Part shown: one piece after another, positions 1 to 64,000 of the stretch
How the letters are laid out: each line of letters starts with the position of its first letter
Position numbering within the stretch: the first letter of the stretch is position 1
NCBI GenBank assembly: GCA_022829145.1
Contig: CM040763.1
Location: 3,633,842 to 3,697,841, forward strand
From: Albula goreensis
Lineage: Eukaryota > Chordata > Actinopteri > Albuliformes > Albulidae
Direction: 5' to 3'
Length of the DNA stretch: 64,000 bases
Notes under the pieces: generated by a model
Databases searched by the model: none
Told to the model about the DNA's origin: nothing
Seen by the model: the letters and a program-made list of their open reading frames with translations, nothing else
Translations under genes and position numbers: made by a program

Positions 1-160
1 ACAACACACCATATATTACATAGAGCCTGTAACACTGGGCTACGTTTGCTTTCTACAGTTCACATCACTTCTTCTATCACATGTCAATCCAACCCTGTAA
101 CACTTGATATTCATTTGTTTTCAGCTGTAACAACCACTGCAGTATTATAACAGGCTACAC

Positions 161-361
161 CAGGCGTGTCTAAACTATTCCACAAAGGGCCATGTGGCTG
201 CAGGTTTTAGGTCCAACCAATCAAGAGCACACCATTTGACCAATCAGCTGTCTGAAGACTGAGATCAGCTGATTAAATGAATCAAGTCTGGTGTGCTCCT
301 GCTTGGTTGGAATGAAAACCTGTAGCCACATGGCCCTTTGTGGAATAGTTTGGACAACCCT
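161..361. mobile_element. hAT-type miniature inverted-repeat element
   Basis: Terminal inverted repeats of about 49 bp begin CAGGCGTGTC(T) and end with the complement GACAACCCTG, with a few mismatches. The 8-bp flanks GGCTACAC and GGCTACAT form a near-perfect target duplication, as in hAT elements. The matching place in the second duplication unit (about 2636) is an empty site. No coding capacity. Confidence 0.85.
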
Positions 362-555
362 GGCTACATAAACATCACATTGGCTAGAACCAAGTTCAAC
401 TTATGTGGAAAAAAATATGATTTGGAGCCAGATACTCACAGATGTTGATATTTATGTAAATTATTTATGTTTTCCTTTAACTGTTGCTTATTATTTGGTC
501 TAATGATTTTGGTTTTGTTGATTAGTTGCTTAATAATGATGATTTATCATTTCAG

Positions 556-633
556 GCAGAAGAACACCCATGTGATGCTGAGTCCGCTGACACTGAACTC
601 TCCAGACAGAGTCCATCATCCTCCATCATGCAG
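556..633 (+). CDS. Coding exon, 26 codons, copy 1 of a duplicated exon
   Basis: The exon is preceded by a pyrimidine-containing acceptor ending TTTCAG and followed by the donor GTAGGA. It reads in phase 0 as an acidic, Ser-rich peptide beginning AEEHPCDAES and ending SSSIMQ. It is nearly identical to the exon at 2815-2892; one visible coding difference is His here versus Gln there. At 78 nt and phase 0-0, it can be included, skipped or doubled without a frame change. It may be a true tandem exon or an alternative to the second copy. Confidence 0.6.
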
Positions 634-3600
634 GTAGGACTCCCTTTATTGTGTTTTGTGTTTCATTTTTAGTCAAATATGTACAACTTTGCTCTTGTGC
701 ACACTGTTTGGTTGAGTTTAGCTCAGTGCAACATTGGTTTTACACATGCTGCTAAGCACAGTGTGGTTTCCTGATTCAGTTGGGACCAACCAGCCATTAC
801 TATGAGTACTATGTTACACACTTGTCTGGTGTTTCTTCATTTGGGGGACCATCGTAGCTGATTCAGTTGGGACCAACCAGCCATTACTATGAGCACTATG
901 TTACACACTTGTCTGGTGTTTCTTCATTTGTGGGGACCACCGTAGCTGATTCAGTTGGGACCAACCAGCCATTACTATGAGTACTATGTTACACACTTGT
1001 CTGGTGTTTCTTCATTTGTGGGGACCACCGTAGCTGATTCAGCTGGGACCAACCAGCCATTACTATGAGCACTATGTTACACACTTGTCTGGTGTTTCTT
1101 CATTTGTGGGGACCACCGTAGCTGAGAGATAATCTCCACAATTACTGATACTGGTATTACTCTTTCATTCACAATGTCAACAACACACCATATATTACAT
1201 AGAGCCTATAACACTGGGCTACGTTTGCCCCCTGTGGAGGTCGGACTGGTCTGTAATTGCAAACACTGGATGGCCCTAGGGTCCTGATAAAGATCTGAAC
1301 GTTTCAGGCTGATAACTCAAAGCGCGTGGACGCTATTAAAGAATTGCTGTTGAAATATGTCTCCCGCAACAGGAGGCTTTAAACATAACCATTGCTTTTT
1401 GGCCATTTTGGACCCTTCTGAATGGAACAGAGCTCTGATTTTTGGCACAAACAATCTATTCCCCAGTCTGGACTAAAACCTAAAAGCTCAGCTTCCCAGC
1501 TTAAAGTATTGGTGAGTTTTTCCAGAAATTAGGGCTAAAATCGTCAGATTTCACCTGAAAAGTTGACCTTTGACCCCTGTGGAGGTCGGACAGGTCTGTA
1601 ATTGCAAACACTGGATGGCCCTAGGCTCCTGATAGAGGTGTGAAAGTTTCAGGCTTATAACTCAAAGCGCGTGGAAGCTATTAAAGAATTGCTGTTGAAA
1701 TATCTCTCCCGCAAATGGAGGCCTTAAACATGACCATTGCTTTTTGGCCGTTTTGGACCCTTCTGAATGGAACAGAGCTCTGATTTTTGGCACAAACAAT
1801 CTATTCCCCAGTCTGGACTAGAACCTAAAAGCTCAGCTTCCCAGCTTAAAGTATTGGTGAGTTTTTCCAGAAATTAGGGCTAAAATCGTCAGATTTCACA
1901 TGAAAAGTTGACCTTTGACCCCTGTGGAGGTCGGACGGGTCTGTAATTGCAAACACTGGATGGCCCTAGGGTCCTGATAAAGATCTGAACGTTTCAGGCT
2001 GATAACTCAAAGCGCGTGGATGCTATTAAAGAATTGCTGTTGAAATATGTCTCGTGCCGCAGAAGGCCTTAAACATGACCATTGCTTTTTTGGACCCTTC
2101 TGAATGGAACAGAGCTCTGATTTTGGCACAAACAATCTATTCTCCAGTCTGGATGAACCTAAAAGCTCAGCTTCCCAAAAGTATTGGTGAGTTTTTCCAG
2201 AAATTAGGGCTCTGATTTCACATGAAAAGTGACCTTTGACCCCTGTGGAGGTCATGGGTCTGTAACAAACACTGGATGGCCCTTGGCTCCTGATAAAGGT
2301 CTGAAAGTTTCAGGCTTATAACTCAAAGAACTATTAAAGAATTGCTGTTGAAATATGTCTCGTCCCAGAAGGCTTTAAACATAACCATTGTTTTTGGTTT
2401 TCAGTTATTGGAACAGAGCTCTGAGAAAACAATCTATTCCCCAGTCTGGACTAAAATAAAAGCATCCCAGCTCAAAGTTTCAGTTATTCCAGAAATTAGG
2501 GCTAAAATCATCAGATTTCACATGAAAAGTTAACTAATAGTTCACATCACTTCTTCTATCACAGGTCAATCCAACCCTGTAATACTTGATATTCATTTGT
2601 TTTCAGCTGTAACAATCACTGCAGTATTAAAACAGGCTACACAAATGTCACATTGGCTAGAACCAAGTTCAACTTATGTGGAAAAAATATGACTTGGAGC
2701 CAGATACTCACAGATGTTGATATTTATGTTCTCCTTTAACTGTTGCTTATTATTTGGTCTAATGATTTTGGTTTTGTTGATTAGTTGCTTAATAATGATG
2801 ATTTATCATTTCAGGCAGAAGAACAGCCATGTGATGCTGAGTCCGCTGACACTGAACTCTCCAGACAGAGTCCATCATCCTCCATCATGCAGGTAGGACT
2901 CACTTTATTGTGTTTTGTGTTTCATTTTTAGTCAAATATGTACAACTTTGCTCTTGTGCACACTGTTTGGTTGAGTTTAGCTCAGTGCAACATTGGTTTT
3001 ACACATGCTGCTAAGCACAGTCTGGTTCCCTGATTCAGTTGGGACCAACCAGCCATTACTATGAGTACTATGTTACACACTTGTCTGGTGTTTCTTTATT
3101 TGTGGGGACCACCGTAGCTGAGAGATAATCTCCACATTTACTGATACTGATATTACTCTTTCATTCACAATGTCAACAACACACCATATATTACATAGAG
3201 CCTGTAACACTGGGCTACGTTTGCTTTCTACAGTTCACATCACTTCTATCACAGGTAAATCAAACCTTGTAACACTTGATATTCACTTGTTTTCAGCTTT
3301 AACAATCACTGCAGTATTAAAACAGGCTACACAAACGTCACATCAACCAGAATCAAGTTCAAAATATTTTAAAAAATAATTTAAAAAACATGTTTGTTTC
3401 AGTTTAGATCAGTGCACATTTGGTGTCAAACCAAGCACTGTCTTGTTTCCTCATTCAAATGTGTGTTGCAATTTCTTTCTTGTCGTTTATTCAAGTTAAA
3501 ATCAGTGTTCACAACCATTCTATTATCGGCATCAGATTCATGAGAAATCGCAATCAACTTCAATCTTTAAAGATTATATGAAATTGTTTCACATACCATT

Positions 3601-6600
3601 CACAATGACTGTGATTGGTACCATCTGTTGTCTTTTTAGCCAAATCATTTTGTAATATATATTTAAAAAAAATAATTATTTCAACAGTAATAGGCTTCAA
3701 GAAAACGATTGGCTCCATTTTAAATCCATTTAATGCCAACATTGATCTCGATCGTCATAAAATGTGTAAATGATCCCAAAGGTTTTTAATCTCAGTTTGT
3801 CAATATATTTTGTGTATATGTGTGCCATCATTCATATTTTAATTCTCCACTATTTCTTTTAAAGGACTTGGATGAACCAGAAGTTGGTCTTTCAGCAAAC
3901 AAACATGAAATCATTCCTCGCCTTGTAGACTACTCAGATTCTGAGGAATCTCAAGGTCCATGCACCAGTCCTTCCCAGCTAAATGGAAGCAGCCAGGTAT
4001 TTTGAAGTTGAATACATATTAGTCTAGACCAGACATTGTGTTATTGTCCTTTTTCATCTTGTACATTGGTACAAATGTAAATTCATTTTTTTTGGACATC
4101 ATAGATATGGAGTCCCACTTCTGAATCTGATCTTACCCTCACTGACCAGGACAGACAGTCCATTCCAAGGTTGAGGAGGACGAAGAGTGTACAGGTGTGC
4201 AACACACATAATGTAGAGAAAATATTAACGTATGTGCTTAACTTTTTGCCCTTTAAGTATGTATGATTTAAATGTAATTCCTTTTCTCTTCTGAAGATGA
4301 AAGAGCAGATGGAATTTGATTCAGATGAACTCTTTGATCCCAGCTCGGATGGCAGTGAAGAAGAATATATTCCCAAGAGTTTTGAAGATACTTCTGAAGA
4401 TACAGACACAAGTGACATTATTGCCTCAATTGACCAGAAAATGAAGAATAAGCTGATATTTCCAAACCTAGGAAAGATGGTGGATGTCAGAGATGAATGT
4501 CTGTCACTGCAAGAACTTGACAATACCTCTTTGAAGCCAACTATTAATAGAGGGCACTCACCTACAAGAAAAGAAAGTACCTCTGGAAAGAGACATAGAA
4601 GGAGATGTTCAAGTAGTGTATCCTGCCCAACTACACAAACAAGTACTGGTAACGCCACAAAACATAGAGGAGGGGGAGACACTGGAGCCCTGTTGGAAGA
4701 TTCACCAACTGATTTAGAGAAAAATCTACCTGATGGAGCATCTTCCCTGGGTGGAATCTCTGATTCTTTACCTGCCATACCTGCCGTTTGTAAAAAAGAG
4801 GATGGATCAAGAATTTATAACAAAAAACAGTATTGTTTGTACTGCAAGGTGGGGTTTATAAAAATGGCAAGGCATCTGGAGCGTGCTCATAAAGACAAGC
4901 CAGAGGTTGCAAGGGCTGTGTCCTTTCCAAAAGGCTCGAAGGAAAGACGCATGTATATCGAACATTTGCGAAACAAAGGCAACTTTGCACACAATGTTGA
5001 AGTGTTGAATTCTGGTGTTGGAACTCCTGTGCCACGCAAACAACCAAAAGAAGAATCTCAAGTGCAGGATTTTCTACATTGTGCATATTGTCAGGGCTTC
5101 TTTGTAAAAAAGGTACTTTGGAAGCACATGAAGGTCTGCAAATTCAAGCCAAGTATTCCACTAAAACCTGGCAGAACGCGTGTGCAGGCCCTCTGTGGAT
5201 TTACAGCACCTCCACCACCTGGAGTCAAGGAACAGCTTTGGAAACTGCTGAACAACATGATTCAGGATGATGTATACTTTGCTGTTAAAGCTGATGCCTG
5301 TATCATGGAATATGGGGAACATTTATACAACAGGCTTGGACATGATGTCGGCAAACACGAGTATATCCGTCAAAAATTGAGAGAGTTGGGGAGGCTGCTA
5401 ATATGTTCGAGAAAAAACACTCCCTTGAAGACGATCAAAGACCATATCAAACCTGCCAATTTCATGCATGTTGTCCAGGCTGTGAGAGACATGGCAGGTT
5501 ACAATTGTGAAACACAGGCATACAAGTGCCCGAGTCTGGCGCTCAAAATTGGATACAGCTTGAAAAAGCTTTCAATGTTGGTTGAAAGCAGTGCTAATGT
5601 ACAAAGTGACTTCAGTGCAGCAAAAGAAGCACGCACGTTTCGCAGAGTGTATGATACAAGGTGGAATGAATTGATATCATCATCATCACTTAGAACGCTG
5701 AAGGAGTCTAAGTGGAATACTCCTCAGTTACTCCCATTCACTAAAGATGTGCAGACACTCCATTCCTATTTAGATGCTCAGCAACAAGATCTTGTCAGAA
5801 AACTGTCCTCAGAGACAGCCCTCACGACATATACAGACCTGACAAAGGTAATTTTGACACAAGTCATTTTGTTTAACAGACGAAGAGCTGGGGAAGTGTC
5901 AAAAATTCCGCTTTCTGTTTATTTGTCTTACAAGCCATCAGACTCACAGGAGGATGTGAATATTGCACTCTCAGATCTAGAGAAGAGACTCTGTCAGCAT
6001 TTCCGAAGAATAGAAATCAGAGGTAAAAGGGAGAGAAAAGTACCTGTACTTTTGACCCCAGCAATGCAAGAGGCATTGGACCTGCTCGTCAGAAAAAGAC
6101 AGGAATGTGGGATTCTCCCAGAAAACATATACCTATTTGCAAGACCATCCAGTTTGGTTTGCTACCGTGGGTCTGATAGTCTTCGATACTTTGCGAGGGT
6201 CTGTGGTGCAAAGAGCCCAGAAAGTCTAACTTCGACAAAGTTACGTAAACAAACAGGAACCTTGTCCCAAGTCCTTAACCTGAATAATACGGAACTGGAT
6301 CAACTCGCCGATTTCCTTGGACATGATGTCAGAGTGCACAGACAGTTTTACAGACTTCCTGAGGGCACACTCCAGCTAGCCAAAATTAGCAAAGTCCTAA
6401 TGGCCCTGGAGCAGGGACGTCTGGCTGAATTCAAGGGCAAGTCCTTTGATGACATCAACATTGATCCTGAAGGTATCTAATATTTAATTGTTCCACATTT
6501 AAAACAATCTGCTTATTTGTCTTGGCATTATTAGTGTGTAATGCATTTTCCTCTCTCCTCTTCTGATCCTCCACAGAGAATGTGCACCTAGACAGCGACC

Positions 6601-9068
6601 AGGACAGAGACCCTGAGGTAGCATGTGAGTCAGACTCACTGGGTAAGTGTTTTTTTAATTTTTATTCTAAAGATAAATAGAATACTATCAAAAGTATTAA
6701 AATACTTTTTTTCTGATTTTGAGTTCATTCTGATATTGATATTTCCTAAATATTGATAAAATATGTTGATTTGAAGCAAATCCTCAAGATGTGATTGAAG
6801 AATAGATTTCTCTCTCAGAGACAGCCAGTGTGATACATTTGTCACTTAGCAATTTTCCTCCCTCCCCTTCTGATCCTCCACAGAGAATGTGCACCTCGAC
6901 AGTGACCAGGACAGAGACCCTGAGGCACCACATGACCCTGAAGCAGCCTATGAGTCGAACTCACTGGGTACGTGTTTATATATAATCCTAAATATTAATA
7001 GAATAATATAATAATGAAAAAATACTTTTTGATTGTCGTCTGATTAAGAGTTCATTCTGATACTGATATTTCCTAAATATTAAAATATGTAAGAAATTTT
7101 AATAAAGGTTGTATATGGAGACAGACACTTACTTTTTTAGACATCTGTTCTTCCTACAGCTTTGGCAACACTGTATTCAAATAGTCCTGCTAATTAAGGA
7201 CTTTGAATTAGAGAGACTGAGGGATAGAGACAGACAGAGAAATAGACAGAGGCACAGAGATCATTAGAATAATTGGACATACCATTGTCATTATAAATAT
7301 TAGAATTATTTTGATACTTGATGAAAGTTCTTTTCTACATTCAGATTTGTCTTTTAATCAGTGAAAAATATGCTTGGTTGGATTGAGATCAGCTGACTTA
7401 ATTTCATTTCATTGCCTTGAGAGGCATTGTAAACACATCAGAATTAATCTTACAATGTGTATTGTTACACGTGGAGTGTGGGCCGACTCCATGGGTGACA
7501 TATTTTGTATATAAGGTTTTCTCAAAAGATGAAGTCAAATCTGTGGGTCAGCATGTTTAGTTCAGTCCACAACTATTAACTGAACAACACAATGCAAAAA
7601 AAATCAATAACAAAATCAAGGTATTCAAATTTCTTGTCTAAAATGAGTAGGTGAAAGAAAATGATCAATTCTGTATGAAAGCAAAGTTCTCATTCTGTAT
7701 CATTCAAATATCCACACATAATTCATAAAAATAATTGCAATTTGTTAATTCATTGCTGCTAATCAGCTGTTGATTTACTGCCTCAAACTATCAACTGTTA
7801 CCATTAAGTAAATGAACCATAAAATACACACACTAAAACACTAAACACTCTAAAACAGAGGTGTCAAACTCATTTTCATTCAAGGGTCACATACAGACCG
7901 ATTTGATCTGATGTGGGATCATTAAAAAGATGGAGGGAAAGAAGGAAGGAAATATGGAGGGAAAGAAGGAAATATGGAGGGAAAGAAGGAAGGAAATATG
8001 GAGGGAAGAAAGGTAGGAAGGACAGATGGAAGAAAGGGAAGAAGAACAGATGGTAGGAAGAAGGGAAGGAAGGAACAAATAAAGGATAAAAGGGAGTAGG
8101 AAGGACAGATGGAAGGGCAGGAGGAAGAAAGAGAGGTTAAAAGGAAGAAAGAGGTTAAAAGGGCAGAAGGAAGTCAGGTCAGGGAGGAAGGACAGATGGA
8201 AGGGAAGAAGGACAGAAGGAAGACAGGGAGGAAGGACAGAAGGAAGACAGGGAGGAAGGATAGATGGAAGGAAGGCAGGGAGGAAGGATAGATGGAAGGA
8301 AGGAAAGGACGGAAGAAAGAAAGGATAAAAGGACAGATGGAAGGAAGGAAAGGACAGAAGAAAGAAAGGATAAAAGGACAGATGGAAGGAAGAAAGGACT
8401 GAAGAAAGAAAGGGAGGAAGGAAGGAAGGACCAAAGAAAGGATAAAAGGAAGTAGGACGGACAGATGGAAGGAAGGACAGAAGGAAGAAAGGGAGGAAGG
8501 ACAGATGGAAGGAAGAAAGTGGGCAATTGCACCCCCTTGGTGGGCGGTTCTGGCCACGGGCCGCATGTTTGACACCTGCCACATCTGGTCCCCTCCTACT
8601 TGCATGTCAGTAATTAGTTGTTGTTTTTTTTGTCTTTGGTTTTAGAAACTTCTGTCACAACAGAGGAAAGTGAGACAGCAGGGTCAGATGTGAGCCACAG
8701 AAAAATAGTATCACAACAGGATCTTCACAAACCTCTGACGAGGTTGAAAGGTAAAGTTTTTAAAATTTGAATTTCAAGATTGGCTGCCAAAAAATAAGTA
8801 AATTAACGAGAGCTACTTTGTTTGTGTTGTGTGTTGGTGTATAGGGCGACAACCTAACAAAAAAAGGATGTGGGAGAAGGATGAGGTCGCTGCCGTGGAA
8901 AGGCACATGATGTCCTTCATAGAGTCATGTCGGGTTCCTGGAAAAAGGGACTGTGACAAGTGCCTTGACAGTGAAAGAAAAGCCCTTCGAAATAGAAACT
9001 GGCTAAGTCTTAAGTTTTACGTTAAGAATCGCATCACAGCACTGAAAAAAAAAAAAAGTAGAGTTTAA
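556..9068 (+). CDS. Spliced gene: zinc-finger / tyrosine-recombinase-fold protein with C-terminal SANT/Myb-like domain (5' partial)
   Basis: This is a gene-level entry; exons are listed separately. Nine exons join in frame, at 556-633, 2815-2892, 3865-3996, 4105-4194, 4297-6472, 6577-6642, 6884-6967, 8646-8750 and 8845-9068. Each is flanked by AG and GT. The first four junctions are phase 0 and the last four are phase 1, which is hard to get by chance. The visible product is about 1010 residues: acidic Ser-rich N-terminal exons, two zinc-finger-like motifs, a core-binding plus catalytic tyrosine-recombinase region, acidic linker exons, and a basic C-terminal domain. I recall similar proteins annotated as uncharacterised multi-copy genes in fish. 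The recombinase fold suggests descent from a Crypton-like or other tyrosine-recombinase element. Whether it is a host gene or still mobile is unknown. No start codon is visible, since the first exon is entered in phase 0 from upstream. A nuclear DNA-binding role is inferred from the domains. Confidence 0.75.
771..1121 (+). repeat. 88-bp minisatellite, four copies
   Basis: Copies start at 771, 858, 946 and 1034, each opening CTGATTCAG. Copies differ by single bases and one short indel. The equivalent place in the second duplication unit (about 3032-3119) has only one copy, so the expansion is local to unit 1. Confidence 0.9.
1228..2532 (+). repeat. 345-bp tandem repeat, four copies, inserted in duplication unit 2
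   Basis: Copies open with CCCCTGTGGAGGTCGGAC or a close variant; the shared CTGTGG is at about 1232, 1577, 1922 and 2243, giving spacings of 345, 345 and 321. The last copy has several short deletions. The block interrupts sequence that is continuous in units 1 and 3 (after ACGTTTGC, resuming at AGTTCACATC near 2540). I do not recognise the family, and no terminal repeats were seen. Confidence 0.85.
2815..2892 (+). CDS. Coding exon, 26 codons, copy 2 of a duplicated exon
   Basis: It has the same acceptor and donor context as the copy at 556-633 and reads AEEQPCDAES at its start. The frame is phase 0 at both ends and joins the next exon at 3865 without a stop. The surrounding intron is also duplicated, so exon and flanks were copied together. 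The peptide is acidic and low-complexity with no recognised domain. Confidence 0.65.
3865..3996 (+). CDS. Coding exon, 44 codons, acidic N-terminal region
   Basis: The acceptor is TTTTAAAG and the donor GTATTT. Phase 0 translation runs from DLDEPEVGLSANKHEI through the acidic stretch VDYSDSEES to QLNGSSQ. The motif LVDYSDS resembles N-terminal acidic segments I recall from other fish members of this family. No folded domain is evident. It joins 4105 in phase 0. Confidence 0.65.
4105..4194 (+). CDS. Coding exon, 30 codons
   Basis: The acceptor is ATCATAG and the donor GTGTGC. Phase 0 translation is IWSPTSESDLTLTDQDRQ followed by a basic stretch RLRRTKSVQ, which could be a nuclear localisation signal (inference). 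It joins the large exon at 4297 in phase 0. The ATG at 4297 is therefore probably an internal methionine and not the initiator. Confidence 0.6.
4297..6472 (+). CDS. Large exon: two zinc-finger-like motifs and tyrosine-recombinase domain
   Basis: The exon has 725 full codons plus one base and starts right after an AG acceptor. Residues 1-170 (counted from the ATG) are acidic then basic and look disordered. Residues 180-198 hold a C-x2-C...H-x4-H finger, and residues 262-281 a C-x2-C...H-x3-C finger. Residues ~310-500 fit an alpha-helical core-binding domain, and ~505-700 fit the catalytic domain of tyrosine recombinases. The active-site matches are R530 in RRRAGEV, K577 in a GKRERKVPVLL hairpin that lines up with the GKGxKxRxVPL pattern of Xer proteins, R650 in TKLRK, H676 in LGHD, and Y685 in HRQFYRLP. 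The H676-to-Y685 spacing of nine residues matches Xer/integrase proteins. The His of the HxxR box is Thr647 here. The donor GTATCT at 6473 splits a Gly/Glu codon in phase 1; the TAA at 6478-6480 is then intronic. It could instead be a retained-intron end for a shorter isoform. Confidence 0.85.
6577..6642 (+). CDS. Acidic linker exon, 22 codons, copy 1
   Basis: The acceptor is GATCCTCCACAG and the donor GTAAGT; the phase is 1 at both ends. Joined to the large exon it continues ...DPE-ENVHLDSDQDRDPEV-ACESDSL. It is duplicated, with its 3' splice region, at 6884-6967. The symmetric phase means either, both or neither copy can be used without a frameshift. Confidence 0.65.
6884..6967 (+). CDS. 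Acidic linker exon, 28 codons, copy 2
   Basis: It has the same acceptor context as the exon at 6577 and the donor GTACGT, phase 1 to 1. It reads ENVHLDSDQDRDPEAPHD and on to YESNSL, six codons longer than copy 1 in its middle because of a short internal DPEA-type repeat. The linker is low-complexity and acidic, between the recombinase domain and the C-terminal domain. Confidence 0.65.
6968..8645 (+). other. Intron with a transposon fossil
   Basis: This is the non-coding interval between linker exons. The first ~890 bases are AT-rich without recognisable features except a short GA-rich patch near 7205-7262. The remainder is mostly the element at 7856-8578. Confidence 0.6.
7856..8578. mobile_element. 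hAT (Charlie-like) non-autonomous element with internal purine minisatellite
   Basis: The left end is CAGAGGTGTCAAACTCAT, followed by TTCATTCAAGGGTCACATAC, a familiar vertebrate hAT start. The right end GGGCCGCATGTTTGACACCT is roughly its inverse. No clear 8-bp target duplication was found (flanks CTCTAAAA and CCACATCT). The interior at about 7929-8520 is an imperfect GGAAGGAAGAAAGGACAGAT-type purine array. Open frames on both strands inside it are low-complexity artefacts. Confidence 0.7.
8646..8750 (+). CDS. Linker exon, 35 codons
   Basis: The acceptor is TTGGTTTTAG and the donor GTAAAG, phase 1 to 1. It reads ETSVTTEESETAGSDVSHRK and ends HKPLTRLK. The stretch is polar, Ser/Thr/Glu-rich and probably disordered. 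It lies just downstream of the transposon fossil at 7856-8578 and directly precedes the terminal exon. Confidence 0.65.
8845..9068 (+). CDS. Terminal exon: SANT/Myb-like basic C-terminal domain
   Basis: The acceptor is GGTGTATAG, phase 1, and the stop TAA is at 9066-9068. The domain spans about 70 residues: a basic KKRMWEKDEVAAVERHM helix, a VPGKRDCDKCL segment with two Cys, then LRNRNWLSLKFYVKNRI. The tryptophan spacing and helical pattern suggest a SANT/Myb-like DNA-binding fold. I recall this block following a recombinase-like domain in other fish proteins, which supports the exon chain. A run of about 14 A near the end encodes Lys, so copies could differ by slippage. Partial and full copies of this exon recur downstream in the array at 9826-12799. 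Confidence 0.75.
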
Positions 9069-9646
9069 CCCTTAAAAAGGAAGGGAAGGAGGGAGGAAGA
9101 AGGATGGAAGGAGGGAGGGAGGGAAGGAGGGAGGAAGAAGGATTGAAGGAGGGAGGAAGGGAAGGAGGGAGGAAGAAGGATGGAAGGAGGGAGGGAGGGA
9201 AGGAGGGAGGAAGAAGGATGGGGGGAGGGAGGGAGGGAAGAACAGATGAAGGAAGGAAGAAAGGATGGAAGAAAGGACAGATGAAAGGATGGAAGAAAGG
9301 ACAGATGGAAGGAAGGAAGAAAGGACAGATGAAGGAAGGAAGGAAGGACAGATGAAGGAAGGAAGAAAGGACAGATGAAGGAAGGAAGAAAGGACAGATG
9401 AAAGGATGGAAGAAAGGACAGATGGAAGGAAGGAAGAAAGGACAGATGGAAGGAAGGAAGAAAGGACAGATGAAGGAAGGAAGGAAGGACAGATGAAGGA
9501 AGGAAGAAAGGACAGATGAAGGAAGGAAGAAAGGACAGATGAAAGGATGGAAGAAAGGACAGATGGAAGGAAGGAAGAAAGGACAGATGAAGGAAGGAAG
9601 GAAAAAAGGACAGATGAAGGAAGGAAGAAAGGATAGAAGGAGGGAA
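9069..9646 (+). repeat. Purine-rich array, long type, copy 1
   Basis: The + strand is almost only A and G: first a GGGAGGAAGAAGGATGGAAG subunit, then a GGACAGATGAAGGAAGGAAG subunit. It begins just past the terminal exon's stop codon. Lys/Arg/Gly-rich frames on + and Ser/Phe/Leu/Pro-rich frames on - are artefacts of composition. Confidence 0.9.
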
Positions 9647-9825
9647 CATTTACCCTAACAGCTGAACTTAGATCTGAGGGAGGAAGGAAGGACCCGGGAG
9701 GACAACAGGAAGGTTAAAGAGTCTGTATCTCCTGGTGCACGTTGCCTGTTTAAGGGTTAAAGCTCTAATTGTTTGCTGTTAGAGTTGATGTGTATTGATA
9801 TGGGTGTAGTTACTTATACCAATAG
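9647..9825 (+). other. Unique spacer of the higher-order repeat, copy 1
   Basis: Non-repetitive sequence starts ACATTTACCCTAACAGCTGA and ends at an AG just before an exon copy. It recurs at 11099-11278 and 12547-12726. Its end (GATATGGGTGTAG) resembles the intron end before the true terminal exon, so it probably derives from that intron. Confidence 0.8.
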
Positions 9826-9977
9826 TTGAAAGGCACATGATGTCCTTCATAGAGTCATGTCGAGTTCCTGGAAAAAGTGACTGTGACAAGTGTCTTGACA
9901 GTGAAAGAAAAGCCCTTCGAAATAGAAACTGGCTAAGTCTCAAGTTTTACGTTAAAAATCGCATCATAGCACTTTAA
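9826..9977 (+). pseudogene. Copy B of the terminal exon (possible alternative last exon)
   Basis: It matches the terminal exon from the VERHMM codons on, with a few substitutions (for example Lys to Ser in PGKSD), and ends in TAA after NRIIAL. It lacks the first ~22 residues of the domain (KKRMW block). An AG directly precedes it, and splicing from the donor at 8751 would enter it in phase 1, in frame. Whether it is used is unknown. Confidence 0.65.
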
Positions 9978-10002
9978 AAAAAAGTAGAGTTTAACCCTTA
10001 AA

Positions 10003-10423
10003 AAGGAAGGGAAGGAGGGAGGAAGAAGGATGGAAGGAGGGAGGGAGGGAAGGAGGGAGGAAGAAGGATGGAAGGAGGGAGGAAGGGAAGGAGGGAGGAA
10101 GAAGGATGGAAGGAGGGAGGGAGGGAAGGAGGGAGGAAGAAGGATGGAAGGAGGGAGGAAGAAGGATGGGGGGGAGGGAGGGAGGGAAGAACAGATGAAG
10201 GAAGGAAGAAAGGATGGAAGAAAGGACAGATGAAAGGATGGAAGAAAGGACAGATGGAAGGAAGGAAGAAAGGACAGATGAAGGAAGGAAGGAAGGAAGG
10301 ACAGATGAAGAAAGGACAGATGAAGGAAGGAAGGAAGAAAGGACAGATGAAGGAAGGAAGAAAGGACAGATGAAAGGATGGAAGGAAGGAAGAAAGGACA
10401 GATGAAGGAAGGAAGGAAAAAAG
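10003..10423 (+). repeat. Purine-rich array, short type, copy 1
   Basis: Same subunits as the long array but with a different arrangement and about 150 bases shorter. It lies between exon copies B and C. Confidence 0.85.
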
Positions 10424-10503
10424 GACAGTGAAAGAAAAGCCCTTCGAAATAGAAACTGACTAAGTCTCAAGTTTTACGTTAAAAATTGCATCACAGCACT
10501 TTA
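10424..10503 (+). pseudogene. Copy C, 3' fragment of the terminal exon
   Basis: Only the last part of the exon is present (from DSERKALRNRN). The Trp codon after NRN is TGA here, so the fragment cannot encode the rest of the domain. It joins the purine array directly on its left without an acceptor. Confidence 0.75.
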
Positions 10504-10529
10504 AAAAAAAAGTAGAGTTTAACCCTTAA

Positions 10530-11098
10530 AAAGGAAGGGAAGGAGGGAGGAAGAAGGATGGAAGGAGGGAGGGAGGGAAGGAGGGAGGAAGAAGGATTGA
10601 AGGAGGGAGGAAGGGAAGGAGGGAGGAAGAAGGATGGAAGGAGGGAGGGAGGGAAGGAGGGAGGAAGAAGGATGGGGGAGGGAGGGAGGGAAGAACAGAT
10701 GAAGGAAGGAAGAAAGGATGGAAGAAAGGACAGATGAAAGGATGGAAGAAAGGACAGATGGAAGGAAGGAAGAAAGGACAGATGAAGGAAGGAAGGAAGG
10801 ACAGATGAAGGAAGGAAGAAAGGACAGATGAAGGAAGGAAGAAAGGACAGATGAAAGGATGGAAGAAAGGACAGATGGAAGGAAGGAAGAAAGGACAGAT
10901 GGAAGGAAGGAAGAAAGGACAGATGAAGGAAGGAAGGAAGGACAGATGAAGGAAGGAAGAAAGGACAGATGAAGGAAGGAAGAAAGGACAGATGAAAGGA
11001 TGGAAGAAAGGACAGATGGAAGGAAGGAAGAAAGGACAGATGAAGGAAGGAAGGAAAAAAGGACAGATGAAGGAAGGAAGAAAGGATAGAAGGAGGGA
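10530..11098 (+). repeat. Purine-rich array, long type, copy 2
   Basis: A close copy of the array at 9069-9646 with the same order of subunits. Followed by the same spacer. Confidence 0.9.
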
Positions 11099-11278
11099 AC
11101 ATTTACCCTAACAGCTGAACTTAGATCTGAGGGAGGAAGGAAGGACCCGGGAGGACAACAGGAAGGTTAAAGAGTCTGTATCTCCTGGTGCACGTTGCCT
11201 GTTTAAGGGTTAAAGCTCTAATTGTTTGCTGTTAGAGTTGATGTGTATTGATATGGGTGTAGTTACTTATACCAATAG
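11099..11278 (+). other. Unique spacer of the higher-order repeat, copy 2
   Basis: Near-identical to 9647-9825. It ends at the AG that precedes exon copy D. Confidence 0.8.
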
Positions 11279-11430
11279 TTGAAAGGCACATGATGTCCTT
11301 CATAGAGTCATGTCGAGTTCCTGGAAAAAGTGACTGTGACAAGTGTCTTGACAGTGAAAGAAAAGCCCTTCGAAATAGAAACTGGCTAAGTCTCAAGTTT
11401 TACGTTAAAAATCGCATCATAGCACTTTAA
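11279..11430 (+). pseudogene. Copy D of the terminal exon (possible alternative last exon)
   Basis: Near-identical to copy B at 9826-9977, with the same phase-1 acceptor context and the same TAA end. It lies 1453 bases downstream of copy B. Confidence 0.65.
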
Positions 11431-11454
11431 AAAAAAGTAGAGTTTAACCCTTAA

Positions 11455-11873
11455 AAAGGAAGGGAAGGAGGGAGGAAGAAGGATGGAAGGAGGGAGGGAG
11501 GGAAGGAGGGAGGAAGAAGGATGGAAGGAGGGAGGAAGGGAAGGAGGGAGGAAGAAGGATGGAAGGAGGGAGGGAGGGAAGGAGGGAGGAAGAAGGATGG
11601 AAGGAGGGAGGAAGAAGGATGGGGGAGGGAGGGAGGGAAGAACAGATGAAGGAAGGAAGAAAGGATGGAAGAAAGGACAGATGAAAGGATGGAAGAAAGG
11701 ACAGATGGAAGGAAGGAAGAAAGGACAGATGAAGGAAGGAAGGAAGGAAGGACAGATGAAGAAAGGACAGATGAAGGAAGGAAGGAAGAAAGGACAGATG
11801 AAGGAAGGAAGAAAGGACAGATGAAAGGATGGAAGGAAGGAAGAAAGGACAGATGAAGGAAGGAAGGAAAAAA
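11455..11873 (+). repeat. Purine-rich array, short type, copy 2
   Basis: A close copy of 10003-10423. It lies between exon copies D and E. Confidence 0.85.
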
Positions 11874-11953
11874 GGACAGTGAAAGAAAAGCCCTTCAAAT
11901 AGAAACTGACTAAGTCTCAAGTTTTACGTTAAAAATTGCATCACAGCACTTTA
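11874..11953 (+). pseudogene. Copy E, 3' fragment of the terminal exon
   Basis: The counterpart of copy C, with the same Trp-to-stop change and one additional missing base in the CTTCGAAAT region. Not coding. Confidence 0.7.
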
Positions 11954-11979
11954 AAAAAAAAAAGAGTTTAACCCTTAAA

Positions 11980-12546
11980 AAAGGAAGGGAAGGAGGGAGG
12001 AAGAAGGATGGAAGGAGGGAGGGAGGGAAGGAGGGAGGAAGAAGGATTGAAGGAGGGAGAGGAAGGAAGGAGGGAGGAAGAAGGATGGAAGGAGGGAGGG
12101 AGGGAAGGAGGGAGGAAGAAGGATGGGGGAGGGAGGGAGGGAAGAACAGATGAAGGAAGGAAGAAAGGATGGAAGAAAGGACAGATGAAAGGATGGAAGA
12201 AAGGACAGATGGAAGGAAGGAAGAAAGGACAGATGAAGGAAGGAAGGAAGGACAGATGAAGGAAGGAAGAAAGGACAGATGAAGGAAGGAAGAAAGGACA
12301 GATGAAAGGATGGAAGAAAGGACAGATGGAAGGAAGGAAGAAAGGACAGATGGAAGGAAGGAAGAAAAGGACAGATGAAGGAAGGAAGGAAGGACAGATG
12401 AAGGAAGGAAGAAAGGACAGATGAAGGAAGAAAGGACAGATGAAAGGATGGAAGAAAGGACAGATGGAAGGAAGGAAGAAAGGACAGATGAAGGAAGGAA
12501 GGAAAAAAGGACAGATGAAGGAAGGAAGAAAGGATAGAAGGAGGGA
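11980..12546 (+). repeat. Purine-rich array, long type, copy 3
   Basis: A third copy of the long array with small indels relative to the first two. Confidence 0.9.
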
Positions 12547-12726
12547 ACATTTACCCTAACAGCTGAACTTAGATCTGAGGGAGGAAGGAAGGACCCGGGA
12601 GGACAACAGGAAGGTTAAAGAGTCTGTATCTCCTGGTGCACGTTGCCTGTTTAAGGGTTAAAGCTCTAATTGTTTGCTGTTAGAGTTGATGTGTATTGAT
12701 ATGGGTGTAGTTACTTATACCAATAG
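12547..12726 (+). other. Unique spacer of the higher-order repeat, copy 3
   Basis: The same spacer as at 9647 and 11099, again ending in an AG before an exon copy. Confidence 0.8.
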
Positions 12727-12799
12727 TTGAAAGGCACATGATGTCCTTCATAGAGTCATGTCGAGTTCCTGGAAAAAGTGACTGTGACAAGTGTCTTGA
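12727..12799 (+). pseudogene. Copy F of the terminal exon, cut by the assembly gap
   Basis: Identical in layout to copies B and D up to the codons for CDKCL, then the sequence stops at the N run. The higher-order repeat therefore continues into the gap. Confidence 0.7.
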
Positions 12800-13299
12800 N
12801 NNNNNNNNNNNNNNNNNNNNNNNNNNNNNNNNNNNNNNNNNNNNNNNNNNNNNNNNNNNNNNNNNNNNNNNNNNNNNNNNNNNNNNNNNNNNNNNNNNNN
12901 NNNNNNNNNNNNNNNNNNNNNNNNNNNNNNNNNNNNNNNNNNNNNNNNNNNNNNNNNNNNNNNNNNNNNNNNNNNNNNNNNNNNNNNNNNNNNNNNNNNN
13001 NNNNNNNNNNNNNNNNNNNNNNNNNNNNNNNNNNNNNNNNNNNNNNNNNNNNNNNNNNNNNNNNNNNNNNNNNNNNNNNNNNNNNNNNNNNNNNNNNNNN
13101 NNNNNNNNNNNNNNNNNNNNNNNNNNNNNNNNNNNNNNNNNNNNNNNNNNNNNNNNNNNNNNNNNNNNNNNNNNNNNNNNNNNNNNNNNNNNNNNNNNNN
13201 NNNNNNNNNNNNNNNNNNNNNNNNNNNNNNNNNNNNNNNNNNNNNNNNNNNNNNNNNNNNNNNNNNNNNNNNNNNNNNNNNNNNNNNNNNNNNNNNNNN
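12800..13299. other. Assembly gap, 500 N
   Basis: Exactly 500 undetermined bases, the size often used as a placeholder. It sits inside the ~1.45 kb higher-order repeat on the left and abuts unrelated unique DNA on the right, so true length and copy number are unknown. Confidence 0.99.
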
Positions 13300-14816
13300 A
13301 ATCCCTCTTTGAATGTACGCCTCTTATTAGGTTGAGCTCTGAAATGGCATTTTTCATTTTGGACAAGTAGCCCAGCAGGAGAAATATTTAACAGATGAGC
13401 TTATAACGCGAGCTGCTACGGTGCGCTCCTTTCCCTCTAATTATAGAACATTCTTTTTTAAGTGCCCTTTCTTGTGCCTGGCGTGCTTAATTGTCTTCCA
13501 CAGGCCCATCTCATATCTATGGGAATGTGGCAGGGAATCAATGGAAATTATCGGAGGGATGGTTAGCATGCTGATTACGATGGCTGCTAATTTCTATAAC
13601 AGAAGAGGTGAAAGACCTATGCTAAACTTGCCCATGGGGAAACCAACACAACTTGCATGTATTTTTTTTTTTTATAATTCAACATAGATATTACAATTTA
13701 TGGCTTCCAACAAATAAGAATTGTTTTTATACTGAGCAGTGCAGAGAATGCTGTGAGTTGGGATCTTCATTAAATCTTTAAAAAGATATATGGAGCTTTT
13801 CTGGTACAGCCGTGACAGTATAGTCAGGATGTAAGACTAGAGTGCAGGGCCCGCTCATACACAGGAGGAGTGTCTTAAAAGGATAAGCCACATTACAGCC
13901 CAGAACCCCCTGCACCAACCCTCAACTGCACAGCACAGGCACTCTCAAATTCACCTTATGCAATGTTGTTAAAAGTGGAGGAAAGAGGAATATTTAGCAT
14001 GACTAGACCAACCTCAGGTGCATATCTATGCAGAAAGCAGCTGAAGGCTACCACACTCAAGTGAGATGATGAAAATGCATGTAAGATGAACTAAAATAGT
14101 GCTTTATTTTCTTTAACCCACCTGAGTTTTCGAATGAAGGGGGTTGGTATACCAAGCCCCGAGTCCACAGATTAGGATGTCAGAACATGCATATGCAAGG
14201 CTTAGCCAAAACATAAGCAGATTGAGCTGCACTCAGTTATTGTATATTGCATTGAATTGATGATTGCATTAAATGTTGACCAACCTTATTGGCCCGGATT
14301 TTTGCTTGCATCATGCTTTCTGCATTAGATGCTGAAACGGACAGATTTTCCCTCAAGTACCTGGTGAAGTTCTCATTGTCATTCAAAATACTTCTCAGAG
14401 GGATGGACTGACCTTGAATGAGGAATGAAAAGAAGAAAATAATGAATGAAAGGACGAATTACTCTGAGACAACTCATCTTGGGTGCATTTTGTTCAAGAA
14501 AAGGTATATTTAGAGTCTACATGCTGATACATTTTAAAGAAATAACTGTTGCCTAATTCATTCAAATTAATTTTAATTGCTTCATTAACATGAAATTATA
14601 GGTATCTAAAATGACAATTTCCTTCATTCCCATTGTGTTTTACTTTCTTTGAAATTTCTGTCTGTCTTTCATGTTTTTGTGTTTTGGTGATAATACCATG
14701 TTTTTTATGGATTGCTCCTACAATAAGGAAATGTTTAATTATAGGTTTGTTTGTGGAAAAGACAATTCAATACTTAGAAGTGATTGCAGCCGTTTCAAGT
14801 AATTTTGAGGAGAATA

Positions 14817-14847
<31 letters not shown>

Positions 14848-15474
14848 CTCTCTCTCTGTCTCTCTCTCTCCTTACAGATTCCTTCATACACATTTTACAA
14901 TATTGGACAACCTGTTGAAACCATAAATTAATAATCGTTCCCATATTATCTAATATCCTAATGAATCTCCTTTGCATAAAGGTCTTTATGAGCCTCACAC
15001 AGTAGACAATATTTCCCATTAATTATTCTTCATCATTGATATTTTGAAGGATTTAATCTTGTAAACTACAAGCACAATGACCTCAAAATGCTAATTTACG
15101 GTGAGCGTTGTCAGGTTTCAGGAGAGTGGGATATCTTTGCCTATTTGTAAATTAGGTTCCCTATGAAAAGCTGAGTATCATCATGCTAAATGAGCCAACT
15201 GCAGAACAACAAACTATGAAGATAAACGATCTGCCACTCCGCCATGCAAATCAAGACATAAATAATCAGTGCCTTTGTTTTTCGGGCTACCGTGAATAAC
15301 TACAGACATTCACCACGTGTTTAACCCCACAGTGCCAGTGATGTTGTTGAAGGAGACCTCAGAACCTGGCTGGATGTATTTTAATATTGAATATCAGGTG
15401 GGGGTCACAAGCAGGAGAGCTCATCTTTCAATCAGAGATTATGTCGGTAAGTTTGGGCATGAATAAACGAGTGA
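13300..15474. other. Non-coding; candidate conserved non-coding blocks
   Basis: No gene found. Base-balanced blocks without simple repeats lie at about 13300-13620, 14200-14400 and 15030-15340. The last includes an ATGCAAAT octamer at 15244-15251, the POU-factor recognition type. Conservation is inferred from texture only. A short (AC)n/(TC)n patch is at 14817-14870. Confidence 0.35.

Positions 15475-15476
<2 letters not shown>

Positions 15477-15562
<86 letters not shown>
15477..15562. repeat. (GT)n microsatellite
   Basis: About 42 uninterrupted GT units. The frames encoding Cys-Val or His-Thr repeats here are artefacts. Confidence 0.97.
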
Positions 15563-15564
<2 letters not shown>

Positions 15565-16510
15565 AGGTACCAGGTACATGCATATACCATTTTCTGGGTT
15601 GGAATTCTGCAGAATCAAAGCCCATTGGTCCAAATCATCGGAAAGCTGCCGATACTTAGAAAGAAGGGACCTGTTTGCTACGTTTAACTGCAGATCGATC
15701 AACACTTCTGCAATCCTAAGTGTGCAGAAACAAAAATGGGGACACCGATGTCAGAGTGGGATACACTGATGAAAAAAGACACATAATTCCCTCAGTTAAA
15801 ATTCTGTTTTCACCAATGAATAAGATTACAGGTGTCACTGCTCACTGGCAGACATTGAAGAAAACTGTGCAATAACCAAATCACAACGATGGATATGAAG
15901 GAAAGGTTAGCTATATATAACTACATTCAGCTCACATACTGTATATAACCTGTAGAAGGAAAAAGAAATCAGTCAAAACAGAACCGGAGACGATATCATT
16001 TTTTCATCAGTTACTGTTAAAGCTGTGAGAACACAGGTCAGTCAAGCATAGAGAAAGTGCAATTAAAACCTTATGAGAATAAAGTTAAACTATAACAATG
16101 ATAATAAGAACATTTATAGCAATAATTTATATAATGAATTTGCAAGAACATTTATAGCAACAACCCAGGGCAATGACAGTAAAAGATACGCCACCACTCT
16201 TACACAGATGAATTGAAATTGTTGACTTGTCCGGGCGTTTCTCCTGGGGTTGGGTATGCCAAACAGGGGTTATCGATGTTACACATCATTCCCTGTAACC
16301 ATGGCAATACTCCAGCTGATGGCATCGCCTTATTAGGATAATGACCTGAGGAAAAAAGTTTAAATATATATATATGAAAAAGTAAAAGACAGACTACTAC
16401 TACAAACAATAATAATAATATTTGCTTGGTATTTGCCTGGCTGGATGTAATTTGCCTATCTGAATGTACCTATCTGGAGCTAGAGGCAAATTATGAATGC
16501 ACATATATAA

Positions 16511-16551
<41 letters not shown>

Positions 16552-17639
16552 TAGAGATAGGAGGAGAAAAGGGACAGAGAGAGAAAGAGAGAGGTCAAAT
16601 TACAATTGTTTTAAAAAAAAATGAATGAAGTATACATCCCCTTACACTGTCCTTGGTAGATAGGCTGGTTTGTGGAGCGGACCCAGACCAGAATGAAAAA
16701 CAGGAAGAGTGGCCATATCAACTCGATGACCAATCGAACCTGCAAGATAATTACAGTGGTTTAAGGAGTCCCTCCATCCACAGCATCTCCACTTACTGTC
16801 ATAGTTATCAGAGGGACAGAAAAGAACTATAATAGGTTATGTTCGGGACCCATTTTTGTCTTACTTTTAGCTGTGGACTTATTGTAATACCTGCACTGAG
16901 ACAGGAAAGATTAGGCAGAGTTTTAGCTGAATAATAATAGTATGGAATATAATAGTGGATGTATATACTTGAGAGGAATGCAAGCCAATTCCTGCACACT
17001 CAGAGTGCAAAATAAGTAAATGTTTGACAACCAGCTGTCTTGCAGCAAGTAATGCATGTTATTAGACAAAGCAAAGGAAATCAAGTGCAAATGTAGCATA
17101 TGCTCTTTTCTTATAGTTACACAACATGTGGAATTAATGTTTAAACTGATTTTTTCCTTTGGTGCAGTTTGGGAAATTCTGATTCACAGAACATTAAATG
17201 TATAAACAGGGGCACTTTTGAAAGATACAGGAATATAGTGCAACACTTGCTCATGGGAAAAAAATATCTTTATTATTTGTAAGATTTTATTTGTAACATT
17301 TTGACCACGATGGCCTTCATGCTTTTAATAATAAAGACATATGTTCCTATAAAAACATTTTAAAATATTGTTGCAACTATGAACAATTGAAGAAAACAAA
17401 TTTTGATTAATTTATATTTTGATAAATTATAGGGGCATGCGTGACCAATCAAAACAGACTTTACTTTACAGCGCAATTTTCTATTGGTTCAGGAGATGAA
17501 TATGTCCTTTGGAATATGTTCTGTTTATTTTGAAATATAATAACACAGATGCCCTCAAAGAGACAGAGCACAATGGATTGAATCTAACCCCAAAGACTGA
17601 ATGAAAATGGTAGTCAATGACCCATCTCTCTTATATCAC
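15563..17639. other. Non-coding, AT-rich, no gene seen
   Basis: Contains a (GA)n run at 16513-16549. No exon-like frames or recognisable transposons were seen. Confidence 0.5.
16513..16549. repeat. (GA)n microsatellite
   Basis: About 18 GA units, continuing into impure GA-rich sequence to about 16594. Confidence 0.95.
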
Positions 17640-18470
17640 CGGACATGGCTGAGCTGTTGAGCTGTGAGGGTCTGGAGTACGTGTCTACATGTTCTTAGGC
17701 TGCTGGGGGTGGGGGGGTGCTATGGAGAGAGTTTAATAAAGTGGGGCCCATGGCTGGCTGCCCTTTGCGGCTGCCCAGGGCACACTCAGACCAGTGTCCA
17801 GGCCGTTGAGTCATTTTCATTTAACCGATAAATCGAACCTGCTCGGGCGTTTTTCGGTTTTTTGAGCGCCGCTGCTCCCCTTTAATACCCTCTCTTCACA
17901 GCCCGGGTTCCCTGGCCGCGTTGAAAGACTCTAACGTTTATTTCAAATTACCCCAGGGAGTACCTGGACACAAGATGGAGGGAGGGATGCTGCAATCCAG
18001 AGAGGCCTCTACACCCTCTTTAAATGGAGCTGATTGCATGGAGTATTTTCTCTGGCTCATTTTGTTCTCACCCCTCAGCGAATGCCCTTTTGTACCACTG
18101 TCCTACTCGGGGGGAAAACAACAGTTTTCACCAGCTCCTTCTCCAAGAGGCAAAATGGTTCCATATGCAGGGAGCTCTTGGTCTTTACAGTTTGTTTTTG
18201 ATTGATACTGTGTGTTTCTGGGGTTCTGAGCACCCTAATTTCACCAATGGAGCGTCTTAAGTCTGCAGTGGGAACATTCCTCTATGCATTTCTCCATGTC
18301 TGACCTCCAGAAACGGCCACTCGGTCGCCGAGGCCTCTATACATCCGTGAGATCCACCGTCATCCAGCACATGCAAAGGCACCCACAGCCCACACATACG
18401 TTTCATAGAAGTATTAATTACCAGTGTGCGATTTCTCACAAGATCTTGAGGAATAACCCTGTTTATACAC
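17640..18470. other. Candidate conserved non-coding block
   Basis: GC content is clearly higher than the surroundings, there are no tandem repeats, and open frames have no recognisable protein similarity. There are AT-rich homeobox-like cores near 18410-18425. I infer regulatory DNA; no direct proof. Confidence 0.3.
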
Positions 18471-21400
18471 ATAATTTTATAATACATTCACACCTCCTGT
18501 AGTTTTTAGTTCTTGGATCACACAGACTTGACAGTGTGTGTCTGTGTGTGTTCAGGTTATTCATTTTTGTTGTTTGCAAAATGACAATACATTGTGTGTT
18601 GACAGATGCTGTTCAGGTTAAGTGCTTTGCATGACAATACAATCAACAGCCTTCATTTTGGAAGCCCACTTCATTTTCCATTATTCTATATGCCTCCCCT
18701 CACCTGGTTCTAGGTGACATCTGGTGCCTTTCGTTCTGCCCCTATCTAGCACTAAGAAAACCCAGAAACAAAGCAGGACACATGTGCTGTTGATATGTCA
18801 AAACAAACTTTCTGTTTCAGTTCTCAGATCGTACCGAGCGTATGACTGGATCATCATAACGCAGCACCCTGCTGTTAGAGTAACCCGAGAAGAAATAAAT
18901 ATTTTTACTGTAAAGCAGTAATTAATATTTATGTAAACACAGGTTATCAGAAGCTATTTTAAACCATTATAAATATGGAGGCAAACTGCATTATGCTAAA
19001 CTGAAATAAACACAATTTCAAAACAGTCTGCTGGAAAATAAACCACGACATGCTCACTAAGCAGCAACACTGAGGCGTCTGAATCTGTTCAACTTGTCTT
19101 GCGACCACAGACAGGCTGTAAATTTGAATTTTCAAATGTTAATCTAATATTTCTGAAATGTTTCTTTTGAGTGGGTTCTCTTCGGTACTGTCATTTCTTT
19201 CAAAATACTGTTTTTTTTCACCCTGATTTATGAATTCATTTTTTTTTTCCTGTCATTCGGTTTCGAACATCCAGTTGTGTATTTTTTGTATAGCCCTGTG
19301 TAAATGCTGTTTTTCCATCCATCAGTCAGACTGAGACTGCATAGAAAAGCAAAGCCTGCTCCCACTCTCTCACGGCCCCCCAGCTGAGCCCGGGCCACAC
19401 AGTTACTCCAACCCCACAGCCAATTACGGGCTTCCCCGCTGGGCCTGGACACCGTCAGAGTCTGGACTCAGGCCCAGACAGAGGGGTCCGCCCACGCTCA
19501 GGAACGGGTAATGCGTGTTTAGGGATGAGCCACCCAGCATCTCAAAGTCGTGATAGGTCTATTTCATGGGAAAAAAAAAAATCCAGAGAAGTGTCCATGC
19601 TACAGTCACTGGTTTTCCGGGCTAAAATATAACAGGCTGGCGTCGGCAGTCATGAGTTTATGAAACTAACCCGAGGCAGTTAGAGTTTCACCTGCTTTCA
19701 CCTGGCGCAAAGGAATTCCTTTACACAGAAAGATAACCTTTATGCATCTTAAGTATTAATAACCAAGTTTACTTAAGTAATTCCCACACAGTCAAACACC
19801 ATAGCTCTCTCTTTCATGCTTGAGGGACTTCCTGTTGAAGGTGGTTTCTAAGGCGCTCAGTGGATGCACTGGCAGGACTGAGCCAAGCCCCTTTGAATCT
19901 GTATCGGCATACTCAGGTGATTTCTGGACTGGAACAGCAGCAAACCCAACCTCGATAAATGAGTAGGAAACATGCTGGAAGAAAGTTCAGAATGTATTCA
20001 CTTTCATCAAACTATTTATTTTTGAAACATAGGGGGGTGGACTTGGGTGACCCTCCTTGCCTTCACTTAATTACTCTATGTCTAGCACCCTGTATCTCAT
20101 GACATCACACACAATTAAAGTAAGTAACTTCGTTAGCTGGCTCAACGGGGAAACTGAGTGAGAGGTGATTATTAATAATGAAAGGTAGGTGCAGGAGCTA
20201 ACGAGAGAAACCATGGGAATTATGCTCTGAAATGTGCTAATGGAAACTTAGCTGGCCCAGGGACTGCTTGCAAATTGGGTGATGACCGTTCATTCCGACT
20301 CCACAGAAAGTGCAAAGGGTGATTTTTTTTTTTTTGACATTTTCAATAATGACATACCAGACATACCAACCCAAACACTACAACCTGACATGAGGTGGAC
20401 GCAGTGAACTCGTAAAAAATAATGTCCTCGCAGTATGTTATATGGCCTACATATGATTACACGCTGTGTATGCAAAGACTTCAATATTTTTAGGCTATTG
20501 GGGATTCCTGCATCTCACGCCAGCTATGGGCTGTCTTCCCTCAATGTGCTACAAACCAGTTTATCGAATGAACCCCTGACAATCTGGAGCCCGACGCATA
20601 ATTGTTTAATTTCCAGCAGAATCCTGGGTTTTCACAGTGTGGCATGTATCTGCTGGGGAAGAAGGTAATTTACACAGCAGTCAGGCCTTCAAAATGGGTT
20701 TTCTCCTCTCTCCTTAAGACGAGCCCAGGTTTGTTATAGCTGAAATTCGGCCATGTAAAATAAATAAATAAATAAATAAAAGAAAACATTTGAAAGTAAT
20801 AAATCTTTGGAAATTGAAGGTGACATTCCCTTGTAGCGCATGTCAAGGAGAAAGGACTCTCCTCTCAAGGCGCTGGAATTAAGGCTGCCGCACCGGTATT
20901 AACCCTCTCCGGGTCAGCTGACCTTTCCTCCTTCACAAACAACAGCTCCAGCCAACATCTCCCGTCCAGCCCCAAATCACCACCTCAGAATGTATTTACG
21001 CCTTCACCTTTGTTGCCAACATCTTCCACATCGCTAGAGTGTGTTGGAGAGAGGGGGCGAGGGTGTACCTTTTGTCTCTTTCTGAGGAGAAAGTTCTTCC
21101 ATAGGAGGAGCCCAAGCTGTGACAGAAGGCCCATCGCACTTTGTCTCGCAATCTCCTGCCAATGCTTTTTATGGCAGCTGAATAAACCCTGGAAGGAACA
21201 AAGACAAGGTTTCAACATCATTATTTTTATTATTATTATCATTATTAATATTATTATTATTATTATTATTAGCAGTAGTAGTAGTAGTAGGAGGAGGAGA
21301 AAGACAGATCATCAGAGTAAAAGTGAATGCACTGGTACAGAAAGGTTCCTCTCCTGGTATAAGATGCATTTCAGCTCAGCTTCCAGAACATCTATCACTG

Positions 21401-24400
21401 CTCATGCATGGGTGCCTGCGTGATCGCGCCGATGAACCGAGCGAAGCTCTGCCCCCAGCAGGTATTTAAGTATTCAGCGAGACATTTACATTCCGTTATT
21501 TGTGCCAGCTGATAATCACCTCGGCCACTGCGGTCACAACGTTTAAGTTGGAAGGTTTTAGTTCTACATCAAAAAGCAAGGGGAGCAAATCAGGATAGCT
21601 ATGATTGCTATGAGAACTGAGTCCTTTACCCAACATCCTTTCCCAGTTACTGAATGTATCAGAAGCAACAAAACGTAGAGACCGAAGCATCAACATACAT
21701 TGCAGACATTGCTGGTTACCCATCAGTATGAGCATACACTAAGTTCATCAGGAAAGAGAACATTCATGCATTTTATCTGAGAACACATTCTACCATTTAT
21801 ATACTTCGGCAGATAGTTAAGCACCCGTCAATCATCAAACAGATTTTAAAAACATCATACTTTATTTTTCTCTTTCAGCTGAAATTGACATACAGTCTGA
21901 TGTAAAGTGGTTTTTGTTGTTAGATAATGTGCACTGGTGTGTATGAGCATAATACCATCCAGGACACAATACACATTATTTTTGCTTATTATTTGTACAC
22001 ATATATAATTTCAAACTATTTTTAAGACTCGACGTAAACACATTATGTTTTTGAGTTTTTTTCCCCAAACAAAAGTGTACATATTTTTAACGCTCTCCTT
22101 CTCTCTTATGTATTTTCATTATTCAATGCAGCGACATCAATATTTTATATTTTAAACTGAAAAGACATGACTGCTTTCCAAGGTCATTTAAAATGTTTGG
22201 CGCTCAAAATAGAATTCTTTGGTGTGAGACATGAACTCAGTGTTCTCAGCTGTGAGGGAAACTTCCATGATATATCTTACTTTATCAAAGTCCTTAACTT
22301 CTGGATGAGGAATCATGCGTCAATTAATGAATGGTTCATCCAGGAGAATGTGTGGGGACAACAGACTTTCCCCAACCAGATACTCAATTACTTAATCTGT
22401 AACATTATCTTGACTTTATATCTTTTGCAATGGTGATTATGTTGTTTTACAACAGAATTTCTTGTGACACTGTGAATTTTTTTGTTCTTCAGCAAACTGA
22501 AGAGTAGTAATGCATAGGAAATAACAAGACTTGAGATGGAAATAGAGAACTATGAAATATTCAGAAACTGGTCTTATGCAGTCCTACATCATTTACAGAT
22601 TGTATTCAAACTGAAAACTCTAATATTATTTATCACTTTTTTGTCTTTATACTGTAGTTATAAATGTTCACATGTTCTTTTTGTGGTGTATACCTTTATA
22701 AAATCCAGGTATTGATTGTTTCAAGCATTTAATAGTATTTCTTTCATTGTTTTTATTCTTGAAGTTTTCTGAGATCAAGAGATCCGAGACCCTGTTATGA
22801 AGATGAATGAATTGATTGTTACTGTTCTGTCTTCCGAGTGTCCCATACATTCTACCCTGATACGAGCTCAAAATGGAGGACAATCTTCAGACCCCTCTGG
22901 GTATGACCTAGTACACCAGTCCCCAGCCACGTGTTGATTCTGCTTCACACAGCATGAATAAGGGCGCTCCCTAATGACACAGGGGGTAATGAGTCCTCCC
23001 AGTAATAAGTACCCATAATGCCTTTGCCACAAGGGAAAACCTTGCTCAAGCCCCAATCGCCATATACGAAGCCGAAGTGCCAGCCCTCATTACTCTACCG
23101 CATTACAAACCTATTTAGAACATTAAATATGTCATAGTAACTCTAGGGCTAGGCTATAGCATCAGCTGCTTCTTGGTTAGTTCCAGAACTTTGGTTTTTA
23201 ATTCATGCCAACGGTTGCTAAGGAGTTCACACGCCTTCTATCAAAGTCCAACATTTGTGTAAGTATTTAAGATTTCAATGTGCTGGTGAGTTTCTCCTGA
23301 AGTATAATGAAATGCTAATATTCATTAATTAACTGGTACCCCAAATATTTAATTTGCCTCTATGGTTGTTTGCTCAGAAGGGCAAAGCCAGGTTTGATAG
23401 CCAAAACAATATTATCAACATAATATTATCTATAAAACAATACAGGCAGAATGCATACTTATGCTTAAGTGTATTTTCCTCATAAGTCTCCCATTCTCAA
23501 TATGATAAGTTCAAATATAATAAAGATAAGGCAAAAGCACATAAGTGCATGTCTAAATTAGGCAAAACATGAACAATATTTATCAAATGAATAACAATTA
23601 TTGTACGATAGTTATTTAATGTGCAAACAAAGTAGATGCCTTCTGAAAATTTGAAAGGATATCAGACATTTTTATTGTCACTAGTGGCCAGTGCTCTGAA
23701 ACTTCAGATGTGGACCTGGATGAAGGCACAATTTCTGATGCATTAAATAATACTTTTTTGATTCTGAATGATCAAAGACCAAAGACTATCCGTATGTTGG
23801 GCTCCGTTTGGCCCCCAGGCCAATAGTTAAACAGGCCTTCCCTACTGGTTCTCTAGTGTAGCACGGTTTTTCCCTTCTGCCGAATCACTTAACAAACCAG
23901 ACACCACTTACCGCTACCCTTTGGGCAGGGCAAGACTACAGGGTTGTGCAGCTGCTGTTTGAGATAAATTCAATACAGAAAAACATAAATAAATATACCC
24001 TTATGTGAATATTTACAAATACCTATTCAGTCTGGGGTAAAATCCATACCTTTAATGATTAAAGTATATGATATTCCTCTGCTGAGTTCACTCAGAAATT
24101 CAGGCCTGGAAAGCAGCGGTTTGTGTATTGCGCCAGAAAGCCCTGATGTATAGCACAGCATCCTCATGAGTTGTACTGAAATGTGTCAGCTTTTTCAAGC
24201 ACAAAAGAAATGCATGTGTCAGGAAGCGGATAAGAGCACTAGAGTGCCCGGCTTCCTCTGTACATACGATGAAGCACCATGTTCATATATGCACTTATCT
24301 TACTCGAGTGCTGGAATCAGTGGAAAAGAGATGAACTTGCTTGCATGGCTCTCAAGCCTGGCTCTTTTAAATCACTCCTTGAAACAAATTGCATATAAGC

Positions 24401-27400
24401 TAGTTTTCAAAACATCTGCGCGGGACTCATTGATACTTTAAGGATAAGTAGTGAGTAAGTGATGGAGATATGCGGTCAAAGGTAATATTGGATGACAAAG
24501 AAACTCTCCTAACGTCCCTCTAAGTGCAGCAGTAGGCCGGTGCACTATAAATATAAAGGGAGGGTTCTGAGTATCACTTCAGCGGAGGAACACGGACACG
24601 TATGTTTTACTGAGAACTCTCTTGGTTCCCGGTTCGTAATTTTGGACACTTGTGGAGTTTTGCAAATGATGAATAATTTAAAAGCGTTGTGCTGTTTTTG
24701 CAGTGATAAGATACCTCATGAGTAATTTCAGGTCCAAAAGTACAGTTCTCTGGCCAATGCAGGGAATAAAAAATAATCTCTATTGAAAATAATAAGACAC
24801 ACCTACTACCTTCCAAGAACTCCCCCAACAACAGAGAATCAATAGAGAAGGACGATTTTGTACTTGGATTGCAGTTTACAGATAAATAAACATTGTCAAT
24901 AAACCACTGCAAGGAGTGGCTAGACATCCAATATAAAGAGCTCAGCAGCTTTCTCAGAGCAGATGCTGTCTCCCATGCACAAGGCATTTGGGAGTCATTT
25001 AGTGTTTGAAGACAGTTCAAGAGGATGGCTTACGCTACAGTAAGTTTTAATTGGTACTTTAGGGAAAGGTGAATCTCTGGGTCATGCTGTATGCATGTAT
25101 AATTACTCCCTCATACCTAGACTGGTTTTCTGACTGACCTGTCAGAAATCACTGAAACAAATCACACGTCGCACAATAGTTTGTCTGCACAGCACATGCA
25201 GTGGTCTCCCCACTGTCTTTAACTGCTTGTGTTCTGCTGTTCCAAGCATTCATTTGTGCAGATGGAATTAAAAACAGTCATGCAGACATATAATAATATA
25301 TAAAACAACTGAGATATGAGTGATTCATTTGGGCCTTGTTTTAAACAATGATGCATTTTTCTGCAAAGGATCTTGTAAAATGTTTTGAAGATGAATTTGG
25401 AAACTCCAGAGAAAGTGATGACACAAGAGGTCAAGGAACTTGTCAGAAAAATAAAGCCTTTCTGTACTGGATAGCATGTGTAATACATGCAAGAATTCAG
25501 CTAAAAAATGTCATCAGCAGAACCTAAAAAGAGGATATTTTATATCTTAATCGAGTGTACACCTGGGTATTTGATGAAGCAGGCCAGGTGTTGCATTCTG
25601 TTGTGGCCTCCTCAAATTTCCATCCCACTGGTCACAAGTCCAGTTTCCTGGCTGCAATGATACACGACCAGACTCATTTCTCTGCCAATATGACATGGTA
25701 AACAAGTAAAGATACATAATTGCAAGTGCATAGTGCCCTTTACATATATTGAATTGTATTTATGCAGATACAACTAATGTATTAAATTAGGAATATCTGA
25801 TACAGTGGTGTCACTCATTGTAGGGTACATTCCATCATTCATGTTCATTAATTGGTATGCATCTATACAGCTCAGCATGATGGGATGGCATTCCATGTTT
25901 TTGACCCCAGTTTATCACGTTTTTCAGAGCTCTGTTTCTGGGAAAGTTTGGGGCTACGACTTCCAGGCAAAAGCTGGCTTGACCTAGATGCATTACTTCA
26001 GTGTTCACATTAACAATTAATACAACCACACTGATTTGATGCGGGGTTTGATAACTAATTAATGCGGTTGACAGGACTGAAAAGTTTGGGTGATTCATTT
26101 CCTCCCTTCAACTCCAGACATTATCATAACAAACATACACAGATATAATGCATGCAAATCCATGCTTTGCCCCAGTGCCACCACCAATGCCTCCGCCAAT
26201 TATAAAATAGGAAAGGTTAATGAAGCATAACACACCGCCTCATCTGTATCACATAGTATTTTTTCAAACCTGCTAGGCCTTGATTTGGCAGTAACTTAAC
26301 ATGCATTTCTCTGTTAGCTATGATTATTTTTTTCTCCTCCAATCACAGTGAAGCTACCCATGTGTGTAAAGTGTTTGGTTGTTTATGTTCTGTGCAATGC
26401 CCACAGAAAAATGTCTTCAGACGCACCTGGATTGCTCTAAATTGATATTTTCTCTGCCTGGGTTAAAACGCATTGAAATTAGATCAGAACAATTTGTAAG
26501 GCAATTATATTGACATGTACTGTAGACATACTTTAAAATCTTATTGTAGATGCCATACAAAAAGAGCTATTTGCAGTTATCAGTCAGACACAAGGCCATG
26601 ACAATGCAGAGAGAAAAAAAAAGATAAGTGGATAAAGGTAGGGACATGGCTATTACTATTTATCACCAAAGATCTATAAAAATTTTCAAATAAAATTAAT
26701 CAATGTGCCATATGAAAAGTAAAACCCTGGGAGGGGCCAATTCAAAAGGTATTCATACTTATGTCCTAGGGCCTTTATATTTTTCAAGACTGCATCATAT
26801 ATAAACATACATACATACATACATATAAGTAGCATACATATCCACAGTAGTAACTGAGAGAAAGAAGGGAAGGACAAGAGAAAACAAGTATTTCTCAGTT
26901 CAATAGCTGAGGAAAATTGAAAATAGTTCCTTAAATGAAACAAAACATTTCCTTTGAGGATGCGAAAGCTGGAACGGTGACTGCCCCTTTCACCAGTCTG
27001 GACTCTCAGGCCCTTCTGTAACAGCTGGCGATAGTTATTTTGGATGAGTCGAGAACATTCAAAACCCATTTTCAACAAAAAGTAACGATTACTCTGCTCT
27101 GCTGTCCCCAGAAATCAATGTGACCATAAACTGTAAAGCAAGCATCTGTTTTTTTTTTTTTTTTTTCTTTTGTTTTTTTTTTTTTACAGCCAGGGAGAAA
27201 CACTTCACTGACTGACACAAAATGATACCTGTACTTGTCTAATATTGCACTCACCAGTGAATGCGCACAGGTGCACCCCCTGACCGCACCAACGGTATTA
27301 AGCCATTCACTTGTGCTGGTGGACACCAATGCCGGAGGCTGTTGTGTCGGCCATGTAATTGTCTCTCATTACTTTTAATATTTCATAAAGCTTTGCACAG

Positions 27401-27512
27401 AGCAGTGCACTGGAAAAAATCTCACAACAGAAGTCAAATATAAAATATGCAAAAGTCAATTTCCTATTTATAAGTCATATTTCACCCATAAATATGGGCC
27501 CAGCTGTCCTTT

Positions 27513-27513
<1 letters not shown>
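18471..27513. other. Non-coding intergenic DNA
   Basis: No gene supported. It contains an (ATAA)n patch at 20757-20780, a (TTA)n/(GTA)n patch at 21217-21295, an (ACAT)n patch at 26804-26825 and long T runs at 27149-27186. Base-balanced stretches near 19300-19540, 20860-21200 and 24080-24450 may be regulatory. Confidence 0.4.
21217..21295. repeat. (TTA)n then (GTA)n trinucleotide repeat
   Basis: ATT/ATC trinucleotides change into AGT units and then GGA, so it is a compound repeat. Poly-Ile/Ser or poly-Asn frames here are artefacts. Confidence 0.9.

Positions 27514-27560
<47 letters not shown>
27514..27560. repeat. (AT)n microsatellite
   Basis: About 23 AT units, self-complementary. Confidence 0.95.
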
Positions 27561-27564
<4 letters not shown>

Positions 27565-27974
27565 TATAACATGCTGGGCTTCTTTCCTTATGTGTTTGGA
27601 AAATGTAGACTCAAAAATGTAGACTCAAAAAAATGAATTTTGATCAAAGCTTTGAAATAAAATGGAAAGCAACACAGCAAAAAAACATACCATTCAGCAC
27701 ATCCACTGTTCTTTAGTACATCCTATCAAGGTTGTTGAGTGTTTTGAAGTTGAATCTTCTAATGTTCGCCGATAATACAATTGTTATGTGAAGCACACAA
27801 AATATTAGCTGTCATGGTATGATGATTGCTTTTGATTTACTTTAACTATATATCTTTTATATTTTTTTATATTTTATATTGTATAACTCACTGCTACAAT
27901 GTCTGGTAAACCATCTATGAGGTAGCACTTGATATCCTCAAACAGATGTCAAAACGCAATGTCATGCTTAGATT

Positions 27975-28082
<108 letters not shown>

Positions 28083-30622
28083 CACATAGAGCGTCTTTGT
28101 GCTGCTAAATCACAGTGCATTTTGTCTTTGTGTTGACTGTGAAAAGGACATTACTGACGGGCGGCAGTACATGTGGGTGAGCCGATGTAGAAACGTGATA
28201 CTGAGATGAGAGATTTCCACTGGCCGCGGCATGTCTTCCACCAGCTAACGTTAACAATGGTCTCCAGCCGGCTTTTGTTATGACAAATTTGTCGATCAGG
28301 TAGGGTTCCTGAACACGCATGTTAAGGTTTTCCTATTTTTATCCCTTTAACCTATTAGGAAAAAATGCAGGTTGATCTCATTTCCGTCCATATTCTCTTT
28401 TGAATTCGTTGTGATCTAACAAATGATTTAGTTTCAGTCTCCAGGTGTCCACGTTTTCACCAGTTAGTACCCCACTGACTCACAGGAAATCCAATTAAAA
28501 ATATAAGCTCTATGCAAAGGAATTATTTTCCATATAGCACAATAATTAAACAAATGCATTAGTTAGTCTGACTGATTAAAAGTCCTGGAATATGAAAGTG
28601 GGATATTTATTCATCATCGCTGGCATGACATGCATATTTATTTCTGACATAATTCAGACAGTCAGCACTGAAGAAATGAAATGTGTTTGAATAATAACAG
28701 CTAACAGCTTGTTAGAGTGTAGGGGAGGAAGCAGTGGTTGGATTGAGAATCAGCACACACAGGGATCCCTGCAGACCAAGCCTCAGCACCACTGGCCAGA
28801 AAATCAATAAATAAACTGAAAACTCTTTCAGTATTTCAGCACGTGGAGCTGAACACAACGGTCTTCAGAACGTGACATCTCACGCTGTCTTATCTTATGG
28901 TTATGTATGCATGTGTATTCCAGCAACACTGATTTCCAGAACGTGGGTGAATCATTTAAAACCACAGGTGTCGTAAGGAAGTGAAGCACCAGGTCAAGGT
29001 TCACTTTCACTTTTTTTACTTTTTACCCCATCTTAAGCCTCTGTCACACTCCCTTTGAAAATATCTGCTAGTTGTTGCACTGATTATAAACACCTGAAAG
29101 TCTACGCAAGTCAAAGAAGAAAAGTCAATGAGTCCAATTTGTGAGGGAACTTTTAAACCAGGCTATAATAAATTGACCATTTTTTGAAATACTAAAAGTA
29201 TCTACAATCTTCCAATTCAACACATGATATACCTTATATTTACATAACTTGAATTGTACTACCCCTAAAAATGGTCTATGGGTTGTTTGTTTTTGTGTGT
29301 GTTTCATTAACAATATGTGGAGAGAAGAATTTTTAGGTATCTCCCTGTGTCCTGTAGGTTAAGGCCTTTCACCTGGCACTATGATGAAAGCTGCAACACC
29401 ACCTCCCTCACCTCTGTGATGGGTTCCTTCAGCCAATACAGGAAGTGCAATGCCTCCCAGGTCAGGCTGAACTCTTTCCCATGAAAAACAATGAGTCACA
29501 ATGGCAGCCTTCTCACAAAATAGGCCAGAAAGGGCAGAAAGGCAAGGGTTCCATTTACCTACCTGTGAGCAGGTATGCAGATCGTCCGGTCTTTTAGATT
29601 TTCTTCATTGTTCTTTGAGAAACTGGTCCGTTTTTTTTTTAGCGTGACTCAGTCTGCCTCTCCTGTGAACCTTTCTCTACCTTTCTCTCTCTCTCTCTCT
29701 CTCCCGGTCCACCTCACCCGATGCTATAAAGTATGCAAATGAACTCTGCAGGGACTGCCATGGAGACAGCCCACAGTAATAAACTCAGGTAACAGGCAGG
29801 TGGTGTATATTACACAACAGGTGACCTGAGTACCATAATTACAATCTGTAATTACTTTTTCCTCCAAGCATTTTTCTAAAACAAACTCAATATTGATTAA
29901 ATTAAAGTTATTTCCATCACTTCAATAACAACACGTCTATAGAACAAAAAAAAAAATATTTTTGGTATCTTTATTCCAATCTATGCATTATTATTACAAC
30001 TTATATTGCCATATTACAACCTTATTTGAAATTCTGTAATCTTTTAGACAACCCAGCTGATATTAATAATAACATTAATGAGATCTGATAGACTTTTAGA
30101 CAGCCATGATATTCCTCCAGATGACTGATAATTTTGAAAGACACATCTCATTTCATCATTAATTCATCAGTCGAATGTCATATTATAGTAAACTTTGCTA
30201 AAACTTTTCCTTTGAAGGTCACAAACACTTATTTGAAATGCTATCTCTTTAGAATATGTTAAAAATGGAAAAAAAAGACATTCCCAAAGACTGATGTTGC
30301 TGGAAGATGAAATTAAGCTTCACAGAAACCAAATAGGTGTGAAACTAACCAAAATCTAATATGATCAAATAATTTTGTTATGTAAACCGGTGTAGCATAA
30401 CCTTTGACCAGGGTTGAAGGTTCAAAGTATTGTTCATTTGCAATCATCATTTTTTTTGTTTTGTCATAGTTTGATACTTTATATGTATGACATAGGATGT
30501 CAAGAACATGACATCATGTCTGTTTTAATCTTATAAAAACATTTATGAGAGATTTACTGGGGCACACTGCAGACATTCCTCTGTTTATTTATGTATACAC
30601 TTTTAGTACTTTTATGTATATA

Positions 30623-30654
30623 CTTTGTAGTGCCAGTACTCTGGCACTACAAAG
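30623..30654. repeat. Perfect inverted repeat (14-bp arms, 4-base loop)
   Basis: The arm CTTTGTAGTGCCAG is followed by TACT and its exact complement. The arms are too short for a typical microRNA hairpin and no flanking target duplication was seen. Confidence 0.9.
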
Positions 30655-31222
30655 CATTTAAAAACTAGAGGTGGTATAACTGTAAAGCTTTTTATTATGG
30701 AGTAATAAGGAAATGCTGTGTTCACTAAAATGATACAGTTGAGGGTAATCTCAAGTCAAATGTGCTCTGCCCATGTTTTATCTCCAGTATCTACCTCTTA
30801 AGCAGAGAACGGCTCTCAGAATGTCCACAGCTACACAGGGTTGCCATGGTTTCTTGTTAAAGCACAATGCCTTTATTCTTTAATTGCGGTTGTTAAGCAT
30901 TAGTCTGTCCCCTTTGGAAGCTAAACACAAAATATTTCAAACTTCTGAACTTCTACAAAGATCTTCTTCTTCATCTTCTTATTATTTTTATTGTTATTAT
31001 TTTTGTTACTACTACTACTACTACTACTAATGCTACTTCTACTGCTACTACTACTAATATTGAGCTATGTTCATACTGTTATATAAAAGTATATTTTGTT
31101 GAATTCTTAGTAATTGCTTTCATGTGAAAAAACTAATAAAATAATAACACCTGTGTAAAGTATCTGGTCCTAGAACTTTAGGAATTTTGAAAGTTGCCAG
31201 AATGAAGCAGGCACTGAAACTA

Positions 31223-33467
31223 AGCAAACCCATACCCAATGACTGCAGTTTGCCATAGCATGCTAACCCATGCCCAATGACTGCAGTTTGCCATAGCATG
31301 CTAACCCATGCCCAATGACTGCAGTTTGCCATAGCACGCTAACCCATGCCCAATGACTGCAGTTTGCCATAGCATGCTAACCCATGCCCAATGACTGCAG
31401 TTTGCCATAGCATGCTAACCCATGCCCAATGACTTCAGTTTGCCATAGCATGCTAATCCATACCCAATGACTGCAGTTTGCCATAGCACGCTAACCCATG
31501 CCCAATGACTGCAGTTTGCCATAGCACACTAACCCATACCCAATGACTGCAGTTTGCCATAGCATGCTAACCCATGCCCAATGACTGCAGTTTGCCATAG
31601 CATGCTTACCCATGCCCAATGACTGCAGTTTGCCATAGCATGCTAACCCATGCCCAATGACTGCAGTTTGCCATAGCATGCTAACCCATACCCAATGACT
31701 GCAGTTTGCCATAGCATGCTAATCCATGCCCAATGACTGCAGTTTGCCATAGCATGCTAACCCATGCCCAATGACTGCAGTTTGCCATAGCATGCTAACC
31801 CATACCCAATGACTGCAGTTTGCCATAGCATGCTAATCCATGCCCAATGACTGCAGTTTGCCATAGCATGCTAACCCATGCCCAATGACTGCAGTTTGCC
31901 ATAGCACACTAACCCATACCCAATGACTGCAGTTTGCCATAGCATGCTAATCCATGCCCAATGACTGCAGTTTGCCATAGCATGCTAACCCATGCCCAAT
32001 GACTGCAGTTTGCCATAGCATGCTAACCCATACCCAATGACTGCAGTTTGCCATAGCATGCTAACCCATACCCAATGACTACAGTTTGCCATAGCATGCT
32101 AACCCATGCCCAATGACTGCAGTTTGCCATAGCACACTAACCCATACCCAATGACTGCAGTTTGCCATAGCATGCTAATCCATGCCCAATGACTGCAGTT
32201 TGCCATAGCACGCTAACCCATGCCCAATGACTGCAGTTTGCCATAGCATGCTAACCCATGCCCAATGACTGCAGTTTGCCATAGCACACTAACCCATGCC
32301 CAATGACTGCAGTTTGCCATAGCACACTAACCCATGCCCAATGACTGCAGTTTGACATAGCACGCTAACCCATGCCCAATGACTGCAGTTTGCCATAGCA
32401 TGCTAACCCATGCCCAATGACTGCAGTTTGCCATAGCATGCTTACCCATACCCAATGACTGCAGTTTGCCATAGCATGCTAATCCATACCCAATGACTGC
32501 AGTTTGCCATAGCATGCTAATCCATACCCAATGACTGCAGTTTGCCATAGCATGCTAACCCATGCCCAATGACTTCAGTTTGCCATAGCATGCTAATCCA
32601 TACCCAATGACTGCAGTTTGCCATAGCATGCTAATCCATACCCAATGACTGCAGTTTGCCATAGCATGCTAACCCATGCCCAATGACTGCAGTTTGCCAT
32701 AGCATGCTAACCCATGCCCAATGACTGCAGTTTGCCATAGCATGCTAACCCATGCCCAATGACTTCAGTTTGCCATAGCATGCTAATCCATACCCAATGA
32801 CTGCAGTTTGCCATAGCATGCTAATCCATACCCAATGACTGCAGTTTGCCATAGCATGCTAATCCATACCCAATGACTGCAGTTTGCCATAGCATGCTAA
32901 TCCATGCCCAATGACTGCAGTTTGCCATAGCATGCTAACCCATGCCCAATGACTTCAGTTTGCCATAGCATGCTAATCCATACCCAATGACTGCAGTTTG
33001 CCATAGCATGCTAATCCATACCCAATGACTGCAGTTTGCCATAGCATGCTAATCCATGCCCAATGACTGCAGTTTGCCATAGCATGCTAACCCATGCCCA
33101 ATGACTTCAGTTTGCCATAGCATGCTAATCCATACCCAATGACTGCAGTTTGCCATAGCATGCTAATCCATACCCAATGACTGCAGTTTGCCATAGCATG
33201 CTAATCCATACCCAATGACTGCAGTTTGCCATAGCATGCTAATCCATGCCCAATGACTGCAGTTTGCCATAGCATGCTAACCCATGCCCAATGACTTCAG
33301 TTTGCCATAGCATGCTAATCCATACCCAATGACTGCAGTTTGCCATAGCATGCTAATCCATACCCAATGACTGCAGTTTGCCATAGCATGCTAATCCATA
33401 CCCAATGACTGCAGTTTGCCATAGCATGCTAATCCATGCCCAATGACTGCAGTTTGCCATAGCATGC
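31223..33467. repeat. 38-bp minisatellite array, about 59 copies
   Basis: Each unit contains CCCAATGACTGCAGTTTGCC followed by ATAGCATGCTAACCCATG or variants. Variation is limited to a few sites (GCCC/ACCC, AACCC/AATCC, CTGC/CTTC, CATGC/CACGC). Copies are in strict 38-base register; the CTTC variant recurs at about 31431, 32571, 32761, 32951, 33103 and 33293, all multiples of 38. Minus-strand frames repeating MANCSHWAWVSMLWQ arise because three units make 114 bases; they are not genes. Confidence 0.97.
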
Positions 33468-35449
33468 AATGACATTAGGCTTTCATACAAATGAAGCACA
33501 GTAACATGTACTACAGTAAGAGGGAGAGATGATTCCCAGACAGAAAGAAAACAGAACAATATTGTGCTCTTTAAGGAAAAGCCTGAACTGTGAAGTAATT
33601 CTATCACTAAAACTACCAACAGGGAATATTAAATTGTGAATAATTATAACAAAGCTAAATTTCCTACTACTTACTTTTAAACAAAACTCAAAGAACTAAA
33701 TATTTTTCATTGGGGTTATTTAATAATGAAATAAACATTAAATAAGCAAACCATGCTTATAACTTAAAACAACATGATGAAATATATTTCTGCTGAGAGA
33801 AACTTCTGTGAAGAACTTTTTGGAGAACATTTTGGAGAACATTTTAATGGTCCTACTGAATGTGAAAACATCAGTATGCAAGAGCAATTAAACCATCTGA
33901 AGAAATATTGCAGATTTTTCTCTATAATCATCTGCCTTTCTGTCAGCCTGAGTCTGGTAGGCCTTTACATTGGACCCCACTAGGTTTTGTGTGTTTTTCT
34001 GCACTGAATGAAACTAAAAACAAGTTCCAGCTGAATATGTTAGGTTTTGTGTGTTATTTTTGGTAGGATATGCATGAGTCTGACATGCTCATTTTATGGG
34101 CTCACAGTAATCGCGTTAGTCTGGCTGAAAGAAAATCACACATGGTGTTATTCCTACAACGGAACCGTCAGAACACTAAAACTGATCTATTGCTGAAAAG
34201 ATGCAGGTTCCACAGATATTTGGTTATGCTAAGGGGGAGCATTTTTATTGGTTCATACAATGCAGGTGAAGACTTTTGCATCTCTTTCAGTATCTGGGTT
34301 AAAGAAAGAACAATGACTGAATTAGATAGACTTATCACTGAGACCTCCTGCAGCACAAAGAGCTCCCATCGCCAACGTTTGTGAAGTGTAGAAGTAGAGG
34401 CATTCCAGACATACAGACTGTCTAAAGCCATTGTAGGATTTTCAGTTGTCAGAGAGGGCTGAGATAGGAACACCAGGGAGACTTGCCCTGGAAGTCAGAC
34501 TCTGCTGCCTCCCTCTCTGGGCTTTAGCTCTCTGGGTGTTGATAGAGATGAGAACATGCACAGAGGTGCTTGTTAGCCTGCTTATCAAGGAGAGGAGAAG
34601 GCAGGTGATGGACACTCTGCAGGATATAAATTGGTGTACACCAGTCTTTTGTAATTCCCTGGATTTCATTTCCTGTAATATCTTCTTTTAGTAAAAGAAA
34701 AAAAAAGACAGACAGGTAAAACAAAACAAGCAAAGGTCCAGGGTAAACCTGAGTTATTTTCCCTTTGGCTGTCCATGTGAAAGTACTGCAGTGTTGGTGC
34801 ATATAATACAAAAAGGCTCATGTTTTTGGTGGCAGGGTTTTTAGAACAGCTATTTAGCTGGAAAACCCATTATATATCTCAATATCCACTCTAGTTGTAG
34901 GCATAACAGTGTAATGGGCTGTGATTAAGTGGTGATTAATTAGACAAAGAGAGACCAATCATAATGTGTTTGGTGCAATCTAACAAATTATTACATTAAC
35001 TGAATGGATTAGAATAGACAAATTCTAACAATGTAAGAAGCAATGGAATTCAAAAGCCATTACTTGAACAAACTCAGTGCGATATCCACTTGGTGCGCTG
35101 TTGTAATGACAGAGGTATTGGTTATTAAATGTGAGTCCCCCTGTCTGTATCAGGAGAGATTACTAGCTTCCTCTAGTGGTCATGTACCAGTCAATCACCT
35201 TTCCAACCCTTTGCCCCATTTTTCCCCCATTATAAAATCCATGGATCTGCGGCAGTGGTTGTAACCTGCCTTTGGTCTGAGAGTCTACCTGCCCTCTCTA
35301 GAAAACACAGCTGCGATGTCACACACAGTCTTTTCACACCCCTGTCTGCAAGCTGAGCTTGTACAGACATGAGTCAGAGGAAGACGCCTGATGTGACGCT
35401 CGTGTAGATTCCCAACTGACCAGCAGCCTCTCAGGTTGTGCCCTCCATT
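33468..35449. other. Non-coding intergenic DNA
   Basis: No gene supported. Several 60-100 codon frames around 34070-34810 overlap on both strands and show no domain or splice support. Confidence 0.45.
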
Positions 35450-35599
35450 CAGAGGCGTAGCTAGAAATTCTGGACCCTGACATCAGCAGTCTCAGAGGGC
35501 CCCTCCACTCTTTATAAAAAAAATAATTCCCAGATTTTGGTGGGCCCCTTCAAACCCTTTGGCCCTGTATACTTAGTACCCCATGGAGCTACGCCCTTG
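35450..35599. mobile_element. hAT-type miniature element
   Basis: It starts CAGAGGCGTAGCTAG and ends AGCTACGCCCTTG, giving short terminal inverted repeats. It is flanked by CCTCCATT on the left and CCTCCATG on the right, a 7/8 match of the 8-bp duplication expected for hAT. About 150 bases, non-coding, probably moderately old. Confidence 0.8.
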
Positions 35600-35641
35600 C
35601 CTCCATGCAGGGATGCAGGTGTATTGGTGAGCTGGGAATTT

Positions 35642-35667
35642 GGGACCTGGGGGTCGGGGGTGTGGGG
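35642..35667 (+). other. Potential G-quadruplex motif
   Basis: Four runs of three or more G (GGG, GGGGG, GGGGG, GGGG) are separated by 4, 2 and 3 bases. Confidence 0.6.
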
Positions 35668-37810
35668 ACACATTATTTGGGTGCATTGTTAAGTGGGTGA
35701 GGTGGTTCTCTTGTTTTTCGGAGCACTATGTACGATTTCACACATTAAAAATGCCAGGATCGGAATTTGACATTTTGAATCCCAGGAAGAAATGAATATT
35801 TTCCTGGGCAATCCTGGAAAATTTGGGACAGGCAGGAGACTGCAAGCGGTAAGTAATGAGACAGGAATATCCCTGCTTGCTGGATCCATTCCTCCCTGGG
35901 TGATGTTGCAGCCAATTATGCTTTACCCACTGGGGCTACCTGCCAAATTCAGCCCTGGCACAGTTTGGGTTTGACCATCCAACATCCACCAATCAACTCA
36001 ATCAGGGCAAACAAGACAACCCAATCATCTGACTAACAAGAGAAGATCTTCATAAACATATACCACTCACATTGACTTTGCAGTGTGAGTGATAAAATGC
36101 AGTACGTTTTAGTGCCCTCATCTTTTTAAAAAGAAAAATGGTCTGAAACCATAACTATATAACACTGTTTTATAAAAGCATTTTAGGTTGTGATATATTA
36201 TGAACATTGTCAGAGCTAAGGGCAAGTAAGCACGAAGCTTTCACCTTGTACAACAAAAAACACCCCTTGGCAGTGCTAATGTCTGTGATATACTTTGGCC
36301 TACTAATGAACTCATCACATTATCGAATAAATTGCAATGTTAAAATGTTCACAGTGATTTCTTTCTTTGCTTTTTGGTGGCATTTGTTTGTACTAATTAC
36401 AACATTTTTTTTTCTGCAATATAACTTTATAGCAATATTCTATTTTCGTTGAAATTCCGCCAAGAATCAACACCGCCCATGAGAGTTACAGCTATATTGC
36501 TGCTCTGGACCTCTTAAATTATCTCAGCAAATGAAAGCCAGAAACCTACGGCCTGAATTGCCCCAGATACTTGGTGTTGAGAATAGCAAGGGAGACATTG
36601 CCATGAAATATCTGTGATACTAAATGTTATTTCCTAGGTATGGTGGCCCTGAAGCGCCAAACACAGGAACAAGTTGGGAAACACAAATAAATTAAAGAAA
36701 GTACACAATACACAGCAAGAATAAATGAAAAAGTAAACACTCAATAGCTGAGTACAAATACAAACCCGATGGCAAAATCGCATTTTGTTCGCATTTTGTT
36801 GATGTGTGTTTGTTGAAGTTTTTTTTCACATCCCTGTTTCACAATTGCTTCTGAAATTTCAGGGAACTAAGCAGTAACACAGGTGTTACAGGTGACCAGC
36901 AAGATTATGGCACATGGTGATCTGTGTGGAGAAAAGCAGGAATAGCAAAAAAATAAGAACATACAAAATGCTAATTAAACAAAAATAATTAGAAAGCAAA
37001 TCAGAAAGAAATTCTAGCCAATGCTAATACATTAGCTAATGGACTACATAGCAATGATTATTTTTTTCCCTGAAACTGATTCATGCCTTAGCTTAAATAA
37101 TCATTTCACCTTCTTTTGTGCAATTGCATACAATTTCGCATTTTCTCTGGAGAGGACAGAGACAAGAGCCAGCTGATTCTCAAATAAGTCTTTCTCTGGG
37201 GCCAGCTTGCACATGATTGATAACTTCTAGGCTTTGATTTGACCACTGCCCCACGCAATGATCACTCGTTTACACACTAGAAAATAATCAGTCAGGCGCA
37301 CGCAAAGTTAAATCCATCATTTCAGTGGATTATTAGAAAAGAGCGAACTGCCAGGAATGACAGATGTCTCGACCGACTGGCAGAGGACAACGTAAGAGTA
37401 TTAGACCGCCCCTTGTTAGCGGAGGCCCAAACCATCGGTGGAGCCAAAGTTTGGATTGATACCATCTGCAGAGGGAGGAGTGTTGGCAGGAACAATAAGC
37501 TGAGCTCAGAGGGATAGACCCTCATGGAAAGAAGACGACCCAGATTTGCAAAAGGAGACTGTTAACAAGTCCCCTGGGGTTCGGTGGAGGAATAGCCGGA
37601 TCGGTTGTATTGGCATGAAACAGCCCTAGCGCTGATGATAAACCTCTGCTTGCTGTCCAAATGGATTAATTGTTGATGTGATGGGACAGTTCAAACGTGT
37701 GGTGTGGCATATTTGGAAATGTCAGCCTGAAGCATTCATGGATGTTTGTACCCATGTGGACTGATTGGCTCGTGTCATCATCTAAGCATGGAACGCAAAT
37801 GTGGGCATGC
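35668..37810. other. Non-coding intergenic DNA with a candidate regulatory block
   Basis: No gene supported. The stretch 37100-37560 is base-balanced and repeat-free and is the best regulatory candidate here; the rest is AT-rich. Confidence 0.35.
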
Positions 37811-37902
37811 GGCTCTGTGGCGCAACGGAGACCGCGTTGGACTTCTAGTCAAGCACTTGAAATGTGATTCAAAGGTTGTGGGTTCAAGTCCCACCAGAGT
37901 CA
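37811..37902 (+). tRNA. tRNA-Arg(TCT)-like gene with a short intron, possibly degenerate
   Basis: The acceptor arm GGCTCTG pairs with CAGAGTC. The D arm is GCGC...CCGC with one mismatch. The anticodon arm TTGGA-CTTCTA pairs with TTCAA, with anticodon TCT at 37844-37846. The T arm GTGGG-TTCAAGT-CCCAC is intact. About 19 bases (near 37848-37866) between anticodon position 37 and the 3' half fit the intron that vertebrate tRNA-Arg(TCT) genes carry. The D-stem mismatch and lack of a TTTT terminator nearby (only TTT) argue for a decayed gene or a tRNA-derived SINE head. Confidence 0.65.
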
Positions 37903-37989
37903 CCTTTATGGCTGCAGCAGTTCCAAAAGCCATCCATATCACAAGGACTGCAACCTGCTGTTTCACCCCCCCAGCTGGGGGGCACATAT

Positions 37990-38195
37990 GGGGCTGTAGT
38001 CTAATGAGGTGGGTAAGAGGCTGGGCCTCTAACTCAGCATGGGTGAATTCAAATTCTAGGTGGAGCCCTTCTGTTGTACCCTTAATCATGAAACTCAACC
38101 AAATTTGCACAGCCAAAATGGACAGTGTGCTAAAACTTTAAACTGTGGGAGTCACTTGATTTGAGCAACTGCTAAATGCGTAAATCTACTGTATC
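37990..38195 (+). mobile_element. Degenerate tRNA-derived SINE
   Basis: A weak A-box-like GTAGTCTAATGAGGTGG and a B-box-like GGGTGAATTCAAAT are followed by a CCTTAATCATGAAACTCAAC stretch. It ends GAGCAACTGCTAAATGCGTA, which resembles the GAGCGTCTGCTAAATGCC tail of widespread fish SINEs. Old copy. It begins about 90 bases after the tRNA-like locus, so the two might belong to one composite element. Confidence 0.6.
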
Positions 38196-41100
38196 AGTGC
38201 TGGGATAGTTATAATACACTCAGCACTCAATTTTTACAGTTCATGCCGCAATGATGAAAAAAATGACCATATTATACTGAGAAATTGTTCCATTTATTTT
38301 AAAAACCCAAATTTGTGCAATATCGGTTATAGGGCAAAGTTCATTTTATAGCAGTCTGGAATGAAACTGTTCCACACAGCACAGCTGTCACCTTCTGCTT
38401 GTGTGAAATTGATGACAAACAGGTTAGAAATAAATTATACAGGTAATGCACTCTGACCATAATTACGGGCCGCTAAATTAGAGTCACTTTTGCTTTTGCC
38501 CTAGAGGTCTTTTGCTTGTGCTTCACCAAACACAGAAACAGAAGTCAAAGGGTTACCGTGTTAAGTGTATGGAGATGTCAGCGATGCACACATAATGTGA
38601 CCGCACTGGTTTGCAGATGGGATATAACATGTCTGCCTTGTCCAATTATTTAGCACAATATTGTTTGCCCATCCACAGGTGTATAAATTAAACCATAAAA
38701 CCGGTGGTATGGCATGATGCAATTCGGTGAAATGTATTAAAATTCATTAGGTTGCAAACAACCTGCTACGCAGGGTATTTCCAAGCAGAAAAAGCCATGA
38801 AAATGTTCAGGGGAAGCTGCTCATGGAGATCACAAAAGCGCATCATTTCAGTGCATCAGAGTGAAGCCATACATCTGAAAATTTCATTTACTCTAATTCA
38901 GTTCACATTTATTCAGAGTGATCTATGAAGCCACGCCAGATCACTCAACAATGAACATTAATTGACAAACGTAGCACAAACTAGTCCAAAGATACAGCTC
39001 TCCCAGGGAAAACAGGCCATTTTTCTTGTGCTGTCATTTTAAATGCATATCAGTTCCATTGTTTAAAAAAGGGTAGTAGTGCTGTCTTGATCATTTACTT
39101 TTTAAGACCGAATGGGGTCATGTTAGGGAATCAAATAACGTGAGCGAAGCACCACATCAATCAGAGATGAAGGAATTAATGAGTCACCAAAGGGCAGGCT
39201 AAAGCTACGCAGAATATGCTTATTCTCCTGTGCTGTGGTAGCCCTCTCTGACACTGACTGCATGCATCTCAGTGTGTAAAGGCAGTAGCATGTGCGTTCC
39301 TGTGGGAAGGGACACTGGGAGCAGCCGCTGGTTAGGTTTTGGGGGTACGGCCCTCCCATGTCCATTCCAGCGACATGCCCCACCACGCATCACTGGTGTT
39401 TATATGACCAGAAAATGTTTTAACTGGGCAGAAAATGAGCTACGGCAGTAAAGATTAACTGCTAAAGAACCTGAAGAACCTTAGTACACTATTTCACAAG
39501 ACAGGTTATGCCTGGCTACATGTTCCTACATCGTAAAACCCAACAGCTTTACTCACATATACCAGGAGGCTTGTTGCCTTGAACCAGGTGAGTAGTGCAA
39601 CCTTATCAATTTTAATCATGGTCGATATTGGTCTTCAGCTCTGTTAAACTGATTACATTGTCCTATTCGAATGGTTCAAGAAGATTGTTGAGTTTTCCAG
39701 TGTGAAAAACACACACGATGCTAAAACAGGCACATTAAAGTTACACCCATCGGTTGTATCGTATGTTTCCCATACTTTGATCCTCTCAAAACATACCTCT
39801 AATTTCATTAATGCTATGGAAACCAATCTAGCTCTCGCTCACTGGACAGAATTCCAAAAACTTGACCATCGTGGGTAGCAAGCGGGTGACAAATATAAGT
39901 TAGATTGTATTTCTGCACTCGGCAATGGGCGGGGGAGGGCCTGATGGATCGCGGGTGACAGGAGAGCGGCGGAGAGACAGACTCCAGGAATAAGATGTGA
40001 CAGTGCCTGATTTCAGCAGTGTCACTCACTGAGCAGTTGTGTGGACTTTTAAAATGAGCCCGTTCCAGGAGAGGTGAATTGGCTGACAGTGGCACTTTGC
40101 TTTAAGTGACCTTACCCCCTCGCAGGAGGTGAGAAGGAGACGAGCCTTGATGAACTGAGAGAGCTGAATTTCAAATCGCTAATCCATATCTTTTTGTTCG
40201 CATTAAATGATCGAATCAGATAATGAAATCTCTCACTCCTGTTTGTTGCGACTATAAAGCAAAGCAAATGGATTGTTTACTTTTTCTCATTTTATCCAGC
40301 TTTTTTAGTATTTCCCCAATGGGTCAATATCCAATTATGTCTCCAATGCTGATTTAGAAAGTGGAGTAGACAAGATTTTATTTTCTATGGGATACACTGT
40401 AAATCTGAATAGAGGGAAAGAGAAAACCTAAACCATGATCATGACTGTTGAATGCCTCATAGAGTTAAAGATGACCAGTCTGGACTGGCTTGAATTATTT
40501 TACCGTAGACCAATATACAATTAAGAAGAGTGTCCAGCTGTCAATCCTAAAATGGACTTCTTTAATTCAGATAAAGTGATATGGATAAAAACAAAAGAAT
40601 AAAGATAATGTCTACCATTGAGTGATATTTTGACTTCTTGTTGCCAAACAATGCTTATTCGACTAAAACATGAAGAAGAAGAACTGCTGAAAGGTACTCA
40701 GCTCTGCAAAAATCCCTCACCTCACTGTGGTACAGTGCCATCAGATCTGCAACTAAATACTAATATTTAACTGGTATTAGAGAAAGCCATCTGTTCAAAT
40801 GCTAATATATACTTACTTTTGTCCACAGACTATATGAATACATTTCAGTCCTGCAGTTAAAACAAAACATGGTTGATTTGATTATTTGCATAGCTAACTA
40901 TTACCTAGTTTGGTATTTAAAGCAGCAATCACTCTGCATGTGAAGGGCCATGTGAAGGTTATTTCATAACCGAAAGTTAAAAACACACTGAATATTGCAG
41001 AGATTTGCTGCTTGGCATACAGCGTTGAAATTAAAGACACAGACCCGAAACTGTGAGTGCATGTACTGATACATATTTCACAGCGCTGCTGTGGGCCTGC

Positions 41101-41372
41101 TAGCCCAGGCGCTCTCATTCCTCTCACGGAATACTAGCCCTGACACTCACAGCCTTCCTCTGCTTTGGTCAGGATGTGACGGGCACGGAATCCTGATTCG
41201 CAGCAGATAGAGTTTTATTATGCGGCTGCAAACCACACTGAACCAGAGCAGTTGCTTTTTTGACCAAGTAATTTAATTGAAAATCTCCTTCAGACTTCTC
41301 ACCCCCAAGGGACCAATAGTCAGGAGCATTTGCGTAATGTGCACATGTACCTAGGCATGTATGAGCACCTAT
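38196..41372. other. Non-coding intergenic DNA, candidate regulatory blocks
   Basis: No gene supported. Base-balanced blocks at about 38690-39000, 39110-39400 and 39890-40250 look like candidate conserved non-coding DNA (inference from texture). Confidence 0.3.
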
Positions 41373-41442
<70 letters not shown>

Positions 41443-41450
41443 GTGTGTGT
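41373..41450. repeat. (CA)n microsatellite ending in an inverted (TG)n segment
   Basis: About 33 CA units run directly into ATGTGTGTGTGT, so the 3' end can fold back on itself. Confidence 0.95.
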
Positions 41451-44400
41451 TCTTTTTGCCATTGTTACTATATCAGTACATTGTATATTGGTATATAACC
41501 TATTGTGTTATACACAGTTCCTACCTGTATACACTGTGGAGTCCCAGCCGTGGGGTGTCCAGTTTAATGAACCAAAATCTCACATGGGATCTAGTTTTGG
41601 CAAAGGACATGATCCATGAAACATAGCAGGTAAAATATAGCATCATCAACACACACACACACACATACACAGCAGGTAAAATATGGCATCCTGAAGAGAA
41701 TTTTGGTGTTGGAATGTACCTTTGGCCTATAATTTGATGAAAAACACAATATGTAAAACATAGCTGTGTTGATACAGCATCAACTGAACACTGTATTTTC
41801 TCAATAAAGTTGCATGTATTATATCTTAACATGTATATCAAATCATTGAACTACATCACATATTGTAACCATTTCACATGTACTCTTTTATCCCTGCAGT
41901 GTAAGGTACAGCATCATGCACATTTCATGTTTTATTGTAAAGCTGCTAATTCCATTTTCAAGATGTATTTACAAGGGTGGAGAATTTACAGGGATAATAC
42001 ACTCATATTTTCACACTCATGCCCAGTGAATGACAGTTTAAAAATTGTTTGTGAAGCATATGGTATTATTATTCTATAATCACCCCTCACACGTCAGCCT
42101 CTGTAAACAGCTTACTGTAAAAAGTGAAAATAATAGGCTATTCCACTAGAGCCGGTCATACGGTCATCATTTTGAGCCATTTGTATTTTGGGTTTTAAAT
42201 AATAGTATCATTATCTGGCATAGTTCTACACTCATCTTGTTTTTTTTCCATCTTTTATTAGTTTTTTTTTTCATTCTGGAGTAATTGCAGTGCTTTATAA
42301 AATATAATTCTTTTATGTTTTAGGTATAATTATCATAAGAATTTTAACACCAGCTCATCTCCCATTAATAGAAAGTATTTGATGGTATAATAAAGCATTC
42401 AAGTTTAATTAGTAATTTAAATTAAAAAGTAGATAGAAATCGTTCATTTGTGTCCTGCGTCAAACAGAAGTTCAACATGAGGAAGACAGTGCGCTAAAAT
42501 GCTACCCAGAGTTAGTCCTTTACCAATTTATCGCTAGATAAGTTCAGAAAGGACTGCGTTTACAAAAGCCATCTCTGTATAAAGTGAACTGTATTACCAA
42601 GTCACAGAGAATCTTGCAGTACATATACAGTATACTCATCATTTTGAAAGATATTTAAGATTTTTTAATTTTATTATGAAAAAAATATGTGTACCAGCAA
42701 GCTTAGCTTGGATTTATGGATGAATTATGCAACAAAAGTGAAAGCATGTGTGACCAGATCAACAATGCATACATTTATATATGCATCTAACATTTGAATT
42801 TTAATTATTTACCAGACATGTTTTTTTTTCTCCTCCTTCTATCTTGCATACCACTGGGTGATGCTTTTTGAAAGACACATAAGCATTCTCGCACATTATG
42901 AATGCACACATTTAGTCAGCAGCATGTGCACATATGCGCACATGCAGTTGCATATGTTCCACTGAATGCACACACAATCACACGTGCACACATGCACACA
43001 CAAACACACGCATACACACATATTCATGTGCATGCACACACACAGAATCATGCGCATGCACATGCACGCACGCATACTCAGGTCGTCAGATAGGGACAGC
43101 AGGAGAGTAACACAATCACAGTCAACAGTGTGTGACTGTGGGCCCAAGGGACCAATCCCGTCTCAGCTAGGAGTCAATTGCACAGAGAAATATGTGTCAG
43201 ATACAGCTCTGTCTCCCGGCATGGGGATGCTATCCCAAGACAACAACAAAAAGGCTCTGAAATTCACAGATAATGCACTTCTCCTGTCATTATCTTTAGG
43301 CAGCCCTCTCTCTTCCTTTATTTTTTCCATTAGTTTATGGTGGGAGGTTCATTGATCTCAAGTTATGACAGTTCTTCTCCACAGTGAAGGTGGGGGCTTA
43401 CGTGTTTGGTTGCACAGCCTCGCCACTCTAATGGAACGCAGCAAAGAAGCTATCATTAGTCCAGCCACTTTAATACAAAATTACATGGTGATTAGAAGGA
43501 TGAAGACAGACTAATTATAACGGGTTTGGTGCTTTTAAACAAATTGCTATGTTATTTTGACTACATAATTTTTATTGTGGAAGATGTTATGGCAAATATA
43601 CTTCTTATTCTTGTTCTTTTTTATTCTGTGATGTACAACAGATATAATTTAATTTTCAGAAACAGCACATGTTTACAATACAGCTACAAAAGGTTTTTCC
43701 TCAGGTCCAGAGCTAATTCTAAATTTTTATTCGGTGTTTGTCTTCCTTTCTGTATTTCCAAGCATCAGTATCGTAGCTGCCAAAAGGTATTGGCCTCCTG
43801 TCACTCATTCATATATCATTAACTCTTAGAATTGATACTACAGGGGAACTGGGCAGATATGTGTCAGCAGCTTCCGATGCTGCTCTGTGAATCAATGTGC
43901 AGTTTTGCACATAATTGGTAATCATCACGGATCTAATTGAGATGATTCAGGTGCCACGATGGGACGAGGGTAATGAACGGCTAACAGGTGGCTCCATGAG
44001 CGGGCCGTGCTTGCATATCACCCCTGAAGGATGCGATTGGAGGCTGTAAAACCCCGTCTCTGCGAAAGGAGCGGGCCTTTGTGTGTACCGTCGCTGCTCT
44101 CAGCTTTATTGTGGTACATCCCAGCTCGGTGTGCTCATAAATATCACATGACTACCGCGGCCGGGCGCTGTGTGCGTCAGGGATCTGCTTCGGCTCCGTG
44201 TGCAGTCCTCTTGCCTTGTCATTTTTACAGTGCCCTCCACGATAATTGCTGAGGCTTCCCATCGCAGGAATGGCTTGAAAGCCTTAATGACGGCATGGGT
44301 GCGGAATAAGATGAAACAGATGATCTTAGCCTTGTGAAGCCATTAAAAATCTGTGACAGAGCACATCCAAGCAAGCAATTACCCCGAGATGAAGGACCTG

Positions 44401-46368
44401 TATTCAACCAGAGAAGAGGAACGCAGGGAAAATGAATGAATACCCCTTTTCTTAATATGGCCACTTGGAGCTCGCAAGGGCATTGTTTTGGTGCGTGTAG
44501 CAGCTGCTCTTTGCATGAAGAGGAAAAGTGCTTCTATTATGGTACTTTTGCATCTATTAACTTACTAAAATATGAGATTTTTTTTTTTTTACAAGACACA
44601 ATCATTGTTTATATATCAATATTTATTGTGTAAAGACCTTCATTCCAGGAAACAAGACATCAAATGTATGTGAAGTTGTTGATGGATACATCAAAAAAAG
44701 TATATTAAATGACATTGCATTGCAGGCAAGACACATATATTGAGCATTATGAGATCACTATGGTACCAAACACAGTATGACAGATACTTTTTTAACTATA
44801 GAGGAACAGTCATCCAAAGTGCACAATTATTTCTATTAATAACTTTGAGATGACTACAGAAAATAGGCCATGGGAAATAGCTACAGTCATGACTCAGTTT
44901 AACACTCAAAAGTGAAATAGAACAGGGATGGGGTTGAAAAACTTCATATATTTCTATTTCTATTGCTGGAACAGTAAAATATACTGAATGGTTTGACAAA
45001 AAAATTCTATATGACATTCTTTTAAAATTTACAATAGACAGTCAATCTTACAAATATGAAATAAGAATTTATTTATATTTATCACAGCACTACTGAATAC
45101 CATAGACTATAAACATGTGGATGCTGTACGAGAGACATCGTTAATGTGAACAACATTTACGTTTAAGTCATGGAGGACGAAGGCAGGAAACGTGTCCTTG
45201 TGAAACTGCACAGAGGCATGGTGGTTGTGTCGGCGGTCTCCGCCCCTGCGCCCCGTTGACCCCCCTGCGGCATTAGGTGCTAAATGCTACAAAGACACTG
45301 TCAGGGTGTCCCATTTATTTGCCGTGTTTTCCTCCCCCCGGAAATTTTAGCCCGATCCAATCCTGTCTCGGTACTTGTTGCTTCCAGGAAAGGGCACCTG
45401 TTCCCTTCTCAATTACTGGCACCCCACAGACAGCGGGACTGTCACCACCCTCCGCCTCTGCCTTCCTCTGGGTCACTAACCTTCCGCAGATACAAATGAA
45501 AAAGACCAAAAAAAAAAAAACAAGGTGCTATGTGGACTAATAAGGGAAAGGAAACCACATACTGTTCACCTGCTTACCAATCAGAATCAGAGTTTCAAAT
45601 GGGGGAGGTACGGGGGGACTGGGGGGGGTCCATAACATTCCATAAGAAAAAGTGACCAATGGGATCGCTCTTCGTGTGTTACTATTATTCATACGTTCAA
45701 GAGCAGGAGAACATATCATCACCAGTCTTACCACTGACCAACTGAATCCCCCATCTCGGTTCCTGGAAACCAACCCCTCCCAGAACACAGGCTGTTTTAA
45801 GTATATATATTTTTTTATTTTAATTGCCAAAATGTGTTTTGTAATCCCCCTGTACAGTGACCTGGGACTAATATGGCGAAGACCGTTTGTCAGTGAAGTG
45901 TAAAGAGACTCAATGGGACCCCGTTTGGTCTTTGCTGATGTCAACAGCTTAGCAATTACAACAGTCATGGCAGACAAAGGCAGGGCTAGAGTCTTCATGA
46001 GCCACACAGCAATGCATGTCACTGTACACCTGCCGGCCATGCTCTGCGCGCTTCGAGCTATCACGGACAGAATCTGGAGTCTGGAGGATGAAAAGGAAGA
46101 AACCCCAGAAGAGCACAGCCTTCAGTGCCACTGGTGCTTGGCGCCCTAACAAGCACGGGAGAAAAAAGTGCTATAGTTTTCCTTTTAGCACTTTTGAAAA
46201 AATCAACATGTGAATACAAGTAAAGCACAAAAGCCGATTACAGTCGTGGAAATGCTTGCAGTCTTTTGAAAATCTCCTTCTGGATTTCTTTCTTTGAAGC
46301 AAATGGCATTCAACAATGTGGATTTTTTTTTATGGCTGTCCATTTTTCGTGCTTGTCAAACTGTTCAT

Positions 46369-46369
<1 letters not shown>
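41451..46369. other. Non-coding intergenic DNA, candidate regulatory blocks
   Basis: No gene supported. Impure CA-rich sequence at 42960-43080. Candidate conserved non-coding blocks at about 43850-44420, 45130-45530 and 45850-46150: GC-balanced, no repeats, and open frames on both strands without known domains. G-rich run at 45601-45628. Confidence 0.35.
43850..44420. other. Candidate conserved non-coding element
   Basis: About 570 bases of balanced composition with TAATTG and GATTA homeodomain-type cores in an otherwise AT-rich desert. No protein frame is convincing. Regulatory role is inference. Confidence 0.35.

Positions 46370-46417
<48 letters not shown>
46370..46417. repeat. (CA)n microsatellite
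   Basis: About 24 CA units, followed by a short CATACACAG tail. Confidence 0.97.
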
Positions 46418-46422
<5 letters not shown>

Positions 46423-46880
46423 AGATTTAAAATACACAGTTGGGGTACCTTTTAATATCTCAAGGAACAAACAATGCAACTTCCTGTGAGACATAGATAG
46501 AGGATATTTTGTAATGTGCTTTCTACCTCTCTCAACAGAGGTATACTTTTATAAAGCATAATTTGTGTTGCCTGAAGGAACAGTACGCAAGTCAAATGGG
46601 AATGAAGTAGTCACTGTAATTTATTGTTTTAAAATGTGTGTCAGAGGAGCAATTTAAAGCTTGCAACTTGCACATTGAAAGGATAGTTCACAAACAAAAG
46701 GCTACTCATTCTTTCTGTGCCTTGATTCCTTTTGATACAAAAAAGAGTTCCACAGCCTCTGTGTCCAGGTTCAAGTACTCCAAGAAACAGACCTTATTTT
46801 TAAGTGAATGCCATTCTATGCAAAAAGTTAATTCTATTTCACCAGTTAAAACTTTTATGTATGTAATCCTTTGAAATACT

Positions 46881-46882
46881 AA

Positions 46883-46917
<35 letters not shown>

Positions 46918-46919
46918 AA
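46881..46919. repeat. (AATA)n tetranucleotide repeat
   Basis: About nine AATA units. Confidence 0.93.
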
Positions 46920-49900
46920 TAAAAAAACATCCTGGACACTCATCCAAATCAGGTTGCAAGCTGTAGTCGTGGGGTCTACACAACATACCGTATTTCAGTG
47001 TTGTCATTGCAATATTTTGTGATTTAATTAAGTCACAGTTTTGCAATTTTGACAATACAGTAATAGAGACTACATACCTAAATGATCACCTGCACCCATG
47101 TAATCATAATCCCACCATGCCTACAGCACTGACCCATCTCTCCATCATGTCTTTACCTCCCCAAGTACACTGGGGCCCTATGATAAGAAACCACTCTCAC
47201 TGAGGACTGCGCTAATTTCACTCATCACCAATAACAGGGCTGTGGATTGTAATAATTGTCCCTGTTTGGGTTGAGCTGGGATTCAGGATGTCCTTCTCTG
47301 GACCACTTTATTGTATCCCGAAATAGCACTGCATATGCAAACACCTCCGACTCATTAAAACCCAGTGATGTCAATATATTCATATATATATATATATATA
47401 TATATATGTAATATATTTGTAATGCGCACATTGCTTGTCATGATTCTTAGGATGTGAGAAACATATAACATACTCTCACCCTCTCTGTCCCATCAGCTAT
47501 GTACAATATACATAGGCCATTATCAAACTGGCATTTAGAATTATGGCAAATAACAACCCTATAAAAGATTATGGGAGTAGTTAAACAGATACCGTATAGC
47601 ACATTCTGCTTAGATATCATTCTGAATTTATGAACGCAATTAAAACCCGGCTTCAGATTTTAAACACGTAATTGAATCTCGCTCTGAAATAAAAGTAATC
47701 AGATGTATGACTTTTATGAATGTATCTTTTACAAGTTACTAATATGTTGGTAAATATTTAGATCTTCATCATGCAGAACGTTGTAATTAATATGTCTCTG
47801 TGTTTGTTTGAGCCGCCCAGCAGCCAGGTCAGGTGCAGGGCTGGATGTGTCTTTTATTTCCCCAAGAGCATGGAACCAAAGGGCATTATAGAACTGCATC
47901 ATAGCAACCAGTCATGATGGACACACAAGTGTACAAGCTGTGTTACGCCATCTCAAGAAGACATAATGATGAGAAAAGGCAATTTGGTCCATCCAGGCTT
48001 CCATTAGTACTGGAGAGGCACAAAGCCATCGTTTTTTTTTTTTTTTTTTGTCTTCACCCTAACTTCCACAGCCAGTTCTGCCTTAAGAAAACAGATAAGG
48101 TGAGATATATTTTGCAACCAACCGGATTCATTGATAAATTGGTTGCTGGATAACAGAGGAAGATTAATACATCCTACAGCTATTTAGGATTATGGACTAC
48201 TCATTCCCAAAAATATAAGTAACATATTAATATTTTATGGCTGTATTCATTTATTAAGTAAATTCCCATATTCCCTTATTTATATATGTTTATATTGTGA
48301 TGCAATTTATTAAAACTGGGAAATGTGAACAAGGGAAAAAATCTGTAATAATAAGAGATGGGCTTAACAGAGAGCCAGCAGAGACTGGCAGACGTAATTA
48401 TGTGACATCGATTTGTGGGTCTGCAGCCCATGTGGGCTCGGCTGTGATGGTCCTGACTTACCAGACACAGTAATACATTTATTTTAATTTATAATAAAAT
48501 AAAATCTATAATAATTTTATTTATTTATACATTTGAAGTATTAGACTTGTGACTTATTCATATGAAAACTGGTATCTGGGTGATACCTGTATTAGTGTTG
48601 GTTTGTAGAAGATTTTATGTGTTTCCATTTGAAATGAAATCATTTCAGGAATATAGCTGTTGCATTCTACGTGTGTAAAATTGATGCTGCACAGTTTCGA
48701 AGTAATTGCTGTAGATATTTTATCAATTTTGACCATTGAAAGTAGGGGAGATTAAATAATAAAATAGTTTTCCAGGTATTTTGACCATTGCAGCATGAGT
48801 TTTGACCATTACATTCCCCTGAAGCAGTGTGCATGTGCTCCACTGGATGTGCAGCGAGGTGAGGAAGAAGAGTCCATTCTTCCCCCTTTCCTTTCAGATC
48901 CACCATTTGATGTTTTTTTTTTTACTTCGTGAGCAATGTTTTTCCACTTGTACAGTTCTTTTGTCTTAAGTATGGTGTTATATTCAGTCTGCTGAATGAC
49001 AAATATTTCTGCCCTTCACGTTTGTCTAATATGTCTGTTTCTATGTTAAAAAACAATTGGCATTTTGTCCTTTGCTGCATTATAGTTTTTTTTTTTTTTC
49101 TTTTTTCAGTACATGTTCCATTCCATGTAGCATAGGCTAATACCGTAATGCATAACACTTGTTCTGAATGGCTTAGCTGGTAAGCATACTCAAAGTAAGC
49201 ACAGAATTGGCCCTATAGCCTCCCTTCACAGGTTGTTCTCTAGGTTATGGGGCTATCTGCTATTTGCTATCAGTGACGCATCCCATGCACTATGTGGTGT
49301 GCAGTTAATTACATAATACTGTACTTATTTAATGTGACAACTATGCAAACGGCATGCTGACACAACTGTAATTTACCTTTATCCTGCCATCAGCAGGGAG
49401 TGAATATCATATACTCTTTAAAAAAAAAGTTCTGCTGTTCTATTTAACACACTTGGGGTTCTGTGTTCCCCTGAGGGAACGCTTAACATTTCCTATTAGA
49501 TTCTGATATGTCTGATGAGGTTCTTTGTAGAACCAGGAATTAATTGCTACATAGAAATCTTGAGACATCACAGTAGTTCAGAAGAACAGTTTAAGGTTCC
49601 TCAGGAGAATAACTGAAGTACCCTTAAGGAAACTTTTTTGGCATTTTTTTCTTCATCTTAGATTGTACCAGTAAGTTTTTTGAGTCACAGAATGTAAAAG
49701 TCATTCAGAGCAGATCTAACATTTTCACAAATACTCTTCACACATTTTCCTCAAGGCCTGTGCACTTTTCTGCATCACACATGTTGAATTTTTTTCATAA
49801 AAATTCCTCAGAAGTTATTGAATATTTCTAGCATTTATGAAAGGGGCCGGCTGACCTGCCAGCAGGCCTTTCTGAGTTTACTGTTTGAACAACTTTTCAA

Positions 49901-52772
49901 AGCAAACTTTCCTCTCTCAGATTCATCTTGGGCCTGGTCTATTGTAGTAGGAATGTCCTGACAGTTAGGAACGTTCTCCACATTTTATTTGGCACCATAA
50001 TCTGAAGTACAGTAAAGATACGAGGATGTAATATAAACCCATTAATATACGATTTGTTAATCTGAAAATGTCTCATATAGAACATTAATTAAAAGTGATA
50101 AAACATGCCATTATGTTTTTGCAGGTGTATGAGATCATTGATGAACACTGATATCTGTTACTGACCTCGAGAAGGTGAAAACCCATGAATTGATTGGTTG
50201 TCCAGTCATAGAATTTCAGTCTGTATGGTTTTGGTCTGACGAATTTCACTGGGTTTGCTGAAGATGATCCTCTCTGTATATAAACTTCCATCACATCCAT
50301 GTATAAGGAAAAAAACATTTCTGTTTTGGAATTGCATGTTCATGTTTTGTTTTATTACATTTGTCTGGTAAAACACCTCACACAAGCAGAACTTCCCAGC
50401 CTCTCAACAACAAAGCTTTTTTACACTCATTTGCTTGTAGTTTAGATTGCAAAAAGATGTTTTGCTGTAAAGAAAATAAATATTTATTGCAAGAAGCATG
50501 CACATTTTGCATTGAGTAAAAAAATTACAGACCTTTCCATTGGTTTATCCTCCTACTCATTCTGGATCACAGACCCAAGTTGTTTGTTTCCCCTCTTGGA
50601 TTCTGTTTCTTGTGCAGAATATATAAACAAAGCTACAATCCATATTTAAATATTTATCATCATATGTGATTTCCAAGATTATTAAAATTATATTTATTTA
50701 GCACCTTTTATCTCTTAGTGTTTTATAAGTCTAAGCCCATGGAACGATTGTAAAACAGTCTGTTAGCTTGAATAATTGTCGTGTTCATTGCAGAACTATG
50801 TGATGTCAGTTTCAAATGTTTTAAGTGCAAGAGCAATGTGGCCTCGAGGCCTACATTCCACACTGCAATAATATGAACTTCACCCTGACACAGATGCCAC
50901 ACAAATCTGGGATTTCAAATAGACTGTGCACCAATTATTCAGTACAATATGGTCTATTTCACTATTGCGCTACTGGGTGTCCCATGAACTGTCAAAACAG
51001 AGTCACTTGGTTGTTTGCTTATTTTCCTAACCACTTTTCTGCAATGACATTCCTGGAATTGTATACTCCTTAAAATTTACAACAAGTATAAGAATACAGA
51101 CATAGCCTATATGAAAAAACATGAATGAAGGAGTGGTGTACAGGTGTACTTAGTGATATGACATTGTGTCTAGTGTTCTACAAACAGCAAAGAAACATAT
51201 CTTTATTTATATTAAATGTCATAGCTATATTTAAAACTATAATAGTGGCTATTGTATGTAGAATTAATAAGGGAATCAATGCTTACATTGGGATTTTTAA
51301 GGTGATGGAACTTATAAATCTCTTTGGATTTGACCATGCCACTCAAGATGCTAGTCTCCTGGATTTCCACTAGTATTATGATAAGAGTATAGTTAATTAT
51401 ATCAACCTAGCAACGGCAAACTTCATTTCTGGTTAACGGATCTGTTCCATGGCAACCCTTCATTAGAAAAGAAATCAATCTTGGCCTGAAAAGAGGCCAT
51501 CATATCACTTCCATTTGCCTGCCTCTCCCCTCAGATTCTCACTGGATTGTGTAGCAGGATTCAGGTACATGCATTAACACTGCTATTGAGGCACGTTTGA
51601 GTGACTTGATTGAGCACATTTGTGCCAACATGGGGATAATTTCCAAACCGATTAGACTCCCAACCCCTCTGTATGACAGCTTGGAATCAGCTGCCATCTT
51701 CTTGTTATATTGTTTCAAAAGTGCACCCAATATGAATGTGATATCAGTCACAATCATTTGTAAGTTGTACTGGCAAAAAGACATAATGTGTTCTATTTCA
51801 GAGAAAATAAAAGTTGTCCAAGAAAAGCATGACATTATAGGATGCAAGTCTGAAATAAGTGTAAAGCTGGACAGAGGTAGGTCTTGCAGTGCAAAGACTG
51901 TCTGCCATATTGTAAAAGAGTAAACAGATCAGTCAAGGTATCAAACAACATATTCCAAATGCTTTATGTGTAAGGATACTATTGTTTTTGTTGTATTATG
52001 CTATTCTTTTGAAAACCCACTATTGTTTTAATGGATCCCCAAATGCCACAGTGATGAACTTTTACTGGTAATGGAAAGACTGGTTAGATAAGTTTAACGC
52101 TGGCTATTTTTCGATCAAAGCTGGAAATTTAAGCTAATTAGAATGCTGCTTCTGGGTCCATATTCCATTTGGATGACTGTTGTTTGTGTAACCCTGAGTC
52201 TCGCTCCACTGAGATTCTACTGTATTTCATTCAGATAGAGAGAGAGAGAGAGAGAGAGAATACCAATGTGTTCCAATGTGTTGAGAGAAGAAAGAGGAAG
52301 AAAACAGGCCCTGCCTGTTGAAAGAAAAACAAAAGATAGTTTAGCAATCACTCTTCCTTCATTCTGAGGCGTCTGTGCTTGTGCCACTGAATTCTTATGT
52401 TCAAATGGTTCCATAAATGAAGCCTTCATTCACCTTGCTTTGGAAGAAAGCCTTTGGCCCGACAAAAATATTTAGCCCTGCCAGTCTCAAGATATTGGAT
52501 ATGTCACCCTCCATTGCTTGTGCTCTGGGCTAGTGACAAACTCATTTTACCAATGTTTTCCTTCCTCCTTTTCTTTCCTAAAACACATAATGGATACTGC
52601 AGGCTTTGAGATAGTGGGGATATCTGTGCTCCCATACCCTATATATGCACACACAAACATCAAGTATATAACGTTTGTGCAACAAGTCTGTGTTTTGTAA
52701 AGCCAGTAATTGCTTTGTAGTTTCATGATAAAATGTGATCACCAATGGCATTTGAGTTTGCGTTCATCTGGA
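46920..52772. other. Non-coding intergenic DNA
   Basis: No gene supported. It contains a (TA)n run at 47381-47407, long T runs near 48031-48050 and 49085-49100, and a (GA)n run at 52239-52259. A stretch at about 49420-49650 has a GGTTCTTTGTAGAACC-type partial palindrome that may be a decayed miniature transposon. Confidence 0.4.
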
Positions 52773-52870
52773 TATGAATGAATGAATGAATGAATGAATG
52801 AATGAATGAATGAATGAATCAATGAATGAATCAATGAATGATTGAATGAATCAATCAATCAATCAATCAA
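52773..52870. repeat. (TGAA)n tetranucleotide repeat
   Basis: GAATGAATGAAT units change into CAATCAATCAAT units at the 3' end, so it is an interrupted compound repeat. Confidence 0.93.
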
Positions 52871-54283
52871 TTTATCAGAATTCACCATGTAATGACCTTT
52901 TGCATTTGTCTGTACATGTAGGTATAGATTTCTCTGAAGTATGATTGCTTACAATAAGTATATTTCATATTGCTCAAATCGGATTTTCAAAAATATCAAT
53001 ATTTTGACTTCCAGTTGCATATGATCACTATCTACAGCTACATACTAAAAGCTAATTCAAGCCACCACACAGTAGCAATCCAGGCCATCCAAAAGCAAGA
53101 CAGTAAATAGTTATGAAATCATGCAGAAATTTTGTATGAGATGAAAAGTGACTTCCAGAAAAAAAAAGCAGCAACAGCAACAAAACGCTCATGTGTTTCA
53201 CACAGTCTCCTCAGCTAAAATGTCAGACGGAGCATTGAGAGTGGCAGTTTCGCCTTTACCTTAATCCATTAGACATTCACATAATAGTGCCTTTCTCCCT
53301 CTCATCCACAAGCACTGCTCCATCTGTACAGACCCAGGGGAGAGCTTTGAGTGATAACCCATGATGAATGAGCCATTGTCAGCCGCAGCTTTTCAGCTCC
53401 CGAACCAATATTGAATCGCCCAGGTGATTTCGCCATTATGCAAAGACAGCGTAGCATACCTCGCGGAAATAGCACGTCCGCCGCATGCCTGCAAACCCCC
53501 GAAATTCCATTTGAGCCACAATCTTTTAGATGACCGTCAACTTTTGAAATCAGATGGGATGTAAGAAATGCAGGTGGGCGTGGCTTTCCTGTTTAAGGCG
53601 GTGAACTACATTGATGCAATGCCTATGTCAGGAATAAGCACATACAATCCGTAATATCCCACAAAATATTGTTTACACTGGATAATACCTTAAGAGAGCG
53701 TAAGAGTCTCCCAGCTCATTCCTAATCAGTGGGGGCACTTAGACTGTGTTTCCAATTCATACCCTGCCAGAGACAGACATTGAATTATTCAGTTCATCAT
53801 TTCCCAGCAGAATACAATGATTATGGTGATGTCTATTGCAGACCTGTGTTTAGGAAATATATTGGGTTGAAGAGATCATACAGAACTTTGATCATAATAT
53901 TTATAAATTGACATTTATGATCTGAAATATGATTCTGGTTAAATTATGGAACAAGTCACATATTGGTGTATACTGTTTGTGGACTCAATACCAAAACTCA
54001 CTTTGGACCAGGAAAAAATATTTATGTGGATATAATTGCATAGCCACTTGAACTTAAACCTCGCTAACATGCTTCTACCCACACATCTTCTACATAAGAC
54101 TATTCTGTGAATTATTTAATACATATGTATTAAATATATATGTATTTAATACATTTATGTATTTTTTGCTCATTTGTGGGGAGTAACATATTGGAGTAAT
54201 TGCAATATTTCCTTTCATACTTTTCTTGGTACACACAAAATCATAAAACCCAGTACCACTTGCAGAAGAACTACTTGGAAATA
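52871..54283. other. Non-coding intergenic DNA
   Basis: No gene supported. It contains the block at 53200-53720 and an AT-rich palindromic patch at about 54115-54165 (TACATATGTATTAAATATAT type). Confidence 0.4.
53200..53720. other. Candidate conserved non-coding element
   Basis: About 520 bases with balanced composition, no repeats, and motifs such as ATTATGCAAAG and CAATATTGAATCG. The texture is like vertebrate developmental enhancers. Inference only. Confidence 0.35.
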
Positions 54284-54596
54284 CAGTCTTGCGTTGCTTA
54301 ATGTCCATGACACGTTCTGTGAAATAGGACGTAATGTGATTTGGAAGTTGTGCGAACACCACATTATCAAAGCTATAAGGGATATTGTAGCGTACCTGTA
54401 TTGGCTAAATAGCCAAGATACTGTACACATACAGTCCTGTATTTCAGCTAATGTATCTGGCAAGGTAATATATGGGTTAAATCGGTTACGTCCGCTACAT
54501 CCCATTCTCTGATTGGGATTTCTGAACTCTGTTATAACCCTATGGGACCATGGACGTATATGCAGCCGGACGTTGCCCAAACGGACGTTATGACTG
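54284..54596. mobile_element. Miniature DNA transposon with TA target duplication
   Basis: It begins CAGTCTTGCGTTGCTTAATG and ends GGACGTTATGACTG; the outer bases are inverted repeats and the flanks are TA on both sides (54282-54283 and 54597-54598), as in Tc1/mariner-type insertions. The inner sequence (GTGCGAACACCACA, CCCTATGGGACCATGGACGT) is reminiscent of an old non-autonomous family I recall from mammalian genomes; I cannot name it. 313 bases, old. Confidence 0.65.
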
Positions 54597-57500
54597 TATA
54601 GCCATTCTGTTAGAAGTGGCTTTATATTGATTTTACCATTTTTGAGAAACTGTAAAGAAGTTAGTTTAAAGAATATGAAAAAAAAGCTTCATGTTCCTCT
54701 GCTGCTCAGTTATAAAATGAGTCAAAAATAAATAAATAAGTTCAGCCTATGTGGTTAGAAACTAAAAAATGAGATCTACATATCTCTTCCCCAAACTTCT
54801 TTAGAGTTAGTAGTTAAAACCAGTGGCAGTATTGCAGCTCTTTTTCGTCATGTTTCAATCATATACGCTCAGTTCCCTCTGTTATATTATGATGTATTAT
54901 CTTCTAATTCATTCTTTTCTAATACATAAATGTATTTTAAATTGATTTAATTAAAATATGTAAATCATTTAACCAACAATATTTATGCACAGAAATAATC
55001 ATTTAATAAAATATACATTAAAATAAAAACTTGTGTGCATGTTTTCAGTTTCCCATAGCATCATATAGTGGAGTACAACAGACAGTAGCGTGCGCTCTAT
55101 CATTCCAAAATTATTCAGTCACAAGGCATGCGTATGTTTCTGGCATTATTTACACACAACGCACAAGGTAGAGAATCAAGTCTAATATGATGTTATTGTA
55201 AAGGAAGGCCACTTTCAGCCGCTGAATTTGACAGGAACCTCTCTTTCATCAATCCGGCCTTCCTCACATCATGCTTTTAACCTCACGACGATTACACTTC
55301 AGAAAGCAGAATCCTGCAGTCTCCAAAAAGAGCTGTCTAAAGGTCACGAGATCACCTACAATATTTATGTCCTGGATGCCACTCGTAAAACACATTGACA
55401 ATTATTCGTACAGGCATCTGAGTAGGCAATATGGATGGACATGAATACAATGGAACCATCAATTATTTATCAGGCCTCTTTATTCTTATCACGTTTAGCA
55501 GAGTGAATCTTCATAATGTTGAAGTGTAAGCTGTGCGCTGGCACTCGCAGCCACGGAGGTGAGGCTGATGGCGTTTTATGTGCATGAGGTGAATCTGGGA
55601 ACGGCTCAGAAGGGTGGATGCTGGAGCAGGCAGTGTGTCCGTTTATAATTAATACCTGCTAGGCCTCAGGCGCAGCCTGAGAAATCAACAACCTTTACAT
55701 CCTGTGGTTTCCTTTGCCTTCTGAAAATGATAAATAAACAAATAAATAAATAAACAACAAACAAACATGTTTTGGTTGGTTTCTGAGGAGCATCCATAGG
55801 TCTTTTCACAGAGTGTGAGAAAGAAAAGCAAACTCAGGAGAAAATGTGAAATATGGATTATTCTTAAATATGCATAACTGCATCCTGCAGTTATTAATAT
55901 TCTAAATTGCTGTATTATAAATTCTACATTTATTAATACATATAAAATGTATATATTAGATATTATATTTGGTACCCAAAGATCTGTACACAAAATTTCT
56001 ATCAATGCAGTAGCTGAGTTAACTTAACACAACCTGAACTGTCCTGAGGTCACACGGTTTGCCTAGACGTTTGGGTCACAGTTTCGGTAACAACTACTTA
56101 AGGGTTAAACATCACAAGTCATTACTGGTTGCGGCGTACCTCTGAGTGGGAATTCGTTCATTTCCGCAAATTCTGCTGTCTTGAGTCCCATTCGCAGTGT
56201 AGACAACGTCTGGGGTGGAACTGTGTTTCCTTGCGGGAGAGATTTCCCGCGGAAAATGTTTTTCCAATTAGCAATTTCCTTGGCAGCTGCAGCTTCAGAC
56301 AGCAATGTTTGGTGCAGTAATTTCAACCAGTTATACAGAGCATTTAGACCGACTATTTCTGAGACATTCCCAGACTCAAGAGCCAAGACTGATTTATTTT
56401 GTGTGTCATAAACCCTGTTATAACGCGTAATAACACCTGTAATTGTACAGTGCACTCTCACATAACAGTACAGTGTTTATTACATATGGGCTTATCAGGA
56501 ACAGCAAAAAGTGCACATATAATTGACAGATGTGTCATCAATGCCAGCATTCTCCCATTGGATCATATTCTCATTAATCCTTGAGGCACTAGAGCTTAGA
56601 TTTTAGCCAGTATCAAAAAATGAAAATGGAATATAAGTGGTATGTGATTAGCATGAATAAAGTTGTTGAAGAGTCTGCTGTAGACAGGTGCCCTCGCCAG
56701 ACCCTGAAACTGTGAAGTTTGAACCAAATTTCCCTTCTACAAGAAATTAGCAGTAATGCCCAAGCTGTCATAAAATGTTTATGCATTGCAAGTTATTGCC
56801 TGGCTTGAAGATAAATTTCCTTTCTGATTAGTATTCACACATAACTGTAATTAAATGTACATTGCTTTAGTGTAATGTTAAAGTATATACATTTAGACAC
56901 CATATTTAGGTCTGGACGTGCTTGGTTTATTTGGTTATTACTTAGAAAATATACAGGAGAGGTAGCAAGGATTTTGATTGTTTAAGTTTTTAAGTAATAT
57001 AAAAAATTTGGAACCTCAAACTCATAAAATACAATTTCTTGTTTCCAACCTGAAATGATCAGAAAAATACAATATTGATGCAGGGACTATTGTGAAGCAT
57101 TGACGCTTGATAGTGTGTCTCAGTAAAATATAAATGTGAGCAAAAAAAAAAAAAAAAAGTCAGACTTCTTTTTTATTCTGTTTTATTCTTCTGGTTTCAC
57201 TGGAAATTTGTGGTTTGTTTGGTGTTGTTGTCATATTTTACCATTTCTTAAAATCAGATTTAATCAAAAGGACCAAGTCTGTTTGAGGACATTGGTAGGT
57301 CAGTCAAAATAGACAAAATAGATGTTGAAAGAAAATGATGTTGTAATGTAAAGTCTGTCTGAATAAAGAAGTGTGCATCGCTAGTACACACATTCTACTT
57401 GCACAGCAGGATAATTTTATGTTTCATGCGACAGAAGAATTCTTAAGCCAGAATAAACCACAGCACAATAATGGACACACGCTCCAAGAACTTGAGCGAT

Positions 57501-59083
57501 GGAGGTTGTGTACAAAATAAACCATGCAAAACATAAATCAGTTATGCTCACTATCCCTCTCAGTGTATCTCTCCTCAAAGACACATAGCTGTTTGACCCT
57601 TTATATGTGGTCTCTCTTTTTATAACCAACTCTCCACAGCAAGGGCTATGAGGCACCACGTCAAGGACGAAGATGCAACCGAGTCACAAAAAATGACAAA
57701 GGGGGTATAGCCGCTCTTTCACCACTGCGCCACCATGTCAATCACCTACACCTTCCAGATGCTTCTCTTCAGCTTGAGCTCTACCCAGTTTGTGAGTAAA
57801 TGCTTTATCGCACAGCCAGTATTCAGTTTGATGGAAGCATTGTGGCTGACAATTGAAGTACAATTTGCTGGGACCGCTTGCAATTATAGTTATTCAGGGT
57901 CACTTGGATATTTTTCTTTTTCATCACACAGCTGAAGCTTTCATATCTTTCTGTGAGATGGAATATGGCATTGTCCCCAAGAGAATAAAAAGTATGAAAT
58001 GTCAGTTTAGAATAAGCTGAAAAAAGTAAGGCTAATAACACAGTATTCCTGAGATATAGGGAAAAAGAAGGAAAGGGAGAAGGCGTTCCGACGTCAACAA
58101 AGAGCCACAGAGGTATTTTTTGAAAGCAAGGAATGCCAGCACGGATCAGAAAAAGCATTTCACTATTCACGATTTGCCCCACAATGCACTCTGCTTCTCT
58201 CCCATCTGCCACTGCAATATGCATTTCCCCTGGTGGTGTGACAATCTTTGTGTGAAGGTTTATATCCCGGCCCGCGGAGCCGGAGACCAAACATCATTAC
58301 ACAGTAAAACATCCCCAAAACCATGCACAGGGGTTAATGAAGCCGCCATCCCATCGCAACAGTGGCCTCCTTTATAGCCAAAAATTAATTACTTGTGACA
58401 AATACAACACTGGTTAGATGCACTGATATTTCTGCCATGTAGCCTGGAAACAAAAACATTTTCAGAGGTAATAATACTGGCCATAAATTCCTAATCAATG
58501 CATTTCTCTCTACTGCAGTTCATACGTAATAAAGAAACCGAAGTTCACTGAGGTGAGCCCCAGCGCCTCCCTCGATCTCTAATACAGCGTACGGCTTCAG
58601 CCGTTTCTCCGGTTCCTAAAGAACGGCCCATCAGCAGTCTTTTTTATTTATTAAAAGAGCAGACTTTGAGCAAGTCGATATCCGCTCCCGTATTCACGGC
58701 ATGAACAGAGACCTTGTATGGCTAAGGGCTTCGGCTCTTTCCTGGCCCGCAACCGAATTGTACGCATGGTAATGAAATAATTCACAGTCTCCCATGGAAG
58801 TGTTTCACATGATTAAAATGACAAAATTTAACACCTCCAGTTAGCAGCACACTGACCCCAGTAATCACCCGAGTAAAACTCATTTCCCTATTTTGATTCA
58901 AGCACTTAATGAGCTGCAATATGTCCTTGTGTCCGTACTGCACATGTGTGAACAGCCTGAGAGCAGACTCTGAATGATGCTGCTGAGAAGCAGTTAAGAC
59001 TGAGAGATAATGATGTACACTATGTACAGGATGCTATACAGTAAGTTATTGAAATTAATATCATTCCTCTCTGTCTTATACAT

Positions 59084-59086
<3 letters not shown>
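54597..59086. other. Non-coding intergenic DNA, candidate regulatory blocks
   Basis: No gene supported. Candidate conserved non-coding blocks at about 55190-55690, 58080-58380 and 58520-58930. An (AATA/AACA)n patch lies at 55728-55768 and an A run at 57141-57158. Confidence 0.35.
56105..56461 (-). other. Unrecognised 118-codon open frame
   Basis: A minus-strand frame with rather protein-like composition (helical stretch ALYNWLKLLHQTLLSEAAAA followed by KEIANWKNIF). No family recognised, no splice support noted, and shorter frames overlap on the other strand. It could be a chance frame, an exon of an unknown gene or a decayed repeat. Confidence 0.2.
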
Positions 59087-59123
<37 letters not shown>

Positions 59124-59124
59124 G
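59087..59124. repeat. (ATT)n trinucleotide repeat
   Basis: About 12 ATT units. Poly-Asn frames here are artefacts. Confidence 0.95.
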
Positions 59125-60704
59125 GACCAGTTAGGAAAGGAACATTTAAACACTGAAATATTCTATTTTCGGCTTTGAATGAAGAGGTGTTGTCTCTAAG
59201 CTTGCCATAGAAAGATTTCTGCATGTTGACTGTCTGGAGTCAAAAGCATGTACTGATAAGCAACTCTCTGTTTCCCTTGTTTTTATTTCTGACTACCTGT
59301 TTTGTATTTTCAAATCTTAACACAACGTTTATGATTTGTGAGTTTTCAGAAAACCAAAATGTGTGCTGCATAAGACAATGTTAAGCAGATGCGGTATTAC
59401 TTACATGCTCATGTGAATGACTGTATCAGTATCAGTGAAATGAAAGTGTCCAGTAAAACTGCAATGTTTGAAGAAAATAACTCATCCAGCATTGAGTATG
59501 CCCCCTCCTTTTCTATTTGTTTAATGTTCCTCTGTTTTTGTGTGCTCTGTCTTGTTCCTGTTGTGCCCAGAACAACAGGTCTGCCTTAAAGAGCAGCCAG
59601 GGCCTTGGCAGCGTAAGAAAGAGCAGAACAATGGGGCGGACATCTGCAGTAAGAGATACACATTGTGGGTATTCCCAGTATGGACAAATGAGACAAATTC
59701 AAAAAAATGCAGTCTACAAAAGGTTGCATGAAGTAAGCTCTGGCTCCTGGTGTGGTGGCGGTGGTGGTGGTGGGGAGGGGGTGGGCGTTCCACGGTCCGG
59801 ATTCGTTTCTGGCCGTGCCAATGCCAACTGGTGCCAGAAGCACTGCAGGGCAGCACATAGCTGGCCGCAGCTGGCCGAGGGAGGCCAGGGGTCCATCGCA
59901 TGAGTGGTCTTATTAACATTGTGAAATAGCGTCTCCTCTGGTCAACAGAGACCCCACAGCTTGCCCACACCAGCCAACTGTGAGGGAGCAATGAGGTTTC
60001 AAGTAGGTCCTAATAGTGGGTGGAGCTGCAAAGAGCTGTCAATCACTACCTTCATTGGTCCAATCAAAAGTGTTTTCATTGTATGGGAAAGCACACTGAT
60101 TGGTTCAGCTTTGCCAGGTACCAGGAGCATGTGACTGCTTCTTCAGTTTTTGAGGTGATGAAATCTCATTCTTCTAGCCATGCAGAATGTGACAGTCCTC
60201 CAGTGGAATTATTTTGCAGATTTGCTCAGGAAAATAAGGCTTTAAGATGATACATTTTGGATGACTCACACAAGCCTACCCAAACTGACGTAAGATGTTG
60301 TAGCAGTGAAATGGCCTACCACTATAGTCTGGCATTCCAAATTGGGGAATGCAGAAAAAAAAGAGGATTAAAAATTCTTTTAAATAGGAGATGAATTTGG
60401 AGGAGACTTGAATTTAAACCAAATATTAACATAAATCCTTGGGCAGAGATTACTAGGGGCTAGATCCTCCCCCACCAACCTGATTCTGTTTCATAAGTCT
60501 TGCCAGGGAAAGGAGAGGAGGGGGGATTGTGCTCTTTTGCTGTGCATGGAAGAACACACAAGGATGGTTTGGGAAAACACTGCCCTATATAATATTTTGA
60601 TCAATTAAGTAGTCACATGAATGGAAAAGAAAATGTGGAAAAGCAGAACCCACAATCCATCTGGACATCATCTCTTCATGTTGAGGAACATATTTATTTA
60701 CATT
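59125..60704. other. Non-coding intergenic DNA
   Basis: No gene supported. A G-rich GGT/GGGG stretch lies at 59752-59788. Overlapping frames on both strands at 59510-59990 show no domain. Confidence 0.4.
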
Positions 60705-60762
60705 ACATTACATTACAGGCATTTAGCATCTGCTGTTATCCAGTAGAACTTATAAATTGCAT
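60701..60762 (-). mobile_element. SINE 3' tail remnant (reverse orientation)
   Basis: CATTACATTACATTACAGGC followed by ATTTAGCATCTGCTGTTATC closely resembles the complement of the common fish SINE tail (GATAAGAGCGTCTGCTAAATGCC). Only the tail is recognisable. Confidence 0.7.
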
Positions 60763-61423
60763 GAATAAAGTGCATTTAATATGTGTATTTTTTATATGTA
60801 TTCTTTTTTATTGTAAGGAAATGTGAGCAAAAAACATTGTCTTAAAAATATAACACTCAAGATGAGGCACATTGCTATTTTGCTAATCCAGTGGCCCTGA
60901 AACTGCAATTATATCTCAGTTTAAAAAAAGAGGAACGAAACATTGTCATAGGCCTGAGTGTCCGTGCATCCATCAACACAATTTCTCGAAAGCAAGGAGA
61001 AACGCTCATGTCTTGAGTGAAATTATATTCTTGACATGATTGATAGATTTCAAAATGTGATGTTATGGAGAAACTCTAAAACTCGCCACCTTAAATTCAG
61101 AATTTCGGAAGGAAAAAAACAGGAAGCTGAGGTGGCAATCTAACAAGCCTCAGCTTCAGCTGTCACAACCTGTCAGACTGGGCTGTGAATTATAGCTGCG
61201 GTGAAACAATTAAAGAGCAATCAATTGCCTCTAATGGGCAGATTTGTCTGAGGGATGAGAAAATACAGACTAGCCCAACACAGCGCTGGGTTTAATGGCT
61301 GCCTGCTCATAATGAAATCAGCCCATTACTCCCTGCACTTAGAAACAAAACTCTGTATGTTATTGCTGTTTACTATTAGACAATAGGACAGCCAAACTGA
61401 ACAAGTGTCTGTTTAAAAGTGAA

Positions 61424-61433
61424 TACACACACA

Positions 61434-61467
<34 letters not shown>
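61424..61467. repeat. (CA)n microsatellite, interrupted
   Basis: About 21 CA units with one TA interruption. Confidence 0.95.
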
Positions 61468-62062
61468 AATGTAAAAAATATATTTCTTTCCATCTTCCCT
61501 CTTAATATTTACATATTTAGCTATTGTGCTTGTAAAGTTCCTGGGCAAATGTTACTTTTCCATGTAATTCTGTGAAACTCCTTGAGTAAAATCAGAAATT
61601 AAGCTGGCTGGAGTTTTTCTGTATATTTAGAAGTTCCATGTGCTCCAGGAGATGTTGTACTTCTCAACAAGCCTTGGGTCTGACAGTATGTTTGTCCCAG
61701 TGGCTGTGTTTTTTTCCATACCTTTCAATATCTCCTAAGGTGCTATTTTAAAATTTGTAAATGTTTTTGTTTCACTGAGAACATAAAGTCTAAACTGCCC
61801 TTTGACAACCAATACAACTTTTGTCACAGAAAAATTGACAATAGATTTTAATAAAAAAAAAAACCTCTTCATTTCTCAAGATGAGGTGAGAATACGCTGT
61901 CCACGGACATTTCCTGATTTGGCAGGGTGAGGAATCTTTGCTCAAGCAGTTAATTCCCAGAGCCTTTTCACTGGCACGATCTAACAAAGCGCTCTCCTGC
62001 CCACATCCAGGTATGATTATGACGCTCTGCGGACTGTCTGCACCCCTCTGCTCAGCTCAGTA

Positions 62063-62063
<1 letters not shown>

Positions 62064-62137
<74 letters not shown>
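62064..62137. repeat. (CA)n microsatellite
   Basis: About 37 CA units. Confidence 0.97.
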
Positions 62138-62138
<1 letters not shown>

Positions 62139-64000
62139 TACCGCTGATCATCTTCATCTTATTTCTTAAATTATCTTTCACGGGTCAGCTCTTGCTCTTC
62201 GGATTAAAATCAACCCCTCTTTGGACTCTTAAAGGTGGAAGTCGCCCATGCACACAAATTGCAAATGAACCTTAAAACAAAGGGAGGGCTCAAGGTGAAC
62301 ATGAACTTTTATCTGAGGTTAAATGCACCGTGTAGGGTTTTAATTGTCTTGTTTCATCTGAGCCACATACCGCAAGTGACCGTTTGAAGAGTATGTAGAT
62401 GATATTTGTTTATTTATGTATTTATTCATGCAGGTTATGGGACTGCAAAGTGATGCCGTGTAATTTGCACCCTGCTCAATACTCTATGCCAGGAAGACAA
62501 AAAACATTTCTGCAAAGACAAACACAAATTCCAACTAAATTGATATTGAACTACAGGTTGTTGAGTCCGCCCGAAGATAGACTAGCTTTATTTCATCTTC
62601 CCTCCCACTGTTCCTTGTTTTCCAGTTATGAAAGGAAGATATAGACTTTTCATCCTGTCAAAGAATGCATTGTAACTTATTGTTTGACAAAGTGTACCAA
62701 GTGCTTGCTTTAGCTTGATTGTGAAATATTGTCACATTTTGATTTTTGTTGCCCTTAATAAGTAAAACTAATACAAGAGAAAAATAAATATCCATCTCAT
62801 GCTAGGTTCTTCTTAACCTAGCATTGCCAAATTTGCCAAACCATTTTTTAAGTCACAGTTTTTAAAAGTGTGCTGCCAGTTGCTTATTCTTTTTGCTTTC
62901 CAAAATTCCCTTGTTCCATCCACCAAACTCACCCGTTCCATTGACGGAACATTCTCATCTCATAGTCCAACTTGAAAATAAAATGGGTAGAACAACTTAA
63001 AATTCTAGCAGGAGTGACAAATGGCAGGAGGTAGTATGGAGGAAATGTGGTGGCACAGGGGAGTTCTGTCAGTAAAAGGAGGGAGTTTAGAAGGTGCACA
63101 ATAGAAAGTCGGCTTTGTTGTAGGAGGAGGAAAGTTTAGAAGGTGGTGGAAGAAGATATTCTAAAATGGCTGACTTACAGATACACTGCAGGTGGCCATT
63201 AAATTACAGTTGACAGACTATGTTTTTGCTTTGTGCTATTTCCACAATGCAAAAACATAATTTCTACGAGCGTTTTTGTCCCAACATGTAGAATTACTTT
63301 TCCTGTGATGAACGCGCCATGCCCATTACCTCACCCGTCATGCGGAGTTTGGCTGAATGCACACTCAAAATAATCAAAAGTCATAGCCTGATTCCACAGC
63401 AAGGTTTCCGAGCAAAAAAAGTTGCAAAAGAACAAGCCCACGCATGATCTGAGAGAAGTACAGAGAGAATTATGAATCTCCTCAGTCCGAGAGATTTCGA
63501 GTTTGCGAAATGCCCAGGGATAAACTGATCAAAATCATATCAAATATGACAGTCATGTTTGTGAGCTCAGTGTCAAATTCCTTCATCACTAATGGGAAAA
63601 TGTGAGGCTCAGATCAGATTTCAAACAGGACAAATTATAAATTCCCCTCCTTCCACAGGATAGGTCAACATTTCTTTTTTAACTCACTTTTAAGATCTGG
63701 CAACCTCAAGATGCCACAGCTCCAATCAACTGCCATAAAACAACGCTGGTCATACATTCACTATAGATTTCATAGACTCAGACACAGACATTGACGTACA
63801 CGCAGCCTCCTCATTTTGACTGACAGGACTTTTCAGAAGGATGCCAGCTAAATGCTGTCAGGAAGGGGATGAATCAACCCGGTGGCTCCTTAAAGCCGAA
63901 TCCAGAATTCGGAATAGCAGGTAACACATGAATGAATTTATCATAGCCCAACAGAGGACTCAGAGTCAGGCGTCTGCCCAAAAACGCCTTCAGATTCAAA

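Follow-up and report, generated by a model that had tools for sequence, protein, structure and literature searches.

Whether a vertebrate genome can carry, within a spliced gene, a tyrosine recombinase (YR) domain whose active site is nearly complete is the question raised by a locus in Albula goreensis. The window, that is, the whole stretch analysed, comprises 64,000 nucleotides (C23:3633842–3697841, on CM040763.1) of a genome of 932 Mb in 208 contigs. An initial sequence-only reading had placed such a gene at 4297..6472, with residue 1 at the ATG of position 4297. We propose that the locus holds a SETMAR-like fusion gene, in which a KMT5A-like SET domain would be joined to a Crypton-type (CryptonV-like) YR with the residues R-K-(T)-R-H-Y. 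Judging from sequence, we give this reading a probability of about one half.

The open reading frame at 4297–6480 is present in the window on the plus strand, as are all exons, motifs and codons given below in window coordinates, and encodes 727 aa. The stop-free run in the exon is 727 codons, as against a longest run of 182 in 300 shuffles of the exon. The exon itself (4297..6472) has GT-AG borders, with a GT donor directly after 6472, and its phase is consistent with those of the adjacent exons. It encodes an acidic region, two zinc-finger-like motifs (CLYC ... H ... H at 4831..4890; HCAYC ... H ... C at 5074..5139) and the YR-like domain. The two finger-like motifs were recognized by eye and are aligned in the paralogues; both are without a Pfam match. 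A spurious frame or a chance motif was considered, and is ruled out by the length, the introns, the paralogues and the register of the active-site residues. The range first taken for the gene is indeed spliced and ends at a GT donor, but the gene runs well past it on both sides. Likewise, the residue numbering from 4297 stands and is kept here, but the ATG is internal. Because the exon at 4105..4194 joins in phase 0, this ATG is not the start codon; in the predicted protein it encodes residue 388.

The predicted gene has 16 exons and encodes 1,271 aa, with no internal stop, a single terminal stop and GT-AG borders at all 15 introns. It starts 4.9 kb upstream of the window, in a 9.5-kb stretch that was fetched separately (L046). 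The model was predicted from genomic DNA alone and its exons were chosen by eye, so that the agreement of the phases is partly selected. In order, the protein consists of a KMT5A-like SET domain, six exon copies of 26 aa each, acidic linkers, the two finger-like motifs, the YR domain and a C-terminal domain. The three SET exons lie at L046 4628–4742, 5307–5469 and 5639–5831. They are followed by six tandem 78-nt, phase-0 exons, copies 1–4 of which are in L046, copy 5 at window 556..633 and copy 6 at 2815..2892. An acidic linker exon (3865..3996) and a further linker exon (4105..4194), both with GT-AG borders and in phase 0, precede the large exon. Downstream of it are an acidic exon at 6577..6642, its near-repeat at 6884..6967 (also acidic, exon plus intron being 76% identical to the former), a linker exon at 8646..8750 and the last exon with the stop at 8845..9068. 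This last exon encodes the C-terminal domain, which has no Pfam match, is common to the paralogues and in several of them is found again downstream of the YR sequence. The region from L046 5946 to window 3332, with the six 78-nt exon copies and several short tandem introns, is a repeatedly duplicated block. Elsewhere in the window, ARAGORN reports a 94-base tRNA-Arg (tct) at 37811–37904, and a 38-bp satellite, with 59 copies and 96% matches, occupies 31227–33467.

The upstream SET domain is assigned by Pfam PF00856 (85.6 bits, E 3.6e-24). Its closest solved relatives are KMT5A/SETD8 (E 2e-29), which places it with the KMT5A-type methyltransferases. SET matches on C4 and C25 are split at residue 92/93, which is also an exon border in the window gene; this shared border points to a KMT5A-type gene, introns included, as the likely source of the SET part. 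The window gene differs from KMT5A/SETD8 in its fusion to a YR and at the N-H motif, no intact form of which is present: both the window gene and L012, a broken relative, have N-D, and SET activity is therefore doubtful. A DNA query of the genome returned no second copy of the SET region. SET sequences 52–61% identical to that of the window gene were seen at C1:32106085–32106530 and C13:34923021–34939475, where no YR match is listed.

The assignment of the enzyme half rests on a profile alignment in which XerC, XerD, FimB, FimE, lambda Int and Cre served as the reference set. In this alignment, K577 (the beta-hairpin Lys, codon 6025..6027), T647 and R650 (T647-K-L-R650 replacing H-x-x-R, 6235..6246), H676 (in an LGH motif, 6322..6324) and Y685 (the presumed nucleophile, 6349..6351) fall on the catalytic columns, Thr647 taking the column of the His. 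With a wider alignment, R530 (Arg-I, 5884..5886) is in register as well. The residues expected of a YR, namely R, K, R, H/W and Tyr, are thus found in order and in register, and the one departure is the first His of H-x-x-R. These are the very positions that the sequence-only reading had named, and its spacing of nine residues between H and Y and its Thr647 in place of the His are equally confirmed. The R-K-R-H-Y set is used by type IB topoisomerases. Two mutants described in PMC4381057 bear on the missing His: recombination by Cre H289A continues, though less efficiently, whereas Flp H305A cleaves but goes no further. Since these two differ, Thr at this position neither proves nor excludes activity.

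Numerical support for the fold is modest. The two hhalign alignments to the reference YRs had E-values of 0.023 and 0.056; the probabilities reported were low (2.1% and 1.0%), and among 150 column shuffles 1 and 2, respectively, did equally well. The window protein alone had no relevant match in Pfam, PHROGs or the PDB. With 18 fragments (the window plus 17 from the genome), the Pfam family Phage_integrase matched three, none of which reached the curated cut-off (E 8.1e-4, 9.4e-4 and 3.1e-3); the window protein is not among them, and two of the three stem from copies that share 94% identity. XerS was matched by one of the 18 (3e-4). The profile yielded a single chance match in the PDB (E 0.3), and nothing in PHROGs indicated a YR. 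AlphaFold, run on the single sequence without relatives, returned a pLDDT of 38.5. For the region of residues 310–700, for which a fold check had been suggested, the residues are in register but the profile scores are weak and the single-sequence model is poor. The original proposal of a YR-like domain with a retained nucleophile in a spliced gene is supported, and we regard the large exon as probably encoding a tyrosine-recombinase-like domain, the sequence support for the fold being modest.

Conservation was counted over 19 fetched loci, leaving out the near-identical L010, with 10 to 12 loci covering each site. R530 is kept in 8/10, K577 in 9/12, R650 in 9/11, H676 in 6/10 and Y685 in 5/10, against a mean conservation of 0.40 over 220 positions. 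Free variation of the five residues among the paralogues, which would have spoken against the assignment, is not what the set displays: when five positions are drawn at random, about 1% of the draws reach the mean conservation of R, K, R, H and Y. This figure is subject to two caveats: the loci are interdependent, L009 and L013 being close, and some alignments of broken copies are doubtful. The conservation of the set rests on R, K and R, whereas H and Y taken alone are near average because several copies have lost them. T647 is kept in 8/11 loci; Thr at the first His position is thus the state of the family, and this, together with the upstream SET domain and the shared C-terminal domain, was overlooked in the sequence-only reading. 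For dN/dS between the window copy and distant paralogues, dS is saturated.

A protein search returned 40 matches; leaving the window aside, these fall at no fewer than 21 loci, which are spread over 16 contigs. Seventeen of these 21 loci are visibly broken by a stop or a split frame; 20 of the 21 were fetched. Six (L009, L013, L015, L016, L019 and L023) are about 84–95% identical in their main DNA blocks, and in five of the six the common sequence extends well past the coding exon, L019 sharing only about 1.1 kb. The shared unit measures 9.9 kb in copy A (around L013) and 9.5 kb in copy B (around L009), or about 9.4–9.9 kb overall. Its right end is common to A, B and L016, and its left end to A and B. 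All five ends so resolved adjoin (TG)n tracts, which account for 0.66% of the window, and on the far side of the tracts the flanks differ. In copy A, three exact copies of GTGAGGACC lie close to either end; those on the left occur in both orientations, those on the right in a single one. The sequence recurs at the right end of B and of L016, is lacking on the left of B, where about 400 bases of A are missing, and is absent from the other scanned loci save for one site in L018. With shared ends at microsatellites, the L009/L013/L016 subfamily has the appearance of an element that contains introns and has inserted into (TG)n. Some CryptonV families are said to insert specifically in microsatellites (Kapitonov & Jurka 2012, as cited in a passage of PMC8869645), and the five ends fit this report. 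With regard to the mobile origin suggested at the outset, a mobile-looking family is supported; spread of the subfamily by ordinary recombination between TG tracts is an alternative.

A SET domain was not found in the (TG)n-inserted subfamily. Between its copies dN/dS is 0.26–0.47 (NG86), and L009 and L013 have Cys at the position of the Tyr. Abundant non-autonomous relatives were sought as (TG)n followed by GTGAGGACC within 4–32 bases, which gave 95 forward and 20 reverse matches, the control with the pattern reversed giving 23 and 63; many of these matches are overlapping counts of one place, and with no clear excess over the control the idea was dropped. DNA queries found the right end at four places and the left end at one. 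A DIRS-type element was likewise set aside, no reverse transcriptase having been noticed by eye in the open reading frames of copy A. No relatives were confirmed in viral contigs, prokaryote genomes or phages.

The matched stretch is an open frame in two further relatives, L018 (C23:8.18 Mb) and L020 (C18:17.43 Mb). Each combines a finger-like motif and a YR-like part with the C-terminal domain and with a SET-like C-terminal half (E 2.6e-5 and 9.4e-6). At the active site they retain R, K, T and R, but have K for H and A for Y. Their dN/dS of 0.10 (NG86) or 0.03 (YN00) shows strong purifying selection, at about 0.1, and they look like domesticated sisters without catalysis. In YR sequence, the near-identical copy aside, the nearest relative of the window gene is L014 (58%). 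L012, 83.5% identical to L014 in DNA, is broken; upstream of its own YR lies a SET domain with 61% identity. In L011 (C18:26554500–26564000) the finger and core region is open and the C-terminal domain is present, and the stretch fetched there gave no match to the catalytic half of a YR.

The association of SET with YR in L012, and of SET-like, YR-like and C-terminal parts in L018 and L020, bears directly on how the window gene is to be explained. With an exon model made by eye from genomic DNA alone, one could suppose that only the model joins what are two separate genes, the upstream one being a KMT5A-like SET gene and the one in the window YR-derived. We consider this improbable, given that the last SET exon ends in phase 0, the repeated exons start in phase 0 without a stop, and in each of L012, L018 and L020 a SET or SET-like sequence lies upstream of the YR in the same orientation. 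Even less probable is a recently dead gene, without present function, whose frame is open merely through youth. This would accommodate the near-identical partial copies, one of which, on C13, covers window 3940–10002 with exon and intron equally diverged (99.5 and 99.6% identical) and with one- and two-base indels. It would also accommodate the unstable tandem repeat of about 1.45 kb lying downstream, at window 8967–12799, which contains broken copies of the last exon and ends at a 500-N gap (12800–13299). Against it, 1,271 codons and 15 introns are intact while most relatives are broken.

A stronger competitor, which we hold possible but doubtful, is that the locus is not a host gene but a SET-bearing Crypton, the last intact copy of an autonomous transposon with a SET domain in its own transposase. 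The SET-YR order recurring in broken L012, the dispersal of mostly broken relatives over 16 contigs, the catalytic residues kept in the window copy and a sister subfamily with element-like ends would all suit such an element. However, the locus itself displays no element ends: GTGAGGACC occurs neither in the window nor in L046, and between L046:648 and window 14817 there is no TG/CA tract of at least 12 bp, two intervening 500-N gaps leaving some doubt in both cases. Moreover, no SET domain was detected in the element-like subfamily. The recent partial copies lie, besides C13, on C1, at the start of contig C62 and on C8 (last-exon pieces); of the breakpoints seen, that on C13 falls within an exon, that on C1 just within an intron and that on C62 at the contig start. 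These breakpoints make segmental duplication or misassembly likelier than transposition as the source of the near-identical copies.

Under the preferred reading of a SET–YR fusion gene, the finger-like, core and YR parts would most likely bind DNA, either the ends of the family or TG-rich DNA, and would bring the SET domain there. The SET part would then modify or read chromatin at these places, as SETMAR does at mariner ends, and Tyr685 may still cut and rejoin DNA. A more far-reaching version, in which the protein is a SET-bearing CryptonV-like transposase that acts on chromatin and, now or recently, cuts and rejoins microsatellites by a working R-K-R-H-Y site, seems to us unlikely.

The comparison with known systems places the gene between several of them. 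The Crypton-derived DUF3504 genes (KCTD1, KIAA1958, ZMYM2/3/4, QRICH1 and WOC) are likewise vertebrate, spliced and built from a Crypton-type YR-derived domain fused to other domains, yet according to Kojima & Jurka 2011 (PMC3212892) neither the catalytic Tyr nor the second Arg survives in any known member. Such genes are described as catalytically dead, and the retention of both residues in the window gene is a real difference; in addition, DUF3504 has no Pfam match in the window protein. With CryptonV the likeness, drawn from description, lies in the YR and in microsatellite insertion as at the five ends of the (TG)n subfamily, whereas the window copy shows no such ends and the passage in PMC8869645 does not mention a SET domain. 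SETMAR/Metnase, as outlined in PMC9062482, is a SET lysine-methyltransferase domain, N-terminal as here, fused to a transposon enzyme, and binds its own old terminal repeats. Its enzyme is a mariner DDE transposase, whereas that of the window gene is YR-like and the SET part is nearest to KMT5A; Pfam finds no DDE family in the 4297–6474 product. Nimaviral YRs that insert into telomere repeats also combine a C2H2 motif with a YR and target tandem repeats, but they are viral, and the likeness is taken from their description in a passage of PMC10871703.

Among the papers listed by literature searches, judged by title and opening of the abstract, none describes a SET–YR or Crypton–SET fusion. Fusion genes with a transposon-derived YR are known as such; new here are the partner, SET, and the kept active-site residues. 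Similar C-terminal sequences presumably occur in many predicted fish proteins that databases list without a name or as KMT5A-like, so proteins of this kind may already be recorded there unnamed. Having an intact gene with all five residues beside constrained dead sisters and a (TG)n-inserted subfamily makes an active vertebrate tyrosine recombinase testable. In addition, the SET fusion would be a second case, alongside SETMAR, in which a lysine-methyltransferase domain was joined to a transposon enzyme, here one of another class.
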